This document shows, one piece after another, positions 1 to 64,000 of a stretch of 64,000 nucleotides of DNA (its first letter is position 1; the number at the start of each line of letters is the position of its first letter). Under the pieces are notes generated by a model, which saw only the letters and a list, made by a program, of their open reading frames with translations, was not told the DNA's origin and did no database searches. Origin of the DNA: Pleurocapsa sp. FMAR1 (lineage in GTDB: Bacteria; Cyanobacteriota; Cyanobacteriia; Cyanobacteriales; Xenococcaceae); contig NZ_OY762512.1 of the NCBI RefSeq assembly GCF_963665995.1, positions 4,402,001 through 4,466,000 of the forward strand, written 5' to 3'. Position numbers and translations under genes: made by a program.

Positions 1-3000
1 CAATCAGATTCTTTAGTAGCTGCCAAAACTTTAGTTAAAGCTGCACCCCAGCCTAATATTATTACGCAAGTATGGCTAAGGTTCTTAGATGAATTAAGTA
101 TTCGCTGGCTATTATTTTTAGGTATATTTTTGGTTGTTATTTCTTCTGGTGTGCTAGCAGCAAGTCAGTGGAATAATTTTCCTAAGTTTGGACAATATTT
201 AATTCTTTTAGCCTATACTCTCTGCTTCTGGGGTTTTGGATTTTGGTCAAGTAAACAGAATAATTTAAAGTTAACTTCCCAAACATTAAGGGCGAGCGCA
301 ACTTTATTAATTCCGATTAACTTCTGGGCTATTAATCACTTTGGTTTGGGTAGTAATATCTGGGAATGGATAACTATTGCTATTGCTTTTGTTACCTTGA
401 CAGCTACGATTTATTTTAAGTTTCAACTAAGAAAAACAGACACAAACAAGTTTTTTGCACCGTTCTTTTTAATACTTAGCTATCTACATTTAGGCTGGAA
501 GTTGCCTATTTTGCCACTGATTGCGGTATATAGCGGTATTATTGCCATTAGTTTAATTCACTACAAATTCTTCTTACCACGACCAAAATATCCTAGAAAT
601 AATTTATTATTTTTATTTGCTGCATGGTCATTACTATTAGCTAGAGGATTAATAGATAGCACCTATACAAACTATAACTTAGCGATCGCTTTATTCGCTT
701 GGCTACTAGGGACAATTTATTTAACTCAAGATCGAACTAAGTTAGAAATAATAAATACTACAGCAATATTTCTAAGCCGTATCTGGCAGTTTATTAGTCT
801 GCTTATCTTAAGCTTGGCTTGGATAATGTCCATTGTCTCAGGAGTTACGGGGGCAAATTCTTTTTACTGGCAAACTATTGGGATAAGCGTTTTGGCTATT
901 CATTTATTTAATCAAAGGCTAACTCTTTATTGGCGTAAACGAGATTTAACCGCCATTTTTCTAGTTGGCTTGCAGACTTTATATATCTCTAAAGAATTAA
1001 TCCCTAGTAGTTTACGCAGCCAGGCTTTAGATCTGTCTGTGGCGGTTAGCAAAACTGAATATTTTCCTGAGTCAGTATTTGGGATAACTCTTTTTCCCTA
1101 TGTAATTCTGTTTGTTTTTATTGCCAGTTGGTTGTATCGTCGGCAAAAGCTTCAGTTAGCTTTATACGCTGAATGGCTTACCTTAATTTTAGGTATGGTC
1201 TTAACCTGTCTTAGCTTATCTAATCCTACTTGGCGATCGCTAAATTTACTTTTGTCTACGGCTACTTTAGGCTATGTCGCTTATATTCGTCAGCCTTTGA
1301 GAAACTCGCTAGTTTACCTAACTCACCTGTTGGGTTTAGTTACCGTAATTAACGCAATTGCCGTTAATTTACCTAATTTGAGTCAGTCAGCGTGGGGCAG
1401 TATTTTAGTTTTACTCCTGGTTGGCGAGTGGGGGATATATCTGCGTCAAATAAAGCAGCCAAGAATTATTACTTTTACTTTTAGATCTCGACTACAGCAA
1501 AGCTTTTGGTATTTTGGTTTGTTATTAGCTGCTGTTAGCTACACCTGTTTTTTGTCGTCAGTAAAAGGGTTAGCGACTCCTACAACTTCTTACTGGGGTT
1601 TAGTTTGGTTAATTATCCCTGGGATGTTGACTCTAATTGCCAAATATACTCGCAATATTCAACAGCGTCGGTTAGCAACTTCTCTTAGCTGCATAGCTTT
1701 AATCTTGGCTCAATTATTATTTGGGCAAGGCGAAACTAGATTTATTGCCTTGGCGATCGCGATTTGCTTAATGTACATTAATACCTTTAACCTGCGTCGC
1801 ACTATAATTACCGCAATTCATTTAGGTTTTGTTTTAAGTCTGACTGCCAACTTACTGAGTAGTTTTGTAAGCAATTGGAATTGGCTACCAGTAGGTGTAG
1901 TCATTCTCTTTTGCGTATATCAGTTTCGACTATATCTAAAAAAAGCGCTCGCCACTCCCAAATTCGACTATATCTCTCAACGTAATGCCCACGGAATTTT
2001 GGGAGTCGGGGTGGAAGCCAAAAACTATAAGCTGATGGGTAAATATATCCAGGCAGCAGACTATTGGGCGATCGCTTTAATTGCTACCGAATTAGCTGTT
2101 GTTAGCATTATCTACCTCAATTTACAAGATTTTGGGCAATATTCTCAATATTTGCTCACCACTATTTTACTTATAGGGGCTATTTTTTGGCGTTATCGTC
2201 AGCAACCTAATAACCTAGTTTTATATACTCTGGTTTGGTTAGGGGAATTATTAACGGTAGGTGTAGCTGGGCTTTTGGGAGGTAATGGTTTAGTCTGGGC
2301 GATCGCTAATGTTATTCTCGGATTATTATGTTTAATTATTATTGCTTGGTTAGCTCAAACCGATTCACCCTGGGCAAGATTGAATTTAGCCTACGTGCCT
2401 TTGGTTTATGCTGCTTTGGGCATAATCTGGCGACTTACCTACTTTGACTCTTATACAGGATTATTAACTCTGGGGGCAGCCTTGACTCTAGTTAATACTC
2501 GCCAGAATAATAATCAAATTAATAAACTAATTAACTATCTCGGTTTGGCAGGGATTTCTGTTGGGATCTATGAATTAGTTATTTATCGACTGTTGCAGTC
2601 ATCAGGAGGAAGTGTAGCCGATGGCTTAACTGTATTAGCTTTAGTAGCTGCTGCGATCGCCTTTACTTATCGTTTAATGGCCTGGTGGTATCGTCAACGC
2701 CGTCAAACAACGATGTTTAATCTTAGCTTGTCTAAGGTTATTTTGATTGCTCATCTGCACTGGGCAATGAGCAGTATCTTTAAAATTATGGCTGCGGGTA
2801 TTGCTCTAGAAAGTGCTGCACCTCGTTTAACTTTTATTAGTATTGCCACTAGCTTTTGTCTTGGCGCTTATGCTCTTATTCAGGGTAGACGCGATAAAGC
2901 AACAGCAAATAAAGCAAACGACTGGTGGGTATATATAGGCTTGGTAGAAATAGTGGCTACTTTAGTTTACAGCCGTCTAATTATCACTCGCTTAAGCTTA

Positions 3001-3711
3001 TTCGATCCTTGGCGAGTTATATTTACCTGTGCCGTTGCCCTTTTGATTTATCAAATACCCTGGCAAAACTTGGGCTGGCGTAAAACTCCTTGGCAACGCA
3101 CGGCTTTGATTATTCCTGCGCTGATGACTCTAATTACAGCCGAGGATGTTTCCTATCTCAGCTTGATAATTGTGGCAGCTTTTTATCTACGCATTGTCTA
3201 CTACCAAAAGAACTTACGCTGGAGCTATATTAGCTTAGGATTTATTAACTGGGGCATCATTAGACTGGTTTGGCAATACAACACGGAATTGATTTGGATT
3301 GCAGGAATTATTAGTCTGTCTATTCTTTACGTTGCCCAGTTCGATCCTTATTTTAAGTCTTATCGCCGACAACGCCATTATTTACGTATAGCAGGCAGTA
3401 GCTTTGTTTGTGTAACTGCCTTATTTTACCCAGATTGGGGGCTTATTCCTGGCGTTATTAGCTTTAGCTTAATTTTCGTCGGTTTAGGATTTAAGATTAG
3501 AGCCTTTTTATTTGTGGGTACAGTTACTTTAATATTGACGACTATTTATCAGTTAATTATTTTGGTTTTAACTTATTCTTTTTTAAAGTGGATTGTGGGC
3601 TTAGTAACAGGAATTTGCTCAATTATAATTGCAGCAGGCTTTGAGCAAAAGCGCGATCGCCTAAACAATCAATTAAAAAGCTATGAAGATAAATTAAAAA
3701 CTTGGCAATAA
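1..3711 (+). CDS. large polytopic membrane protein (5' end outside window)
   Basis: The reading frame is open from base 1 to the TAA at 3709-3711, so this is the C-terminal ~1236 residues of a longer protein. The TTG at 130 is an internal codon, not a convincing start. The protein is almost wholly hydrophobic, with dozens of predicted membrane spans separated by short basic loops, and ends in a charged helical tail rich in K, E, R and Q. I recognise no catalytic motif. Very large multi-span proteins of unknown function (DUF2157-like organisation) are known in cyanobacteria, but I cannot assign this one to a family. HIP1 sites throughout mark it as native. Confidence 0.8.
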   Translation, partial: QSDSLVAAKTLVKAAPQPNIITQVWLRFLDELSIRWLLFLGIFLVVISSGVLAASQWNNFPKFGQYLILLAYTLCFWGFGFWSSKQNNLKLTSQTLRASATLLIPINFWAINHFGLGSNIWEWITIAIAFVTLTATIYFKFQLRKTDTNKFFAPFFLILSYLHLGWKLPILPLIAVYSGIIAISLIHYKFFLPRPKYPRNNLLFLFAAWSLLLARGLIDSTYTNYNLAIALFAWLLGTIYLTQDRTKLEIINTTAIFLSRIWQFISLLILSLAWIMSIVSGVTGANSFYWQTIGISVLAIHLFNQRLTLYWRKRDLTAIFLVGLQTLYISKELIPSSLRSQALDLSVAVSKTEYFPESVFGITLFPYVILFVFIASWLYRRQKLQLALYAEWLTLILGMVLTCLSLSNPTWRSLNLLLSTATLGYVAYIRQPLRNSLVYLTHLLGLVTVINAIAVNLPNLSQSAWGSILVLLLVGEWGIYLRQIKQPRIITFTFRSRLQQSFWYFGLLLAAVSYTCFLSSVKGLATPTTSYWGLVWLIIPGMLTLIAKYTRNIQQRRLATSLSCIALILAQLLFGQGETRFIALAIAICLMYINTFNLRRTIITAIHLGFVLSLTANLLSSFVSNWNWLPVGVVILFCVYQFRLYLKKALATPKFDYISQRNAHGILGVGVEAKNYKLMGKYIQAADYWAIALIATELAVVSIIYLNLQDFGQYSQYLLTTILLIGAIFWRYRQQPNNLVLYTLVWLGELLTVGVAGLLGGNGLVWAIANVILGLLCLIIIAWLAQTDSPWARLNLAYVPLVYAALGIIWRLTYFDSYTGLLTLGAALTLVNTRQNNNQINKLINYLGLAGISVGIYELVIYRLLQSSGGSVADGLTVLALVAAAIAFTYRLMAWWYRQRRQTTMFNLSLSKVILIAHLHWAMSSIFKIMAAGIALESAAPRLTFISIATSFCLGAYALIQGRRDKATANKANDWWVYIGLVEIVATLVYSRLIITRLSLFDPWRVIFTCAVALLIYQIPWQNLGWRKTPWQRTALIIPALMTLITAEDVSYLSLIIVAAFYLRIVYYQKNLRWSYISLGFINWGIIRLVWQYNTELIWIAGIISLSILYVAQFDPYFKSYRRQRHYLRIAGSSFVCVTALFYPDWGLIPGVISFSLIFVGLGFKIRAFLFVGTVTLILTTIYQLIILVLTYSFLKWIVGLVTGICSIIIAAGFEQKRDRLNNQLKSYEDKLKTWQ

Positions 3712-3956
3712 AAGTAAACAGCGATGCCTACTGCTAGCTGAATCTAAAAAACATTATCCCACGAAGATAAGAATTGCTTGGCGATCGCATATTTGCCAAA
3801 GTTACTGATGATTAATTCCCATTCCTTAGCAACTGTGAACTAACAATTAATCGGTACACGGGCAGAAACAAATACTGTATTTAATAGTTTCCAACTCTTG
3901 ATTATCTAAAAACATGACAAATCGCCTCAAGACTTCTCTAGAGACTAACTGTTTAG

Positions 3957-4109
3957 CTAGGGATTTAAAAAGGCAACGCGATGCAAAAATGTTGGAACTG
4001 TCTCTTTTTGGGCATCAAAAGATGGTGTCTTAGATGATTTGCCACCCAAATTTAAAAACAAATAAATGCAGCACGTTATGACTGCTGCTAACATTATTCT
4101 TTCCAACAT
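3957..4109 (-). CDS. small single-span membrane protein, 50 aa
   Basis: The minus-strand frame from ATG (4109-4107) to TAG (3959-3957) begins MLERIMLAAVITCCIYLF, followed by a polar tail ending FLNP. A purine-rich GAGGAA lies 7 nt upstream of the ATG, a good ribosome binding site and the main reason to believe the gene. Residues ~4-20 form one hydrophobic helix. No family recognised. A 42-aa minus-strand peptide at 59730-59858 also begins M-x-E-R and has one span, but the two are otherwise dissimilar. Confidence 0.5.
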   Translation of the reverse strand: MLERIMLAAVITCCIYLFLNLGGKSSKTPSFDAQKETVPTFLHRVAFLNP

Positions 4110-4378
4110 CGTTAATTCCTCTACCGCCTATCCCTACAAATATTAGTATGTCTTATTATGCTCGAATCATCTAGAGACAAATATATAAATTAGCAATTCT
4201 AAATCAAAACTTTAAAATTGCTTCATAAAAACAAAATAAATTTTATACATTGGTTAAAATAGAATATGTATTATCAAGTTCTTAACCGAGTTTTAAGTAT
4301 GTAAGTTAATTCATAAACATTCATATATTTCATTTTCTATCGATCTAGATTTTAGATAACCTTGGAACAAAAATACAT

Positions 4379-4514
4379 AAAAGCTGGGATTATTAATTTT
4401 AGCGTCAAGATAAAGTTAATCTCTAATGGAGAAAAGAATATGCTCCTAAATCTGGATCAAAAACTCCGCCGACTATAGGTACAAGCAAGAGAAAGGAGTT
4501 TCCAGCTTTTTTTT
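4379..4514 (+). ncRNA. candidate structured small RNA with U-tract 3' end
   Basis: A perfect 9-bp stem pairs 4379-4387 with 4502-4510 and is followed by a run of T to 4514. Directly stacked inside it, 4461-4467 pairs perfectly with 4495-4501. The remaining interior can form two more hairpins: ~4393-4400 with ~4412-4420 (one G-U), and GGAG near 4428 with CTCC near 4443. This makes a closed multi-helix RNA of ~135 nt ending like a Rho-independent terminator. No coding gene follows on this strand for ~770 bp, so a trans-acting RNA is more likely than a riboswitch. I could not match it to a known RNA family. Confidence 0.35.
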
Positions 4515-4576
4515 ATTGCCAAGCTTAGAGCTTTTTGAATAGAAAAGCGATCGCCTAAAAAACATTTATTCTAATA

Positions 4577-4764
4577 GCGGCGTTGCACAATCGGACGATG
4601 ATCTATAAAAAGTCTCAAATCACAAGTAAGTTTGAAAAGCTGATAGCTAACAGCTAATAGCTAATAGCTACGAACAGAAACACTTTGAGCAAGGAAGCCC
4701 GCGTCGCCGAAGGGCGCAAGGGCAAGTCTTGCTGTTGTACGTCATACGTTAAATTAGCAACGCC
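4577..4764. mobile_element. MITE-like element, copy A
   Basis: The ends GGCGTTGC (4579-4586) and GCAACGCC (4757-4764) are inverted, and CTAATA flanks both sides (4571-4576 and 4765-4770) as a likely target duplication. The interior contains AGCTACGAACAGA, shared with the copy at 39099-39233, and a GC-rich palindromic block around 4696-4735. There is no coding capacity. The right end lies 5 bp from the stop codon of the glutathione peroxidase gene. Confidence 0.6.
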
Positions 4765-4774
4765 CTAATAACAT

Positions 4775-5257
4775 TTACTTTGCCAATTCTGCTTCAATAG
4801 CTTGAATCAATTCAGAAGAAGTAGGAGTAACGCCACTACCAAATCTCGCCACTACCTCACCATCTTTATTAATCAAAAACTTTTCAAAGTTCCAGGCGAC
4901 ATCTCCTTGAGGTTCAACAGAATTAGTTAGAATTTGGTATAGAGGATGTTGCTTAGAACCCTGGGCATGAACTTTATCAAACATATCGAAGCTGACACCA
5001 TATTTAGTTTCACAAAATTCGGCAATCTCTTCGTTTGAACCTGGTTCTTGAGAGCCAAAATCATTACAGGGAAAACCCATAACTCGCAAACCTTTATCGC
5101 CATATTCTTGATTCAACTCTTCCAGTCCTTGATATTGAGGAGTATAACCACAGTAGGAAGCAACGTTAACAATTAACAACACCATGCCTTTATAGTCGGC
5201 AAATTTTTCCTGATCGCCATCGATGTTTTTTATAGCTATATCGGATATATTACTCAT
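4775..5257 (-). CDS. gpx: glutathione peroxidase family protein
   Basis: The 160-aa thioredoxin-fold peroxidase reduces hydroperoxides using glutathione or thioredoxin. The peroxidatic cysteine C36 lies in NVASYCGYTPQY; the expected glutamine is in GFPCNDFGSQEPG and the tryptophan-asparagine pair in VAWNFEKFL, so the catalytic tetrad is complete. It is a cysteine, not selenocysteine, enzyme. I chose the ATG at 5255-5257 because homology begins there and a longer frame would run into the divergent gene. Only ~29 bp separate it from the start of that gene, implying overlapping divergent promoters. Confidence 0.9.
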   Translation of the reverse strand: MSNISDIAIKNIDGDQEKFADYKGMVLLIVNVASYCGYTPQYQGLEELNQEYGDKGLRVMGFPCNDFGSQEPGSNEEIAEFCETKYGVSFDMFDKVHAQGSKQHPLYQILTNSVEPQGDVAWNFEKFLINKDGEVVARFGSGVTPTSSELIQAIEAELAK

Positions 5258-5286
5258 GTTCTGCTTTGGAATCAGATTTACTAAAT

Positions 5287-6087
5287 ATGACAGATCGTAC
5301 TGTACCATCTCTCCAAAACACTCAGGTTATTAAAGTTGATGATTTATCTGTCAGAATCGCTGCTTCTACTGCTGAGTTTACTCAAGATGCAGCTAATCAA
5401 GCTCAAAATTATCTGCGATCGCTGTTGGCACAACAAGAAACAGTAAGTATTATTTTAGCAACGGGTAACTCTCAGCTACAGTTTTTGAGTGAAATAGCTG
5501 TTCAAGATAAATTAGACTGGTCACGGATAATTCTGTTTCATCTGGATGAATATTTAGGCATTACAGCAGATCATCCTGGAAGTTTTCGTTATTATTTGCG
5601 CCATAAGGTAGAACAGCAAGTTCAGCCTTATATGTTTCACTATATTCAAGGTGATGCACCAGAACCCTTAAGCGAATGTCTGCGTTATGCTAATTTATTA
5701 CAGCAGCAGGAAATTGACCTTTGCTTGTTAGGCATTGGCGACAATGGACACATTGCTTTTAATGAGCCTAACGTTGCCGATTTTAACGATCCTTATGTAG
5801 TCAAGCTAGCCCAGCTAGAAACCAAAACCCGTCAGCAACAGGTTAACGGTGGTTATTTTGCCAATTTAGATGCTGTACCAAGTTATGCCTATACTCTGAC
5901 TATGCCGACAATTTGTGCGGCTAAGAAGATCTTTTGTTTAGCGGGGGGAAGTCATAAAGCAGGAGTAGTTGAGAAAACTTTAACCAAAGCGATCGCGCCT
6001 AATTTTCCTGCAACTATTTTACGCCAACAACCCCAGGCAACTTTATTTTGTGATTTGGATTCAATTAGTTTGTTTAAATTACAATAA
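5287..6087 (+). CDS. nagB: glucosamine-6-phosphate deaminase family (NagB)
   Basis: The 266-aa NagB/6-phosphogluconolactonase-fold protein would convert glucosamine-6-P to fructose-6-P plus ammonia. Family landmarks are the phosphate loop ATGNS near the N-terminus, HLDEY with the catalytic aspartate, and GIGDNGHIAFNEP with the active-site histidine. The ATG at 5287 is preferred over an upstream in-frame TTG at 5266, which would overlap the peroxidase start region. A 6-phosphogluconolactonase-like role is less likely because the LDEY and AFNEP signatures are typical of NagB. Confidence 0.85.
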   Translation: MTDRTVPSLQNTQVIKVDDLSVRIAASTAEFTQDAANQAQNYLRSLLAQQETVSIILATGNSQLQFLSEIAVQDKLDWSRIILFHLDEYLGITADHPGSFRYYLRHKVEQQVQPYMFHYIQGDAPEPLSECLRYANLLQQQEIDLCLLGIGDNGHIAFNEPNVADFNDPYVVKLAQLETKTRQQQVNGGYFANLDAVPSYAYTLTMPTICAAKKIFCLAGGSHKAGVVEKTLTKAIAPNFPATILRQQPQATLFCDLDSISLFKLQ

Positions 6088-6219
6088 TTGCTAAAAGCCT
6101 ATTTTTTGTAGTTCCCATGTTTAATATCTTTAATGTTAAGACAATTAAAACAACTAGAAATATCCTGACCCTAAGTCATAGACTAAATATCAAGCAGCCA
6201 AAAGTTTATTAATAATCAT

Positions 6220-7080
6220 ATGCCTACAGTAGTCGTTCGTGGAGTAAGTCATCATTATGAATGGATTCGTCACCAGCAAGCTAACTCTAAGCCAGTAATG
6301 GTGTTTGTTCATGGCTGGGGAGGTTCGGCAAGATATTGGCGTAGCACCGCCGAGGCTTTAGCAGATGATTTTGATTGTCTACTTTACGATCTGCGTGGTT
6401 TTGGTCGTTCTTCTTTACCTCCAGAACCTGTATTGGGTTACGATATGGAGGACTATGCAGCAGATTTGGCAGCTTTATTAGATGCTTTAGGACTTGAGCG
6501 GGTATATATCAACGCTCACTCTATGGGAGCATCGATCGCCACTCTGTTTCTCAATCGTTATGGCGATCGCGTCCAGGCAGCAATTCTTACCTGTAACGGT
6601 ATTTTTGAATATGATGCCAAAGCCTTTGCTGCTTTTCATAAATTTGGCGGATACGTGGTTAAGTTTCGCTATAATTGGTTTCTGAAATTTCCTTTTGCCG
6701 ATCAAATGTTTATGGCGCGATTTCTTCATCGTCCGATTAACAAAAGCGATCGCCTAGCATTTTTAGAAGATTTCCTGTTGGCTGATTATGATGCAGCAGC
6801 AGGAACAATCTACACCTCCGTCAGCCAAAAGGCTGTAGAAATTATGCCCCAAGAGTTTGCTCAAATCAGCGTACCAACTCTGATGGTGTCTGGAGAAAAG
6901 GATATTATCATTCCTGCAAAAATGGGTAAACAGGCAGCAGCCTTAAACGACAACATTAAATATGTCGAACTACCTAAAACTTCTCATTTCCCCATGCTAG
7001 AAGATCCCGCAGCATATCTAAAAACCGTCAGAGAATTTTTACAGCCTCATAATAACCTTTCTTTAACAACTAATAACTAA
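6220..7080 (+). CDS. alpha/beta hydrolase
   Basis: The 286-aa alpha/beta-hydrolase has the oxyanion region FVHGWGGSARYW, the nucleophile elbow AHSMGAS, the acid in SGEKDIIIP and the catalytic histidine in KTSHFPMLEDP. The substrate cannot be told from sequence. It lies 110 bp upstream of the tocopherol methyltransferase on the same strand, so co-transcription is possible and a role with prenyl or phytyl esters is conceivable, but that is inference from position only. Confidence 0.85.
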   Translation: MPTVVVRGVSHHYEWIRHQQANSKPVMVFVHGWGGSARYWRSTAEALADDFDCLLYDLRGFGRSSLPPEPVLGYDMEDYAADLAALLDALGLERVYINAHSMGASIATLFLNRYGDRVQAAILTCNGIFEYDAKAFAAFHKFGGYVVKFRYNWFLKFPFADQMFMARFLHRPINKSDRLAFLEDFLLADYDAAAGTIYTSVSQKAVEIMPQEFAQISVPTLMVSGEKDIIIPAKMGKQAAALNDNIKYVELPKTSHFPMLEDPAAYLKTVREFLQPHNNLSLTTNN

Positions 7081-7191
7081 AAGCTGCGCTCCTTTATTGA
7101 TGGTTTTTTACTTAATGCCATTATTTTTAGCGAAAAACAAGAGATTCAGGTAGAGTGTAACAAGCCCGATCGCATAGCTGTACCAGAATTA

Positions 7192-8049
7192 ATGAGTAAC
7201 AACTTATATCAAGATATTCGAGAATTTTATGATGCCTCTAGTGGACTGTGGGAAGAAATCTGGGGAGAACATATGCACCATGGTTACTATGGTAAAAATG
7301 GTAACTACAAATTAGATCGTCGTCAGGCGCAAATAGAATTAATTGAAGAGCTATTAATTTGGGCTGGTTATGCTGAAAACAATGCGCCAGAGAACATAAT
7401 TGATGTCGGCTGCGGTATTGGTGGCAGTACCTTGCATTTGGCACAGAAGTTTGGCAGCAAAGCGACTGGGATTACTTTATCTCCTGTGCAGGCATTTAGA
7501 GCCAGGGAAAGAGCAGCAGAAGCAGATTTAGAAGATCGCGTTAGGTTTGAAGTGGCAAACGCTTTAGAGATGCCTTTTGAGGACAATACTTTTGATTTGG
7601 TATGGTCATTAGAAAGCGGTGAACATATGCCCGATAAGACTAAGTTTTTGGCAGAATGTTATCGTGTCTTAAAGCCAGGCGGAAAAATAATTTTGGCTAC
7701 CTGGTGTCATCGGGAAACTGACTCTTTAGCTGGGAATCTAACTGTTAATGAAATTGCTCACCTCAAAGAAATTTATCGTGTATACTGCCTACCCTATGTT
7801 ATCTCTTTGTCCGAGTATAGAGCGATCGCCTTTGAATGTGGCTTCAATGAGCTTAAATCAGATGATTGGTCGATAGCGGTTGCACCTTTTTGGGATGTAG
7901 TAATCGACTCGGCTATTACACCCCAGGCAATTGTGGGTTTATTTCAAGCAGGTTGGCAAACAGTTCAAGGAGCATTATCTTTGAATCTGATGAGTCGCGG
8001 TTATGCTAGAGGATTGATTCGCTTTGGGTTAATTTGTGCTACGAAATAG
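7192..8049 (+). CDS. gamma-tocopherol methyltransferase
   Basis: The 285-aa class I SAM methyltransferase catalyses the last step of alpha-tocopherol synthesis. The N-terminal region (FYDASSGLWEEIWGEHMHHG, residues 12-31) closely resembles the Synechocystis Slr0089 gamma-TMT as I remember it. The SAM-binding motif is DVGCGIGGS (71-79), followed by SLESGEHMP and LKPGGKIILATWCHR. It is followed at once by the HPPD gene, the same order as slr0089-slr0090, which strengthens the call. The alternative, an MPBQ/MSBQ methyltransferase, fits the N-terminus less well. Confidence 0.88.
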   Translation: MSNNLYQDIREFYDASSGLWEEIWGEHMHHGYYGKNGNYKLDRRQAQIELIEELLIWAGYAENNAPENIIDVGCGIGGSTLHLAQKFGSKATGITLSPVQAFRARERAAEADLEDRVRFEVANALEMPFEDNTFDLVWSLESGEHMPDKTKFLAECYRVLKPGGKIILATWCHRETDSLAGNLTVNEIAHLKEIYRVYCLPYVISLSEYRAIAFECGFNELKSDDWSIAVAPFWDVVIDSAITPQAIVGLFQAGWQTVQGALSLNLMSRGYARGLIRFGLICATK

Positions 8050-8081
8050 ATAGGCTTAACAGTTACGTCAGTAATAACTTT

Positions 8082-9152
8082 ATGAAGATCGATCATGTTC
8101 ATTTCTACACTAGGAATGCAGCAAGAACTAGAGACTGGTTTATCCACAATGTCGGCTTTCAAGCGATCGCCAGAAGTATTAATAAACACACTCATACTGA
8201 GGTAATTGGCTTAAATTCGGCTTTTTTGGTAATTTCTTCGCCCTTAAATACTACTAGTTCAGTTGCCAAGTATCTTGAGTTTCATCCTTCGGGAATAGTA
8301 GATATTGCCTTTAGAGTAGATGATCTTAAATCAGTTGTTAGTCAGGCAAAGCACTTAGGAGTAAAAATATTACAGCATCCTCAAACTTATCAATCGTTAC
8401 CAGGGAAATTTAAAGCTGCCAAAATTACTGGCTGGAATTTTATCCAACATACTTTAATTGAAGCGACTTCAGATAAATTTGATTATTGCTTACCAGATAT
8501 AGATCTTGAGCCATGTTCGCTCAAGGCTAATTTCAAGACAAATATTACTCACATCGATCACGTTGTTCTCAACGTTGCTGCGGGTAAATTAGACTCGGCT
8601 GTAAGTCTATATCAGTCTCTATTTGGATTTAAAATACAGCAGAGTTTTAATATTCAGACTGAAAAATCGGGATTAAGCAGTCAGGCTTTAATCGATGATA
8701 GCGGTGAAGTGCAGTTTAATATTAATCAGCCAACTTCAACTAATTCTCAGATTCAAGAATTTATCAATCTTAATGGTGGATCGGGTATTCAACACCTAGC
8801 ATTGCGATCGCAAAACTTGATTGCTGACGTGGCTTTGATGCAGCCTCATCTTAAATTTTTAACCGTACCCCAGTCCTATTACAGTCTGCTAAAGCATAAA
8901 TCATGGTTAAGTACGCAAGAGTGGCAAGCGATCGCCAATAACCAAATTTTGGTCGATAGCGATCAAGGAAATTTAAAACATCAGCCTGTTGCTAAATCTT
9001 TGCTGATGCAGATTTTTACTCAGCCCATTTTTGAGCAACCAACTTTTTTTCTTGAATTTATTGAACGTAGACAAGAAGCAAAAGGTTTTGGTCAAGGCAA
9101 CTTTAAAGCCTTGTTTGAAGCAGTGGAAAGGGAACAAGTTAAGCGAGTTTGA
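8082..9152 (+). CDS. 4-hydroxyphenylpyruvate dioxygenase
   Basis: The 356-aa Fe(II) dioxygenase makes homogentisate, the head-group precursor of tocopherol. The start is ATG 8082, where homology begins (MKIDHVHFYT). The two vicinal-oxygen-chelate halves are visible, and the iron ligands are H160 (THIDHVVLN), H238 (GIQHLAL) and E325 (FLEFIERR). The C-terminal helix FKALFEAVE closes the active site. The upstream methyltransferase gene is only 32 bp away, so the two probably form an operon. A decayed copy of this C-terminus lies at 21961-22065. Confidence 0.92.
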   Translation: MKIDHVHFYTRNAARTRDWFIHNVGFQAIARSINKHTHTEVIGLNSAFLVISSPLNTTSSVAKYLEFHPSGIVDIAFRVDDLKSVVSQAKHLGVKILQHPQTYQSLPGKFKAAKITGWNFIQHTLIEATSDKFDYCLPDIDLEPCSLKANFKTNITHIDHVVLNVAAGKLDSAVSLYQSLFGFKIQQSFNIQTEKSGLSSQALIDDSGEVQFNINQPTSTNSQIQEFINLNGGSGIQHLALRSQNLIADVALMQPHLKFLTVPQSYYSLLKHKSWLSTQEWQAIANNQILVDSDQGNLKHQPVAKSLLMQIFTQPIFEQPTFFLEFIERRQEAKGFGQGNFKALFEAVEREQVKRV

Positions 9153-9154
9153 GA

Positions 9155-9345
9155 ATTGACCAACGGTGACAGCAGCGCGAAACGCGCCTTGGCTTTCCCC
9201 CATAAGCGACACAGAGCCTATCGGCTCAAAGTCCCTTCTTACGAAGTTTGCTCAACGGAGGAAACCTCCGCAACGCAACTTCGCGCTTCGGGACGCTGGC
9301 GCGAATGCGCCGTTCAAGACAATGTTTAGAGATTTAAAATTTGGT
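9155..9345. repeat. cluster of short GC-rich palindromic repeats
   Basis: The intergenic stretch after the HPPD gene is built of consecutive small hairpins: GCGCGAAACGCGC, GAGCCTATCGGCTC and GGAGGAAACCTCC, then a CTTCGCGCTTCG and a GGCGCGAATGCGCC block. It is much richer in GC than its surroundings. It resembles the composite extragenic palindromes common in cyanobacterial genomes. A 72-codon open frame crosses it but has repeat composition and no family resemblance. Confidence 0.65.
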
Positions 9346-9390
9346 GGCTATAATCTAGAAATTACTCAGGTTAGCGATCGCTAATCTGTT

Positions 9391-9744
9391 CTATTCTTTA
9401 ATCTGATAGCGTAGTAGTTGACTAAGTTGTTCAGCAGGCAAACCGAGCTTTTGAGCGATCTCTGTTTCTATTTGGGACAAATCAGCACTATCTAACTCAA
9501 ACTCTTGTTTTTGATAAACTTGAGTTGCCTGTTTTACTTTCACTCTTGAAGTATTGCGGTCGCGGTTGACTATAACTTTGATATATAGAATTTTATTACC
9601 CGATAGTGCTTCGTTGGCAGTAATTTCATAAGACTTTACAGACTGGTGAGAGTATTTTAAACTATGGTCGGTTATTAATCCGCTCATCAGCCAAAAAGCT
9701 AGTCCCAATAGAGGTAAAGGCAACCAAAACTCTAAGCGCAACAT
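9391..9744 (-). CDS. conserved-looking membrane-anchored protein of unknown function
   Basis: The 117-aa protein has an N-terminal hydrophobic segment (about residues 5-24, WLPLPLLGLAFWLMSGLIT) that anchors a soluble domain rich in Lys, Gln and Glu and ending LRYQIKE. I do not recognise the family. It is transcribed divergently from the response regulator, with ~57 bp between starts, so a shared control region is possible. Confidence 0.6.
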   Translation of the reverse strand: MLRLEFWLPLPLLGLAFWLMSGLITDHSLKYSHQSVKSYEITANEALSGNKILYIKVIVNRDRNTSRVKVKQATQVYQKQEFELDSADLSQIETEIAQKLGLPAEQLSQLLRYQIKE

Positions 9745-9801
9745 TTATTGTTTACCATTGATCGTTTATCATTTATCTATCTTATTCAATGCCTAATAAA
9801 G

Positions 9802-10476
9802 ATGTTGATTTTGTTAGTCGAAGATGACCCCGCGCAGCTAGAGCCTTTACAGGCAGCCTTATCACAAGTGGGACATATTGTTGATGCGGTAGAAGAAGGG
9901 GCAACGGCACAATGGCTAATTAAAGAAAAAGGCTATGACCTACTAATCTTAGACTGGATGTTACCTCAAGTTAATGGGGTTGAACTTTGCCGACAGTATC
10001 GTAACCTGGGTAATACTTCACCAGTGCTAATGCTAACTGCCAAAGATACTACAGTGGATAAGGTTGATGGTTTAGATGCTGGTGCGGATGACTATATTGT
10101 CAAACCCGTAGATGTTTTAGAGTTATTAGCAAGAGTAAGAGCTTTAGGCAGGCGATCGCCTTTATGGACGGGAGACACACTAACTTTAGCAGATCTACAG
10201 TTAGATTTAACCAGCCTGAACCTAGAAAAAGGAGAACAGAAAATACAGCTTTCCGTCAGAGAATTTCAACTGATGGAATATTTGATGCGTCATCCTCAAC
10301 AAGTATTATCTCGCGATCAAATCGAGCAGGCACTTTGGAGTTGGGGTAGCGAGCCTGAAAGCAATGCGGTAACAACTTTAGTTAGAAGATTGCGACAGCG
10401 GATGGCAGCAATTGGCGCAAAAGATTGGTTAGAGACGGTTTACGGCATGGGTTATCGTTTGGATGTTCGAGATTAA
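9802..10476 (+). CDS. OmpR-family response regulator (RppA/NrsR-like)
   Basis: The 224-aa two-domain regulator has a receiver with acidic pocket LVEDD, phospho-acceptor D51 (LLILDWMLP), the conserved TAKD threonine and lysine in DYIVKPVD, then a winged-helix DNA-binding domain with the GYGMGYRL-type C-terminal hairpin. The start is ATG 9802; the upstream TTG only adds an unconserved tail. Two-component partners are usually adjacent, and the nearest kinase is 10 kb away at 20142. Because it precedes the efflux genes and a tandem TGTCAT motif, I infer it controls them. The RppA/NrsR assignment is by general resemblance. Confidence 0.88.
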   Translation: MLILLVEDDPAQLEPLQAALSQVGHIVDAVEEGATAQWLIKEKGYDLLILDWMLPQVNGVELCRQYRNLGNTSPVLMLTAKDTTVDKVDGLDAGADDYIVKPVDVLELLARVRALGRRSPLWTGDTLTLADLQLDLTSLNLEKGEQKIQLSVREFQLMEYLMRHPQQVLSRDQIEQALWSWGSEPESNAVTTLVRRLRQRMAAIGAKDWLETVYGMGYRLDVRD

Positions 10477-10546
10477 ATTTGTTTTCTTTCTCAAGCAAAG
10501 AGTTATACCATTCATTCACCAAAAAAGTCGGAGTTCTTTCTACTGT

Positions 10547-10825
10547 GGTAAATTGAGTCCCTTGCTAAGTTTAGGTTTAATTTATGGTAGCTGTACGCCA
10601 CACTACGACGGCGAATTAAATCGTAGACCTAATTTTCACTCGTTAATAAAAAATGGTCAGCTTCCCCCAGGAATTGGGATTGATGACGGAGCAGCAGTAC
10701 TTTTTGAAGGACAAAAAATTGTTGAGGTTGTTGCTTCCAGACCACAAGCAAAGGCTTATAAAGTCAAGTTAAATAATGAAGAAATAGTTGAAGAACCTAT
10801 ATCAGCAAGGTATTTAGGTCAATAG
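10547..10825 (+). pseudogene. C-terminal remnant of peptidase E (S51 family)
   Basis: About 90 residues from SPLLSLGLIYGSCTPHYDGE through GIGIDDGAAVLFEG to ISARYLGQ correspond to the last third of S51 dipeptidases of the peptidase E/cyanophycinase superfamily. The N-terminal half with the nucleophile serine (the SAG-S-x-x-W elbow) is missing. The open frame extends back to an ATG at 10463 inside the response regulator, but residues 1-28 of that frame show no homology. No promoter or ribosome binding site is evident. I read it as a truncated, probably dead gene. Confidence 0.7.
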
Positions 10826-10863
10826 ACTTGCTGGTAAAAGGCATCGGCACTAAAAAATAGTTC

Positions 10864-10880
10864 TGTCATTTCTGTGTCAT
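10864..10880 (+). promoter_or_regulatory. tandem TGTCAT repeat, candidate response-regulator operator
   Basis: TGTCATTTCTGTGTCAT: two TGTCAT half-sites whose starts are exactly 11 bp apart, one helical turn, as for OmpR/PhoB-type regulators. It lies ~150 bp upstream of the RND adaptor gene. The same 17 bp with a single change occurs at 21509-21525 upstream of a small secreted protein gene next to the sensor kinase. Confidence 0.55.
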
Positions 10881-11028
10881 ATTTGCGAGTTAAGAATAAA
10901 TATAAGAAGGTTAATTCAAACAAATAAAACAAACAGCCCAAATAGCAAATAAATATACTCAATAAAGTGTAATTAAATTTTTTGTTCTTCTCCAAGAGAA
11001 TTCTCGACCGATAAACCCATGTAAAATC

Positions 11029-12384
11029 ATGAAATCAGCTAACATTCCACCTAATCAGCCTTCAGAATTAGAATACAAGCCAGAAGAACAGCAGGCAGAA
11101 AAATTCCCAAAATCCAGCAAAAAAAAGATTACACTACCTAGATGGTTATGGGCAATTCTGCTTTTAGGAGGAGTTGCAGCTTTGTGGCAAGTATCTACGC
11201 TTTCCCCCGCACCAACAGTAGAATCTAGTACCCAAGAACCACCACCTAAATCCGTTAAAACCATAGCCCTAAAAACAGGTACAGGTAACAGGGAGATTGA
11301 ATTATTAGGACAAGTAGAAGCAGGAGAAAGGGCAACTTTAAGTCCCCAAATAGATGGCAGAGTACAACAAGTTTTGGTGAGAGAGGGCGATCGCGTAAGG
11401 ACTGGAATGACGGTAGCAATTCTTGATGATGCCGATTCTAGATTGGCTCTAGCCGAAGCACAGGCAAGACTGGCTCAGGAAAGAGGCAATTTGGCTAGGT
11501 TGCAGGTAGGTACTCGCCCCGAAATTATGGCTCAAAGACAGGCAGAGTTAAATGCAGCTAAAGCCAGAGAATTAGAAGCACAAGATAATTTATCAAGAGT
11601 GTCAGGTTTAACTGAAGAAGGGGCGTTATCCCAAAGAGCTTTGGTAGAAGCCAAAGCGGAAGCTGACACTGCAACCAGCGAGAAATTCCGCGTTCAAGCC
11701 TTTTTATCCGAAGCACAAGCAGGCCCGACTCAAGAAGAAATCGACGCACAGCAAGGTTTAGTAGCTGCTGCTCAAGCTGCCGTAGAGCAAGCAGAACTGG
11801 GGATGCAGCGCACCCAAATCAAGGCAGTTTTTTCAGGAATAGTGCAATCGCGGGATGTCGATCCTGGAGATTATGTGGAGATAAGTGACCCTGTATTGAG
11901 TTTAGTAGGCGATCGCTCCTTGGATATCTTTTTAGAAGTGCCAGAAAGTTTAAGCGGACAAGTTGCACCAGGAATGAAAGTAACCCTAAATGCTAGAGCA
12001 TTACCTAATTGGCAACAAGAGACTGAAATTACCGCAGTAGTACCCACCGCTAATACGGCTTCTCGCCGACAATTAGTTAGGGTTAGCTTGGATAATCCAT
12101 CTCAAGAATTGTTACCAGGGATGGCAATTCAAGCAAATCTAGCCGTACCAGTAGAAAATACTGATACCTTTATTGTGCCTCGCGATGCTTTAACCAGACG
12201 CAGAAATGAATGGTTATTGTTTGCTGTTAATGATAATCGAGCAGAACAGCATCAAGTAGAGATGGTTGGAGATTTGGGAAAGGAAGTAGTTATTGCCAAT
12301 CCAGAATTAGAAGCAGGACAGGCAATCGTCGTCACAGGTGGGGATGGACTTACAAATAGTGCTGCGGTGCAGGTGGTTGAGTAA
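11029..12384 (+). CDS. RND efflux periplasmic adaptor (membrane fusion protein)
   Basis: The 451-aa HlyD/AcrA-type adaptor links an inner-membrane RND pump to an outer-membrane channel. It has a short cytoplasmic N-terminus, one membrane span (~residues 39-58, WLWAILLLGGVAALWQV), the lipoyl half-motif LSPQIDGRVQQVLVREGD, a long coiled-coil hairpin rich in Ala, Glu and Gln, the second lipoyl half GIVQSRDVDPGDYVE, and beta-barrel and membrane-proximal domains. The matching pump lies 3 kb downstream at 15426, with three unrelated genes between. It is probably under the two-component system of this region. Confidence 0.88.
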   Translation: MKSANIPPNQPSELEYKPEEQQAEKFPKSSKKKITLPRWLWAILLLGGVAALWQVSTLSPAPTVESSTQEPPPKSVKTIALKTGTGNREIELLGQVEAGERATLSPQIDGRVQQVLVREGDRVRTGMTVAILDDADSRLALAEAQARLAQERGNLARLQVGTRPEIMAQRQAELNAAKARELEAQDNLSRVSGLTEEGALSQRALVEAKAEADTATSEKFRVQAFLSEAQAGPTQEEIDAQQGLVAAAQAAVEQAELGMQRTQIKAVFSGIVQSRDVDPGDYVEISDPVLSLVGDRSLDIFLEVPESLSGQVAPGMKVTLNARALPNWQQETEITAVVPTANTASRRQLVRVSLDNPSQELLPGMAIQANLAVPVENTDTFIVPRDALTRRRNEWLLFAVNDNRAEQHQVEMVGDLGKEVVIANPELEAGQAIVVTGGDGLTNSAAVQVVE

Positions 12385-12466
12385 AGAGTAATTTTAAAAG
12401 ACTCACTTCCCATCGCAGTAGTGAGAAGCTATCGATTGTATATACGCACTGAACTATGTCTTAACT

Positions 12467-12934
12467 ATGCTGGAAAATAAACCCAATATTAAAAATCAAA
12501 CTAATCTTAGTTTAAAAACCAGAGATATTGTTGCTGCTTATACTCTACTGCGAATCGTAGTTGGGATTAATTACTTCAATCACGGCGCAACTAGAATTTT
12601 CAATATTCCTGGCTTTATAGATTCGATGGTAAGTACTATGCAGGGTTCTTGGATTCCCGAATTTCTAGTCAGAGTCAATGCAGCTTTAGTACCACCAGTC
12701 GAACTAATAGTCGGAATTTTGATAACTATTGGTTTGTTTACGCGCTCGGCATTAATCGCCTGTTTTATTTTGATGGCTGTTTTGATGTACGGCATTACTA
12801 TCATTCAAAACTGGGACGGAGCTAGCGGTCAACTGGCTTATAACATTGTTTTATTTATTCTTCTGGCAGGATTGAGTTTTAATCGCATTTCTGTAGATGC
12901 TTGGTTAAAAAATAAACGCGATCGCTCTGACTAA
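12467..12934 (+). CDS. DoxX family membrane protein
   Basis: The 155-aa protein has four predicted membrane helices. The first carries the DoxX-like LLRIVVGINYFNHGATRIF and a later one PPVELIVGILITIGLFTR. DoxX/DoxD-family proteins are small quinone- or redox-associated membrane proteins; the precise activity here is unknown. It sits 80 bp after the adaptor gene on the same strand and may be co-transcribed. Confidence 0.8.
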   Translation: MLENKPNIKNQTNLSLKTRDIVAAYTLLRIVVGINYFNHGATRIFNIPGFIDSMVSTMQGSWIPEFLVRVNAALVPPVELIVGILITIGLFTRSALIACFILMAVLMYGITIIQNWDGASGQLAYNIVLFILLAGLSFNRISVDAWLKNKRDRSD

Positions 12935-13000
12935 AAATCATACTTTAATACCAATGCCAAAATTATCAGCTTTAACATTGCAAATTATAGGAGAAGCATT

Positions 13001-14374
13001 TTGAAATTAGCTGTTCGTTCGACAATCGCCCTAAAGCCTACTCTATCTCTGATTGATACTGTTGCCATAATTGTCGGCATAGTAGTCGGGGCAAGCATTT
13101 TTGAAACGCCTTCGTTGGTAGCTGCCAACGCGGGTAGTACAGCTAATGTCTTATTGACTTGGGGACTGGGCGGAGTGATATCTTTGATAGGTGCGTTGTG
13201 CTATGCCGAATTAGCCACCAACTATCCCCATCCTGGTGGTACTTACTACTATCTCAAACGTTCTTTTGGCAAGGCGATCGCCTTTTTATTTGCCTGGACG
13301 CGCCTGAGCGTGATTCAGACAGGTTCAATTGCTCTACTTGCATTCGTCTTTGGGGATTATGCCTCGCAGTTATGGCGGTGGGGAGATTTTTCTTCTGTCA
13401 TCTATGCGGCGATCGCCATTGTCTTTTTAACTGGATTGAATTTACTGGGAGTTCGACAGGGTAAGCAGACACAAACTTTATTAGCTTTTCTTCAGGTTAC
13501 AGGACTAATTGTCATTTCGGCGATCGCCCTCGCTATTTCTTTCTCCTTGATTTCGGTTTCAACAGTCGAACCGACTGTTATTACTACCAATCTCATTCAG
13601 TCTGATTCAGCAATTCCCCGTAATTTTGGTCTGATGATGGTGTTTATATTGCTCAGTTATGGCGGATGGAATGAAGCAGCCTATATCTCTGCCGAAGTCC
13701 GCAATGGTCGGCAAAACATTGTCAAAGCTTTAGTTTGGAGTATTGGTATCATTACTACACTCTATTTACTGATCAACTGGGCATTAATCAGAGGATTAGG
13801 ACTGACCCAAATGGCAGAATCTCAAGCAGTCGTCGCCGATCTGATGCGATTAAGTCTGGGAGAAACAGGAGCAGTATTAACCAGTCTTTTGGTAGCGATC
13901 GCTACAATCTGCTCTCTCAATGCCACCATTATTACAGGGGCAAGAGCCAATTACGCTTTAGGGCAAGATGTGACTATTTTTGCCTTTTTAAAGCGCGGAC
14001 ATGGAAATACTCCAGCCAATGCCCTAATTTTACAGGCTGCGATCGCACTTCTACTAGTGGGAGTGGGAACATTTACCCGTCAGGGTTTTGAGACGATGGT
14101 AGATTTTACCGCGCCAGCCTTTTGGTTTTTCTTTTTACTGAGTGGAATATCGCTTTTTATCCTGCGAAGGCGCGATCGAAACGTCGAGCGTTATTTTAGC
14201 GTGCCTTTTTATCCCCTGACCCCCCTAATGTTTTGTGGCATTTGTGCTTATATGCTGAGGGCGAGTTTAGTTTATACCGGTTGGGGCGGTTTGCTTGGTG
14301 CGATCGTCCCGCTACTGGGACTGCCTTTGCTGTGGTGGAATTTGAGGCAGTCAGAAAAGGTAACGATTAAGTAG
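13001..14374 (+). CDS. APC-superfamily amino acid permease
   Basis: The 457-aa transporter has about 12 membrane helices. Helix 1 has the unwound GIVVGASIFETPS signature of the APC fold, and PHPGGTYYYLKRSFG is typical of the LAT/SteT-like branch. The start is TTG 13001, supported by AGGAG ending about 8 nt upstream; no ATG is suitably placed. Substrate unknown. A downstream Asp/Glu racemase raises the possibility of an amino acid exchanger, but the RND pump gene lies between them. Confidence 0.85.
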   Translation: MKLAVRSTIALKPTLSLIDTVAIIVGIVVGASIFETPSLVAANAGSTANVLLTWGLGGVISLIGALCYAELATNYPHPGGTYYYLKRSFGKAIAFLFAWTRLSVIQTGSIALLAFVFGDYASQLWRWGDFSSVIYAAIAIVFLTGLNLLGVRQGKQTQTLLAFLQVTGLIVISAIALAISFSLISVSTVEPTVITTNLIQSDSAIPRNFGLMMVFILLSYGGWNEAAYISAEVRNGRQNIVKALVWSIGIITTLYLLINWALIRGLGLTQMAESQAVVADLMRLSLGETGAVLTSLLVAIATICSLNATIITGARANYALGQDVTIFAFLKRGHGNTPANALILQAAIALLLVGVGTFTRQGFETMVDFTAPAFWFFFLLSGISLFILRRRDRNVERYFSVPFYPLTPLMFCGICAYMLRASLVYTGWGGLLGAIVPLLGLPLLWWNLRQSEKVTIK

Positions 14375-14464
14375 TTTACTCCCTACCTATCACTTTCAAG
14401 TCACTGATTACTAGACAACCCCTAATTATCTATCGCTAACTTTAATTAATTTTTTTAGGAGATT

Positions 14465-15133
14465 ATGATGATTCCATTTCAACGTACTATTGCTTTATTG
14501 GCGATCGCCCTTAGCTCGATTGCCACTGGATGCGCTTCAACTATTGGTGCATCAACCAAAGCAGATTCCATAGCTACCGAATCTCAAACATCTGCTTCCA
14601 CTACGGCACAGTCTCCAGCATTAAAAGAACCAGATGTAATTTATGTTCCAACTCCATCAGAAGTGGTAGAGCGAATGTTAGCCTTAGCTAATATCGACCA
14701 AAACGATGTCCTTTACGATCTCGGCAGTGGAGATGGACGCATTCCCATCACAGCAATTCAAAATTACGGTATCAGTCGTGCTGTGGGTATAGATATAGAT
14801 CCGCAGCGCATTCAAGAAGCTAATACCAATGCCAAAGAAGCTGGAGTTAGCGATCGCGTTCGTTTCCTCAACCAAGATTTGTTTCAAAGTAATTTTAGCG
14901 ATGCTACTGTCGTGACGCTATACCTTTTGCCCACCTTGAATGTTCAACTTAGACCACAGTTACTCAGCCAATTAAAACCTGGAACGCGCATCGTTTCTCA
15001 TGATTTTGATATGGGTGAATGGCAACCTGAACGAACAGAACAGATAGAAGTCGATGGTCAAACGCATACAGTTTACTTGTGGACTGTACCTGAAAAACCC
15101 CCCGCTAATTTAGTTGACCCGAATTCGATTTAA
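14465..15133 (+). CDS. SAM-dependent methyltransferase with lipoprotein signal
   Basis: The 222-aa protein begins with a lipoprotein-type signal (hydrophobic core TIALLAIALSSIATGC, lipobox ATGC), then a Ser/Thr/Ala-rich linker to ~residue 55, then a Rossmann methyltransferase fold: VLYDLGSGDGRIP (motif I), GIDIDPQRI (motif II) and a YLLP post-motif. It resembles protein-lysine-methyltransferase-like proteins with a DLGSGDGR motif. An exported methyltransferase is odd because SAM is cytoplasmic; a membrane-anchored but cytoplasm-facing orientation is an alternative. AGGAG lies just upstream, and two consecutive ATGs (14465, 14468) are possible starts. Confidence 0.78.
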   Translation: MMIPFQRTIALLAIALSSIATGCASTIGASTKADSIATESQTSASTTAQSPALKEPDVIYVPTPSEVVERMLALANIDQNDVLYDLGSGDGRIPITAIQNYGISRAVGIDIDPQRIQEANTNAKEAGVSDRVRFLNQDLFQSNFSDATVVTLYLLPTLNVQLRPQLLSQLKPGTRIVSHDFDMGEWQPERTEQIEVDGQTHTVYLWTVPEKPPANLVDPNSI

Positions 15134-15224
15134 GCAGAAGTAGTAAGGCGAACAAGAAAATCTGGCACTCTTTCAACAAGTGTATGACATACAAAGTATT
15201 TTTGTTCGTCCTAAAGGATTCCTA

Positions 15225-15352
15225 AAGAATTAGCTTCGTGTCCGTCACCGCTACGCATATAGCTATAATCTCTAAGCCATAAGCTATAAGCTTTTTAAAG
15301 AGTATAAAATATAACACAACTTCAGGCAATCATACCTCGATTCACCAAAGCC
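15225..15352. mobile_element. decayed MITE-like element, copy C (inverted)
   Basis: AATCATACCTCGATTC near 15328-15343 is the exact reverse complement of the inner left end of the element at 39099-39233, and the following CACCAAAGCC matches its terminus with two differences. The interior holds the same AGCTATAAGC-type short repeats. The far end is not recognisable. It lies in the gap before the RND pump gene. Confidence 0.4.
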
Positions 15353-15364
15353 GAAAACCTTACA

Positions 15365-15394
15365 GGTAAGGGTGAACGACCCTTCGCCCCTACC
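15365..15394. repeat. GGTAAGGG/CCCCTACC palindromic repeat
   Basis: An imperfect inverted repeat with arms GGTAAGGGTG and CGCCCCTACC around a GAACGACCCTT-type centre. The same kind of short palindrome occurs at 33341-33368. It is intergenic, just before the RND pump start. Confidence 0.55.
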
Positions 15395-15425
15395 AATTCG
15401 ATAACAACTAAGCACTAAGCATACA

Positions 15426-18400
15426 ATGAGTTTAATTAGAACCGCCGTTCGCTGGCGACATGGTACGGGTGTTTTATTTTGTCTACTGGCATTATTTGGG
15501 GTTTTGGCACTATTTCAATTACCGCTAGAATTACAGCCTGGAGGCGATCGCCCTGAAATAAGTATTACTACTCCCTATTTGGGGGCTTCTCCTGCCGAAG
15601 TAGAAGATTTGGTAACTCGTCCGATTGAAGAAAGATTAGAAGAAGTTCAAGGGATACAAGAAATTACCAGCACCAGTAGTTCGGGAGTTAGTACTATTAA
15701 TGTTGAGTTTAACTGGAATAGCGATATCGATCGCTCTTTGGTGGATGTTCTCAATAAACTACAGCAGGTTGAAGCGTTGCCGACAGAAGCCGATGAATCG
15801 GATGTGGAAGTGGTAAGCGGTAGCAGCGACCCTATGATGTGGGTTATTTTGACACCCAAAGAAGGTTTTACTGCCGATGATTATCGCTATCGGGATTTGG
15901 TTGATGATGTAATTGTGCCTCGCTTCCGACAGGTGCAGGGTGTGGGACAGTTTTTAGTCTCTGGCGGTAGAGAACGAGAAGTAGAAGTAATTGTAAATCC
16001 TAAAGCTTTAGCCGATCGCAATCTTACCATTGGCGATGTCGCTAACACTCTCCGCAACAATAACCAAGATATTCGCGGTGGTCCTTTAGTGTTGGAACGC
16101 AGAGAGTATCGGGTTAGAACCGTTAGTCGGATCGAAGATGTCGAACAACTAGAAGGATTTGTGCTGCGTCGGGATGAGTCGGGGATAGTTTATCTAGGGG
16201 ATGTAGCTCAAGCCCGCATGGGTCGGGCTATCCAAGACCGAGCCTTAATTAGGGAAAACGAACCAGCCGTAGCTACGGGAATTATTCGTCAGATAGGTGG
16301 TAATGTACCCGAAATTTCGGCAGGAATCAGGGAAGCTTTACTAGAACTAGAAGCGAGATTCGATCGCGAAGGGGAAGGTATTGCCTTTGACATTACCTAT
16401 GATGAAAATGACTATATTAATGAATCGATTTCTTTTGTCCAGAGTAATCTAATTATCGGTGCGATACTCGCAGCTTTAGTATTACTGTTGTTCCTCGGTT
16501 CGTTAAGGACAGTTGGCGTAATTGCGATCGCCATTCCCACGACTTTAATTACCGTCTTTATTGTCTTCTACTTATTAGGTCGTACCCTAAACGTAATTAG
16601 TTTGGCGGGGTTAGCCTTTGCGGTGGGGATGGTAGTAGATAATGCGATCGTCGTCTTAGAAAACGTCTTTACCCATATGCAGCAGGGTAAAACTCCTATG
16701 AAAGCTGCGATCGATGGTACACAGGAAGTAGGTGGTGCGATGCTAGCTTCTACCCTAACCACCGTTGCCGTATTTGCGCCTATCGTATTAGTTACAGGGG
16801 AAGCGGGACAACTATTCTTTGATATTGGGATTGCCCTTTCGGCTTCGGTACTATTTTCCCTATTTGCAGCCCTAACTCTAATTCCCATGTTAGCGGGACT
16901 GTTTCTCAAGCGGACAGAAGCAGAACAAATGCTTGCAGGGGCAGAATATAGAGGTGGTAATTGGCTAGAGCGTTCTGTTGCCAAAATTTCGGCGATTTTT
17001 CGTCTAGGAGAGAGTAAATTAGAGAACTTTCTTTTAAAAACCGTTCGCTGGTCGTTGGGCAGAGGTAAATTAAAACGTCGGCTATTGGTTCTCGCACTCC
17101 CCATAGTTTTGTTACTCGTCAGTTTCCCACTATTACCCCCCGCCGATTATCTACCAGAAGGAAACCGCAACCAAGTTTTGTGGCTGGCTGAACCCTTTCC
17201 AGGTACGAGTATTCCCGAAGCAATAGAACTTTCTCAAGCACCTAGAGATTTTGTCAGCAAACAACCAGAGGTAATGCGTACTGTTTACGTACATCGTCCA
17301 GGGCTAAGGGTGATTGCTGCTTTTATTAAATCTGAAGAAGCTACGGGTAATAATTTAAATGGTCTAGTCAACCGTCTGCGAGAAGCCAGCGCGAATTTCC
17401 CTGGTTATCGTTTTCTCATACCCAGACGCGCTTCTATTTTCCAAGATCCTGGTAAAGAATTTGAGGTGCAGGTAATTGGAGAAAACTTACCAGAAATAGA
17501 CGGATTACAACAACAAATTTCTCAACAAATAAGCGAGTTACCAGGAATTCAAAATGTTCGTGCCGATTTTGTGACGGGTGCGCCAGAATTACAGGTAATT
17601 CCCAACCGCGAACGGCTAGCAGAAGCAGGATTATCAGAAGGGGAAATAGGGGAAATGGTACAGGCTGCTTTGGGCGGTGTTAGAGCCTCGGAATTTGTCG
17701 ATGGTAAACGCGAACTAGATGTTAGCGTTGAATTGCAAGATACCTTTGTCGAAACTCCCGAACAACTACGCCAACTAGCTATCTTTAACGGTGATGGTCA
17801 AAGGGTGCAGCTAGCCGATGTGGCAGAAGTATTAGAAACCACAGGCGCAGATACGATTAACCACGTCGATTTAGAAAGGTCGATTACCCTAACTGCTAGT
17901 GTGGCTAGTGACGCTCCTTTAGGTGCATTAATCGATCGCACCGAACAAGAAATTCTCGCTCCCCTACGTCAAGAATTACCCCCAGGCGTGCGAGTTGAGT
18001 TAGCAGGATCGGCAGATATTTTAGCTGAAACTTTACTTCAGTTAGGCTCTACTTTCTTACTGTCTTTAGTAATTACCTATTTACTGTTAGTCGCTTTGTA
18101 TCGCTCTTTCATCTACCCATTATTAATCATGGCAACGGTACCAATGGGAATGACTGGCGGATTATTATCTCTATTAATTGCTAATGTTATCCCTGGTGTA
18201 GTTGTTCCTCTAGATATGATTACAGGTTTGGGTTTTGTCATCCTCACAGGGGTAGTAGTAAACAATGCTATTCTTTTGGTCGACCGCGCTTTACAACTTC
18301 AGTCAGAAGGGATGGAATACGATGCTTCTCTTTATTCTGCCGTCGGCGATCGCTTGCGTCCTATTTTTATGTCCGCAGGAACTAGCGTACTGGGTATGCT

Positions 18401-18608
18401 ACCATTAGCGATTCTTCCAGGAAAAGGTGCAGAACTCTATCAGGGTTTAGGTATTGTCTTAACGGGTGGTTTGGCTCTCTCTACTTTCTTAACTCCCACA
18501 GTAATTCCTGCTTTGATGGGATTGTTAGAGGATTTTCAACCTAGAAGAAGTAAACAAGAGCATGAGGGTGAGGTAAAATCAAGGAAATTGGTAAAGGATA
18601 AAAGTTAG
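15426..18608 (+). CDS. RND multidrug/solute efflux pump (HAE1 type)
   Basis: The 1060-aa inner-membrane pump has the usual duplicated plan: helix 1, a large periplasmic domain, helices 2-7, then the same again. The proton-relay region reads AVGMVVDNAIVVLENV, with the aspartate followed by asparagine instead of the Asp-Asp of AcrB, as seen in many HAE1 pumps. It is full length for the family. Its adaptor is at 11029-12384. No TolC-like outer membrane gene is present in the window. Drug or solute specificity cannot be read from sequence. Confidence 0.92.
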   Translation: MSLIRTAVRWRHGTGVLFCLLALFGVLALFQLPLELQPGGDRPEISITTPYLGASPAEVEDLVTRPIEERLEEVQGIQEITSTSSSGVSTINVEFNWNSDIDRSLVDVLNKLQQVEALPTEADESDVEVVSGSSDPMMWVILTPKEGFTADDYRYRDLVDDVIVPRFRQVQGVGQFLVSGGREREVEVIVNPKALADRNLTIGDVANTLRNNNQDIRGGPLVLERREYRVRTVSRIEDVEQLEGFVLRRDESGIVYLGDVAQARMGRAIQDRALIRENEPAVATGIIRQIGGNVPEISAGIREALLELEARFDREGEGIAFDITYDENDYINESISFVQSNLIIGAILAALVLLLFLGSLRTVGVIAIAIPTTLITVFIVFYLLGRTLNVISLAGLAFAVGMVVDNAIVVLENVFTHMQQGKTPMKAAIDGTQEVGGAMLASTLTTVAVFAPIVLVTGEAGQLFFDIGIALSASVLFSLFAALTLIPMLAGLFLKRTEAEQMLAGAEYRGGNWLERSVAKISAIFRLGESKLENFLLKTVRWSLGRGKLKRRLLVLALPIVLLLVSFPLLPPADYLPEGNRNQVLWLAEPFPGTSIPEAIELSQAPRDFVSKQPEVMRTVYVHRPGLRVIAAFIKSEEATGNNLNGLVNRLREASANFPGYRFLIPRRASIFQDPGKEFEVQVIGENLPEIDGLQQQISQQISELPGIQNVRADFVTGAPELQVIPNRERLAEAGLSEGEIGEMVQAALGGVRASEFVDGKRELDVSVELQDTFVETPEQLRQLAIFNGDGQRVQLADVAEVLETTGADTINHVDLERSITLTASVASDAPLGALIDRTEQEILAPLRQELPPGVRVELAGSADILAETLLQLGSTFLLSLVITYLLLVALYRSFIYPLLIMATVPMGMTGGLLSLLIANVIPGVVVPLDMITGLGFVILTGVVVNNAILLVDRALQLQSEGMEYDASLYSAVGDRLRPIFMSAGTSVLGMLPLAILPGKGAELYQGLGIVLTGGLALSTFLTPTVIPALMGLLEDFQPRRSKQEHEGEVKSRKLVKDKS

Positions 18609-18665
18609 AAAACAATAGCAATCAGCAAAAACAAGTATTTACTAAATTATTACTAAATTATTTTT

Positions 18666-19382
18666 ATGACCAATCATCAAGTCATTCCTCTGAAAACTAT
18701 CGGCATTTTAGGTGGTATGAGTAATATAGCTACCGTCAATTATTATAAAGGAATTAATCAACGTGTGAATGAGTTAATGGGTGGCTACAATATTGCTGAA
18801 ATTGTTATGCACAGTGTTAATTTTGCTAATATTGAAGCCTTTGTACGAAGTAACCAATGGGATGATTCAGCAGATTATCTTGTTGATAAAGCTTTGAAAC
18901 TAGAACGAGCAGGTGCAGACTTTATACTTTGCGTTTCTAATACAATGCATCGGGTTGCACCTCAAATTGAAGCAGCTATCAAAGTACCTTTTTTGCATAT
19001 CGCCGAACCGACAATAGAAGCAATTAAATCTGCAAAAATTGATACTATTGGGTTGCTAGGTACATTACCTATCATGGAAGCTAACTATATGCGCGATTAC
19101 TATATTCAGCGTGGCATTGATGTCGTTGTACCGAAGAAGGAAGACATGAATCTGGTTGATCGCATTATCTTCGATGAGTTGGTCAAGAATATCATCAAAG
19201 ACACATCTAAACAACAATATGTCAGGATTGCTCGCCAGCTAGAAGCTTTGGGCGCACAAGGCATTGTTTTAGGTTGTACTGAAATTGAAACGTTGCTCAA
19301 GCCAGGTGATGTCTCAGAATTACCATTATTTGATACTACTGCGCTACACGTTGACAAAGCCGCAAAGTTGGCTGTTTGTTAA
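18666..19382 (+). CDS. aspartate/glutamate racemase family protein
   Basis: The 238-aa protein resembles Asp/Glu racemases (YgeA-like): N-terminal IGILGGMSNIATVNYY, the first catalytic region LCVSNTMHRVAP and the second GIVLGCTEIE. The first cysteine appears one position away from where C-T-N-T-M-H usually places it, so racemase activity is not certain; YgeA itself tolerates a replacement there. It follows the RND pump gene by ~57 bp on the same strand and may be co-transcribed. Confidence 0.8.
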   Translation: MTNHQVIPLKTIGILGGMSNIATVNYYKGINQRVNELMGGYNIAEIVMHSVNFANIEAFVRSNQWDDSADYLVDKALKLERAGADFILCVSNTMHRVAPQIEAAIKVPFLHIAEPTIEAIKSAKIDTIGLLGTLPIMEANYMRDYYIQRGIDVVVPKKEDMNLVDRIIFDELVKNIIKDTSKQQYVRIARQLEALGAQGIVLGCTEIETLLKPGDVSELPLFDTTALHVDKAAKLAVC

Positions 19383-19557
19383 TATGAGTACGGATATTTA
19401 TTTTAGTAGTTATTCTTTAGGCGATCGCTATTTTAAAATTATGCGGTGAAGTGCTATCGCTCAACAAATAGGATGGTAAGTTTGCTTTTCATTGAGATAA
19501 AGACATTACTACCGATCTCTTGGTTAAGACAGCTAACTCATTTATCGATTTTAAGAA

Positions 19558-20031
19558 CTAGCGATCGCGTTTGAGATCGTAAATGACTTTTTCGGCTAAC
19601 CAATTGGCAGAACGATCTCGATGACTGTTAAAAGTACCAGACAACAGGCGATCTGCTGTCTGCTGATTATGCACTAACCTCAATAATTCTCGACGTAGTT
19701 TGGGACTGACGCGGGTAAGCAAAGAGGTACTGCTGTTATTTACAGTAGGTAATGAGTTAGCCAAAGAAAGCTTGTAGGCGCGGGTTAAATGATAGCCCAC
19801 AACACCAGTACCTATTGCTAAACCAGTCAAACCAATGATGTTTTTAAAATTATAATTATCTGAAGGTTCAGTATAATTACGTTCTCCATCAGAAACTTGG
19901 CTTAAAATTAAGTTGCTTGTTGGTTCAATCAAATTATCCTCGCTAGCGCGAACGGGTAAAGCTACTAAACTACCTACAATACCTGTACCAATCAGAGTTG
20001 TGACGATGGTTTTTAAGGAAAATTTGTTCAT
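19558..20031 (-). CDS. secreted or membrane-associated protein of unknown function
   Basis: The 157-aa protein has a signal peptide (core TIVTTLIGTGIVGSLVALPV, cleavage near RASED), a second hydrophobic stretch at ~65-82 (IIGLTGLAIGTGVVGYHL), and a basic, helical C-terminal half. The C-terminal part could fold as a small helical domain. It is transcribed divergently from the sensor kinase ~110 bp away. No family recognised. Confidence 0.6.
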   Translation of the reverse strand: MNKFSLKTIVTTLIGTGIVGSLVALPVRASEDNLIEPTSNLILSQVSDGERNYTEPSDNYNFKNIIGLTGLAIGTGVVGYHLTRAYKLSLANSLPTVNNSSTSLLTRVSPKLRRELLRLVHNQQTADRLLSGTFNSHRDRSANWLAEKVIYDLKRDR

Positions 20032-20141
20032 ATCGTTATTTAATTCGTTTTAATATTTATTGTGACGCTTAAATATGACAAAGAAGTGTCAAGAAGACAA
20101 TCGATGCTTTGCCTCAAAATTCTTCAATCATATTTTACTAA

Positions 20142-21422
20142 ATGTTCGATCTCTCTCGTCGTCGTCTGGCTTATTGGTTTACTCTCTCAATGGGAAGTAT
20201 TCTAATTTTGTTTGCCTTCACGGTTTATCAACGTCAGGTAACAGAACAAATGCGAGAATTTGACAAAGAAGTATACGCTCAAGCCAAGGAAATTGCCTCT
20301 CTCACCAGCTATGAACAACAAGGAAAAAGCTGGCAGATAAACACCGAAAACGTATCTTTACCAAGTCGTGTAGTTGCTACTGAATCAAAAATAATCTGTA
20401 CTCGCTGGTATGACGCTCAAAAACACCTGAGCGAGTTTATTGGTAAATGTCCTGGTAGTCAAACTTTAGTGTCACGTCAATGGCAGACTATAGAATACGA
20501 TTGCAACCATCAGGATATGACTTATCAAACAAAGCTGCGTATTTTATCTCTGCCTTTAAAGAAAAACAAATCTTTAATTGGCTATTTACAGGTTGCGGTG
20601 TCCTTAGAAGCTGTTAATAATTCTTTAGCGCGATCGCGTTTACTCTTATCTCTGGGTATCCCAATTACTCTCGGCTTTACAGGTATAGTAGGCTGGTTGC
20701 TAGCTGGCTTGGCGATGCAGCCCGCAAGACAATCCTACGAACAATTACAGCGTTTTACTGCCGATGCTTCCCATGAGCTACGCGCCCCCGTAGCAGCAAT
20801 TCTTAGTAACGCTCAAGTCGGTTTACTTACACCCGCAGAAGATACGATTCAACCCCGTCAGCGTCTAGCAAATGTAGTCACTCAGAGTAAATACATGAGC
20901 GATTTAATTACTAATTTACTATTTCTAGCTCGTCATCAAGGCAAGTTGAAGCCCCAAGACGTTGGTAAGTTCGATGTTGCAAAATTATTAAATTCTCTGG
21001 CTATTGAATACCAGACTTTTGCCATAGACAAAGGGATCGTGTTTAATTCGGATATACCAACAAAACCTGTAGAGATATACGGCGATCTCGATTTACTACA
21101 GCAAGCTGTTCGTAACTTATTAGATAACGCTATTAAATATACTCATAGTGGGGGCATGGTTGCATTGTCGCTGCTTGTTAAACACCGCCAGATTTTTTTG
21201 ATTACGGTCAAAGACACAGGTATTGGCATTCCCGCCTCCGATTTGCCTTATATCTTCGATCGCTTTTACCGCGTAGATAAAGCCCGTACCAGACAAACAG
21301 GTGGGTTTGGTTTGGGACTAGCGATCGCACAACAAATTATTCAGGCTCATGATGGCAAGATTACTGTTGAAAGTGAGCTAGGACAGGGAACAGCATTTCA
21401 AATTTGCCTCCCAAATAATTGA
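20142..21422 (+). CDS. membrane sensor histidine kinase (RppB/NrsS-like)
   Basis: The 426-aa kinase has span 1 at ~13-29 and a periplasmic sensor domain of ~130 residues with cysteines at 86, 103 and 121. Span 2 (~167-190) is followed by the H-box FTADASHELRAPVAAIL with H211, N-box NLLDNAIKYTH, G1 DTGIGI, F-box FDRFYR and G2 GFGLGLAIA. The periplasmic cysteines would suit a metal or redox signal. No regulator is adjacent; the best local candidate is the orphan OmpR-type gene at 9802. I infer the two were once neighbours, separated by insertion of the efflux genes. Confidence 0.87.
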   Translation: MFDLSRRRLAYWFTLSMGSILILFAFTVYQRQVTEQMREFDKEVYAQAKEIASLTSYEQQGKSWQINTENVSLPSRVVATESKIICTRWYDAQKHLSEFIGKCPGSQTLVSRQWQTIEYDCNHQDMTYQTKLRILSLPLKKNKSLIGYLQVAVSLEAVNNSLARSRLLLSLGIPITLGFTGIVGWLLAGLAMQPARQSYEQLQRFTADASHELRAPVAAILSNAQVGLLTPAEDTIQPRQRLANVVTQSKYMSDLITNLLFLARHQGKLKPQDVGKFDVAKLLNSLAIEYQTFAIDKGIVFNSDIPTKPVEIYGDLDLLQQAVRNLLDNAIKYTHSGGMVALSLLVKHRQIFLITVKDTGIGIPASDLPYIFDRFYRVDKARTRQTGGFGLGLAIAQQIIQAHDGKITVESELGQGTAFQICLPNN

Positions 21423-21508
21423 GAAAGGCGTGAATTTGCGAGCCAAATTCACATCAGACGTATCGATTTAGAGCTAGCTGGAGGTTTCTTGGCTAAGACA
21501 CGAATTGC

Positions 21509-21525
21509 TGTCATGTCTGTGTCAT
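21509..21525 (+). promoter_or_regulatory. tandem TGTCAT repeat, second copy
   Basis: TGTCATGTCTGTGTCAT: half-sites 11 bp apart, differing from the copy at 10864-10880 at one position. The identity continues on both sides (CTG before, ATTT after). It lies ~57 bp upstream of the start of the small secreted protein gene, a normal operator position. Confidence 0.55.
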
Positions 21526-21581
21526 ATTTATTTTTCATACTGATTAATGACAATACAATTAACAATATCAAGAGGTAATAA

Positions 21582-21755
21582 ATGAAGCTCAAATCTACAT
21601 CAATTTTCGCAGGTATTCTAACTCTAGCTTTGATTGCTGCTCCTTTAACAGCGCAGGCTTGTGGTGGCAATAAAGACAAAGATACTTCTGGGTCTAATGC
21701 GCCCGATCGAAATGAAACCAGCTTAACTGTAGAAGAAAATAGTTTTTCCTCTTAG
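21582..21755 (+). CDS. small secreted protein, 57 aa
   Basis: ATG 21582 to TAG 21753-21755 encodes a signal peptide (MKLKSTSIFAGILTLALIAA, cleavage after TAQA) and a mature peptide of ~31 residues starting CGGNKDKDTSG. AAGAGGTAAT gives a good ribosome binding site 5-8 nt upstream. The TAQAC junction could be a signal-peptidase I site or a weak lipobox. The tandem TGTCAT motif upstream suggests co-regulation with the RND efflux adaptor. Family unknown. Confidence 0.7.
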   Translation: MKLKSTSIFAGILTLALIAAPLTAQACGGNKDKDTSGSNAPDRNETSLTVEENSFSS

Positions 21756-21849
21756 TTATTTGCGATCGAGATCACTAAAATATTTGTTATTACCGACTTT
21801 TTGGTAATTAAAGAACGAGGGGAAGAAAACTTATTTGTTTAGGTTTCTT

Positions 21850-21922
21850 CCCTTTCCAGGTGGGCAAATTAAAGACATTATAAGTCATGCTAATTATTGA
21901 TTTTTTGCCCACCTGGAAAGGG
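21850..21922. repeat. perfect 19-bp inverted repeat with 35-bp loop
   Basis: CCCTTTCCAGGTGGGCAAA (21850-21868) is exactly reversed at 21904-21922. It lies between the small secreted protein gene and the HPPD relic. There is no T-tract after the right arm in either direction, so it is not an ordinary terminator; it may be a tiny mobile-element remnant or a strong RNA hairpin. Confidence 0.7.
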
Positions 21923-21960
21923 CGATCGCCTTGATAATTTAGAGTGGCGATCGCAATTAA

Positions 21961-22065
21961 AGAAAATTTCTCCTGGAATTTATTAAGCGTAGACAAGAAG
22001 CAAGTTTTGCTCAAAACAACTTTAGAGCTTTGTTTGAGGCAGTAGAGCAGTCTAGAGGAGTTTAG
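21961..22065 (+). pseudogene. relic of a second HPPD gene (C-terminal 34 codons)
   Basis: Translated in frame from 21961, this gives LLEFIKRRQEA followed by FRALFEAVEQSRGV and a stop, aligning with the C-terminus of the intact HPPD (FLEFIERRQEA, FKALFEAVE). Immediately upstream the frame has stop codons and no HPPD sequence. The iron-ligand glutamate is retained, but everything N-terminal is gone. DNA similarity to the intact gene is visible by eye, with third-position changes, indicating an old duplication or a deleted paralogue. Confidence 0.75.
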
Positions 22066-22121
22066 GCATTACCAAGTAATTATTGATTACTTCTTCGTAT
22101 ACTACCCAAAAAGAATAGCCA

Positions 22122-22529
22122 TTATTTATAATGTTGAGGATGAATAATTTCTCGTCTTTGACGGTTTATTTCTTGCTGTCTTCTAAAGTCGTTTTCCTGG
22201 CGAACTCTTTCTAGATTTTGTCTTTGTTGATTTTCTAGCTGTTGAATTCTGTTTTTATTTTTCCATTCTTGCTGTCGTTGATTCCATTGTTGTTGATACC
22301 GTTCTTGGAATTGCTGTTGTCTGTCTCTTAATAATTGTTCTTGTGTTTCAAATTGTTGATTTTGTGCCTGTTGTAGCACGGGATTAACTTGAGGTTCGGT
22401 GCTTGATAATACTTGTGCGATCGCAAAATTACTCTTCGAGCTTTGAAAGGTTAAATTACTAAAACAGGTAAATATGAATAGATAAGAGAATATTTTGCTC
22501 ATTGAGCAAATCCAGATATTTTCACGCAT
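22122..22529 (-). CDS. secreted Gln/Arg-rich coiled-coil protein
   Basis: The 135-aa frame has a signal-like hydrophobic segment (IFSYLFIFTCFSNLTF) followed by a ~90-residue low-complexity helix rich in Gln, Arg, Glu and Asn (many RQQQ, NQR and QLENQQ segments). Met10 (22502) is an alternative start that puts the hydrophobic segment nearer the N-terminus; no clear ribosome binding site separates the two. Probably an envelope structural protein. Family unknown. Confidence 0.55.
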   Translation of the reverse strand: MRENIWICSMSKIFSYLFIFTCFSNLTFQSSKSNFAIAQVLSSTEPQVNPVLQQAQNQQFETQEQLLRDRQQQFQERYQQQWNQRQQEWKNKNRIQQLENQQRQNLERVRQENDFRRQQEINRQRREIIHPQHYK

Positions 22530-22587
22530 ATTAGGCTTATTTTCTGTTGATTAATGTTCGATCTAGCGGTTTGTTCAAAATTAATTG

Positions 22588-23478
22588 TTACTGATGCTGT
22601 TGAATCCATTTTAATAAAATAGGATTAACTATTTCTGGGGCTTCATCTTGAGGGCAATGACCTAAGCCTTCTAAGGCAACAAACTCATCTACTGTGGATA
22701 TTGCAGCTAATTCTCTACCCATAGCCACAGGTTCCCAAGGATCTTCTGTTCCCCATAATAAAACCGTAGGACAAGTAAGACGGGGAAGCAAATCTTCTGG
22801 TAAAGGACCTTGTGAATAACGAGTAAATGCCAGAAAAACAGAGGCTGCACCTTTGTCTTGGGCAGGTTTCATCAAAATATCTATTAGTTCATCGGTGACT
22901 GCTTCAGGGTGACGATAAGCCTGTAATAAAATCTTGCGTACTACCTTGGGTTTAGCAATCTGCTTAAAAAAGAAGCTACCAATTTGCCTATTACCCAGTA
23001 CTTGCTGCATAACTAATGAACCATAGTTACGATACCAGGGCAAGGTAACTCGTTTGCGATCGTGTAAAAGCCTAACCGAACAATTAATCGCTGCCACACC
23101 TAAAGCTAATTCAGGATGATCTACCGCCGTTTGCATGACTACAATACAGCCAATAGAATTACCAATTAAAAAGGCAGGGCTACCAACCACTTCACGACAA
23201 AAATCAGCTAGCTGTTCTCCCCAGGTTTCAAAGGTGTATTTAATTTCTGCACTTGGTTGAGGCTTATCAGAACCACCAAAGCCAATCAGATCGATCGCAT
23301 AACAACGAAAAGATTCTCCCAACACGGGCAAATTTTTGCGCCAGTGTCCCCAAGATGCCCCAAAACCATGTACCAAAACTACTGCTGCGCCAGTTTCTCC
23401 TGCTTGCTGATAAGTAATATTGTGTCCTTTCCAGTTCCAGGTTTTAGGTGTTTGAGTTATTGCGATCGCCGATATCAT
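22588..23478 (-). CDS. alpha/beta hydrolase, pheophytinase/dephytylase-like
   Basis: The 296-aa hydrolase has VLVHGFGASWGHWRKN (oxyanion), DLIGFGGSDKP, the nucleophile elbow LIGNSIGCIV, the acid near WGTEDPWEP and the histidine in EGLGHCPQDEAPE. The lid region and the SDKP and GHCPQDE motifs resemble the plant/cyanobacterial pheophytinase-chlorophyll dephytylase group, so release of phytol from chlorophyll derivatives is a reasonable guess. The exact substrate is unproven. Confidence 0.85.
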   Translation of the reverse strand: MISAIAITQTPKTWNWKGHNITYQQAGETGAAVVLVHGFGASWGHWRKNLPVLGESFRCYAIDLIGFGGSDKPQPSAEIKYTFETWGEQLADFCREVVGSPAFLIGNSIGCIVVMQTAVDHPELALGVAAINCSVRLLHDRKRVTLPWYRNYGSLVMQQVLGNRQIGSFFFKQIAKPKVVRKILLQAYRHPEAVTDELIDILMKPAQDKGAASVFLAFTRYSQGPLPEDLLPRLTCPTVLLWGTEDPWEPVAMGRELAAISTVDEFVALEGLGHCPQDEAPEIVNPILLKWIQQHQ

Positions 23479-23563
23479 AAGCTTAAATATAAAAGTTGTA
23501 TCTTTAATTGTCTTTCTTAAATTTTAGCTTTTTCCTTGTCCCTCATCGCTTATCCCTTAAAAA

Positions 23564-24448
23564 ATGATTGCCAAACAGTTTATTGGTTCAGAAGCGCAAA
23601 CAACCTACGAGGAAGCAAAAGTAGTCATTTTGCCTATTCCTTATGAAAAAACCACTACCTACCGTAAAGGATGTCAAAATGGTGCAGCAGCAATTATCAA
23701 AGCCTCAGATCAGCTTGAAGCTTATGATATTGAGTTTGAACAAGAAATATGTCACGAAGTGGGAATTTTTACTGTAAATGCGATCGCCAGTACCATAACA
23801 AATCCCGATTTAACTCCAGAAGCGATGATGGATCTTGTTACTGCTAGAGTATCTAAGTTAATTGCCAATGGTAAATTTGTCATTGCTTTAGGAGGAGAAC
23901 ACAGTATTACCGCAGGTATAGTTAAGGCTTATCGACAGCTTTTGAGTGAGCCGTTTACGGTGATTCAAATTGATGCCCATGGAGATCTGCGCCATAGCTA
24001 CGAAGACTCAATCTATAATCATGCTTGTGTCATGCGCCGAGTGTTAGATATGGGGTTGCCGACTTTGCCTGTGGGTATCCGCAGCATCTGTTTAGAAGAA
24101 GCGCAGTTAATTAAAGAAAAGCAAATTCCTGTAGTTTGGGCAAAAGATATCTATCAAAATTTAGACTGGATTGACAAAGCACTTTCTCACATCACTACTG
24201 AAAAAGTATTTATTACCATCGATCTTGATGGACTAGATCCTAGTTTAATGCCTGGAGTAGGAACTCCAGAACCTGGAGGATTAAACTGGTTTGAATTAAC
24301 TAAATTTCTGCGAACGGTATTTAGCAAGCATCAAGTGATAGGCTGCGATGTCATGGAGCTTGCACCGACTTCAGATTCTGTAGTATCGGAGTTTACTGCT
24401 GCAAAACTAGTTTACAAATTAGTTAGCTACATTACATTATCTTGCTAA
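23564..24448 (+). CDS. speB: agmatinase (ureohydrolase family)
   Basis: The 294-aa binuclear manganese hydrolase has the metal ligand motifs ALGGEHSIT, IDAHGDLRHSYE and TIDLDGLDPSLMPG. It would convert agmatine to putrescine and urea. Its length fits SpeB agmatinases and is shorter than the cyanobacterial guanidine hydrolase related to Sll1077. It is transcribed divergently from the hydrolase at 22588-23478, ~85 bp away. Confidence 0.85.
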   Translation: MIAKQFIGSEAQTTYEEAKVVILPIPYEKTTTYRKGCQNGAAAIIKASDQLEAYDIEFEQEICHEVGIFTVNAIASTITNPDLTPEAMMDLVTARVSKLIANGKFVIALGGEHSITAGIVKAYRQLLSEPFTVIQIDAHGDLRHSYEDSIYNHACVMRRVLDMGLPTLPVGIRSICLEEAQLIKEKQIPVVWAKDIYQNLDWIDKALSHITTEKVFITIDLDGLDPSLMPGVGTPEPGGLNWFELTKFLRTVFSKHQVIGCDVMELAPTSDSVVSEFTAAKLVYKLVSYITLSC

Positions 24449-24621
24449 AATAATCGAGTTCAAAAGAGAAAGCATTTTTATTTAAGCGATTAAATTCTTG
24501 CTTATTTTCGATGCAGCCCAAAATATTGCCAAAAAGACCTAGCTCACACTCAGATTCAAAATAAAATTGATAAAATTAGGTATTTGCAAAATATGTAAGA
24601 CTTTTATAGGAAATAGTATTT

Positions 24622-25158
24622 ATGAACACAATAGGTAATTATGCTCCTGATTTTGAAATCCCAGGCATCGATCGAGAAGTTTATCATCTTGGTAGCTACC
24701 GCAAAAAATTAAAAGCGATCGCCGTGGTTTTCATGAACAGCGAAAGTCCTGAAGTTGAGCAATATCTCGAACGTCTTAAACAGCTTCAAGCTGACTTTAG
24801 CAGCCAGGGTTTTACAGTCATGGGCATCGACTCTAACCATCGCTCAGAAGCGATCGCCGACAGCATGGAAGGCATGAAGCAATATGCTCATGGGCATGAG
24901 CTTAATTTTCCTTACCTACGCGATACCACTCAAGATGTGGCAAAAGCTTTTAAAGTCAAAGTTATGCCGACTGTATATTTATTAGATAGTGATGCTGTCA
25001 TTCGTTATCAGGGCAGAATTGATGATTGTGCAGAATCAATAGATCGAGTTAATCATCATTATCTTCGTGATAGTATTTCTACAATGCTTTCAGGCAGAAA
25101 AATTGCTAAAGATTACGTTGAACCCGCAGGTACTTCTATTAAGTGGCGCAATTTTTAG
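24622..25158 (+). CDS. redoxin-fold protein lacking the active-site cysteines
   Basis: The 178-aa AhpC/TSA-like thioredoxin fold has APDFEIPGID, FTVMGIDSN, FPYLRDTTQDVAKAFKVKVMPTVYLLD and GRIDD, followed by a C-terminal GTSIKW typical of a family that normally carries C-P-Y in the first helix. Here that position reads FMNSESPEVEQY, so the redox cysteine is replaced by serine. The only cysteine visible is in GRIDDCAE. It is probably a non-redox structural or regulatory homologue. Confidence 0.75.
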   Translation: MNTIGNYAPDFEIPGIDREVYHLGSYRKKLKAIAVVFMNSESPEVEQYLERLKQLQADFSSQGFTVMGIDSNHRSEAIADSMEGMKQYAHGHELNFPYLRDTTQDVAKAFKVKVMPTVYLLDSDAVIRYQGRIDDCAESIDRVNHHYLRDSISTMLSGRKIAKDYVEPAGTSIKWRNF

Positions 25159-25471
25159 TACTACTTTGCTCTTTGTAATAAGTTAAATATTGTTACTAGT
25201 TTCAAGTTGGAATGATACGTTTATTTACGTTCAAGTCTACTAAATAGTTTTTACATGACTGAACAATGGGAAAAACCAGAGCAAAGAAAGAAGAGCAAAT
25301 AATTATTGAAGTTTTTTTCTTACGCTTCTTTTACTATTTTTGCTCTCGATCGATTAACTTAAGCTTTTAGCATCAGTTAGAATTACTGATATATATTGTC
25401 GTTTTCAGACCGCTTAAAATTGTAAGATTTACCTACATACTTGCAGTTTGATAAACGAAGGATATATTTTT

Positions 25472-27679
25472 ATGACCGTTGCCACTAATATTCCCGCTTT
25501 TTGTCAAGGGATTAAACACTTTAAAGAACAGTTGCCTGGTTTTGAGCAATACGGGCAGTCATCAGCAATTGCAGAAGGACAAACTGCGATCGCCTCGCCT
25601 ACAGATAAGACAGCAGTATATCAAACTATATTGGCAGCAGATGCTTTACGCTATCTAACTCTACACATTACTGCCAGTAAGCAGTCAGGACACCCAGGCG
25701 GTTTTGCTAGTATCGCTGATACTATTGCTGCTTTGGTAATGTTAGGACATAAAAATATTGTTACCGAAGTCGGTCATCATGCCCCAGGATTTTATAGCAA
25801 TGTCTTTTTAGATACTTCTCTAGAAACAATGGACATTAATAATGTTCAAGATCTCGGCGATCGCTTTCGAGAAATGCACGGGCTTTTAGGACATCTTTCA
25901 GGACAAATCCCTGGCTTACTTAGCCCCGCAGGACCTCTAGGACAAGGACAGCACTTTGCCATGGCAGGGGCAAAACTCCATCCTGGGGTCTTGTTTCCTG
26001 TAACTATTGGTGATGGTGGTTTGGGTGAACCCTATATCATGAGTAGCTTTGGGCATTTTAATACCGCCTTTCCCAAAGTGACTAACTTCTTACCTATTTT
26101 AGTTTGGAATGGTTATTCTCAAGAACATCACAGCATGGTTTCTACCAAAACCAATGAAGAGATGATTGCCTACTGGAAAGGTAACGGTTTTGCAGAAGTG
26201 ATTTTCGTTAACGCCAAAGATTACGACGACACAAATCAGCCAGGAGACTATGTAAACAGCACTAGATTTTCTTTTGAAGCTAGAATGGCTTTTACTCAGG
26301 CAATCCTAGAGGCAACAGACAAAGCTGCCAAGTCGGCACTAGGCGGTAAGCTAACAGTTCTAATTGTCAAACAGCTTAAAGGTTCAGGAGTGCATAAAGA
26401 TGGCGCACAGTCTCATAATCTTTACCCAGGAGATCATGTAGACAAAGATTATATTATGGCTGCCCTCCAACAAAGGGCTTTAACTCCCGAAGCCTGGCAG
26501 CTTGTACGTAATAATTATCTTCGTTCTAATGGTGGCGCAGCAGCCCATACAGCCGTTACCGAACAAGAATACTCTATACCAGATTTAAGTAATATTCCCT
26601 TAGAAGAATATGCCGTTGGTGGCGATAAACAGGTTGCCACTACAGCCATGGGGGCGATCGCTGTTTATGTCGGGCAACAAGACAAAAACTTCATTGTGGC
26701 AAATGCTGACGGGAATGCAGCCTCAGGCATCAAAAATATCAATACTGCTTTAAAAATTATTCACCCCACCACCGACGAAATCTATTTTCAACAGCCCGAA
26801 GGACAGGTTTACGAACCTCTTAGTGAAGATGCTTGTGCTGGATTGGCAGCAGCACAGGCTTTATTTGGGGCGCGGACTCTTTGGTGTTCCTATGAATCCT
26901 TTGCTGTTAATGGTTTACCTATCTGGCAGACGGTTACCCAAGCGATGACCGAATTACGCCGTACCACTCCCTCTACTATTACTTTATTTACAGCAGGGGC
27001 ATTAGAACAAGGACGCAACGGCTGGACACACCAACGTCCTGAAATTGAGAACTACTTTGCAGGCATGATGCGTAATGGTAATATTTTTCCTCTTTTTCCC
27101 TGTGATGCTAACAGTATCCAAGCCTGTTATGAATGGGCATTAGGAACAAAAAACAAAGGTATAACTATCACTGCCAGCAAGTCTCCCTTAGCCATTCGCA
27201 CGACTTTAGAACAAACACGGGAAGGATTAGCTAAAGGTGGCATTGTTCTCCAAGAAATAGATCCTCCCGAAGGTAAATGCGTTGTCTTTGCAGTAATTGG
27301 CGACATGACTTTAATTCCTACCTTTGAGGCTGCCGAACAGCTAAAATCTCAGGGTATTGGTTCAAGAATTATCTCTATAATTAATCCTCGTCGTCTATAT
27401 CGTCCTACTGATGTGGCTTGGGACACTTGCACTCGTGAACAGGATGGTGATTTTCTCAATGATGCTGAATTTTCGGCGATGTTTGCTGGTAATGCCCTGA
27501 TCGGGGTAACTGGTGGTTCGAGTGCCATGCTAGAACCTGTAATGTTGCGTAGTAATAGTAAACGAGACGTTTTTGCTTGGAAACGAGGAGAAACTGCTTC
27601 TAGTGCAACTCAAATTATGGAATTTAACGGCATTACTGCTGATAATTTTGTTAAACGAGCAATAGAGTTGATCGGCTAA
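25472..27679 (+). CDS. transketolase/phosphoketolase-superfamily ThDP enzyme
   Basis: The 735-aa protein has SGHPGGFASIADTIAAL near the N-terminus, a thiamine diphosphate motif GDGGLGEP followed by PILVWNGY, and a second pyrimidine-binding domain (YEPLSEDACAGLAAAQALFG, then WCSYESFAVNGL). The plan and the PIL-x-x-NGY element recall phosphoketolases, but the phosphoketolase HGPGHG element is divergent (GHHAPGFYSN), so the sugar-phosphate substrate is uncertain. The start is ATG 25472 with GAAGGA upstream; an earlier in-frame TTG (25448) is less likely. Confidence 0.75.
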   Translation: MTVATNIPAFCQGIKHFKEQLPGFEQYGQSSAIAEGQTAIASPTDKTAVYQTILAADALRYLTLHITASKQSGHPGGFASIADTIAALVMLGHKNIVTEVGHHAPGFYSNVFLDTSLETMDINNVQDLGDRFREMHGLLGHLSGQIPGLLSPAGPLGQGQHFAMAGAKLHPGVLFPVTIGDGGLGEPYIMSSFGHFNTAFPKVTNFLPILVWNGYSQEHHSMVSTKTNEEMIAYWKGNGFAEVIFVNAKDYDDTNQPGDYVNSTRFSFEARMAFTQAILEATDKAAKSALGGKLTVLIVKQLKGSGVHKDGAQSHNLYPGDHVDKDYIMAALQQRALTPEAWQLVRNNYLRSNGGAAAHTAVTEQEYSIPDLSNIPLEEYAVGGDKQVATTAMGAIAVYVGQQDKNFIVANADGNAASGIKNINTALKIIHPTTDEIYFQQPEGQVYEPLSEDACAGLAAAQALFGARTLWCSYESFAVNGLPIWQTVTQAMTELRRTTPSTITLFTAGALEQGRNGWTHQRPEIENYFAGMMRNGNIFPLFPCDANSIQACYEWALGTKNKGITITASKSPLAIRTTLEQTREGLAKGGIVLQEIDPPEGKCVVFAVIGDMTLIPTFEAAEQLKSQGIGSRIISIINPRRLYRPTDVAWDTCTREQDGDFLNDAEFSAMFAGNALIGVTGGSSAMLEPVMLRSNSKRDVFAWKRGETASSATQIMEFNGITADNFVKRAIELIG

Positions 27680-27862
27680 ATCGTAATATGGAAAAGGTGG
27701 GCATTTGCCCATCTCATAGCTATATACAACTTGAGAGAAATTAATAAATTGATGAATTTTGTTGAACATTAGAAGTGACTTAGATCAACAAAAGAAATAT
27801 TTACGCTAACTAAGATTGTAGAGTAAATATTTATAGTGATTTGTCTAAATTACTCATCATAC

Positions 27863-29269
27863 ATGAATTTATATAAGAAAACTTTCACTATTTTTGGAGT
27901 AGTAAATATTGTACTTTTATTATCTCAATCTATTTCTAACTCTCAGGAAGTAAATAATTATGATGATTACAAACTATATTGTAGTCCAGGAGCATATCAG
28001 TATAAAGTTCAGAGTCCTGAATGTGATGTAAATCAATCCAAATATTCACACAGACTTGAAGATGAGCTATTGCCCAAAAAAAACATCAATTTTACTGATT
28101 TTAAGTCAGTTTCTATAAACGACTGGAGAAACCCTGACCCGAAAGTTCCTTGGTCAGAGCCAGTTTTTGTTGAATCAAAGTTTGGCAATTATCTTGCAGT
28201 ATTTGATAAAAATTATAAAAAATATGGAGATGGTTTTTTTAGTCGGTTTGATGAAGAAGGAATTATATCTAAATGGACTGGTGAAGAATTATCAATTTTC
28301 TCTTATGAAAAATTAGCTTGTGATGCACTTTTAGGGTGTAAAAGAAAAAATATAACTCCTGTAGGAGATTCAATTGAAGTATTAGTGGATGGTTTGGCAT
28401 TCAAAATATATGGAGACAATGGTATTTTTCCTATTCCAGGTGATTTAATACTCGCTTTACAAAAAGCAAGTGTTAATACAGATATTACACTTCGTATTAA
28501 TGGTTCAGTTATTAGCGATATTGGAAAAAAAACCTCAAATAGTTTAAAGGTGCTTTATTCTGTTGAAAATAATAATGAAAAATCAAATAGTTTAATTGAA
28601 GAAAAAATATCCGCAGTTGAATCTTTAGATGAAAATAGCAATGTTCAAAAAATTGTAAGTTCAACAACTCCTGGAGTAGTTAAAATTCAAACCAATTCTG
28701 GCTCTGGTACTGGATTTATTATCAGCAAAACAGGTTTGATATTGACAAATAGGCACGTAGTAAGCGGTAACGATAAAGTCACTGTAAGTTTTTATGATGG
28801 AACAATTAAAGAAGCACAAATCTTAAAAAGAGATCGAATGGCTGATATTGCTATACTAAGAATCAATAATTACTCTGCTAATCTAAAACCACTACCTCTT
28901 TGTCATGCACAATATCCTATTGTTGGAGAAGATGTAGTAGCAATAGGAAATCCTTTATCGCTCAACTTTACAGTCACTAGAGGCATTGTAAGTGGTATTC
29001 GCCAAACTGAAAATCAATCATTAATTCAAACCGATGCTCCTATAAATCCTGGAAATAGCGGAGGACCATTATTAAATCAATATGGTGAGGTTATAGGAAT
29101 CATAAACGCTAAAAAATTTGCAATGGGAATCGAAGGATTAGGTTTTGCTATACCAATAATTGAAGTGTTGAATAATCTAGGATTAGAAGTTGAAACTCAT
29201 ATTGATAATCACTTAAATCGTTGTGGCAATCCTATTCAACTATCCTCTAAAAGTGAATTTTTAAATTGA
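27863..29269 (+). CDS. secreted HtrA/Deg-type serine protease without PDZ domain
   Basis: The 468-aa protein starts at ATG 27863 with a signal peptide (TIFGVVNIVLLLSQSISNS). Residues ~30-240 are of unknown fold with several cysteines. The trypsin-like domain has the triad H298 (LTNRHVVSG), D328 (MADIAIL) and S399 (NPGNSGGPL), and the chain ends soon after the protease domain with no PDZ repeat. The gene is strikingly AT-rich with no HIP1 octamer, unlike its neighbours, suggesting recent acquisition. Confidence 0.85.
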   Translation: MNLYKKTFTIFGVVNIVLLLSQSISNSQEVNNYDDYKLYCSPGAYQYKVQSPECDVNQSKYSHRLEDELLPKKNINFTDFKSVSINDWRNPDPKVPWSEPVFVESKFGNYLAVFDKNYKKYGDGFFSRFDEEGIISKWTGEELSIFSYEKLACDALLGCKRKNITPVGDSIEVLVDGLAFKIYGDNGIFPIPGDLILALQKASVNTDITLRINGSVISDIGKKTSNSLKVLYSVENNNEKSNSLIEEKISAVESLDENSNVQKIVSSTTPGVVKIQTNSGSGTGFIISKTGLILTNRHVVSGNDKVTVSFYDGTIKEAQILKRDRMADIAILRINNYSANLKPLPLCHAQYPIVGEDVVAIGNPLSLNFTVTRGIVSGIRQTENQSLIQTDAPINPGNSGGPLLNQYGEVIGIINAKKFAMGIEGLGFAIPIIEVLNNLGLEVETHIDNHLNRCGNPIQLSSKSEFLN

Positions 29270-29289
29270 ATATCACCCTATCTAAAGTT

Positions 29290-29348
29290 AAAAGGCGATC
29301 GCCCGATTAATTATTTTCCTAGTTTTTTAAAGCGATCGCCTTTTTTTT
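29290..29348 (+). terminator. Rho-independent terminator built on two HIP1 sites
   Basis: AAAAGGCGATCGC (29290-29302) pairs perfectly with GCGATCGCCTTTT (29332-29344), followed by more T. Two copies of the HIP1 octamer thus form the stem. It ends the plus-strand protease gene and lies just before the 3' end of the convergent minus-strand gene; the A-tract on the left may let it work in both directions. Confidence 0.75.
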
Positions 29349-29380
29349 TACGATAAACTGATACCAACGCCAAAACAAAA

Positions 29381-30346
29381 TTAGCTGAGGATAAAGTTAT
29401 CTGTCTTAAAATCCCAAAATAGATGAGATTGCTGTTGTGACTTAAGGATTAATTGAGAGCCTTTGATAATTTCTCCAACTAAATTACATGAAATGTTTCT
29501 TTCGTTAAATTGTCTTTTGACTACATCTAAATTTTGGGGCTTAATTGATAGTAAAAATCCGTAACTAGGAAAGCAGAGTAACCAGGTTTCTAGATCTACA
29601 TTGACGGGACAGACAATATTATCTAAATTTAAAACCGCACCACACTTAGAAGCTTCAATTAACATCAATAGAGTCCCGACAATTCCCCCCATGCTAATAT
29701 CTTTACCAGCATTGCAGAGGTTATTCTCCGCTAAATAAGGAAAAATGGTCAAATTCTCTTGTAATTGACTTGCTTTGGCTTTGGTAGCAGCATTCCAAAA
29801 GGGAAATTTAGAGTGCATTTCCCCCTGCAAATCTATTGCCACAACTAGCAAATCTCCAGGTTGGGCTGCAAAACTACTAATCAACTTTTTTGCCCGTCCT
29901 AAAATAGACACGCCTAAAGCATTATAGACGCTGTGAAAATTAGTATGTCCGCCAACAATGGGGACATTAAAAGCTTCAGCAGCAGCCTTCATTCCTTCCA
30001 GCATTGGTATGGCTTTAGCGGTATCTTCTGTCCAGATCGTATCAACAATGGCGATCGCTTTTCCACCCATGGCTGCAATGTCGCTCACGTTGACCATAAC
30101 TGCACACCAACCTGCAAACCAAGGATCTGTCTCTACTAATACGTGCCATATTCCTTCAGCAGCTAAAAGTAAATAACCATCGCCGTCGGGGATAGCAGCG
30201 CAATCATCACCAACCTGTATCTGATTATCTGTTTGTAAACCTAATATTTGGCTGACAACCTGAATATCTTGCTTTTGGATTATACCAAGTGACTGTTTGA
30301 GTTTTGCTGCTAGCTGTTCGAGATTTAGAGAAGAGAAATTGCTCAT
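29381..30346 (-). CDS. AIR-synthase-related protein (sll0787 family)
   Basis: The 321-aa PurM/SelD-fold ATP-binding protein has GDDCAAIPDGDGYLLLAAEG near the N-terminus, VNVSDIAAMGG, VGGHTN and DISMGGIVG. These match the sll0787-type AIR-synthase-related family normally found in the nitrilase (Nit1C) gene cluster. No other member of that cluster is near. The start is set at 30346 (MSNFSSLNLEQ) because the 27 upstream residues of the open frame look unconserved. Confidence 0.78.
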   Translation of the reverse strand: MSNFSSLNLEQLAAKLKQSLGIIQKQDIQVVSQILGLQTDNQIQVGDDCAAIPDGDGYLLLAAEGIWHVLVETDPWFAGWCAVMVNVSDIAAMGGKAIAIVDTIWTEDTAKAIPMLEGMKAAAEAFNVPIVGGHTNFHSVYNALGVSILGRAKKLISSFAAQPGDLLVVAIDLQGEMHSKFPFWNAATKAKASQLQENLTIFPYLAENNLCNAGKDISMGGIVGTLLMLIEASKCGAVLNLDNIVCPVNVDLETWLLCFPSYGFLLSIKPQNLDVVKRQFNERNISCNLVGEIIKGSQLILKSQQQSHLFWDFKTDNFILS

Positions 30347-30686
30347 ATAGAATAATATCTGCGATCGCCTAACTATAGTTACAGACATTTGTATTAAAGC
30401 AAAATGTATTTTGATAGCGAATGCCATGCGCCCCTACATTAGAAATTACGTCTTAACACTCTTGACCATTGCTATAATTAACGGCGATCGCCATAAACTA
30501 GTTCTTTCTAACTATACTGAATAAGCGAATTATTGAATAATCATTTGCTATTTTGCTCGATTCATTTTCTTTTCTGTTGAGAGCGTGCAAATTGTATTTC
30601 TGTCATCTGACAGAGACATAGCTTAAAGTTTCTTAATATATTTAAAGAGAGTAAAATGAGTCCACCAATAGCGATACGCAATAAAT

Positions 30687-31427
30687 ATGTTTGGAACAGA
30701 AAATCTTGGGGAGCAAGCACTCAACAAAATTGCCGAATTAGCTTTATCTTCTCAACTAGAAGATGCAGAGCGTCTAGAAGTCAAAGTTAATACTGCTCCA
30801 GAAAAACTAGCCAATGGCGAGTTAGAATCGCTTTTAATCAAAGAGGAAGGATTGATTATTGAAACCGATTTGCGGGTGGAAGCGCTAGAAATTGAGACAA
30901 AGGCGATCGCTGTCAATCCTTTGAAAGCTTTAACAGGCAATATCGAGCTTACCCAACCCACCGAAGGAACTGCCCGTTTAGTTTTAACCGAAACCGATCT
31001 TAACTGCGCTTTGAACTCACCAGAACTTAGAGCCAAAATTGATGTTTTAGACACATATTTAACAACAGGACAGGGAAAGCTGACAGTTCCCCAAAAAAAA
31101 TGCCAGTTTCGCAAAGATGGAACAGTAGCGGTAGAAGCTCTAGTTGAGTTACAACCATCGGGCGAGACTAAAGAGGTGGCATTTACGGCAACCCCCAAAA
31201 TTGCGCCAGGAAATAGAAGCGTCGTGCTAGAGGATATTCGATACGAGCCAGGGAAAGAGATATCAGAAGACTTAACCCAAGCGTTTCTAGATAAAGCTGA
31301 AAAAATGTTAGACTTGCGTAACTTTGAGAAACAAGGACTCGCTCTACGCATTCATCGCCTTACTGTAGAAGCTGGTCGGATAAAGCTTTTGGCGGTAGCG
31401 GATATTACTCAATTTCCCACCCTCTAA
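30687..31427 (+). CDS. DUF2993 (LmeA-like) lipid-binding protein
   Basis: The 246-aa protein is of the DUF2993 type: amphipathic beta-strands with LNCALNSPELRAKI and the ending HRLTVEAGRIKLLAVADI. The family resembles the phospholipid-binding LmeA proteins. There is no signal peptide, so it is probably cytoplasmic or peripheral in this organism. It is preceded by a 250-bp non-coding gap. Confidence 0.8.
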   Translation: MFGTENLGEQALNKIAELALSSQLEDAERLEVKVNTAPEKLANGELESLLIKEEGLIIETDLRVEALEIETKAIAVNPLKALTGNIELTQPTEGTARLVLTETDLNCALNSPELRAKIDVLDTYLTTGQGKLTVPQKKCQFRKDGTVAVEALVELQPSGETKEVAFTATPKIAPGNRSVVLEDIRYEPGKEISEDLTQAFLDKAEKMLDLRNFEKQGLALRIHRLTVEAGRIKLLAVADITQFPTL

Positions 31428-31549
31428 TTCGTCTTGACAATCTTAAGTTTAAAACTGTTCGGGCGATCGCCTAAATCATGATAATTCAGCAACGCCCTAC
31501 CTTTTCCCTTAAAAGTTTATTTTTATCTGCTACGATTTAAATTTAAAAA

Positions 31550-33310
31550 TTATCTTTTAAGCCAAGCTTGAGTATTTTGCTGTAGCTTTTGAGTTAGCAA
31601 CCAGTAAATAATCCTTACTCCAATGCTGGTAAATACAAGTAAAGTTGACATAGCTGCTGCTGGTGCAATATCTCCTGCATCATCCATATTCACGATCGCC
31701 ACTGCTGCTAGAGGTAAATCCGAAGGGTAGATGAAAATGATTGCCGAAATGGTAATCAGAGCGTTAACAAAGTAATAAATGCCAATTTCTAAAATTGCGG
31801 GGAGAGACATCGGTACTGTAACTCGCCAGAAGGTTTTATAAAAGGGAACAGATAGAGATGCCGAAGCTGCTTCAAATTCGGGATCTAACTGTTTGAGGGC
31901 GGTATTGGCAGTTAGGAAACAAACTGTATAAAAGTGAACTACGTTACATAGTACCAAGATGCCCATCGTACCGTACAAAAAGTTGAAGGGATTGAGAAAA
32001 GCAAATTTAGTTATGGGAATGGGAATTAATTTTTGATTAAAGAAGAATACATAAGCAAGACCTAATACTAATCCTGGTAATGCGAGGGGAAGAGTAGATA
32101 GAAAATAGTTTATTCCTCTTAGCCACGCTACGCCTTTACCTTTTTCGACTAAATATGCACCGATAAATACGGCGACTGTTCCCACAACTGCCGTATAGAA
32201 TGCCATGCGAATACTGTTCCAATAGGCTGCATAACCGCCACCGCCAACTCCACTAAAATCGTAATGGCGCAGACTAAGACTAAAGTTATAGGGCCATACT
32301 TTTATAACAGAGGCAAAAATAATTGTGCCAAAAACTGTTAAAGCTGCTGCAACCAATAGAGAGCAAAAAGCAAACATCGTCCAGTCGAGGAAAGCATTAG
32401 GTTTAGGTTTTAGAGGTACAGCTTTGGCAGTTACTAAGGCTGTTTGTTTTCTTTGAATAATGCGCTCGACCACAAAGGCAATTACCGTAGGTACTAACAA
32501 GAACACACTGATAGTTGCACCCATAGAAAAGTTTTGCTGTCCAATTACCTGTTTATAGATATCCGTTGCTAAAACGTTAAAATCTCCCCCGACAACTTTG
32601 GGAACGCCAAAATCGGTAAAAGCTAAAGTGAAACAGACAAATATCGCGCTAATTAAGCCATACTTAACGCCAGGAATAGTAACGGTGAGGAAGGTACGCC
32701 ATTTGGGGGTACGTAAAACTTCGGCTGCTTCATACAGACGAGCATCAGTGAGGCTTAAAGCGGTAATTAGAATTACTAAGGCTTGAGGAAAACAGTAAAG
32801 CACCTCGCCAATAATAATGCCGTGTGAACCATAGAGATTGATGTCCCAACCAGTCAGGCGATCAAAAAACCCCGTGGTAACAATACCCTGATTACCAAAT
32901 AGATAAATTAAGCCGATCGCATGAGCTAATGGGGGAATATAAAGAGGTAACATTGCCAAGGTACGAAATAAACCTGTGACTGGCATTGCCGTTCTAGTAA
33001 TTCCATAGGCAAAGATAAATGCCAGCAATACTGCAATTAAAGTAGATGCGATCGCAATATATAAACTATTGGTAAATGATTGAGCCAGTGAAGGGGTAGT
33101 CAAATATTTGACGTAGTTTGCTAAACCAATAATATCGCCATTGCGGTTTTGAAAACTGCGAATCAGCATCGGGTAGAGAGGAAAAACCACCCCAACCAAT
33201 AGAAATAGAGTGCCTAAAGCAATGAAGGCTCTCATGATCCAGTCTTCAGAGGTGATAGTATGACCCTTTTTCTGGGGTTTTACCGTTCTTGAATTAGTTA
33301 CAGTAGTCAT
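31550..33310 (-). CDS. phosphonate-type ABC transporter permease (fused two-domain)
   Basis: The 586-aa permease has two tandem binding-protein-dependent permease domains, about 12 helices, each with the EAA-loop region (AAEVLRTPKWRTFLTVTIPG and AASASLSVPFYKTFWRVTVP). This is the fused layout of Fe3+-type and PhnUV-like 2-aminoethylphosphonate transporters. It is last in a minus-strand set with the ATPase and binding protein. Iron is an alternative substrate from sequence alone, but the PhnF regulator and degradation genes nearby favour phosphonate. Confidence 0.85.
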   Translation of the reverse strand: MTTVTNSRTVKPQKKGHTITSEDWIMRAFIALGTLFLLVGVVFPLYPMLIRSFQNRNGDIIGLANYVKYLTTPSLAQSFTNSLYIAIASTLIAVLLAFIFAYGITRTAMPVTGLFRTLAMLPLYIPPLAHAIGLIYLFGNQGIVTTGFFDRLTGWDINLYGSHGIIIGEVLYCFPQALVILITALSLTDARLYEAAEVLRTPKWRTFLTVTIPGVKYGLISAIFVCFTLAFTDFGVPKVVGGDFNVLATDIYKQVIGQQNFSMGATISVFLLVPTVIAFVVERIIQRKQTALVTAKAVPLKPKPNAFLDWTMFAFCSLLVAAALTVFGTIIFASVIKVWPYNFSLSLRHYDFSGVGGGGYAAYWNSIRMAFYTAVVGTVAVFIGAYLVEKGKGVAWLRGINYFLSTLPLALPGLVLGLAYVFFFNQKLIPIPITKFAFLNPFNFLYGTMGILVLCNVVHFYTVCFLTANTALKQLDPEFEAASASLSVPFYKTFWRVTVPMSLPAILEIGIYYFVNALITISAIIFIYPSDLPLAAVAIVNMDDAGDIAPAAAMSTLLVFTSIGVRIIYWLLTQKLQQNTQAWLKR

Positions 33311-33340
33311 AATTACATTCTTTAGAGACGCAATATGGCG

Positions 33341-33368
33341 GTAGGGGCGATTCGCAAATCGCCCTTAC
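33341..33368. repeat. GTAGGGGCGATT palindromic repeat
   Basis: An imperfect palindrome GTAGGGGCGATT-CGC-AAATCGCCCTTAC fills the gap between the ATPase and permease genes. Its position inside an operon could stabilise or attenuate the mRNA segment between them. It is of the same type as 15365-15394. Confidence 0.6.
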
Positions 33369-33373
33369 AAAAT

Positions 33374-34543
33374 TTATTCGGGAAATATTTGAATCAATTC
33401 TGGTGGAAGCTGAATCGTTAGAGTATTGCCAACGTTTAAATCTAAGTTTCTTACTTGATTGATCGATAAATTGATCGATAATTTTTCTTGAGAACTTCCT
33501 GCTAAATGTAGAATTACTAAATAAGAAGAACCTAAGAACTCTGACCCCTCAATTGTTGCTTGATACACATTTGGTAAATTAGCCATATTTTCATCACTTA
33601 GAGGCAAAATATCTTCTGGGCGAATGGCTACAGTTATATTGTCGCCAACATTGATGCCTCTTTGGGGTACATCAAAACTCAACGTGCCACAGCGCACCTT
33701 TCCAGGTTCAACTACTTGTCCTGGCAAAAAGTTCATCGTGCCAATAAAATCAGCTACAAAAGCAGTATTAGGCTGTTGATAAATAGCGTGAGGCGTACCT
33801 ACTTGAGCAATATACCCCTTGTCCATGACCACAACGCGATCGCCCATTGCCAGGGCTTCTTCTTGGTCGTGAGTTACCATTACCGTAGTAATTCCCAGTC
33901 TTTTTTGTAGTTGAGCAATTTCTGTCCGCAGTCTGACTCTAACTTTGGCATCTAATGCTGACAAAGGTTCGTCTAGTAATAACAAACCTGGAGACTGTGC
34001 CAAAGCCCTTGCTAATGCTACTCGTTGTTGCTGTCCTCCAGACATTTGGGCAGGATATTTCTTCTCTAAGCCTCCCATGCCTACCATGTCTAATAATTCG
34101 CTAACTCTAGCTTTGATTTGTGGTTTAGACTGCTTGGCATTTTCTAAACCATAGGCAATATTTTGAGCAGCAGTCAAATTGGGAAATAAGGCATAAGATT
34201 GAAAGACAATGCCAAAATCCCTTTTTGAAGGTGGCAAATTAGATACATCTTTACCATCTTGAATAATACGTCCGCTACTATGTTCTTCTAAACCGGCGAT
34301 AATTTTCAATAATGTGGTTTTACCACAGCCTGAAGGACCAAGCATACAGACAAATTCACCAGGATAAACATCTAAAAAGATTTCTTTAAGGGCGGTGAAG
34401 TTGCCAAAATTTTTGTAAACGTTTTCTACCTGTAAATAAGGTTGTGATAGATGCCTATTTTGAATTGCTACAGCAGAATGATGCGCTGTTTGGATATCGC
34501 TTTGCGTTCTAAAAGTTCTCTTTTTTTCTGAAGGATAAGTCAT
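33374..34543 (-). CDS. phosphonate-type ABC transporter ATPase
   Basis: The 389-aa ABC ATPase has Walker A GPSGCGKTTLLK, signature MSGGQQQRVALARAL, Walker B LLLLDEPLSALD and the H-loop VTHDQEEAL, followed by a TOBE domain (VAIRPEDILPL). It belongs with the permease and binding lipoprotein on either side. The 35-residue N-terminal extension before YLQVENVYKNFG is unusual, and a later start is possible. Confidence 0.88.
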   Translation of the reverse strand: MTYPSEKKRTFRTQSDIQTAHHSAVAIQNRHLSQPYLQVENVYKNFGNFTALKEIFLDVYPGEFVCMLGPSGCGKTTLLKIIAGLEEHSSGRIIQDGKDVSNLPPSKRDFGIVFQSYALFPNLTAAQNIAYGLENAKQSKPQIKARVSELLDMVGMGGLEKKYPAQMSGGQQQRVALARALAQSPGLLLLDEPLSALDAKVRVRLRTEIAQLQKRLGITTVMVTHDQEEALAMGDRVVVMDKGYIAQVGTPHAIYQQPNTAFVADFIGTMNFLPGQVVEPGKVRCGTLSFDVPQRGINVGDNITVAIRPEDILPLSDENMANLPNVYQATIEGSEFLGSSYLVILHLAGSSQEKLSINLSINQVRNLDLNVGNTLTIQLPPELIQIFPE

Positions 34544-34621
34544 AGTTTTGAAGGATGAGGGATGAAGTAAGAACCAGTTATTAGTTATTAGTCCCTGCGG
34601 CGAGTACCCCTTGGCTAGTTA

Positions 34622-35743
34622 TTACTCTTCTTTCGGTTCGGACTTGGAATCGTAACGGCTAGTCCATTCTTCAAGGATGCGATCGCGATTTTGAGCAGCC
34701 CAATTAAAATCATTTTTGATTAACTGGGCTGTAGGATCGGCTGGATACCCTTCTGGTGCTTTGACGTTAGTTTTTGTTCCTGTAATGGCAAAGTTTTCGG
34801 CGTATTTTTCGCTAACTTCAGGAGAAATTGCCCAGTTTAAGAACTGTTTCGCTTCAGGCTTAACGTTATCTTTTTTAACTAGGGCATTAGCTTCAATATC
34901 CCAACCCGAACCTTCTTTAGGAAATACTGCTTCAATAGGTTCGCCATCATTCTTTTGCTTGACTGCACGATAGTCAAAAGAAACGCCAATCGGATATTCT
35001 CCTGCACCTGCTGCTTTACAAGGTTTAGAGCCAGAGTGCATATATTGGGCTACATTTTGATTCAAAGCATCCAGATATTGCCAGCCTTTTTCTTCTCCTT
35101 TGAGTTGCAATATAGCCGATACGGAAAGAAAACCCGTTCCCGATGAGGCGGGATTAGACATGACTATCATGTTTTTATATTCAGGCTTGGTTAAGTCATC
35201 CCAAGATTGAGGAACGGGTACACCTTTTTTCTTTAACTCCACTGTATTCGCGCAGAAGGCAGACATCCAGGCATCAATTCCTACCCAGTGAGGCGGAGTG
35301 CGGTCGTCTTTCATTTTGGGTAATACTGTATCAACACCTTTTGGTGCATAAGGTTGCAGCATTCCCTCTTCGTCGGCAACTAGCAAACTAGAAGCTGCTA
35401 AACCCCAAACTACATCCGCTTGAGGATTACCTTTTTCTGCTATCAATTTAGCAGTGACAATTCCTGTAGAATCGCGCACGATATTGACATTGACATCAGG
35501 ATTTTCTTGCTTAAATAATGGTAAATATTCAGAGATTTGATCGTCTTCCAAGGCAGTATAAACAGTAATTGAATCTTTACCTGCTTTGTCGCTTACTGCG
35601 GTGGCATCACTATTCCCCTCAGCTAAATCGGGCGTATTAGTTGATGCTTGCGGCTGTTGAACGCAACTAGTTATACCTACAGATAAGAATAAGGTCGTAC
35701 TAGAAACAATACCTAAAATTACTTTTCTTCTATTACTAAACAT
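34622..35743 (-). CDS. phosphonate-type ABC substrate-binding lipoprotein
   Basis: The 373-aa periplasmic binding protein of the Fe/2-aminoethylphosphonate (PhnS/AepX-like) family has a lipobox ITSC after a short hydrophobic signal, an acidic linker, and then [32 protein letters not shown] and the hinge region [11 protein letters not shown]. It precedes its ATPase and permease on the same strand. Its own upstream gap carries a candidate PhnF site (35773-35786). Confidence 0.85.
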
Positions 35744-35772
35744 AAATCAAGTTGAGATAAAGACCTTTTTTG

Positions 35773-35786
35773 TATAGTTGTCTAAA
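35773..35786. promoter_or_regulatory. candidate PhnF operator upstream of the binding-protein gene
   Basis: TATAG-TTGT-CTAAA, an imperfect inverted repeat 30 bp upstream of the binding-protein start. Related sites are at 36675-36688 (ATTTG-TTGT-CTAAA), 36727-36740 (TATAG-ACAT-CTAGA) and 39064-39077 (TCTAG-ACAA-CTAGA). All are near promoters of the phosphonate genes. Confidence 0.5.
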
Positions 35787-35922
35787 CAGGATTATCTTAA
35801 GCCTGAATTATTAAGTAGGTTTTATTATTGAGTTAAGAGAGGTTTAATCTTTAAAAGAGATTTTTTTAACTTTTAAATATTAAAGAAAATACCTTTCAGT
35901 AATGCGGAATCAAAGATTATAT

Positions 35923-36642
35923 TTAGCTAGTTAGTACCAGTTTCATATCATCACCACGAAACCGAGTTATACCGTACTCAATTACTCGTCCTTGTTGATC
36001 TTCATTGATAGATTCAACTAACAAAATCGATTGGTTTAATGCTATCTGTAACGTCCTGGCATCTTGTGGTCTAACTTGTCTGGCGGAAACATAAGTACTG
36101 CGACGAATATGTTCGCAGCCGTAAACTTCTTGCATTAATTTAGAAACAGACTCGATCGCCTCTAAATGCTGTAATAGATCGGGAAAAATAGTTAGAGGAA
36201 AATAGCTTGTAGTCAGAAGAAGAGGATGCTTGTCCGCAAATCCTAGCATTTGGACTATTGCTACTGGTGCGCCGATCGCTATTTCTAATTTTTTGGCAAT
36301 GTCTGGTTCTGCTGGTATTTTAGCCGTCTTGAGTAGTTCGTAACTGCCTTTTTTCCCCTGTGCTTCTAAAGCTTCGTTATAACGTACCCGTTTACCAATA
36401 GGATACTCTAAAGGTGGAGTAGCAACGAAAATACCTCGTCCTTTGTCAGTTCTTAATAAGCCTTCATCTTTTAGTAAGGCGATCGCCCTTCGTAGAGTAT
36501 GACGATTTACGCCAAAGCGATCGCTTAACTGATGTTCGCTAGGTAGTTTTTCTTCAGCTTGATACACTCCCTGCTGAATACTTTCTCTTAGCTTCTGAGA
36601 AATTTGAATATAAAGGGGTAAAGCCTCATAGTTCATTACCAT
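35923..36642 (-). CDS. phnF: GntR/HutC-family regulator (PhnF-like)
   Basis: The 239-aa regulator has an N-terminal GntR winged helix (PLYIQISQKLRESIQQG, LPSEHQLSDRFGVNRHTLRRA, KGRGIFV) and a C-terminal UTRA ligand domain. YPIGKRVRYNEALEAQGKKG is typical of PhnF regulators of phosphonate operons. It probably represses the transporter and degradation genes and itself. It is separated from the binding-protein gene by 180 bp containing a candidate operator. Confidence 0.82.
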   Translation of the reverse strand: MVMNYEALPLYIQISQKLRESIQQGVYQAEEKLPSEHQLSDRFGVNRHTLRRAIALLKDEGLLRTDKGRGIFVATPPLEYPIGKRVRYNEALEAQGKKGSYELLKTAKIPAEPDIAKKLEIAIGAPVAIVQMLGFADKHPLLLTTSYFPLTIFPDLLQHLEAIESVSKLMQEVYGCEHIRRSTYVSARQVRPQDARTLQIALNQSILLVESINEDQQGRVIEYGITRFRGDDMKLVLTS

Positions 36643-36674
36643 TTTTGCTTTTTGAGTTCTTGACTAAAAACTAG

Positions 36675-36688
36675 ATTTGTTGTCTAAA
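36675..36688. promoter_or_regulatory. weak candidate PhnF half-operator at the phnF promoter
   Basis: ATTTG-TTGT-CTAAA, with the same TTGTCTAAA right half as the site at 35773-35786 and a poorer left half. It lies 33 bp upstream of the phnF start, suiting autoregulation. Confidence 0.35.
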
Positions 36689-36726
36689 TTAACTACTTTT
36701 GCTACGACTGATGTTTAGTATACCTA

Positions 36727-36740
36727 TATAGACATCTAGA
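36727..36740. promoter_or_regulatory. candidate PhnF operator upstream of phnF
   Basis: TATAG-ACAT-CTAGA, four of five arm positions symmetric and close to the site at 39064-39077 (11 of 14 positions identical by eye). The restriction-modification genes begin 116 bp further on, so this site and 39064 probably flanked one divergent promoter region before the island inserted. Confidence 0.5.
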
Positions 36741-36855
36741 TAGCAATTTCTATACAAATTTTTCTTATTGACCATTGATGATTGTTTGATCGAGCGTGGG
36801 AAGAGCGATTACTTTTTTCTGCTATCTTGGGGAAGATATCAAGCTGATGATATTT

Positions 36856-37707
36856 CTACACGATTGTTAAAAGTGTATTGTTTGAAAGTTTCGCTTCTAT
36901 GCTTTTGATAATTTCAGCAAATTCGACTTTAGCTTCGGCTTGAAGACCTAAACAAGTAGAGATCCCCTGAGAATCGGTACTGAGTATTTCTGAAAGATTG
37001 AGTTTGAGATAGTCACTCTCTTTTCTGAGAGAGTAAGAATGTATATGCATAGAATCACCTAATTTACTTGGTTTTGATAAGTGACTAAAATTAAATTCTT
37101 TCTTCATATAGTCAAAAAAACAATCTTGAACAATAAGTACAAGATGCTTGCCTATATGCTCAAAAGTATCAATCTTGTGATGCAGTTGAACTAAAATAGT
37201 TTTTGCTGTCATTTTCCAGTTCATCCCAAATTTTTTCTTTGAGGCAACATCTTTTTCAGCAACATCAATTCCAAAAGATTTCAAGAGTCTTTGTCTTTCG
37301 GGATAGACAGTTCCAGTTGTGTCTAATGTTTGAAACTCAATGCCTACAAAACCTTTTACTTTGTTGTCTCTAGCAGATACTAAAAAATAATCAATACATC
37401 CACCAGGTATATTCACTTCAGAAACTACATGAAATTCATTTCCAGGCTCATGCTTAGTCAATAAGTGAACGCAATCAGTAAAAACTTGTTTTTTTTGTAG
37501 CAAACGCTTGGGACAAATAATAATGTCTCGTTTTTCTTTTCCATAATTTACAGTACAAGTTCCAATCGAAATCTCTGGCTCACTTTTTCTAACTTTAAAA
37601 CACTTAGTGTTTGTGTAAACGCAAATCTGTTCCTCAACAATTTCCTTCCATTGTTCTTGTGGAACTGATGGAATATTATGTCCGAATAATTCAACAATTT
37701 TACTCAT
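36856..37707 (-). CDS. NotI-family type II restriction endonuclease
   Basis: The 283-aa protein shares the NotI plan: N-terminal IVELFGHNIP, a Cys4 metal site (C29, C36, C51 in GTCTVN, C65 in IICPKRLL), then a nuclease core with D106 (GCIDYF) and E124-x-Q126 (GIEFQTLD), corresponding to the D...E-x-Q active site of NotI. I start it at 37707 (MSKIVEL), which overlaps the methylase stop codon by 8 bp (ATGAGTAA) and implies translational coupling. No HIP1 octamer occurs in the RM pair. Recognition sequence unknown. Confidence 0.8.
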   Translation of the reverse strand: MSKIVELFGHNIPSVPQEQWKEIVEEQICVYTNTKCFKVRKSEPEISIGTCTVNYGKEKRDIIICPKRLLQKKQVFTDCVHLLTKHEPGNEFHVVSEVNIPGGCIDYFLVSARDNKVKGFVGIEFQTLDTTGTVYPERQRLLKSFGIDVAEKDVASKKKFGMNWKMTAKTILVQLHHKIDTFEHIGKHLVLIVQDCFFDYMKKEFNFSHLSKPSKLGDSMHIHSYSLRKESDYLKLNLSEILSTDSQGISTCLGLQAEAKVEFAEIIKSIEAKLSNNTLLTIV

Positions 37708-38800
37708 CAGCGATTTCTGCAAAATAACGTTCTTTTGATATTCCAATATATTCTTGAGATATATCAATACCAATGGACTTTCTTCCCAACCGTTTCGCTA
37801 CCAGCATAGTAGTTCCTGTTCCTGCGAAGGGATCGATAATAATTCCGTCTTCTGGACAAGTCGCCAATATAGGAATCTTACAAATATCTTCAGGATAAGC
37901 CGCATAATGTTTTCTACGCTTTTGTGTATCCTCTGGAAGAATATCCCATACATCTCTTGGTTTACTTCCTTTCGGATGATATTTCAGAAAATAGTATCCT
38001 TGATCGCGTAGCTCTTTTGCTCTCCCTGATATCCGCTCTGATTCTGAATGCGTAGTACGCTGCTGACCTCTAATAATCATTCTAAAATCAGACAATTTAT
38101 CTCGACGAATTTTGTTGAGAATTACTTCTAATGCTTTCAATGCATTTTCTTTTTCTTGTAGTGTTAACTCAGTTGATAATTCGATTTGCCGTTTATAGCG
38201 AACACCACTAACACCAGTAGCAGATATGACTTTTCCATTTACCACTTTGGACTCTGACGGTTTAGACCTTATAGCATCTGCATTGTAATAGTAGCCTTTG
38301 GGCTTTTTAACAAAGTGAAAAAGTTGCTCATGGACATTACCCAATCTATCTTTTGTGTTGTCTTGACCTCCTTTAACTTTGTTCCATATAATTTCGTTGC
38401 GAAGAATCCAGCCTTGATGGTCGATCATTTCAAGGGCTACTCTCCAAGGAATTCCTAACAAATGTTTAGCTTTGTAGGAATCACCAATATTAAGCCAGAA
38501 TGAACCAGAATCTTTTAACACCCTTTGTACTTCGGCAAAGATGTAACAAAGATTCTTGATATAATCTCGATAATCTTTTTCAAGACCTATCCCGCCATTG
38601 GCATATTGTCTTTTTCCCCAATAAGGAGGCGAGGTCATAACAAAATCAATTGATTGATCGGGTAGCATACTAAGAACTTTCAAAGCATCTCCTTGCAACC
38701 ATAGTGGATCAATACTGTCCGAAGTTAAATAAGAACAAAATAAGTTTTGAACATCTACCTCATCCACTAAATTGTTTAATTCGTATTTTTCTTTGAGCAT
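37700..38800 (-). CDS. type II DNA methyltransferase (beta class, SPPYW)
   Basis: The 366-aa methyltransferase has catalytic motif IV TSPPYWG at 57-62 before the SAM-binding motif I DPFAGTGTTMLVAKRLG near the C-terminus, the beta-class order. The SPPY form is usual for N4-cytosine enzymes, though N6-adenine cannot be excluded. A variable region (~180-270) lies between. It protects against the overlapping downstream endonuclease. No controller or Vsr gene accompanies them. Confidence 0.87.
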   Translation of the reverse strand: MLKEKYELNNLVDEVDVQNLFCSYLTSDSIDPLWLQGDALKVLSMLPDQSIDFVMTSPPYWGKRQYANGGIGLEKDYRDYIKNLCYIFAEVQRVLKDSGSFWLNIGDSYKAKHLLGIPWRVALEMIDHQGWILRNEIIWNKVKGGQDNTKDRLGNVHEQLFHFVKKPKGYYYNADAIRSKPSESKVVNGKVISATGVSGVRYKRQIELSTELTLQEKENALKALEVILNKIRRDKLSDFRMIIRGQQRTTHSESERISGRAKELRDQGYYFLKYHPKGSKPRDVWDILPEDTQKRRKHYAAYPEDICKIPILATCPEDGIIIDPFAGTGTTMLVAKRLGRKSIGIDISQEYIGISKERYFAEIADE

Positions 38801-38890
38801 TTCGACAGATAAATTTGACCCCCTAAAATAATAACTCTGTTAGAGCTTAAAAATTTTAAGACTACTTTCATATCCTGATAGAGATCGCCA

Positions 38891-38944
38891 ATGAAGATTT
38901 TGTTAGTTGAAGATGAATCAGACTTAAAAGCTGCTTTAAAATAA
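38891..38944 (+). pseudogene. 17-codon relic of a response regulator N-terminus
   Basis: From ATG 38891 the translation is MKILLVEDESDLKAALK then TAA. This is the beta1-alpha1 segment of a receiver domain with the acidic pair intact, cut by a stop and unrelated sequence. The regulator at 63700 begins MKILLVDDETEL, so related genes exist nearby. It lies at the edge of the restriction-modification island. Confidence 0.65.
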
Positions 38945-39063
38945 AGTATAAAGACGTGAAGCAAAATCGGCTTTTCTCGCGATCACTACTGCTGACAATT
39001 TCTTTGGATTCAGAAATTTGATTGATTTTAAAAATTTATTTTGCTAATCTGTAAGAAAAGCTA

Positions 39064-39077
39064 TCTAGACAACTAGA
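39064..39077. promoter_or_regulatory. candidate PhnF operator, perfect inverted repeat
   Basis: TCTAG-ACAA-CTAGA is a perfect 5-4-5 palindrome and the best of four related sites. It is 192 bp upstream of the PhnX-like start; removing the 135-bp MITE and its 5-bp target duplication would bring it to 52 bp, a normal operator distance. Confidence 0.55.
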
Positions 39078-39098
39078 CAAATATTTAATTCATAAGTT

Positions 39099-39233
39099 GG
39101 CGTTGCTGAATCGAGGTATGATTCTACAATTTTCACTACTGAGTAAATTAATTAAAAGCTAAGAGCTAAAAGCTGATGGCTAAGAGCTACGAACAGATTA
39201 CTTTTTGGTTTCATACTTCAAATCAGCAACGCC
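39099..39233. mobile_element. MITE-like element, copy B, with 5-bp target duplication
   Basis: The ends GGCGTTGCTGA (39099-39109) and TCAGCAACGCC (39223-39233) are perfect inverted repeats; AAGTT is duplicated on both flanks (39094-39098 and 39234-39238). The 135-bp interior carries repeated AGCTAAGAGCTAA-type units and AGCTACGAACAGA shared with copy A (4577-4764). It has no coding capacity and must have been mobilised in trans. Confidence 0.75.
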
Positions 39234-39269
39234 AAGTTTTCATACCCATTAGATACAAAAATAATATCC

Positions 39270-39995
39270 ATGTCTCCAATTCAGTTAGTCGTGTTTGATA
39301 TGGCAGGTACAACGGTCAGAGATGAAAATGAGGTCTTTGACTGTTTTATGCAAGCTACCCAAAAGAGTGGTCTAAAAGCAGATCGAGATCGCCTTAACTC
39401 CATGATGGGATGGGCGAAAAAAAGAGTATTTGACACTTTGTGGACAGAACAAATTGGTCAAGATCATCCAGACTTGGAAACGAAAGTAGATGATACATAC
39501 GCTGAATTTAAAAGAGTTTTAGAAAATCACTACCATACTCAACCAGTACAACCCACAGAAGGATGTTGGGAATTATTTGCTTGGCTTAAGTCTCAAGGGA
39601 TTAATATCGCTCTTAATACGGGCTTTTATCGCGAAGTTACCGATATCATTTTGCAGCGACTTGGTTGGGATAAAGGTTTAGACAGTAACTATGTCGGTTC
39701 ATCCGAATCGATTATTCAAGCGACCGTAACTCCATCCGAGATTTACAACAACGAAGGTCGTCCCGCACCCTATATGATTCAAAAAGCGATGTATAAATTG
39801 GGTATCAAAGATCCACAAAAGGTAATTGTCATTGGTGATACTCCTTCAGATATTCAAGCAGGAGTTAATGCTAATTGTGGTTGGTCTTTGGGAGTGACTA
39901 ACGGTACGCATACAAGAGAACAACTGGAAACATCGCCTCATAATGGTTTATTGAATTCTTTGGCAGATCTAAAGCCACTCATAGCTAGTTTGTAA
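39270..39995 (+). CDS. PhnX-like phosphonatase (HAD family)
   Basis: The 241-aa HAD hydrolase has nucleophile D10 in VVFDMAGTTV, cap-domain MMGWAKKRVFDTLW with K50 near the Schiff-base lysine position of phosphonoacetaldehyde hydrolase, motif II LNTGF, and the acidic motif IGDTPSDIQAGVNA. This is the PhnX-like branch found in phosphonate operons. It would cleave the C-P bond of phosphonoacetaldehyde to acetaldehyde and phosphate. It is first of a three-gene plus-strand operon with 30-bp and 10-bp gaps. Confidence 0.85.
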   Translation: MSPIQLVVFDMAGTTVRDENEVFDCFMQATQKSGLKADRDRLNSMMGWAKKRVFDTLWTEQIGQDHPDLETKVDDTYAEFKRVLENHYHTQPVQPTEGCWELFAWLKSQGINIALNTGFYREVTDIILQRLGWDKGLDSNYVGSSESIIQATVTPSEIYNNEGRPAPYMIQKAMYKLGIKDPQKVIVIGDTPSDIQAGVNANCGWSLGVTNGTHTREQLETSPHNGLLNSLADLKPLIASL

Positions 39996-40025
39996 TACCT
40001 ATCTCAGTATTTTGCTCACAAGACC

Positions 40026-40634
40026 ATGAATCTAACTATGCGAAGCGGTATTCCGTGGGACTCGCTTGTTGAAGATATCGTTACTATTTTTGAAAAAAAA
40101 GGCGATTGCCAGTATGGAGGCGAGTCCATTAGTCAACTAGAACACGCTTTGCAGTGTGCAACTTTAGCTGAAGCAGAAGGTTCAAGCCAAGAGTTAATTG
40201 TAGCTAGCTTATTACACGATCTGGGTCATCTTCTTTCAGACACGGAGGAAACTAGCCAGAATGACTTTCACGGGGCGTACAAGCCTCGCCCTTCGAGGAC
40301 GAGGTCAGCCCCTCATGAATATAAAGCAATTCCCCAATTAAAGAAGCTTTTTGGCTTTGCTGTTAGTGAACCAGTCCGTCTTCATGTAGAAGCAAAAAGA
40401 TATCTTTGTGCGATCGATTCTAACTACTGGGAATCTCTTTCGCCCGCTTCCAAACAAAGTTTAAAGTGGCAAGGTAGAATTTTTTCCGAAAAAGAAGCAA
40501 AAGCGTTTATCGCTCTACCTTTTGCCCAACAAGCTGTGCAATTAAGACATTGGGATGACGAAGCAAAAGTTGTTGACTTATCAACTCGCGATCTAAATTA
40601 TTTTGTTCCTTTTTTAACTGCTTGTATCAAATAA
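40026..40634 (+). CDS. phnZ: PhnZ-like HD-domain phosphonate oxygenase
   Basis: The 202-aa HD protein has the di-iron ligands H40 (QLEHALQCA), H64-D65 (LLHDLGH), H82 or H97, H120 (VRLHVEAKRYL) and an aspartate in LRHWDDEAK. Y30 and E33 match the Tyr-Glu latch of PhnZ. PhnZ cleaves (R)-1-hydroxy-2-aminoethylphosphonate to glycine and phosphate; its usual hydroxylase partner (PhnY/TmpA) is not in the window. A 45-bp palindrome (40271-40315) inserted in frame adds 15 residues beside a metal-binding histidine, so activity may be altered. Confidence 0.8.
   Translation: MNLTMRSGIPWDSLVEDIVTIFEKKGDCQYGGESISQLEHALQCATLAEAEGSSQELIVASLLHDLGHLLSDTEETSQNDFHGAYKPRPSRTRSAPHEYKAIPQLKKLFGFAVSEPVRLHVEAKRYLCAIDSNYWESLSPASKQSLKWQGRIFSEKEAKAFIALPFAQQAVQLRHWDDEAKVVDLSTRDLNYFVPFLTACIK
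40271..40315. repeat. 45-bp palindromic element inserted in frame in the phnZ-like gene
   Basis: GGGGC...GCCCC outer arms and CCTCG-CCCTT-CGAGG inner hairpin, much richer in GC than the gene. Removing exactly 45 bp restores DFHEYK, the expected H-E motif of PhnZ-type proteins; TCA is repeated at both junctions. The added residues are GAYKPRP-SRTRSAPH. The insert keeps the frame and recreates a histidine before E98. Confidence 0.75.
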
Positions 40635-40644
40635 TTAATTAACT

Positions 40645-41808
40645 ATGAATACAATTAATCAGACAGATATTATTGTTGTTGGGGCGGGTATTGTGGGTAT
40701 GGCTCACGCTCTAGCTGCTGCTAAACGAGGCTATAAAGTAACTGTGTTTGAGCGCAATTCCTATGCTGTAGGTGCGTCAATCCGTAACTTTGGCATGATT
40801 TGGCCCATAGGACAACCCCAAAGTAAACTGCGTCAAAGAGCCTTAAAATCCAGGGAAATTTGGAAACAAGTAGCACCAAAAGCTGGTTTTCATCTCAACC
40901 AATGTGGTTCGCTGCACCTTGCTTATCGAGAAGATGAACTAGCTGTTTTGCAAGAATTTGTTAAGAGTGAAAAAGATAATTCTGATGTTGCTTTACTTTC
41001 CCCTAGTGAAGTAACTGCTAAAAGCCATGCGTTAAAGAGTGATGGCTTGTTAGGTGGGTTGTGGAGTGCCACAGAAATGATTGTCGATCCCAGAGAGGCA
41101 GTAAAAAAATTACCTAGCTTATTAAATCGAGAATACGGCATTGAATTTCATTTTAGTACTGTAGTTACTAATATTGAATATTCCAACCTCATTGCAGCAG
41201 GGGAAAAATGGAAGGCAAACAAGCATATTTTTGTCTGTAGTGGTGCAGACTTTGAAACTTTATATCCAGATGTTTATCAGAAAAGCAATATTACTAAAGT
41301 TAAGCTACAGATGATGCGGACTATACCCCAACCAGATAATTTTCGGATTGGTACATCTCTTTGTGGCGGACTAACCTTAACTCATTACAGTGCATTTAAT
41401 GATTGTCCTTCTTTACCTGCCTTAAAAGACCGAATTTCGATAGAAACACCTCACTTTCCAGAATGGGGCATTCACGTCATGGTGTCACAAAATTCAGCAG
41501 GTGAATTAATTATTGGTGATTCCCATGAACATGGATTGAATCCAGAACCTTTTGATAAAGCAGAAATAAATCAATATATCCTCGATTACCTTAAAACCTT
41601 TGTTCGCGTCCCCTCATTAGAAATTGCTGAGACTTGGCATGGAGTTTACGCTAAATTACCAGGAAAAACCGAATTTATCGCTCATCCAGAATCAGGAGTA
41701 ACTATTGTTAATGCTCTTAGTGGTGCAGGTATGACTCTTTCTTTTGGATTAGCTGAAGAAGTAGTAACTAATTTGCAAGAATCTATGAACTTGGTGGCTG
41801 TTGGTTAA
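40645..41808 (+). CDS. FAD-dependent aminophosphonate oxidase (HpnW/PbfD-like)
   Basis: The 387-aa DAO-type flavoenzyme has dinucleotide motif VVGAGIVGMAHALAAAKRG at ~11-29, SIRNFGMIWPIGQP (substrate loop) and C-terminal NALSGAGMTLSFGLAE. The family occurs next to PhnX-like and HD genes; characterised relatives (PbfD) oxidise N-methyl-aminoethylphosphonate or aminoethylphosphonate to phosphonoacetaldehyde, the PhnX substrate. That replaces a PhnW transaminase, which is absent here. It lies 10 bp after the phnZ-like gene. Confidence 0.8.
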   Translation: MNTINQTDIIVVGAGIVGMAHALAAAKRGYKVTVFERNSYAVGASIRNFGMIWPIGQPQSKLRQRALKSREIWKQVAPKAGFHLNQCGSLHLAYREDELAVLQEFVKSEKDNSDVALLSPSEVTAKSHALKSDGLLGGLWSATEMIVDPREAVKKLPSLLNREYGIEFHFSTVVTNIEYSNLIAAGEKWKANKHIFVCSGADFETLYPDVYQKSNITKVKLQMMRTIPQPDNFRIGTSLCGGLTLTHYSAFNDCPSLPALKDRISIETPHFPEWGIHVMVSQNSAGELIIGDSHEHGLNPEPFDKAEINQYILDYLKTFVRVPSLEIAETWHGVYAKLPGKTEFIAHPESGVTIVNALSGAGMTLSFGLAEEVVTNLQESMNLVAVG

Positions 41809-41903
41809 TTGTGAAGATTGAGCTACCAACGGTTAAAAAATCTGTTATGGATCGAGAAAAACGAGTGGCTTGTTGACTTTTTTTAGGTTACAGCAGGCTT
41901 TAA

Positions 41904-43130
41904 TTATCGATCTTTGACACATCTAAATCCAGCAAAAATCTGTCTTACCTCTGGATAATACCAATTGCGAAAAGTAGTTCTTAGCACTGAATTATTAGTA
42001 GCCCAACTACCGCCCCGCAATACTCGGTGTTGATTGTCAAAATAAACTTCTGAATAACCAGGATAAGGATAATTATTAAAGTTTGGATAAGCAGCAAACC
42101 AAGAAGCTGTCCACTCCCAAACATTACCTAGCATATCTCGACAGCCATATTTACTTGAATCTAGATAAGCATCTACCGAGCTAGTATGTCCAATTATACG
42201 GTGATGATTTGAGTTTAAAGATGCTCCTGTTGCCGCTTTTTCCCATTCCGCCTCCGTAGGTAGTCTTTTGTCGATAAATTTTGCATAGGCTTCGGCTTCG
42301 TAATAGCTAACCCCACATACAGGATGATCGATCCAATCTAGGTTATCTGACCAAAATAAAGGCTGAGAAACGGGGTTTTGCTGTAGCCATTGCCAACCTT
42401 GTTCACTCCAATAATGACGCTTTTGATATCCTCCCGCAGCTATGAATTGATAGTATTGTCCACAGGTTACGGGATAACGATCGATCCAGTAGTCATCTAG
42501 GTGTACCAGATGAGCAGGATATTCATTGTCTAGAGCTTGAATAGCATTACTACCCATAACAAACTCCCCCGCTTTAACTTTGACCATTGCGTCTAATTTA
42601 GCCGTCTTGTCAGTCAAGCTTTGAGAGCCAAATTGGGAGGTTGAGTGACTAAAATTAATTATGTTGTGGCGCAAATCGTGGGCTTGCTGATGCAGTTGCC
42701 AAATAAAAGTAATAGTCTCGCTGTGTTGGCTTTCGTGTTGAATTAGCCACCGCCAAAGACGCTCTTGTTTGGCTACGGGGGCAATTTTTAAATAGTCAAA
42801 TACTTTGGCTCTAACAGCTTGCAAATAGTCCTTAATGACCATCATGCTAGGTAAATGTTGACGCTCTTGTTTTGGTAGTCCATCGGCAGAGAATAAACGT
42901 TGATACTCAGGAAATAAAGGAGCGTATCCGCCAAGGTATTCTAAAATCCAGTAGGCTTCAATAAAAGCTATATGACCAAAGTGCCAGCCAATAGGACTAA
43001 ACTCTGGATGAGCCTGATGAGAAAAAAAAGAATGATCGATTATGGACAGCAGATCTAAAGTATTCTGGCGAGTCTGGTATAGTTCTGTAGCAATAGATTG
43101 TTTATGAAAGGGAATTGAGGCTAATTTCAA
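41904..43130 (-). CDS. egtB: ergothioneine sulfoxide synthase EgtB
   Basis: The 408-aa enzyme has an N-terminal DinB-like helical domain with iron ligands (WHFGHIAFIE; then WLIQHESQHSETI, the H-x3-H pair) and a C-terminal FGE-sulfatase fold (AGEFVMGSN, RLPTEAEWEKAA, GNVWEWTASWF, RVLRGGSWAT, FAGFRCV). EgtB couples hercynine with gamma-glutamylcysteine or cysteine. Its start overlaps the end of egtC by 29 bp, consistent with an EgtC-dependent route using gamma-glutamylcysteine. EgtD is at 57268. Confidence 0.88.
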   Translation of the reverse strand: MKLASIPFHKQSIATELYQTRQNTLDLLSIIDHSFFSHQAHPEFSPIGWHFGHIAFIEAYWILEYLGGYAPLFPEYQRLFSADGLPKQERQHLPSMMVIKDYLQAVRAKVFDYLKIAPVAKQERLWRWLIQHESQHSETITFIWQLHQQAHDLRHNIINFSHSTSQFGSQSLTDKTAKLDAMVKVKAGEFVMGSNAIQALDNEYPAHLVHLDDYWIDRYPVTCGQYYQFIAAGGYQKRHYWSEQGWQWLQQNPVSQPLFWSDNLDWIDHPVCGVSYYEAEAYAKFIDKRLPTEAEWEKAATGASLNSNHHRIIGHTSSVDAYLDSSKYGCRDMLGNVWEWTASWFAAYPNFNNYPYPGYSEVYFDNQHRVLRGGSWATNNSVLRTTFRNWYYPEVRQIFAGFRCVKDR

Positions 43131-43893
43131 GATTTTCTCCTACACCAATAATGCTATGTTCTGGGAAGCTAATCCAATTACCCTCAAACATAGGCTCTGA
43201 GGCGATAATTACTGCTTCTGGATAAGCTGAATCGTTTTTTATATAGTATAAGCTAGGACTAGTCTCACGGTTAGAATAGCGACAGGCTGCTAATTCTTTG
43301 CCATTACTCAAAACTATGTTGGCAGAAAAGCATATTTCATCTGGTTGGGCTAGTTTTGCTAAATGAGTAATAGTATTAGTTAAAGCCTGTTGAAGAGTAG
43401 TGTTTTGGTTATTGTCTAGCTCATTAACTACCAGGGCAAAAATATGTTCTGAATCTGTAGTGCCTTCAATACGTTGATAGGCAAAATCGTCTAGGCTATT
43501 GCGGATAGGTCGGTAAAGGGTTTTACGAAAATGATCGATAAAGCCATTGTGAACAAACAAAAGATTTTGATGGTTAAAAGGCTGACAATTTATCATATCT
43601 ACCGAAAGATTGGAAGTCGCACTCCGCACATATCCTAAGTAACATTTAGATTCGATGTAGTTTGCCAACTGAGGTAAATTAGCATCATTCCAAATAGGTA
43701 AGATGTTTTTATAAGTGTATGGTCGATTTTGTTTTGACTGGTTGTACCAACCTATGCCAAAACCATCAGCATTTAATAACCCCGCAGTCATTTCGCGGGG
43801 TTGATAGCTTTGGACAATCAAAGAATGGTTTGGCTTAATTAATATACGGTCTAACTGAATCGATGAACCTAAATAGCCTAATAATCGACACAT
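43102..43893 (-). CDS. egtC: gamma-glutamyl-hercynylcysteine sulfoxide amidohydrolase EgtC
   Basis: The 263-aa class II glutamine amidotransferase fold begins MCRLLGYLG with catalytic Cys2 after methionine removal, then NADGFGIGWYN, YVRSATSN, FVHNGFIDHF and EGTTDSEHIF. The fold and its translational overlap with egtB identify it as EgtC, which removes the glutamyl group in ergothioneine synthesis. A generic amidotransferase is the alternative if the neighbourhood is ignored. Confidence 0.86.
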   Translation of the reverse strand: MCRLLGYLGSSIQLDRILIKPNHSLIVQSYQPREMTAGLLNADGFGIGWYNQSKQNRPYTYKNILPIWNDANLPQLANYIESKCYLGYVRSATSNLSVDMINCQPFNHQNLLFVHNGFIDHFRKTLYRPIRNSLDDFAYQRIEGTTDSEHIFALVVNELDNNQNTTLQQALTNTITHLAKLAQPDEICFSANIVLSNGKELAACRYSNRETSPSLYYIKNDSAYPEAVIIASEPMFEGNWISFPEHSIIGVGENLEISLNSLS

Positions 43894-44237
43894 TAAATTT
43901 GTAAATACTCGGTTTTCTGTCTGTTATATTCAATCATGGCGTTGGAGATCTTGAGCTATAAAAGTTAGCTGGATTAGTTCAGCCCAATCAAATACATATA
44001 GAACTAATTCTAATTTAGCTTGAATAAATATTGGCACAAAACAACGAGGCTAGATTAATTTATCTACCCTCATTGCAAGGTCAAATTAATTGGGGGAATA
44101 GAATTAAAGCTTGATATGACAGATTGTCTTCTGTTACTATAATACTATTAATTCCCCTTAATAGTTTCAGAGGGTTGCAAACAAATTAAGGTTTATATTA
44201 TTAGAATAATAACATATTTCCTGAATAAGATTAATAT
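43894..44237. other. 344-bp non-coding gap
   Basis: AT-rich spacer upstream of egtC and downstream of mqo. It contains a short imperfect GGGGGAAT/ATTCCCC inverted repeat (~44092-44158) but no coding frame, terminator or motif I can name. Confidence 0.6.
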
Positions 44238-45578
44238 TTAAGCGATCGCCCTGTCAGAAGCTAAGTCTGTTAAAAACTGTTGACGATCAAACTGGTAGCC
44301 TTCAGCTAAAAAGTCAACTATTCTGGCTGTATCTTCTAAGGCGTTTTGCAAACAAGTAGAAGCTCCTGGGGAAGGAGTAATGTTAAAGATAATTTTATCG
44401 CCAATAATTTTGGCTTCTCCCATTTCTAAAGCCTGAGTATTAAGATTTACTACCTGTGGTCGAACGCCACCATATCCCTTAGCATAGCTAAGATCATTTA
44501 GCTTGATTGCGGGAATTATTTTCTTTACTTCTTTGATAAATAGTCTTTTGCCAATAACAGGAAAATCATAAATAAAATTAAGGGCAATATAGTTACGAAT
44601 AACTGGATCTGCCAAGATTTTTAAAAAGCTAATCGCTGCTTTCATACTCATGCCTGCGGTTTGAAAATATTCCAGTATGCTGGAGTAATTATGACGTTCT
44701 AATAGTGGCAATACTTTGGCTGTTGGTCCAAAACGGGCGATCGCGCTATTATGGACTTCTGGATCGCCGTGAATTGCTGCAAAGGGTAGCTTTTGACGCT
44801 GTACAGTGTATACTTTGCCATTAAGTACCCCAGGCGCAAAGTAAAAACTTCCCGCCACACTAAGCAAAGCGTAATTTAGACCATAGCCCAAGGATTTGGC
44901 AAATAATAGACTATGCGCCCCTGCTGCTATGGCAACAGTTTTGGCTTGAATAATTTTATCTGCAATTTTGATTTGATATAGATCGTTTTTTTTAGTTATT
45001 TGCTTGACTTTAGTATTTAACAACAGGCTAATATTCTTATCTGATTTGTGCTGAGAATTAACTAAAAAAGAGCGAGCCAAAAGATTAAAGTCTACTGTAT
45101 AACCTTCATCGGTAAATAGAGCTATAATCTCTTCTTCTGTAGACCTGTTTTCCAGAACTTTTGGTTCTTTGGCTGCTATATCTGCCTGATTCAACAATCT
45201 TAGATCAGGAAAAAGTTGTTTAAACTCTTGATATCTATCTTTTAATTTTTGGCACTGCTCTAGACCAACTCCTAAGACCATTTTATGATATTTGGTATAA
45301 ATATCCTGCTGGCTATCGGTTTTTAATAAATAGTTTTTAACCAAGCTAGCTCCAGCATTAACCTTCTTAGCTTTGGCTAAAGTATAGTTAGTTTCAATAT
45401 CACCAAAGTGAAGAGTTTGGCTATTACTATTAGTATAAGAATTAACTAAAGCAATATCAGATTCTTTTTCGATTAAAGCAATATTCTTAATATTGGTATA
45501 GTTGCTTAGGGTATATAGTAAAGCTGTGCCACAAATACCACCACCGATGATCGCAACTTCGTAGGTTTGATTATTCAT
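44238..45578 (-). CDS. mqo: malate:quinone oxidoreductase family
   Basis: The 446-aa FAD enzyme has N-terminal AIIGGGICGTALLYTL and ALIEKE, SQTLHFGDIETNY, AIARFGPTAKVLPLLER and C-terminal FNITPSPGASTCLQNALEDT. These match the Mqo family, membrane-peripheral enzymes passing electrons from malate to quinone. It is flanked by ~340 and ~170 bp of non-coding DNA, so it is probably monocistronic. Confidence 0.82.
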   Translation of the reverse strand: MNNQTYEVAIIGGGICGTALLYTLSNYTNIKNIALIEKESDIALVNSYTNSNSQTLHFGDIETNYTLAKAKKVNAGASLVKNYLLKTDSQQDIYTKYHKMVLGVGLEQCQKLKDRYQEFKQLFPDLRLLNQADIAAKEPKVLENRSTEEEIIALFTDEGYTVDFNLLARSFLVNSQHKSDKNISLLLNTKVKQITKKNDLYQIKIADKIIQAKTVAIAAGAHSLLFAKSLGYGLNYALLSVAGSFYFAPGVLNGKVYTVQRQKLPFAAIHGDPEVHNSAIARFGPTAKVLPLLERHNYSSILEYFQTAGMSMKAAISFLKILADPVIRNYIALNFIYDFPVIGKRLFIKEVKKIIPAIKLNDLSYAKGYGGVRPQVVNLNTQALEMGEAKIIGDKIIFNITPSPGASTCLQNALEDTARIVDFLAEGYQFDRQQFLTDLASDRAIA

Positions 45579-45748
45579 AAAAATAAACTAGGGCAGCAGT
45601 TCGTTAGCTACAGAATACTTTTTCTTGGTTTAGTCAAATTTTGAGGCAAATTAATCACACTAATATCTTAACCTTAGCCATAGCCTAGAAAATAACATTT
45701 ACAATTTTTTTTAGAACTAACTAGTACTGTTTCGCTCTTTGTAGCAAC

Positions 45749-47077
45749 TTAGAAAATATCTTGAAGGCGATCGCGGAAGTAAAGACGATACAATTCACAC
45801 AAAGGAGTGGTTTCATTTCCCTTTAACTTTACCAAACCTATACTTTCTAATTCATAAGCAGCGATCGGGTTTAAGATTACCGCCTCATCAGATTGAACTA
45901 CCTGTTTATAAGCTGTAGCTAACTCAGGATGTTTTCCCAAAGCAGCTAAATGACTTCGTAAATGACCTCGATAGATTCCTGTATCGGTTGTAGCTTCTGC
46001 AATTAGTTTTTCTATATCGTTATTTTGAGTCACCAAATGGCAAAAAGCCAAATTGAGTAAATAAGGATGACCATCCACAATTTCTCTTAAAGACTTAAGT
46101 TGTTCTGGAAGTAAAGGAGGATTAATGCTATCTAAACCGTAGCGTTTGGCTAATTCTTGTACTTGTTCCCAATTAAAATCACTCAGCTTAAGAGCCAACC
46201 CAACGTTGAAGGATGATTGATTAAGATTAAGAAAAACACAAATTTCGGTAGAATAGGTAACAATCAGGCGAAATCTTTGCCATATAGGCACATTATTAGC
46301 CTCTTCGTGCCAAAAGCGTAATAAAGGCAGAAATTCCTGAGCAACTTGAGGATAGCGAAAAAGATGGTGAACTTCATCTAAAGCAACTACCAAAGGGCTA
46401 TCTAGTTGACTTAAAATATATCCCTGTAGGTAGGTAGTACAGCTAACTTTAAAACCCAAATCCTCATCCCAGTAATCGTTGAGCCTGGATTCTACACCTA
46501 GCTGAAGGCTAATATTGGCACAAAACCAACGCAATAAACGTTCTAAATTGCTAATTACACTATCTTCTGCCTGTAAAAAATTTAATCTAACGGTATGATA
46601 ACCACGAGACTGTGCCTGAGCTAGAATCCTCATCACCAGAGAAGTTTTTCCCATATGTTTGGCAGCTTTAATTCTAATTAAGGCTCCTGGTTTGACAATT
46701 TCTTCATAAGCTTGCTCCTCTATGGGAGGACGCTGAACATATAAGGCAGAATCTAAAGGAATAGGAGTTTGAGGTAGTTCTAAGGCTGTAATATATCCTT
46801 TGGTGCTGTCTTTCTCTTCTACTCTGCCAACTTGCTGTCGTAAAATTGAGCGAAAGTTATTTTTAGTAATCTTTTCTCCAAAAGAGTATGATAGAAGCTG
46901 CCAAAGTCTAGAACCAACTACTCTAATATAGTCAGGATCGTATCCTGAAGCATCAGCAATTTCTTGATAAGTTTTGCCAGACCAGCATTGAGTTAAAATA
47001 AGCTCCTGTACAGAGTTTAGCCTTTCAGGATTAATGCCATTATCGACCAAATGCAAAGCTTCTTCAATGGTTATCAT
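45749..47077 (-). CDS. AAA_35 STAND-type ATPase with N-terminal HTH
   Basis: The 442-aa protein's residues 1-85 resemble the HTH domain found on vWA-MoxR-associated (VMAP-type) proteins: EALHLVDNGINPERLNSVQ, then YQEIADASGYDPDYIR. An AAA-like ATPase follows with Walker A IRIKAAKHMGKTSLVMR (~135-150, lacking the first glycines, as usual for AAA_35) and Walker B VVALDEVHHLF. The C-terminal part has a winged-helix-like YRLYFRDRL. Such proteins are signalling or conflict ATPases numerous in cyanobacteria. No effector domain or adjacent effector gene is seen. Confidence 0.75.
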   Translation of the reverse strand: MITIEEALHLVDNGINPERLNSVQELILTQCWSGKTYQEIADASGYDPDYIRVVGSRLWQLLSYSFGEKITKNNFRSILRQQVGRVEEKDSTKGYITALELPQTPIPLDSALYVQRPPIEEQAYEEIVKPGALIRIKAAKHMGKTSLVMRILAQAQSRGYHTVRLNFLQAEDSVISNLERLLRWFCANISLQLGVESRLNDYWDEDLGFKVSCTTYLQGYILSQLDSPLVVALDEVHHLFRYPQVAQEFLPLLRFWHEEANNVPIWQRFRLIVTYSTEICVFLNLNQSSFNVGLALKLSDFNWEQVQELAKRYGLDSINPPLLPEQLKSLREIVDGHPYLLNLAFCHLVTQNNDIEKLIAEATTDTGIYRGHLRSHLAALGKHPELATAYKQVVQSDEAVILNPIAAYELESIGLVKLKGNETTPLCELYRLYFRDRLQDIF

Positions 47078-47478
47078 ATTATGTAGCTACTGTAGATAAA
47101 AAAGATATCTCTTAACTTAATTGTTACTTTTTTTTTGAAAATAACCAAATGCTAGATTGTCAATCTATTTCTTCAAACTAGCTTCTAACATTACTTACAC
47201 TCAATGTCTACGAATTGAATTATTCGCTTTAGGCGCATATTAGTTAAAAAGGCTAGTCTGGGCAAGATTTTAGCAGTTGATTTAATGCTTTTGACTATAA
47301 ATTACCTCGTAATTAGAAACAAGGTCTTTTTGTAACATAATCAAGTTGTTATTTGAGTTTTAATTTCAATGTTAATAAATAGATTAAGTTTGGCTAATGT
47401 TTAAATTTCTTGACTTAATCGACTTTAGAGCTTATTTATCAAAAGTTTTTACTTATTTATTGTTAATGGTTAACTTAG
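47078..47478. other. 401-bp non-coding gap
   Basis: AT-rich spacer between the DUF4336 stop and the AAA ATPase start, both on the minus strand. It presumably holds the ATPase promoter. I see no repeat, small gene or structured element. Confidence 0.6.
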
Positions 47479-48696
47479 CTAAATTTTAGGAGGGGGAATA
47501 ATACCTGGTTTGTATAGTAAAGCATCAATATTTTTCAAGGTTTGTAGGTCAGCCTTAGGAAACCGTGGAGAATTAGCAATATTGGATTCTAAAAAAGAAA
47601 ATGCTTGGCGAAATTCTTGGGGAGTTGTGCTAATAGGTGCATCAAAGTGACAGGGAATAATTTGGGTAAAATTCCAAAGCGCGATCGCATCTGCCCAGGC
47701 TAAAGTTTCTTTAGGAGCGCGATTAAGAATTAGCGTCTGTAAAATCGGCGCAACTAGCAAACGTCCATCGCTACGTAAAGTATAAAATGCTTCCTCCCAG
47801 TTGACCTGCCATTGAAAAGGATACAGCCCCCAGTATGCTTGTGTCGACTTATTTGGCGATCGCACCGCATCAGTAACTGTTTTGCCTATACTGGGTATGT
47901 CTAGGACGCTAGAGCGAAAATACATGGCAAATAAACAGATTCTATGCCAACCTCGAAGACGATTGCCTTGAGTATCGGATATTGCTTCAATTGCACTGTC
48001 TCTGGCGTGAAACAGCAAAGGATAAAGATCCTGCTCAACAATTTCAGGAGGCTTTGCGGGGATAGAAACAATCGAGTCTGTGACTAAAAGAGTCTGCGAT
48101 CGCTTGTGTAAAAAAGCAACTTCGGCAAATTGACCCAACCTTAAATCAATATCTCCTAAAATCGCGTAATCAAATTCATCACTAAAAGGAGTTTGGCTAC
48201 TGTCTTGGGGCAATACCTTAGTCCGTTTACCAGGAAAACCCAGCCAGCTTAAGGGCAAATCGACAGGAAAACTCCATTGCTTAGGAGCAACATATACCGT
48301 CGCCTGGGGAAACTTACGGGCAAAAGGACCAACAACGTATTTATGTTCTAAACCTGAAATGGTCGGCAAAATAATATATTTGACATCTCCATGGTGTGCC
48401 ACCAATTCTTGGACTAAACGAATACATTCAGGGGTAGGTGCAACAGGTGCGTATACTAATAGTCCGCCAGATTTTAGCTTAATGATGGTCATCCGAATGG
48501 GGACAACAACATAAAAAATGCCCTGGAGTTGGTCAAAAGTCCAAATAGTATCTTTGAGTATTTCTTTGCGGATAGTGCGCCGTTTGCTGTAAGGATAAAT
48601 TGGTACGGTCGCCCAAAATCGCCAACGATGATCCTGAGAATTTTTTGGTTGACGAGGCAACTTTTGGCTTACTGTAATTTCGTCTTCTTTGTACAT
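47479..48696 (-). CDS. DUF4336 family protein
   Basis: The 405-aa protein of the cyanobacterial/plant DUF4336 type has the hallmark WTFDQLQGIFYVVVPIRMT, APVAPTPECIRLVQEL, ILPTISGLEHKYVVGPFARKFP and VLPQD. The fold is metallo-beta-lactamase-like (HKRSQTLLVTDSIV), but full metal-binding HxHxDH is absent. Function unknown. Confidence 0.85.
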   Translation of the reverse strand: MYKEDEITVSQKLPRQPKNSQDHRWRFWATVPIYPYSKRRTIRKEILKDTIWTFDQLQGIFYVVVPIRMTIIKLKSGGLLVYAPVAPTPECIRLVQELVAHHGDVKYIILPTISGLEHKYVVGPFARKFPQATVYVAPKQWSFPVDLPLSWLGFPGKRTKVLPQDSSQTPFSDEFDYAILGDIDLRLGQFAEVAFLHKRSQTLLVTDSIVSIPAKPPEIVEQDLYPLLFHARDSAIEAISDTQGNRLRGWHRICLFAMYFRSSVLDIPSIGKTVTDAVRSPNKSTQAYWGLYPFQWQVNWEEAFYTLRSDGRLLVAPILQTLILNRAPKETLAWADAIALWNFTQIIPCHFDAPISTTPQEFRQAFSFLESNIANSPRFPKADLQTLKNIDALLYKPGIIPPPKI

Positions 48697-48719
48697 TTCA
48701 TTTAATTTTCTCTCTTCAC

Positions 48720-48849
48720 CTAATTTACTTTATGTTCTTCAGGAAAACCCTTAATTTTGATCTTTCTACCTTGAGCTAATTCTTTGTCGCTCCACTTCAA
48801 ACTGTCTACTCTTTGATCTGAATTAACACCAGCAGATTCACTTGACGGT
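48720..48849 (-). pseudogene. possible C-terminal coding relic
   Basis: The minus-strand frame between a stop near 48850 and the TAG at 48720-48722 reads as a well-formed hydrophilic C-terminus (SLKWSDKELAQGRKIKI, GFPEEHKVN). It has no start codon in frame. Family not recognised. It may be the tail of a deleted gene, or chance. Confidence 0.3.
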
Positions 48850-49052
48850 TATTTTTAAGAGGACAGTAGTATTGTTTATTTAGTGTTGTATAACTTAACT
48901 TCGCGAAGACTAAGAGTGCGGGCTAATTTTTGTTCAAAAACGGGAATACTAAGAATAAAATCAGTCCATAAGTTTTTGCTAAATGAACACAACTAAAAAT
49001 TAGATTAGATTATCAATCTTTAACTTGCTTTAAAACTTGGCAAAAAAAAAGT

Positions 49053-51560
49053 ATGAGTGATGTTTTAAGTAAACTTCTTTTTCCCAAATCTTACATACCA
49101 CATGGTCACTGTTATTTGTGGCAAACCCCTTTAGTCGCGCTGCATGTAGTCAGCGACTTGCTAATTGCGCTCGCCTATTTTTCCATTCCCATCATGCTAC
49201 TTTACTTTGTCTTCAAACGTAGTGATGTGCCTTTTCAAAGCTTTTTCATAATGTTTGGCGGGTTTATCGTTCTCTGCGGTACTGGGCATTTATTAGAAAT
49301 TTGGACGCTGTGGCATCCTGCTTATTGGTTATCGGGAACCGAACAGGCATTTACCGCTCTAATCTCTTGCTACACGGCTGTAGAAATGGCAACTTTACTA
49401 CCCCGTTTTTTATCCCTAAAAACCCCCGAACAACTAGAGCTGATTAATCAAGAATTGCAAAAAGAAATCGTCGAACGCCAAAAAGTAGAAGCCAAACTGC
49501 GTTTGGTTAATGAAAAATTGGAAATTAGAGTACAAAAACGCACTAACGAGCTACAACAGTCAATCGAAAGTAAGCAAGCGGTTAGCAGAATTGTCCAGCG
49601 CATGAGACAGACTCTGGATTTAAAAGTAATCTTCTCTGATACTACTGAAGAATTAAGACAGTCAATTAACTGCGATCGCGTCTTAATTTATCAATTTAAC
49701 CCTGATTGGAGCGGTCAACTAGTGGCAGAATCGGTTGCCAAAGGATGGTCTAAGCTAGTTTCTCAAGTTGATAATCAAGCAGTAACTCAAATAGCCATTG
49801 AGCGAGACGACTGCGCGATCAAAATAATTCAAGATACATATTTGCAAGAATCTCAAAGCAACATTTTTAATCAGAAAAACAGCTATCGTGCCGTTGCTGA
49901 CGTTTACGAAGCTAACTTTGACGAATGCTACCTAAAATTATTAGAAGAAGTACAAGCGCAAGCTTACGTAGTTGTACCAATTTTTTGCAACGATCATCTT
50001 TGGGGATTACTATTTGCCTATCAGCTTTCTACTCCCCGTCAATGGCAGTCAGGAATCATTCAAATTATGATTCAGGTGGGCAATCAACTAGGTGTAGCTG
50101 TACAGCAAGCAGAATTATTAGCACGGACTCAACAACAAGCACAGGAATTAAACTTAGCCAAAAATGAAGCAGAAAGAGCTAACCGAGCTAAAAGTGAATT
50201 TTTGGCAAACATGAGTCACGAACTCAGGACTCCCCTAAATGCCATTCTCGGCTATGCCCAAATCTTGCAAAGGTCTAAGCAACTTGCTCTGGAGCATCAA
50301 TCATATATTAATATCATCGATTCTAGTGGCGAACATCTGTTGAGTCTGATTAATGATGTTTTAGAGATGTCCAAAATTGAAGCAGGGTATACTTTTTTCA
50401 ACGAAACCAGTTTCGATTTATATAACTTGTTTACCGAGCTTGAAGATTTACTAAAACTCAAAGCACAAATTAAACAAATAGAATTATTGATTGAGTATGA
50501 CAACGATGTTCCTCAATGTATCAAAAGCGATCGCCAAAAGCTCCGTCAGGTATTAATCAATATCCTGGGTAACGCGATTAAGTTCACCGAACAAGGCTCG
50601 GTTCAATTAAGGATATGGATCGAAGCAGAAACAATTTACTTTAGCGTTGAAGATACAGGGGTAGGAATTAGTCCCGAAGCAATAGAGCGTATATTTGTCG
50701 CCTTTGGACAAGCAGAAGCAGGATGGCAAACACCTGAAGGCACGGGATTAGGATTATCGATTAGTCGCGAGTTTATTCGATTAATGGGGGGCGAAATTAC
50801 CGTGAGCAGTCAACTTGGGCAGGGAACAGCTTTTACTTTTACGATCCCTTTAATTACAGCACCAATATTATCGGAAAAATCATCAACATTTTCTGGTACG
50901 CCAATTGCGATCGCTGACGAGCAACCATTTCGGATTTTAGTAGTAGATGATAAAGTCAGCAATCGCGAGTTGATGGTTAAAATTATGAGTTCTGTTGGCT
51001 TTCAGGTTCGAGAAGCAACCAATGGTTCAGAAGCGATCGCAATTTGGGAAAGTTGGTCACCTCATTTGATCTGGATGGATATGCAAATGCCCGTTATGAA
51101 TGGCTACGAAGCAACTAAACATATCAAGAAATCCTTACGGGGACAGGCAACGGTAATTATTGCCCTAACCGCTAGTGTCTTTGAAGAAGAACGTCGGAAA
51201 ATTTTAGCATTTGGCTGCGATGACTTTGTGCGTAAGCCCTTTCGCATCCAGGAATTATTTGTCAAAATGGCTCAATATTTGGGAGTGGAATATATCTACC
51301 AAGAAGAAGAGCAGACCAAAAAATCAGCCCAAAACCACTCAACAGATTTTATCCTTAACAAGGAAAGCCTCCAAGTCATGTCTCCTAAATGGATTGATGA
51401 AGTTTGTCAGCGGGCTTCTGAAGGAGATGATTTACGTTTATTAGAACTGATCGAGCAAATTCCCACAGAACAAGAACAGCTAGCTACCATTTTAACTACT
51501 TTAATTGAAAGCTTTAAATTCGATGATATTATCAATTTAATTGCAATTACTGATATCTAA
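49053..51560 (+). CDS. ethylene-receptor/GAF hybrid histidine kinase (SynEtr1/UirS-like)
   Basis: The 835-aa protein has three N-terminal spans forming an ethylene-binding domain: [16 protein letters not shown] with D35, then [13 protein letters not shown] with the copper ligands C75 and H79. A coiled coil (~125-170) leads to a phytochrome-type GAF with C292 in [12 protein letters not shown], at the usual bilin cysteine site, plus DDC at 252-254. Then come HisKA H389 ([10 protein letters not shown]), the ATPase lobe ([15 protein letters not shown]) and a receiver with D676. The Cys-Tyr in place of Cys-His is a variant; chromophore binding is plausible but unproven. Confidence 0.88.
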
Positions 51561-51644
51561 AGCTCAAATTATTCAATAGACTTCTTGTATGAATCGAGTG
51601 AAAATAAGAAAAATTAAGGTAATGATGCGATCGCGAACAAAAAC

Positions 51645-51767
51645 ATGACCTACGAACAAATCAAAAATTTGAGAGACAAAGGGCTTGCACGCATGTAAAG
51701 ATTTAAGCATTTATGTGGGAGCAAATCACAAATATTTGAGGAGATGGTGAGTATCTTAGAGCAATAG
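51645..51767 (+). pseudogene. N-terminal relic of an IS5-like transposase
   Basis: ATG 51645 begins MTYEQIKNLRDKGLARM then a stop; reading on through the stop, still matching the family, gives FKHLCG-SKSQIFEEMVSILEQ and a second stop at 51765. This is the helix-turn-helix head (MTYEQIKNL...F-K-x-x-C-G...F-E-x-M-V) of cyanobacterial IS5/DDE_4 transposases. The catalytic DDE domain is gone. Confidence 0.65.
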
Positions 51768-51790
51768 TTACCCGCATCAGTTAAAAACCA

Positions 51791-53608
51791 ATGAATGATC
51801 GCAATTTAAATACCAAATCAGCAATTAATCAAGATTTAGTATTAGAAGCCTTTTTACTGCAAGATATCTTAATTGTCGATGATACTTTAGAAAATTTGCG
51901 CTTACTTTCCAATATGCTTACCGAGCAGGGTTATAAGGTGCGTAAAGCAGTTAACGGGCAAATGACTTTAAAAATAGTACAAACTCTGCCACCAGATTTA
52001 ATTCTGTTAGATATTATGATGCCCGACATGAATGGTTATGAAGTCTGCCAAAAACTCAAGGAAAATCCTGCAACCGCTGCTATTCCAATTATTTTTCTTA
52101 GTGCTTTAGGTGATGTCCTGGACAAAGTTAGAGCCTTTACAGTGGGAGGAGCAGACTATATTAGCAAACCGTTTCAGATTGAAGAAGTGCTGGTACGGGT
52201 GCAAAATCAATTGGCTTTAAAAGCAGCGCAACAAGAAATTCATCAATTAAACTCCCAGTTAGAAACTAGGGTCGCTGAACGCACTCAACAACTAGCAACT
52301 GCTAACGAAAGACTGCGAGAAATGGCGATCTATGATGGTCTAACAGGATCGATCAATCGCTCCGAGTTTATGGAGCAATTAGAAAAATCTCTCTATCGTG
52401 CCAAAATAGATTCTGCTTACCAGTTTGCCGTGTTGTTTCTCGATTGCGATCGCTTTAAAATCGTCAACGATTCTCTCGGTCATTTGGTAGGGGATGAACT
52501 TTTAAAAAAAGTTGCCGAACGTTTGCGCGCTATTGTCCGAGGAAAGGACATTTTAGCACGTTTGGGTGGAGATGAATTTGCTGTTCTTTTAGCTGCTATG
52601 GACAATATCGAGAAAGCGATCGAGGTAGCAGAACGCATTATAGATATTTTAAAACAGCAATTTTGTTGTAATGGTTATGAGATTTTTATTAATGTCAGCA
52701 TTGGAATTGTCTTGAGCAACCCCGACTACGAACAACCAGAACATATTTTAAGAGATGCAGATACCGCCATGTATCGCGCTAAAAATTTAGGTAGGGGACA
52801 ATATCAGATTTTTACTCCCACAATGTATCAAGCTGCTCATCAGTTGTTAAAGCTGGAAACAGATTTACATCGAGCCGTTCAACAACAGGAGTTTGTAGTT
52901 TACTATCAACCAATTGTCGATTTAAGTACGGAAAAAATTTCTGGTTTTGAAGCTTTGGTACGCTGGTTACATCCCCAACACGGATTAATTCCTCCCAATT
53001 CATTTCTTCCCGTCGCTGAAGAAACTGGTTTAATCTGTTCGATTGGTAACTCAGTCATGCAGCAAGCCTGTTATCAGCTTGCTCAGTGGCAACAGCAAGG
53101 ATTTACTGACCTCAAAATTTATCTTAATTTGGCAGCGCAACAGCTAAATCAAGCTACTCTGGTTGAGGAAATCGATCACATCTTAGCCAAAACTCAAATA
53201 CATCCCACATCGATCAAATTGGAAATTACCGAAAGTTCGATGATGCAAAACTTACAATTGACCAAAATTTTACTCCAACAATTACGAGAGCGGGGAATAC
53301 AATTTAGTATTGATGATTTTGGCACGGGTTACTCTTCTTTAAGCCAACTACAAACCTTCCCTGTCAATACACTAAAAATAGATCGGTGTTTTATTCAAAA
53401 CCTTGATGGAACGAAAAGTAATCTAGGTTTAGTTCCCGTAATTCTCAGTATTGCCCAAGTAATGAATTTAGATGTAGTAGCTGAAGGTATTGAAACTAAA
53501 GAACAATCTACTCAACTTCGAGAATTAGGTTGCCATTTTGGACAAGGATTTCTGTTTTCCAAACCTCTAACTGCTGAGGATGCGGGTGTTCTGCTGCTGG
53601 CTGCCTGA
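51791..53608 (+). CDS. response regulator with GGDEF and EAL domains
   Basis: The 605-aa protein has a receiver with D74 (LILLDIMMPDMNG) and lysine in YISKPFQ, a coiled coil (~145-178), GGDEF at 259-263 (RLGGDEFAVLL, consensus) and an EAL domain at 387-389 (GFEALVRWLHP) with DDFGTGYSSL. Both cyclic-di-GMP synthase and phosphodiesterase signatures look intact; which dominates cannot be told. It follows the hybrid kinase on the same strand, a likely partner. Confidence 0.9.
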   Translation: MNDRNLNTKSAINQDLVLEAFLLQDILIVDDTLENLRLLSNMLTEQGYKVRKAVNGQMTLKIVQTLPPDLILLDIMMPDMNGYEVCQKLKENPATAAIPIIFLSALGDVLDKVRAFTVGGADYISKPFQIEEVLVRVQNQLALKAAQQEIHQLNSQLETRVAERTQQLATANERLREMAIYDGLTGSINRSEFMEQLEKSLYRAKIDSAYQFAVLFLDCDRFKIVNDSLGHLVGDELLKKVAERLRAIVRGKDILARLGGDEFAVLLAAMDNIEKAIEVAERIIDILKQQFCCNGYEIFINVSIGIVLSNPDYEQPEHILRDADTAMYRAKNLGRGQYQIFTPTMYQAAHQLLKLETDLHRAVQQQEFVVYYQPIVDLSTEKISGFEALVRWLHPQHGLIPPNSFLPVAEETGLICSIGNSVMQQACYQLAQWQQQGFTDLKIYLNLAAQQLNQATLVEEIDHILAKTQIHPTSIKLEITESSMMQNLQLTKILLQQLRERGIQFSIDDFGTGYSSLSQLQTFPVNTLKIDRCFIQNLDGTKSNLGLVPVILSIAQVMNLDVVAEGIETKEQSTQLRELGCHFGQGFLFSKPLTAEDAGVLLLAA

Positions 53609-53888
53609 CACATCTCATTAACTTTTACTGAGAATGACATTTAATTTCTTGAATACGGCTAAACCAAATAGCATCGTAGTAGTGTTCTTTCGCTTTTCGA
53701 GAAGCAAAGCAAGGTTGAACATCTTAAGAAAATAAAGTGGAAGGAAAGAGTAAAGTACGACCTTCTTTTTAGCTACTTCGTCTGGCAAAAATGAATTTTC
53801 TTACCATTGACACTCGTACAATTAACTTTAGACTCCTATTTTGTCATCTAAACAGTTAAATAGTCGGCTAAAGTTTGATTTTTAAGCT

Positions 53889-54179
53889 TTAAACAACGAA
53901 TTGAATTTCTGGTAATAATGGATCTTTGACAATGCCAAAACCAGAATAGCCCCAACGTTGCCTTAATCCTTTAAGCTGAGTTGGAGATGCTGTTTCTACG
54001 GCAAGGTAATCCTTGTATTCTTGACCATGGGAGTTTATATAGCTAAGTGCGTCATAGTCTCGATTAAAAACTAGCAGATAGCTAACCTCCGTTCCATTTT
54101 GGTCTGGTAAACGAGCGACCAAATATTTACCATCTTTTTTTGAACGAATTAAATAATTTACTTGTAATAACATTCTCAC
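53889..54179 (-). CDS. conserved-looking small cytoplasmic protein
   Basis: The 96-aa protein has LIRSKKDGKYLVARLPD, YLLVFNRDYDALSYINSH and LRQRWGYSGFGIVKDPL. It is compact, with no signal or membrane span. A start at Met3 (54173) is equally possible. The sequence looks like a real conserved cyanobacterial family but I cannot name it. Confidence 0.6.
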   Translation of the reverse strand: MRMLLQVNYLIRSKKDGKYLVARLPDQNGTEVSYLLVFNRDYDALSYINSHGQEYKDYLAVETASPTQLKGLRQRWGYSGFGIVKDPLLPEIQFVV

Positions 54180-54260
54180 TACTCGCTACAATAGCCCTCT
54201 CAAATAAAAACTAGGTAAATAAGTAAGAGCCAAAACAATTCACCTCTGACCTTTTACTTC

Positions 54261-55310
54261 TTACTTCAAGTCTGCCAGTTTTATTTTGGGATCTACGGCT
54301 TTTAAAAGTAAGTCTGCTAATAAATTACCAATAATTAACATAGCTGCTCCCATCATTAAACTCGCCATTACTAAATACTTATCTTGAGCCTGAACCGCCT
54401 GTAAAGTCAAGCGACCTAAACCAGGCCAGTTGAAGAAAAACTCGGCAATAAATGAACCACTCAGTAAACTGGCAAATTCAAAGCCAATGAGGGTAATTAG
54501 AGGGTTAATGGCGTTTCGCAGCGCATGAACATAAATAACCTTATTTTCTGGCAAACCTTTAGCGCGAGCCGTCTGAATATAGTCCTGTCGCAGCACGTCT
54601 AATAGCTGTCCTCTGGTTAAACGCTGTAGTCCAGCAAAACTAGTGATGCTCAAGGCAATAGTAGGTAAGATCATGTGCCAGCCAATATCGAGAATCTTGC
54701 CTACAAAAGATAGTTGGTCATGATTGATACTGGTCATGCCGCCTACGGGAAATAAAGGAGACAAAAACTGAGCAATAATCAAAAATATTAGGGCTGTGAT
54801 AAAGCTAGGAAACCCTTGCCCAAAGTAACTTAATACCCGTAGCACCTTGTCGATCGCCGTATTTTGCTTGACCGCACTCAAAATTCCTAAAGGAATGGCG
54901 ATCGCCCAGGTGACAATAATTGATGCCACGGCTAATAAAAGAGTGGCAGGTATACGTTCAAATAATAAAGATTTAACCGAACGAAAATAGACAAAGCTTT
55001 CACCAAAATCAAACTGAGTAACCACCCGCCACAGCCAACGACCATACTGAACTATGGCTGGCTTGTCTAACCCAAACTGCCGAGTAAGTTCAGCAATACG
55101 CTCTTGAGTAATTTGGGGATCTTGCTTGAGAATATCTAAATAGTCTCCTGGTGCTAACTCTGTAATTGCAAAGCAGAGAGCAGAAGCCAGAAGTAAAGTT
55201 AACACTGCTTGCAGCAGCCTTTTAAGTATATATAGGCTGGTTTCGCTATAGATAAAATTTTGGAATAAAGCTAATGGCGATCGCCTAGAGACATTATTAC
55301 TTTGAGCCAT
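54261..55310 (-). CDS. peptide/nickel-type ABC transporter permease (DppB-like)
   Basis: The 349-aa permease has six helices and the DppB/OppB hallmarks: LAPGDYLDIL after helix 1, FGESFVYFRSV, the EAA loop DYIQTARAKGLPENKVIYVHALRN and FNWPGLGRLTLQA. No ATPase, second permease or binding protein is adjacent, so the rest of the system must be elsewhere. It sits 45 bp downstream of the DUF3120 gene on the same strand. Confidence 0.87.
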   Translation of the reverse strand: MAQSNNVSRRSPLALFQNFIYSETSLYILKRLLQAVLTLLLASALCFAITELAPGDYLDILKQDPQITQERIAELTRQFGLDKPAIVQYGRWLWRVVTQFDFGESFVYFRSVKSLLFERIPATLLLAVASIIVTWAIAIPLGILSAVKQNTAIDKVLRVLSYFGQGFPSFITALIFLIIAQFLSPLFPVGGMTSINHDQLSFVGKILDIGWHMILPTIALSITSFAGLQRLTRGQLLDVLRQDYIQTARAKGLPENKVIYVHALRNAINPLITLIGFEFASLLSGSFIAEFFFNWPGLGRLTLQAVQAQDKYLVMASLMMGAAMLIIGNLLADLLLKAVDPKIKLADLK

Positions 55311-55354
55311 AGATTTTTAATTAACTCATCAATGCAACAATAGCTGGTTAGCAA

Positions 55355-56071
55355 CTAAGCTAAATAGGCTGCAATCCAAAATAAGCTGTCAACTAAAATG
55401 GTGCTTAAAACTGCTCCAGCAAATGCCCACCAGTGTAGCTCCATTTTCTTTAGAGACCACCAACTAACTGCCAGAAGGATGTTAACCAGCACTATTGCCC
55501 AACTGATTCCCCAGGGGGTTTGCACCTGAGTTAAGGCAGCCTTAAATATGGGTGAAGCTAAAGCTGGATCTAAATCTACGGTCATTAGCTCGCGCCAGTA
55601 AGGAATGACGTTAACCAGATAAAAATACAGGTCAGTGATAGCTGTACCTAACAAAGAGCCTAGATAGAAAAAATTACCAATTTTTCCCCAGCCTCGCCAA
55701 ACACACCACAGAGCAAAAGGCAAACCAATAGCTTCAACAGGAAGATGAATTAATGGCTCAGACCGAAGCCAACCCCAATAAATTGACCCGGCTAACCAAC
55801 TCCAGCTAAAGCCAAGAATAATATCCCCCCACCAGCGACTTTGGGGACGCTGATAGAGAAACCAACCTAACCCAACCCAGAAAAAAGTTAGCAGTAAACT
55901 AATTTCAGGAAATAGTCTCACAATTGGAGCTTGAAAAAAAACTGGTACTGAAACTAAAAACGAAGCGGTAAAAAATACTCGCCATGCTCTACGCTCTTGG
56001 TTGTGTTGAAGAGTTAAGCCGAGAATATTAGATGAGTTTAAGGAGGAGCGATCTGAACTAGAGGATGTCAC
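55355..56071 (-). CDS. DUF3120 membrane protein
   Basis: The 238-aa cyanobacterial DUF3120 protein has about seven hydrophobic segments: RRAWRVFFTASFLVSVPVFF, GLGWFLYQRPQSRWWGD, GWLRSEPLIHLPVEA and FYLGSLLGTAITDLYFYLVN. Function unknown. It may be co-transcribed with the ABC permease downstream. Confidence 0.85.
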   Translation of the reverse strand: MTSSSSDRSSLNSSNILGLTLQHNQERRAWRVFFTASFLVSVPVFFQAPIVRLFPEISLLLTFFWVGLGWFLYQRPQSRWWGDIILGFSWSWLAGSIYWGWLRSEPLIHLPVEAIGLPFALWCVWRGWGKIGNFFYLGSLLGTAITDLYFYLVNVIPYWRELMTVDLDPALASPIFKAALTQVQTPWGISWAIVLVNILLAVSWWSLKKMELHWWAFAGAVLSTILVDSLFWIAAYLA

Positions 56072-56165
56072 AAGTAAAAAAATAAGTTGCTGGAGTGGAC
56101 TATTTCTGGTTTTTGTTAAGTATCTTTACTTTTATTAAAATAACACAGTTCTTAATAAAAATGCT

Positions 56166-56175
56166 GGGGGGGGGG
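56166..56175. repeat. G10 homopolymer
   Basis: Ten consecutive G in the non-coding region upstream of the RNA-binding protein gene. A second G10 occurs in the coding sequence at 58677-58686. Confidence 0.9.
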
Positions 56176-56314
56176 ATTAAATTTGAACAAATTGAAGCTT
56201 GAATATAATGTTAGTATTGACGTCAGAAACTAATGTCAACCATTGGGATGAGCAAGGTAATCTAAGTAACTTTGCTCTCGATTTCTAAATTATTCAACAC
56301 AGGAAGCAAGAGAA

Positions 56315-56599
56315 ATGTCGATTTATGTCGGTAATCTTAATTATGAGGTTACACCAGAAGACTTACAGTCAGTTTTTGGCGAATATGGCTCTGTTAAGCG
56401 TGTCCATCTTCCCTCTGATCGCGAAACAGGTCGCAAACGAGGTTTTGGCTTTGTAGAGATGGAGACAGACGCTCAAGAAACAGCAGCTATTAACACTCTT
56501 GATGGGGCAGAATGGATGGGGCGTACTTTAAAGGTGAATAAGGCTAGACCTAGAGAATCTAGCGGGAATGATGGTGGTACTCGCAGATTTTCCAATTAA
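56315..56599 (+). CDS. RRM RNA-binding protein (Rbp family)
   Basis: The 94-aa protein is a single RRM with RNP2 IYVGNLNY at residues 3-10 and RNP1 KRGFGFVEM around 44-52, then a short Gly/Ser/Arg tail (RESSGNDGGTRRFSN). This is the cyanobacterial Rbp type, often cold-induced. The ~240-bp leader holds the G10 run but no motif I recognise. The short glycine tail is typical of the type. Confidence 0.92.
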   Translation: MSIYVGNLNYEVTPEDLQSVFGEYGSVKRVHLPSDRETGRKRGFGFVEMETDAQETAAINTLDGAEWMGRTLKVNKARPRESSGNDGGTRRFSN

Positions 56600-56694
56600 A
56601 GTTTTGGGCTTTTTTGTGTCTATGTAGCTAGATATAGAAAATCCTCAAATAACCAGCAATAAATACGGCGATGCTTAACGGCTAGTTAGGCGAT

Positions 56695-56765
56695 CGCGAA
56701 GCTAGTCAAGCGCAAAGTTCCGTTGCGCGGGTTTCTCGCGTTGAGAAAACTTTGTAAAAAGACAT
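56695..56765. repeat. palindromic repeat cluster downstream of the RRM gene
   Basis: Overlapping hairpins: GCGCAAAGTTCCGTTGCGC, then TCTCGCGTTGAGA with CAAAGTT/AACTTTG as outer arms. GC-rich compared with flanks. Resembles the clusters at 9155-9345. It could act as a weak bidirectional terminator. Confidence 0.5.
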
Positions 56766-56846
56766 CGCTCTTTTTTATTTTCTAGAGCATTACTCTTAGT
56801 TTTTCTTGGCATTTTTGCCTTAAATTAATTATTGAGCCGTTCAGCT

Positions 56847-57059
56847 TTAACCACGATTAGAAGCATCATGACGGCAATAATCGAGATTTTGAATTACAGA
56901 CTTTCCTCTGTCTATAGCAATTTGCAACGTAGCATAAATTCCTTCAAAATTAATAATTGTTCGATCTTGCTCAATGATACTCAATTGATATGAATTTCCT
57001 GAACAATGACAGACAATCAAACTATAGCCATTAATACCCAATAACGCTTGAATTTTCAT
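56847..57059 (-). CDS. possible small protein, 70 aa
   Basis: ATG 57059 to the stop at 56847 encodes MKIQALLGINGYSLIVCHCS, then EGIYATLQIAIDRGKSVI and NLDYCRHDASNRG. The composition is protein-like with three cysteines and no membrane span. No Shine-Dalgarno sequence is evident. It lies between the RRM and egtD genes. Unknown family; could be spurious. Confidence 0.4.
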   Translation of the reverse strand: MKIQALLGINGYSLIVCHCSGNSYQLSIIEQDRTIINFEGIYATLQIAIDRGKSVIQNLDYCRHDASNRG

Positions 57060-57267
57060 GACAATTATAGATATACTTTCACAGTTATACTTCCTAACTA
57101 ATCGTCTTTTATAACTCTATTTTGTTATTTGTTCAACTTAAATTTATTAAATTAGCTTTTTACATTAATTAAGAAGTGTTATAAAATTACGCTGCTTAAG
57201 ATGGCACTGACCGCGGAAGGCGGTCAGAGAGTTAGTTCAATTTTAATTTGCTATTCGCCGTTTTGAA

Positions 57268-58326
57268 TTATGGGTTAGGCAACTGTTTTTGGCACAACAA
57301 TAAGCCAAACCATTGTTGCTCATCAGTGTATGTTTGAATCAGATTTAAATTTTGTCCCTCAGCCTCTTTATCAGAAATATTACCTAGATACTGCTTCATT
57401 TGTTCTAGATTAAATTTACGGGATATCTCTGTTAAGATCTTTTCTCCTTTGTTTACTTTTAGAGTGAGATTGAGATCTTTTAAACTTATCAATTGATCTT
57501 GTTGAGCGATCAAATACATTTCAATTTGATGTTCATTTGAATTATATATAGCCTGATGTCTGAATAAATCCAGGTTAAAATTTCCTTGAAAGCGATGATT
57601 GAGATGTTGCAGCATATTGAGATTAAACGCTGCTGTAACTCCTTGAGAATCATTATATGCTGCTTCTAAAATTTTCTTAGGTTTTTGTAAGTCTATACCT
57701 AGTAAAAAATAGTCACCTGGATTTAAAACTGCGGTAACTTGGTTTATAAAGCGATCGCATTCTGAGTCCTTAAAATTGCCAATACTACTGCCCAAAAAGA
57801 TAATTGTTCGTCTGCCTAACACATAAGAACTCATTTGTTCTAATGCTCGATCATAGGTGGCAACTTTTCCCTGTATTTTTAATTGAGGATAATCAGCTAA
57901 TAATTTATAAGCACTATCTTTCAAGATGGTATCACTAACGTCAACAGGGCTGTAATATAAGGGAGTATGTAAATCTTGATAAGCGTCTAATAAATAGCGA
58001 GTTTTAGTTGAGCTACCGCTACCTAACTCAATCAATTCAATAGCTTTTGTTTGCTCAACAATTTCAGCAGCATACTGTTTTAAAATACTGGCTTCGGTAC
58101 GGGTAGGATAATATTCTGGTAGCTGGCAAATTTGCTCAAACAATTGAGAGCCTTGGCTATCATAAAAATAACGAACAGGAATAGATTTGGGTGTATTTTG
58201 CAAGCCAGAAATTAAATCTTGAATATCGTTTTTTTCTGCTGTTTTTGCATCTAGTAGATAATCAATTTTTAATCTATCTTCAATAGAATTTGACTCGTGA
58301 TTGGTCGAAGGGTAAACAGTTGACAT
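57268..58326 (-). CDS. egtD: L-histidine N-alpha-methyltransferase EgtD
   Basis: The 352-aa EgtD/DUF2260 methyltransferase makes hercynine, the first step of ergothioneine synthesis. It has PVRYFYDSQGSQLFEQICQLPEYYPTR near the N-terminus, ELGSGSSTKTRYLL (SAM motif), YSPVDVSDTIL, FLGSSIGNF and LGIDLQKP. It is ~14 kb from egtB-egtC, so the pathway genes are dispersed. A GC-rich hairpin (CTGACCGC/GCGGTCAG at ~57206-57227) lies just beyond its stop. Confidence 0.92.
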   Translation of the reverse strand: MSTVYPSTNHESNSIEDRLKIDYLLDAKTAEKNDIQDLISGLQNTPKSIPVRYFYDSQGSQLFEQICQLPEYYPTRTEASILKQYAAEIVEQTKAIELIELGSGSSTKTRYLLDAYQDLHTPLYYSPVDVSDTILKDSAYKLLADYPQLKIQGKVATYDRALEQMSSYVLGRRTIIFLGSSIGNFKDSECDRFINQVTAVLNPGDYFLLGIDLQKPKKILEAAYNDSQGVTAAFNLNMLQHLNHRFQGNFNLDLFRHQAIYNSNEHQIEMYLIAQQDQLISLKDLNLTLKVNKGEKILTEISRKFNLEQMKQYLGNISDKEAEGQNLNLIQTYTDEQQWFGLLLCQKQLPNP

Positions 58327-58479
58327 TAATTTTCTAAAATTTAATAAATTCTGGAATTTGAGCGATAGTTTGACAATACAAATGAACTAATACTCAAATT
58401 TATTTATACGCTGTAACTTGAAAGAATTACCCTATCTTTAATAAGATAAACTTCTTAGACTATACACAATAAAGAGTAA

Positions 58480-59598
<1,119 letters not shown>

Positions 59599-59729
59599 AT
59601 TGTGCCTGATAAATTTTGTTGAGGGTGAATCATCAATAAAAAGAGCTTGATATTTACAGCCTTTAAAATATCAAACCCAAAAAATAATTAGCATTTTCAG
59701 ACAATAGTTATCTAGTTTAAATTAGGTGA

Positions 59730-59858
59730 CTATTGTTTTGTAAACGATGCCAAAGGAGCTTGGCTTTTTGATTCCATAAATTGATAGTATTTATGACCTA
59801 TAGCACTAAATACTATAAACATAAAGATAGCCGAGAATATAGTGGCACGCTCAAACAT
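59730..59858 (-). CDS. possible small single-span membrane peptide, 42 aa
   Basis: ATG 59858 to TAG 59730 encodes MFERATIFSAIFMFIVFSAI (one hydrophobic helix), a basic turn GHKYYQF and a polar tail. No strong ribosome binding site. Its shape resembles small photosystem- or membrane-associated subunits, but no family match is recalled. It lies in the 485-bp gap before menE. Confidence 0.4.
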   Translation of the reverse strand: MFERATIFSAIFMFIVFSAIGHKYYQFMESKSQAPLASFTKQ

Positions 59859-60083
59859 AGTCTCAAACAATTTGTTTAGCAATATCAGTCGTTATATTTA
59901 ACTATCAGCTATTTTCTATAGTTTGCCATTAGTCTTTTTACATAACTTTTTTAGCTGCTATTTTAGTTATTCTCGGTATTTATATGTATTAATAGTTATT
60001 TTCTCGTAATTATATTTATCATGATAATTAATTTAATTGTTTTTAAATTAAACGCTTAAAAAACATGATTTGATATATAAAAA

Positions 60084-61517
60084 ATGAAACACGATTTATT
60101 GAAGCAATTAAAAAAGTACACTGAATCTCAATGGATACAACAGTATTTAATAGAATCAAACGGTAATATTTATATCAATAACAAAAAGAATATCGGTAGA
60201 AATTTATATCAGTTAACCGAGGCTAGATTAGCGGAAATATCGTCTTTATTAATTGAGCCAAAAAAGTTAAAAATATTTATTGTTGAAACTGAGCCAATCA
60301 AGTTTTTGGCTGCTTTTTTAGCAGGTGTAATTGCCGAGGTGGATATATTTCTCTGCGATCCTGCTTGGCAGCAGCAGGAATGGCAACAGGTATTAAGTTT
60401 AGTTAGTCCTGACTTAATATTTAGCGATCGCCATACGCATGATTTAATTGTTCAAGTGACAGCTAAGGTACAAAATTTAGCAGCTCAAAAATCTGATTTC
60501 CCTAAGCAGCCTTTAATTATGATTCCGACTGGAGGAACATCTGGTAAAGTTCGTTTTGCTATGCACACATGGTCAACTTTAACAGCTTCGGTAAATGCGT
60601 TTCAAAATTATTTTAACTGTCAAGAAATAAATTCTTTCTGTACTTTACCTCTATATCATGTCAGTGGTTTAATGCAGTTTATGCGCTCGTTTATTACTCA
60701 AGGAAAGTTATTGATATTTCCTTATAAAGCAGTTAAAACTCAACCAATTGCCGTAATTAATCAATCAGAATATTTCATTTCTTTAGTTGCAACTCAACTA
60801 CAGTTTTTAATTGAATCTATTCCTGATTGGTTAAATCAGTTTAAAACAGTATTATTGGGTGGCGCACCAACCAGGCGATCGCTTTTAGAACAGGCTAGAA
60901 TCTACAATATTCCAGTGGCACTCACCTACGGCATGACAGAAACCGCCTCTGGAATTGTAATCCTAAAGCCCGAAGACTTTCTAGCTGGAAATAACAGCAG
61001 CGGTCAAGTTTTACCCCACGCTCAAGTTACTATTGAACCTGAAAACAACCAGTCTTTTAATAATATTGGTTTGGTAAAAATAAACTGTGCTTCTCTTTGT
61101 TTGGGATACTATCCCCAGGTTTTCACTCAAGAGTTTATTACCGACGATCTAGGTTATTTTGATAGCAATAATTATTTATATCTAGTAGGCAGAAATAGCC
61201 AGAAAATTATTACGGGAGGAGAAAATGTTTTTCCCGCCGAAATTGAAGCTGTGATTTTGGCAACCAAATTAGTCAAAGATGTATGTGTGATTGGCATACA
61301 AGATCATCAATGGGGAGAGGTGGTGACGGCTATGTATATTCCCGTAAATTTAGATCATGACCTAAAGATAATTAAGCAGCAAGTCCAGTCACAATTGGCT
61401 AAATATAAACAACCTAAAAACTGGATTGCCGTTGATAGTTTATTCCGTAACGATAGAGGGAAAATTAACTATAAAAAAATAAAAGCGATCGCTGAATCAA
61501 CGATTAATCAACAATAA
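60084..61517 (+). CDS. menE: 2-succinylbenzoate-CoA ligase (MenE-like)
   Basis: The 477-aa adenylate-forming ligase has A3 IPTGGTSGKVRFAMHTW, A5 TYGMTET, A7 DDLGYFD and A10 NDRGKINYKK with the catalytic lysine. The length and the RFAMHTW variant fit cyanobacterial MenE, which activates o-succinylbenzoate for phylloquinone. Another acyl-CoA ligase cannot be fully excluded. Tab2 follows 54 bp later. Confidence 0.8.
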   Translation: MKHDLLKQLKKYTESQWIQQYLIESNGNIYINNKKNIGRNLYQLTEARLAEISSLLIEPKKLKIFIVETEPIKFLAAFLAGVIAEVDIFLCDPAWQQQEWQQVLSLVSPDLIFSDRHTHDLIVQVTAKVQNLAAQKSDFPKQPLIMIPTGGTSGKVRFAMHTWSTLTASVNAFQNYFNCQEINSFCTLPLYHVSGLMQFMRSFITQGKLLIFPYKAVKTQPIAVINQSEYFISLVATQLQFLIESIPDWLNQFKTVLLGGAPTRRSLLEQARIYNIPVALTYGMTETASGIVILKPEDFLAGNNSSGQVLPHAQVTIEPENNQSFNNIGLVKINCASLCLGYYPQVFTQEFITDDLGYFDSNNYLYLVGRNSQKIITGGENVFPAEIEAVILATKLVKDVCVIGIQDHQWGEVVTAMYIPVNLDHDLKIIKQQVQSQLAKYKQPKNWIAVDSLFRNDRGKINYKKIKAIAESTINQQ

Positions 61518-61571
61518 CCAATTTCACTTAAGCTATAAAGTAGCAACTAAGTAAGCTCTACAGCATTTTTC

Positions 61572-62420
61572 ATGAATATTTGGCAGGCTGATTTTTATCA
61601 TCTTCCGTCTCCAGCAGGACAAGATAGACAATGGGAATTAGTCATTTGCCAGTCTGGTATTGTTGTTTCAGATAGCTATAAAGAACAAATAATTCATACA
61701 GCACAATGTTTTTCAGCAGATGCCAATGCTGACTGGGTAGAAAAACAAATATTGCTAGCAGCAAACGGGAAGCTACCAGAAATAATTCAAATCTTTCGCC
61801 CTCAATCTCTTGGTCTAATAACTACTGCAAGCTCAAAGTTGGGTATCAAAGTAGAGGCTACTAGAAACACTGATGTTTTGAAACAAGTATTAACCCAGAG
61901 ACATAAAAACATTCCCAACTATAATCCTCTAGCGTTAGATAAACCACCACCTCAAGCATTGCCTGAGAGTATTTGGGGAGATCAATGGCAAATAGCCAAT
62001 ATAGCTGCGGGACAAATAGTCGAGCTATTTGGCGATCGCCCTATCCCGATTCGTAGTTTACCAGAATCATTAACGCCAATCAATTTGGGGATTTCATCTA
62101 ATATTCCTATCCCTGGCATAGTTGTTTATGGTGGCAGGAAATCAATGCAGCTTGCTCGTTGGATAGATCGACAAGTACCCGCTTTTGTCAACTACATTCC
62201 TACTGAAGTTGGTCAATCTGGAGGCTTTATTTTAGAAACTGGCTTAGTAGATCGTTGGATATTTAATACTTTTGAATCAGCACAGGCTGCATCCATTGCT
62301 AAAGCTTATGAACAAAAAAAGCTAGCTAGCAAAGGACTACATTTTTTACTGATTCAACCCGATGACTCTGGAATGACAACTACTGCTTTTTGGTTGTTAC
62401 GTGAATATAGACAGCTATAA
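61572..62420 (+). CDS. Tab2/Atab2 family RNA-binding protein
   Basis: The 282-aa protein has the Tab2 signatures WQADFYHLP, WELVIC, PEIIQIFRPQSLGLI, LPESIWGDQWQIANI and SGGFILETGLVDRWIFNTF. Plant and algal homologues bind psaB and other mRNAs to support photosystem I and II assembly; cyanobacterial versions presumably act similarly. Probably co-transcribed with the MenE gene, which also serves photosystem I (phylloquinone). Confidence 0.88.
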   Translation: MNIWQADFYHLPSPAGQDRQWELVICQSGIVVSDSYKEQIIHTAQCFSADANADWVEKQILLAANGKLPEIIQIFRPQSLGLITTASSKLGIKVEATRNTDVLKQVLTQRHKNIPNYNPLALDKPPPQALPESIWGDQWQIANIAAGQIVELFGDRPIPIRSLPESLTPINLGISSNIPIPGIVVYGGRKSMQLARWIDRQVPAFVNYIPTEVGQSGGFILETGLVDRWIFNTFESAQAASIAKAYEQKKLASKGLHFLLIQPDDSGMTTTAFWLLREYRQL

Positions 62421-62435
62421 AAACCAAAATTAGCA

Positions 62436-63617
62436 TTAGCTTTGAGAAAGACGCTTGACTGGCGCGCCTCCAAGTAGTTCGTCTGTTTCCATTAAAAGGT
62501 CAGGAATTTCTTGAGCATAGGGACTTGATGCTAAACAGGATTGCAAATTTACCTGCTTTACTCGATCTGCTTTTGCCCCAGGAAACCAATGACCCCCATT
62601 AGTAAGCAAATTATATCGCGCCTGACCATATTCAGTCATGTCGTAAGCCAAAGCCAAATTACGCAACCACAAAATTATCGGCAGATTAATATTGCCTGGA
62701 GTCTCTTCGTAACTAGGTAAACCAACCTGCCAATTATCTAGCCAATCTTTGCCCAATACGGCGATCGCTTCCTGTTCTAAACGCTCTAAAATAGGTGGTA
62801 ATATTTCATCTGCCTTGTCAAGTAAAGGTAAAACTTTGAGGTGTTCATCAAAATCCTCTGGTTTTGCTGCACCCAAGCTTAGGGTATGCACTTGAGAATG
62901 GGATAGGCAAAACAAGTCATTAAAGACCATCGGGCTAAGAGGTTGGCACAATTCGACTAGCTTGGGCGGTGGGTTATAAAGATGCCCTCCCTTATCTGAT
63001 GGGGAAATAATAAATACCCCCATATCTTGCCCTTGTGCTGCTTCTATGGCTGACCAATTCCATTGATTGATGTAATACCAGTGCAGATTAACATAGTCAA
63101 ATTCACCAGTTTCAATCGCTTTAGTGATTATTTCTGTAGACCCGTGGGTAGAAAAGCCAATGTGTCTAACTTGACCTTCGGCCTTCAGTTTTTTGGCTTC
63201 GTCAAGACAGCCTCCAGGACGTACAGCTTGTTGAAATGTTTCTTCATTATTAATCCCGTGGATGCCCAAAAGATCTACATATTCCAATTGGCAAAAGTTA
63301 AGAGACTGCTGAAATTGACGACGAAATTCTAAAGGATCGCGATTTGGGGATACTTTGGTTTGAAAAATTAATTTTTCCCGTGAGAGCTGGGGTAGTATTT
63401 GACCCAACTGCATCTCAGAGCTACCATAACCCCTAGCCGTTTCTATATGATTAATCCCTAGCTCAAATGAACGCTGAATCGTCGCTTCAAGATTGCGCTG
63501 ATTAGCTGCGGGTATTTGGGACTGGGGCAAATCTTGCCACTTATATTGATATCTCATGCCTCCACAGGAGAAAATGGGCATCTGTAACTCTGTACGACCA
63601 AATCGTCGATATTGCAT
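62436..63617 (-). CDS. aldo/keto reductase
   Basis: The 393-aa AKR begins MQYRRFGRTELQMPIFSCGG (Met3 of the longest frame is chosen as start). It has the tetrad tyrosine in ETARGYGSSE, lysine in FQTKVSPN and histidine in LLGIHGIN, then HIGFSTHGS. The C-terminal ~100 residues extend beyond the barrel but lack an obvious 4Fe-4S cluster motif. Convergent with Tab2, with only 15 bp between stops. Substrate unknown. Confidence 0.87.
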   Translation of the reverse strand: MQYRRFGRTELQMPIFSCGGMRYQYKWQDLPQSQIPAANQRNLEATIQRSFELGINHIETARGYGSSEMQLGQILPQLSREKLIFQTKVSPNRDPLEFRRQFQQSLNFCQLEYVDLLGIHGINNEETFQQAVRPGGCLDEAKKLKAEGQVRHIGFSTHGSTEIITKAIETGEFDYVNLHWYYINQWNWSAIEAAQGQDMGVFIISPSDKGGHLYNPPPKLVELCQPLSPMVFNDLFCLSHSQVHTLSLGAAKPEDFDEHLKVLPLLDKADEILPPILERLEQEAIAVLGKDWLDNWQVGLPSYEETPGNINLPIILWLRNLALAYDMTEYGQARYNLLTNGGHWFPGAKADRVKQVNLQSCLASSPYAQEIPDLLMETDELLGGAPVKRLSQS

Positions 63618-63699
63618 AATCAAATCTTTATTCTTTTAACCTCTATCACTATTATTTTAGATATTATTTGCTGATGGCAGAAGTAATCAAGGAAGAGAA

Positions 63700-64000
63700 A
63701 TGAAAATATTGTTGGTGGATGACGAAACTGAATTAAGCGATCCTTTAAGTAAAATCTTATTACAGGAAGGATATGAGGTAGATATAGCCAATGATGGTGC
63801 GGTGGGAATGAAGCTAGCATTGCAACATCAGTATGATTTGTTAATTTTAGATTGGATGCTGCCTGCTAAATCAGGGTTAGAAATTTGTCGTGAAGTGCGA
63901 TCGCAATTTTTAGCAACTCCTGTACTATTTTTGACGGCTAAAGATACAGTAGACGATCGCGTTGCAGGCTTAGATGCAGGGGCAGATGATTATCTAATGA
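63700..64000 (+). CDS. response regulator, 3' end outside window
   Basis: ATG 63700 with GGAAGAG just upstream. The frame stays open to base 64000 and encodes a receiver: MKILLVDDETELS, phospho-acceptor in LLILDWMLPAKSG, TAKDTVDDRV and GADDYLM. By analogy with the similar protein at 9802 it is probably OmpR-type. The start closely resembles the 17-codon relic at 38891. Confidence 0.88.
   Translation, partial: MKILLVDDETELSDPLSKILLQEGYEVDIANDGAVGMKLALQHQYDLLILDWMLPAKSGLEICREVRSQFLATPVLFLTAKDTVDDRVAGLDAGADDYLM

Follow-up and report, generated by a model that had tools for sequence, protein, structure and literature searches.

The restriction endonuclease NotI recognises the 8-bp target GCGGCCGC. 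In the available text of PMC4081073, the enzyme holds iron in a Cys4 motif and a glutamine replaces the catalytic lysine. Its solved chain (PDB 3bvq/3c25) has 383 residues and belongs to the Pfam family PF12183. Four nucleases that score high on this profile (two at 138.7 and 200.5 bits, the other two at 220.1 and 206.9 bits) serve here as canonical members of the family; those from cyanobacteria (genomes G401, G282 and G327) reach 200-220 bits. A D12-class methylase adjoins the nuclease in G282 and G327, none of that class is seen within 2.5 kb around the nuclease of G401, and a distant member in Sedimenticola has a partner annotated as a cytosine methyltransferase. These differing methylases imply that the partner, and perhaps the target, varies within the family. 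Gene pairs laid out like the one described here are found on plasmids: pBspH9 (Acinetobacter sp. NEB 394), pTR3_4 and pRHBSTW-00515_4 (Klebsiella) carry orthologous genes in the same order that overlap by 4-8 bp, at identities of 54-56% for R and 63-70% for M. The records of the plasmid relatives already name the nuclease 'NotI family restriction endonuclease', and the kind is known; a literature search on 'NotI family' and the kin of EagI returned nothing on the clade of the nuclease described below.

In the window, the whole stretch of 64,000 nucleotides analysed here, such a pair lies on the main contig rather than on a plasmid, within a phosphonate locus. It is very probably a complete, horizontally acquired NotI-family type II restriction-modification (R-M) system, inserted in the divergent control region of phnF and a phnX-like gene. 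The locus comprises the following features:

36856..37707, minus strand: predicted NotI-family type II restriction endonuclease (R), 283 aa, ATG start
37700..38800, minus strand: predicted amino-methyltransferase (M), 366 aa, ATG start
37700..37707, minus strand: overlap of the M stop with the R start, 8 bp common to both genes, read from the sequence
35923..36642, minus strand: phnF, GntR/UTRA regulator, left shoulder of the insertion (TIGR02325, 211.6 bits, cut-off 156.8)
39270..39995, plus strand: PhnX-like hydrolase, first gene of the right arm (TIGR03351, 192.8 bits, below the cut-off of 218.9)
~36749..39032, no strand: insert without match in the empty-site relative G025, 2284 bp, GC 34.8%, bounded by aligned shoulders
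36727..36743, no strand: putative PhnF operator on the phnF side, TCTAGA-centred, also present upstream of phnF in G025 and G004
39060..39081, no strand: putative PhnF operator on the phnX side, with TCTAGACAACTAGACA at 39064, in a 49-bp stretch that shares 78% identity with G025
38891..38944, plus strand: apparent remnant of the start of a response-regulator gene, within the insert and next to M, 17 codons followed by a stop
39099..39235, no strand: MITE-like repeat with inverted ends, the 28-nt arms 86% complementary

Both open reading frames are intact, with neither a stop nor a frameshift in R or M. The R start is placed at the ATG at 37707 and not at the upstream TTG of the open-reading-frame list, because the aligned relatives also have a methionine there (M1 is invariant in nine sequences). 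By comparison of coordinates, M and R also overlap, by 4 or 8 bp, in all but one of 9 other pairs; at locus L002 they are instead separated by a gap of ~136 bp. A first-pass annotation of this DNA had described an 8-bp overlap of the nuclease with an SPPYW methylase and a position separating phnF from a divergent phnX-like operon; both descriptions are borne out, as M contains TSPPYW and the operon begins at 39270 on the plus strand. A pair with intact frames could still have lost its activity, and damaged relatives do occur elsewhere (an M/R remnant at L140, an R fragment on an Oscillatoria plasmid and an in-frame stop at L135). Such silencing is nevertheless quite improbable for the window pair, which is free of stops and frameshifts and keeps all invariant residues. 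The Oscillatoria plasmid with the R fragment is itself cyanobacterial.

The assignment of R to the NotI family was open to refutation by a profile search named beforehand, which R survives: it scores 27.4 bits on PF12183 against a curated cut-off of 22, over profile positions 52-212 of 238, and is the single match in the whole 5.43-Mb single-contig host genome. The PADLOC model REase_II gives 46 bits for R, and an NCBIfam search with R has no match at E 0.01. The first-pass annotation had also listed C29, C36, C51, C65, D106 and E124-x-Q126 as the key residues; these positions are exact, and all seven residues are invariant in 9 of 9 nucleases in an alignment of the window sequence with 8 relatives at 48-71% identity, two of which, from Acinetobacter, are nearly identical. 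When the R profile is aligned by hhalign with that of the four canonical members, the match is near-full-length (99% probability, E 8e-18) at ~22% identity, and all seven residues fall in register. In this sequence alignment the Cys4 site C29/C36/C51/C65 corresponds to C29/C38/C50/C62 of a canonical member, and D106, E124 and Q126 to its D107, E126 and Q128.

The relationship to NotI itself is more remote. The four cysteines, the aspartate and the E-x-Q occur in the same order in both proteins, and the D/E-x-Q stretch of the nine-sequence profile aligns with that of NotI, weakly. However, the 283-aa R is shorter than the NotI chain, and the sole match of the nine-sequence R profile in the PDB is NotI at an E-value of only 0.33. 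As a single protein, R does not retrieve NotI from the PDB by sequence search. One canonical member searched alone likewise gives no PDB matches, and the canonical profile gives chance matches only. The AlphaFold model of R is poor (pLDDT 46) and lends the assignment no support. By its sequence, R is a divergent member of the NotI family with a predicted catalytic centre of the PD-(D/E)xK type, D106...E124-x-Q126.

M matches PF01555 at 167.6 bits. Its motif TSPPYW lies near the N-terminus (residues 56-61) and DPFAGTGTT near the C-terminus (residues 323-331). This order, IV(TSPPYW)-TRD-I(DPFAGTGTT), is presumably that called the beta class, and with S-P-P-Y it is the pattern of a beta-class N4-cytosine (m4C) methylase. 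M is probably an m4C methylase, since SPPY is described as an m4C motif in the accessible part of PMC10855626, and a C is therefore expected in its target. The assignment is held short of certainty because the PDB relatives of M include m6A enzymes (CcrM and RsrI) as well as the m4C enzyme M.PvuII (1boo). The middle region is strongly conserved across the nine aligned methylases, which suggests that they have a common target.

Such a pair would act in defence. M would mark a single specific site, presumably a palindrome, in the host's own DNA, and R, presumably a dimer with a Cys4 metal site, would cleave the same site in unmarked incoming DNA by means of its D...E-x-Q centre. M lies ahead of R and overlaps it, so that translation of R is probably coupled to that of M.

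The start of phnF (36642, minus strand) and that of the phnX-like gene (39270, plus strand) are 2627 bp apart in the window. The first-pass annotation had called for a comparison with relatives lacking the pair, and an empty site is indeed found in one of them, G025, of the same family and another genus: here phnF and the phnX-like gene point away from each other across a gap of 400 bp, from which the pair is absent. Window positions 36428-36748 match the phnF side of this gap and 39033-39081 the phnX side. The empty site is seen in this single, fragmentary genome (81% complete), where the match to phnF stops at residue 75 of 239; ~160 bp of its phnF-phnX gap have no counterpart in the window, and no target-site repeat is seen at the insert junction. 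The empty site supports the earlier proposal of a NotI-family nuclease with its cognate methylase between two phosphonate arms, and it follows that the arms probably occupied the locus before the R-M pair. In four genomes besides the host, a phnX-like gene is present (E 1e-30 or better) and the nuclease in none (0/4); no pair was found beside the phnX-like gene in the 3.5-20 kb examined around it. Gene order around this gene varies among the four, phnX being divergent from phnS2 in G050. One genome, G052 (L128:9944-16621), has a collinear phosphonate cluster (phnX-like gene, FAD oxidoreductase, HD oxygenase, AEP transporter) instead of the divergent layout.

The TCTAGA-centred sequences that flank the insert may be PhnF operators. 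If they are, each arm has kept its own.

Two further elements lie near the pair. Over 42 bp, window positions 38884-38925 share 88% identity with the 5′ end of an intact paralogue (G000:C1:4320788), the product of which is a response regulator (PF00072, PF00486); the remnant is a scar of how the insert was assembled. The MITE-like repeat, which lies between the pair and the phnX-like gene, was inserted separately. It has at least 34 matches in the genome, itself included (40 of 139 candidates scored), and its near-full-length copies are 91, 83, 73 and 72% identical.

HIP1 and codon use say little about foreign origin. The pair does lack the HIP1 octamer, as the first-pass annotation stated; as a sign of foreignness this absence is uninformative, because HIP1 is also missing from 2841 of 20000 (14%) random 1945-nt segments of a 400-kb host sample and from the native phnX arm, the HIP1-free stretch running from 36517 to 44242 across native genes. 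Nor is foreign codon use seen: R and M fall at the 76th and 39th percentiles of 157 host ORFs, a set drawn from 400 kb by a mechanical rule (ATG start, at least 250 aa). It is in base composition alone that the pair is unusual, with GC contents at the 0.6th (R) and 10.8th (M) percentiles. The host-like codon use implies either an old entry or a donor genome similar to that of the host.

Of the 60 genomes in the relatives' set, three have R (the host, G042 and G027). In a phylum sample of 386 genomes, four have a match, the host again included; one of these four (G401) is a canonical member only distantly related to R, with 25% identity. R is absent from all 12 genomes of the same genus, which also supports an insertion. 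PF12183 itself matches in 6 of the 386 genomes; as the profile missed G027, which was found by protein search, such family counts are lower bounds. Outside the cyanobacteria, the genome collection contains two loci with an R relative (a Desulfatirhabdium MAG and Gemmata), and eight plasmid records match R: six orthologues at 54-56%, the distant Sedimenticola member and the Oscillatoria fragment. All six plasmids with an orthologous methylase are predicted to be non-mobilizable. With the window counted, R and M are both open in ten pairs, distributed over cyanobacteria, a desulfobacterial MAG, Gemmata, Acinetobacter and enterobacterial plasmids and an integrase-bearing contig. The closest pair found lies on contig DZCT01000190.1 of a MAG of Desulfatirhabdium butyrativorans, with identities of 71% (R) and 75% (M); it differs from the window pair in an M-R gap of ~136 bp and a resolvase-type ORF downstream; the other cyanobacterial copies are more distant (R 60-63%, M 65-69%). 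This patchy distribution, together with mobile settings (small plasmids, the integrase contig and the resolvase-type ORF), points to horizontal spread of the pair.

Trees of R and of M both join the window sequence to that of Desulfatirhabdium (support 98/99 for R and 94/97 for M), with most inner branches unresolved and the bootstrap for M not settled. The nearest relative is the same for R and M, a sign of linked inheritance such as a type II R-M system should have. Because the window groups with Desulfatirhabdium and the cyanobacterial copies are more distant, transfer between phyla is suggested as the simplest reading, provided that the 9.3-kb MAG contig, for which misbinning is possible, was binned rightly.

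As to specificity, the first-pass annotation raised the idea of a rare 8-bp cutter with a new specificity in a HIP1-rich genome, an idea that the analysis does not support. An 8-bp GC-rich target like that of NotI would accord with the family resemblance, with the near-full-length match to canonical members and with the TSPPYW motif, which suggests m4C and hence a C in the target (PMC10855626, as far as its accessible part goes). Identity to those members is only ~22%, however, their partner methylases differ from M, and site statistics single out no palindrome. Counts of 6-bp and 4-bp palindromes in 400 kb each of two carriers (G000, G042) and 200 kb each of two non-carriers (G008, G020) show many palindromes depleted in several of the four genomes, so that avoidance is broad and extends to non-carriers; none is clearly depleted in the carriers alone. 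CCGCGG, ACGCGT and CGTACG are lower in the carriers, on few expected sites. A NotI-like rare cutter is rather unlikely. Some 6-bp palindromes are very strongly depleted in all four genomes (in G000, GTGCAC is seen 0 times against 39 expected and CTGCAG 3 times against 117), and CCGG is almost absent from G008 (1 seen, 134 expected).

The plasmid relatives offer a second candidate. BspHI recognises TCATGA (PMC6449724, available in part), and the strain behind it, Acinetobacter sp. NEB 394 or Acinetobacter species H, was formerly Bacillus species H, hence the names BspHI and BspHII of its systems, according to the part of PMC8259958 consulted. The homologous pair on its plasmid pBspH9 (R 55%, M 63% identical to the window) suggested this 6-bp specificity for the window pair. 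The nine pBspH plasmids were searched for PF01555; their annotation was examined in full for seven, and over 5 of 162 kb for pBspH2 and 5 of 15 kb for pBspH4. Among these plasmids, it is pBspH1 that holds another R and M with near-self PADLOC matches (895 bits over 381/381 and 773 bits), whereas the pBspH9 nuclease scores 52 bits; as a yardstick, the PstI-type nuclease of NEB 394 reaches 458 bits on its PADLOC REase model over 314 aa. The type II models of PADLOC presumably stem from the characterised enzymes of REBASE, and a near-self match is taken here to mark a characterised enzyme. Moreover, the host shows no clear avoidance of TCATGA (80 observed and 99 expected in 400 kb), and NEB 394 is said to have several R-M systems in the accessible part of PMC9122589. 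Since the near-self match is on pBspH1 and not on the pBspH9 homologue, BspHI specificity for the window pair is rejected with high confidence and counts as very improbable; judged by its sequence, the pBspH1 system is most likely BspHI. This locus (NZ_CP055283.1, L028:1219-3820) comprises an HTH regulator, a 381-aa nuclease and a convergent methylase, and is probably the BspHI system itself.

Two other systems were set aside as comparisons. UpaP162 of Ureaplasma, considered as a TCATGA-type system, cuts CATG sites, and no kin are reported in the available part of the paper (PMC6191088). The nuclease of the DraI R-M system of Deinococcus is a GIY-YIG enzyme in the part of PMC10855626 at hand, and the system is hence no kin.

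Relatives of the pair also occur on viral contigs. Neither the phage collection nor a scan of the viral contigs with R as a single protein gives a match. With the R profile, two loci are found on viral contigs, both with a methylase: in one, both genes are open and SmpB and a phage-type integrase precede the pair; in the other (L135:4001-4846), the nuclease frame is interrupted by a stop at codon 155. The M profile finds at least 600 stretches on viral contigs, at least 575 of them confirmed. Among the best 80, which were examined, five are 49-69% identical and the rest 36% or less; among the matches listed, these five are the two R-profile loci, one relic (L140) and two phage-like contigs (L137 and L139). 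In the relic (L140:267-975), the N-terminal part of a methylase abuts the C-terminal part of a nuclease in another frame. L137 (3908-5032) and L139 (3884-5005) carry a methylase of the window clade, with identities of 69% and 49%; its neighbours are phage-like genes (thymidylate synthase and HD nucleotidase; parts of a terminase large subunit), and tblastn finds no nuclease within the 9 kb examined. These orphan methylases suggest a role in counter-defence.

It is tentatively proposed, with somewhat less than even confidence, that the clade with an R of ~283 aa and a TSPPYW methylase (cyanobacteria, a desulfobacterial MAG, a planctomycete and gammaproteobacterial plasmids) makes up a branch of its own within the NotI family, that its members have in common a single unreported site protected by m4C, and that phages carry orphan copies of the methylase against it. 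The window pair is genuine, but as a set of defence genes acquired horizontally it is fairly ordinary. It adds to the family a widely exchanged branch with a mapped insertion point and an empty-site relative, and with a matching methylase that phage-like contigs seem to carry as counter-defence. Should the target prove to be rare, the nuclease would be a useful reagent; otherwise, the locus would be a further case of defence genes parked in a divergent control region.
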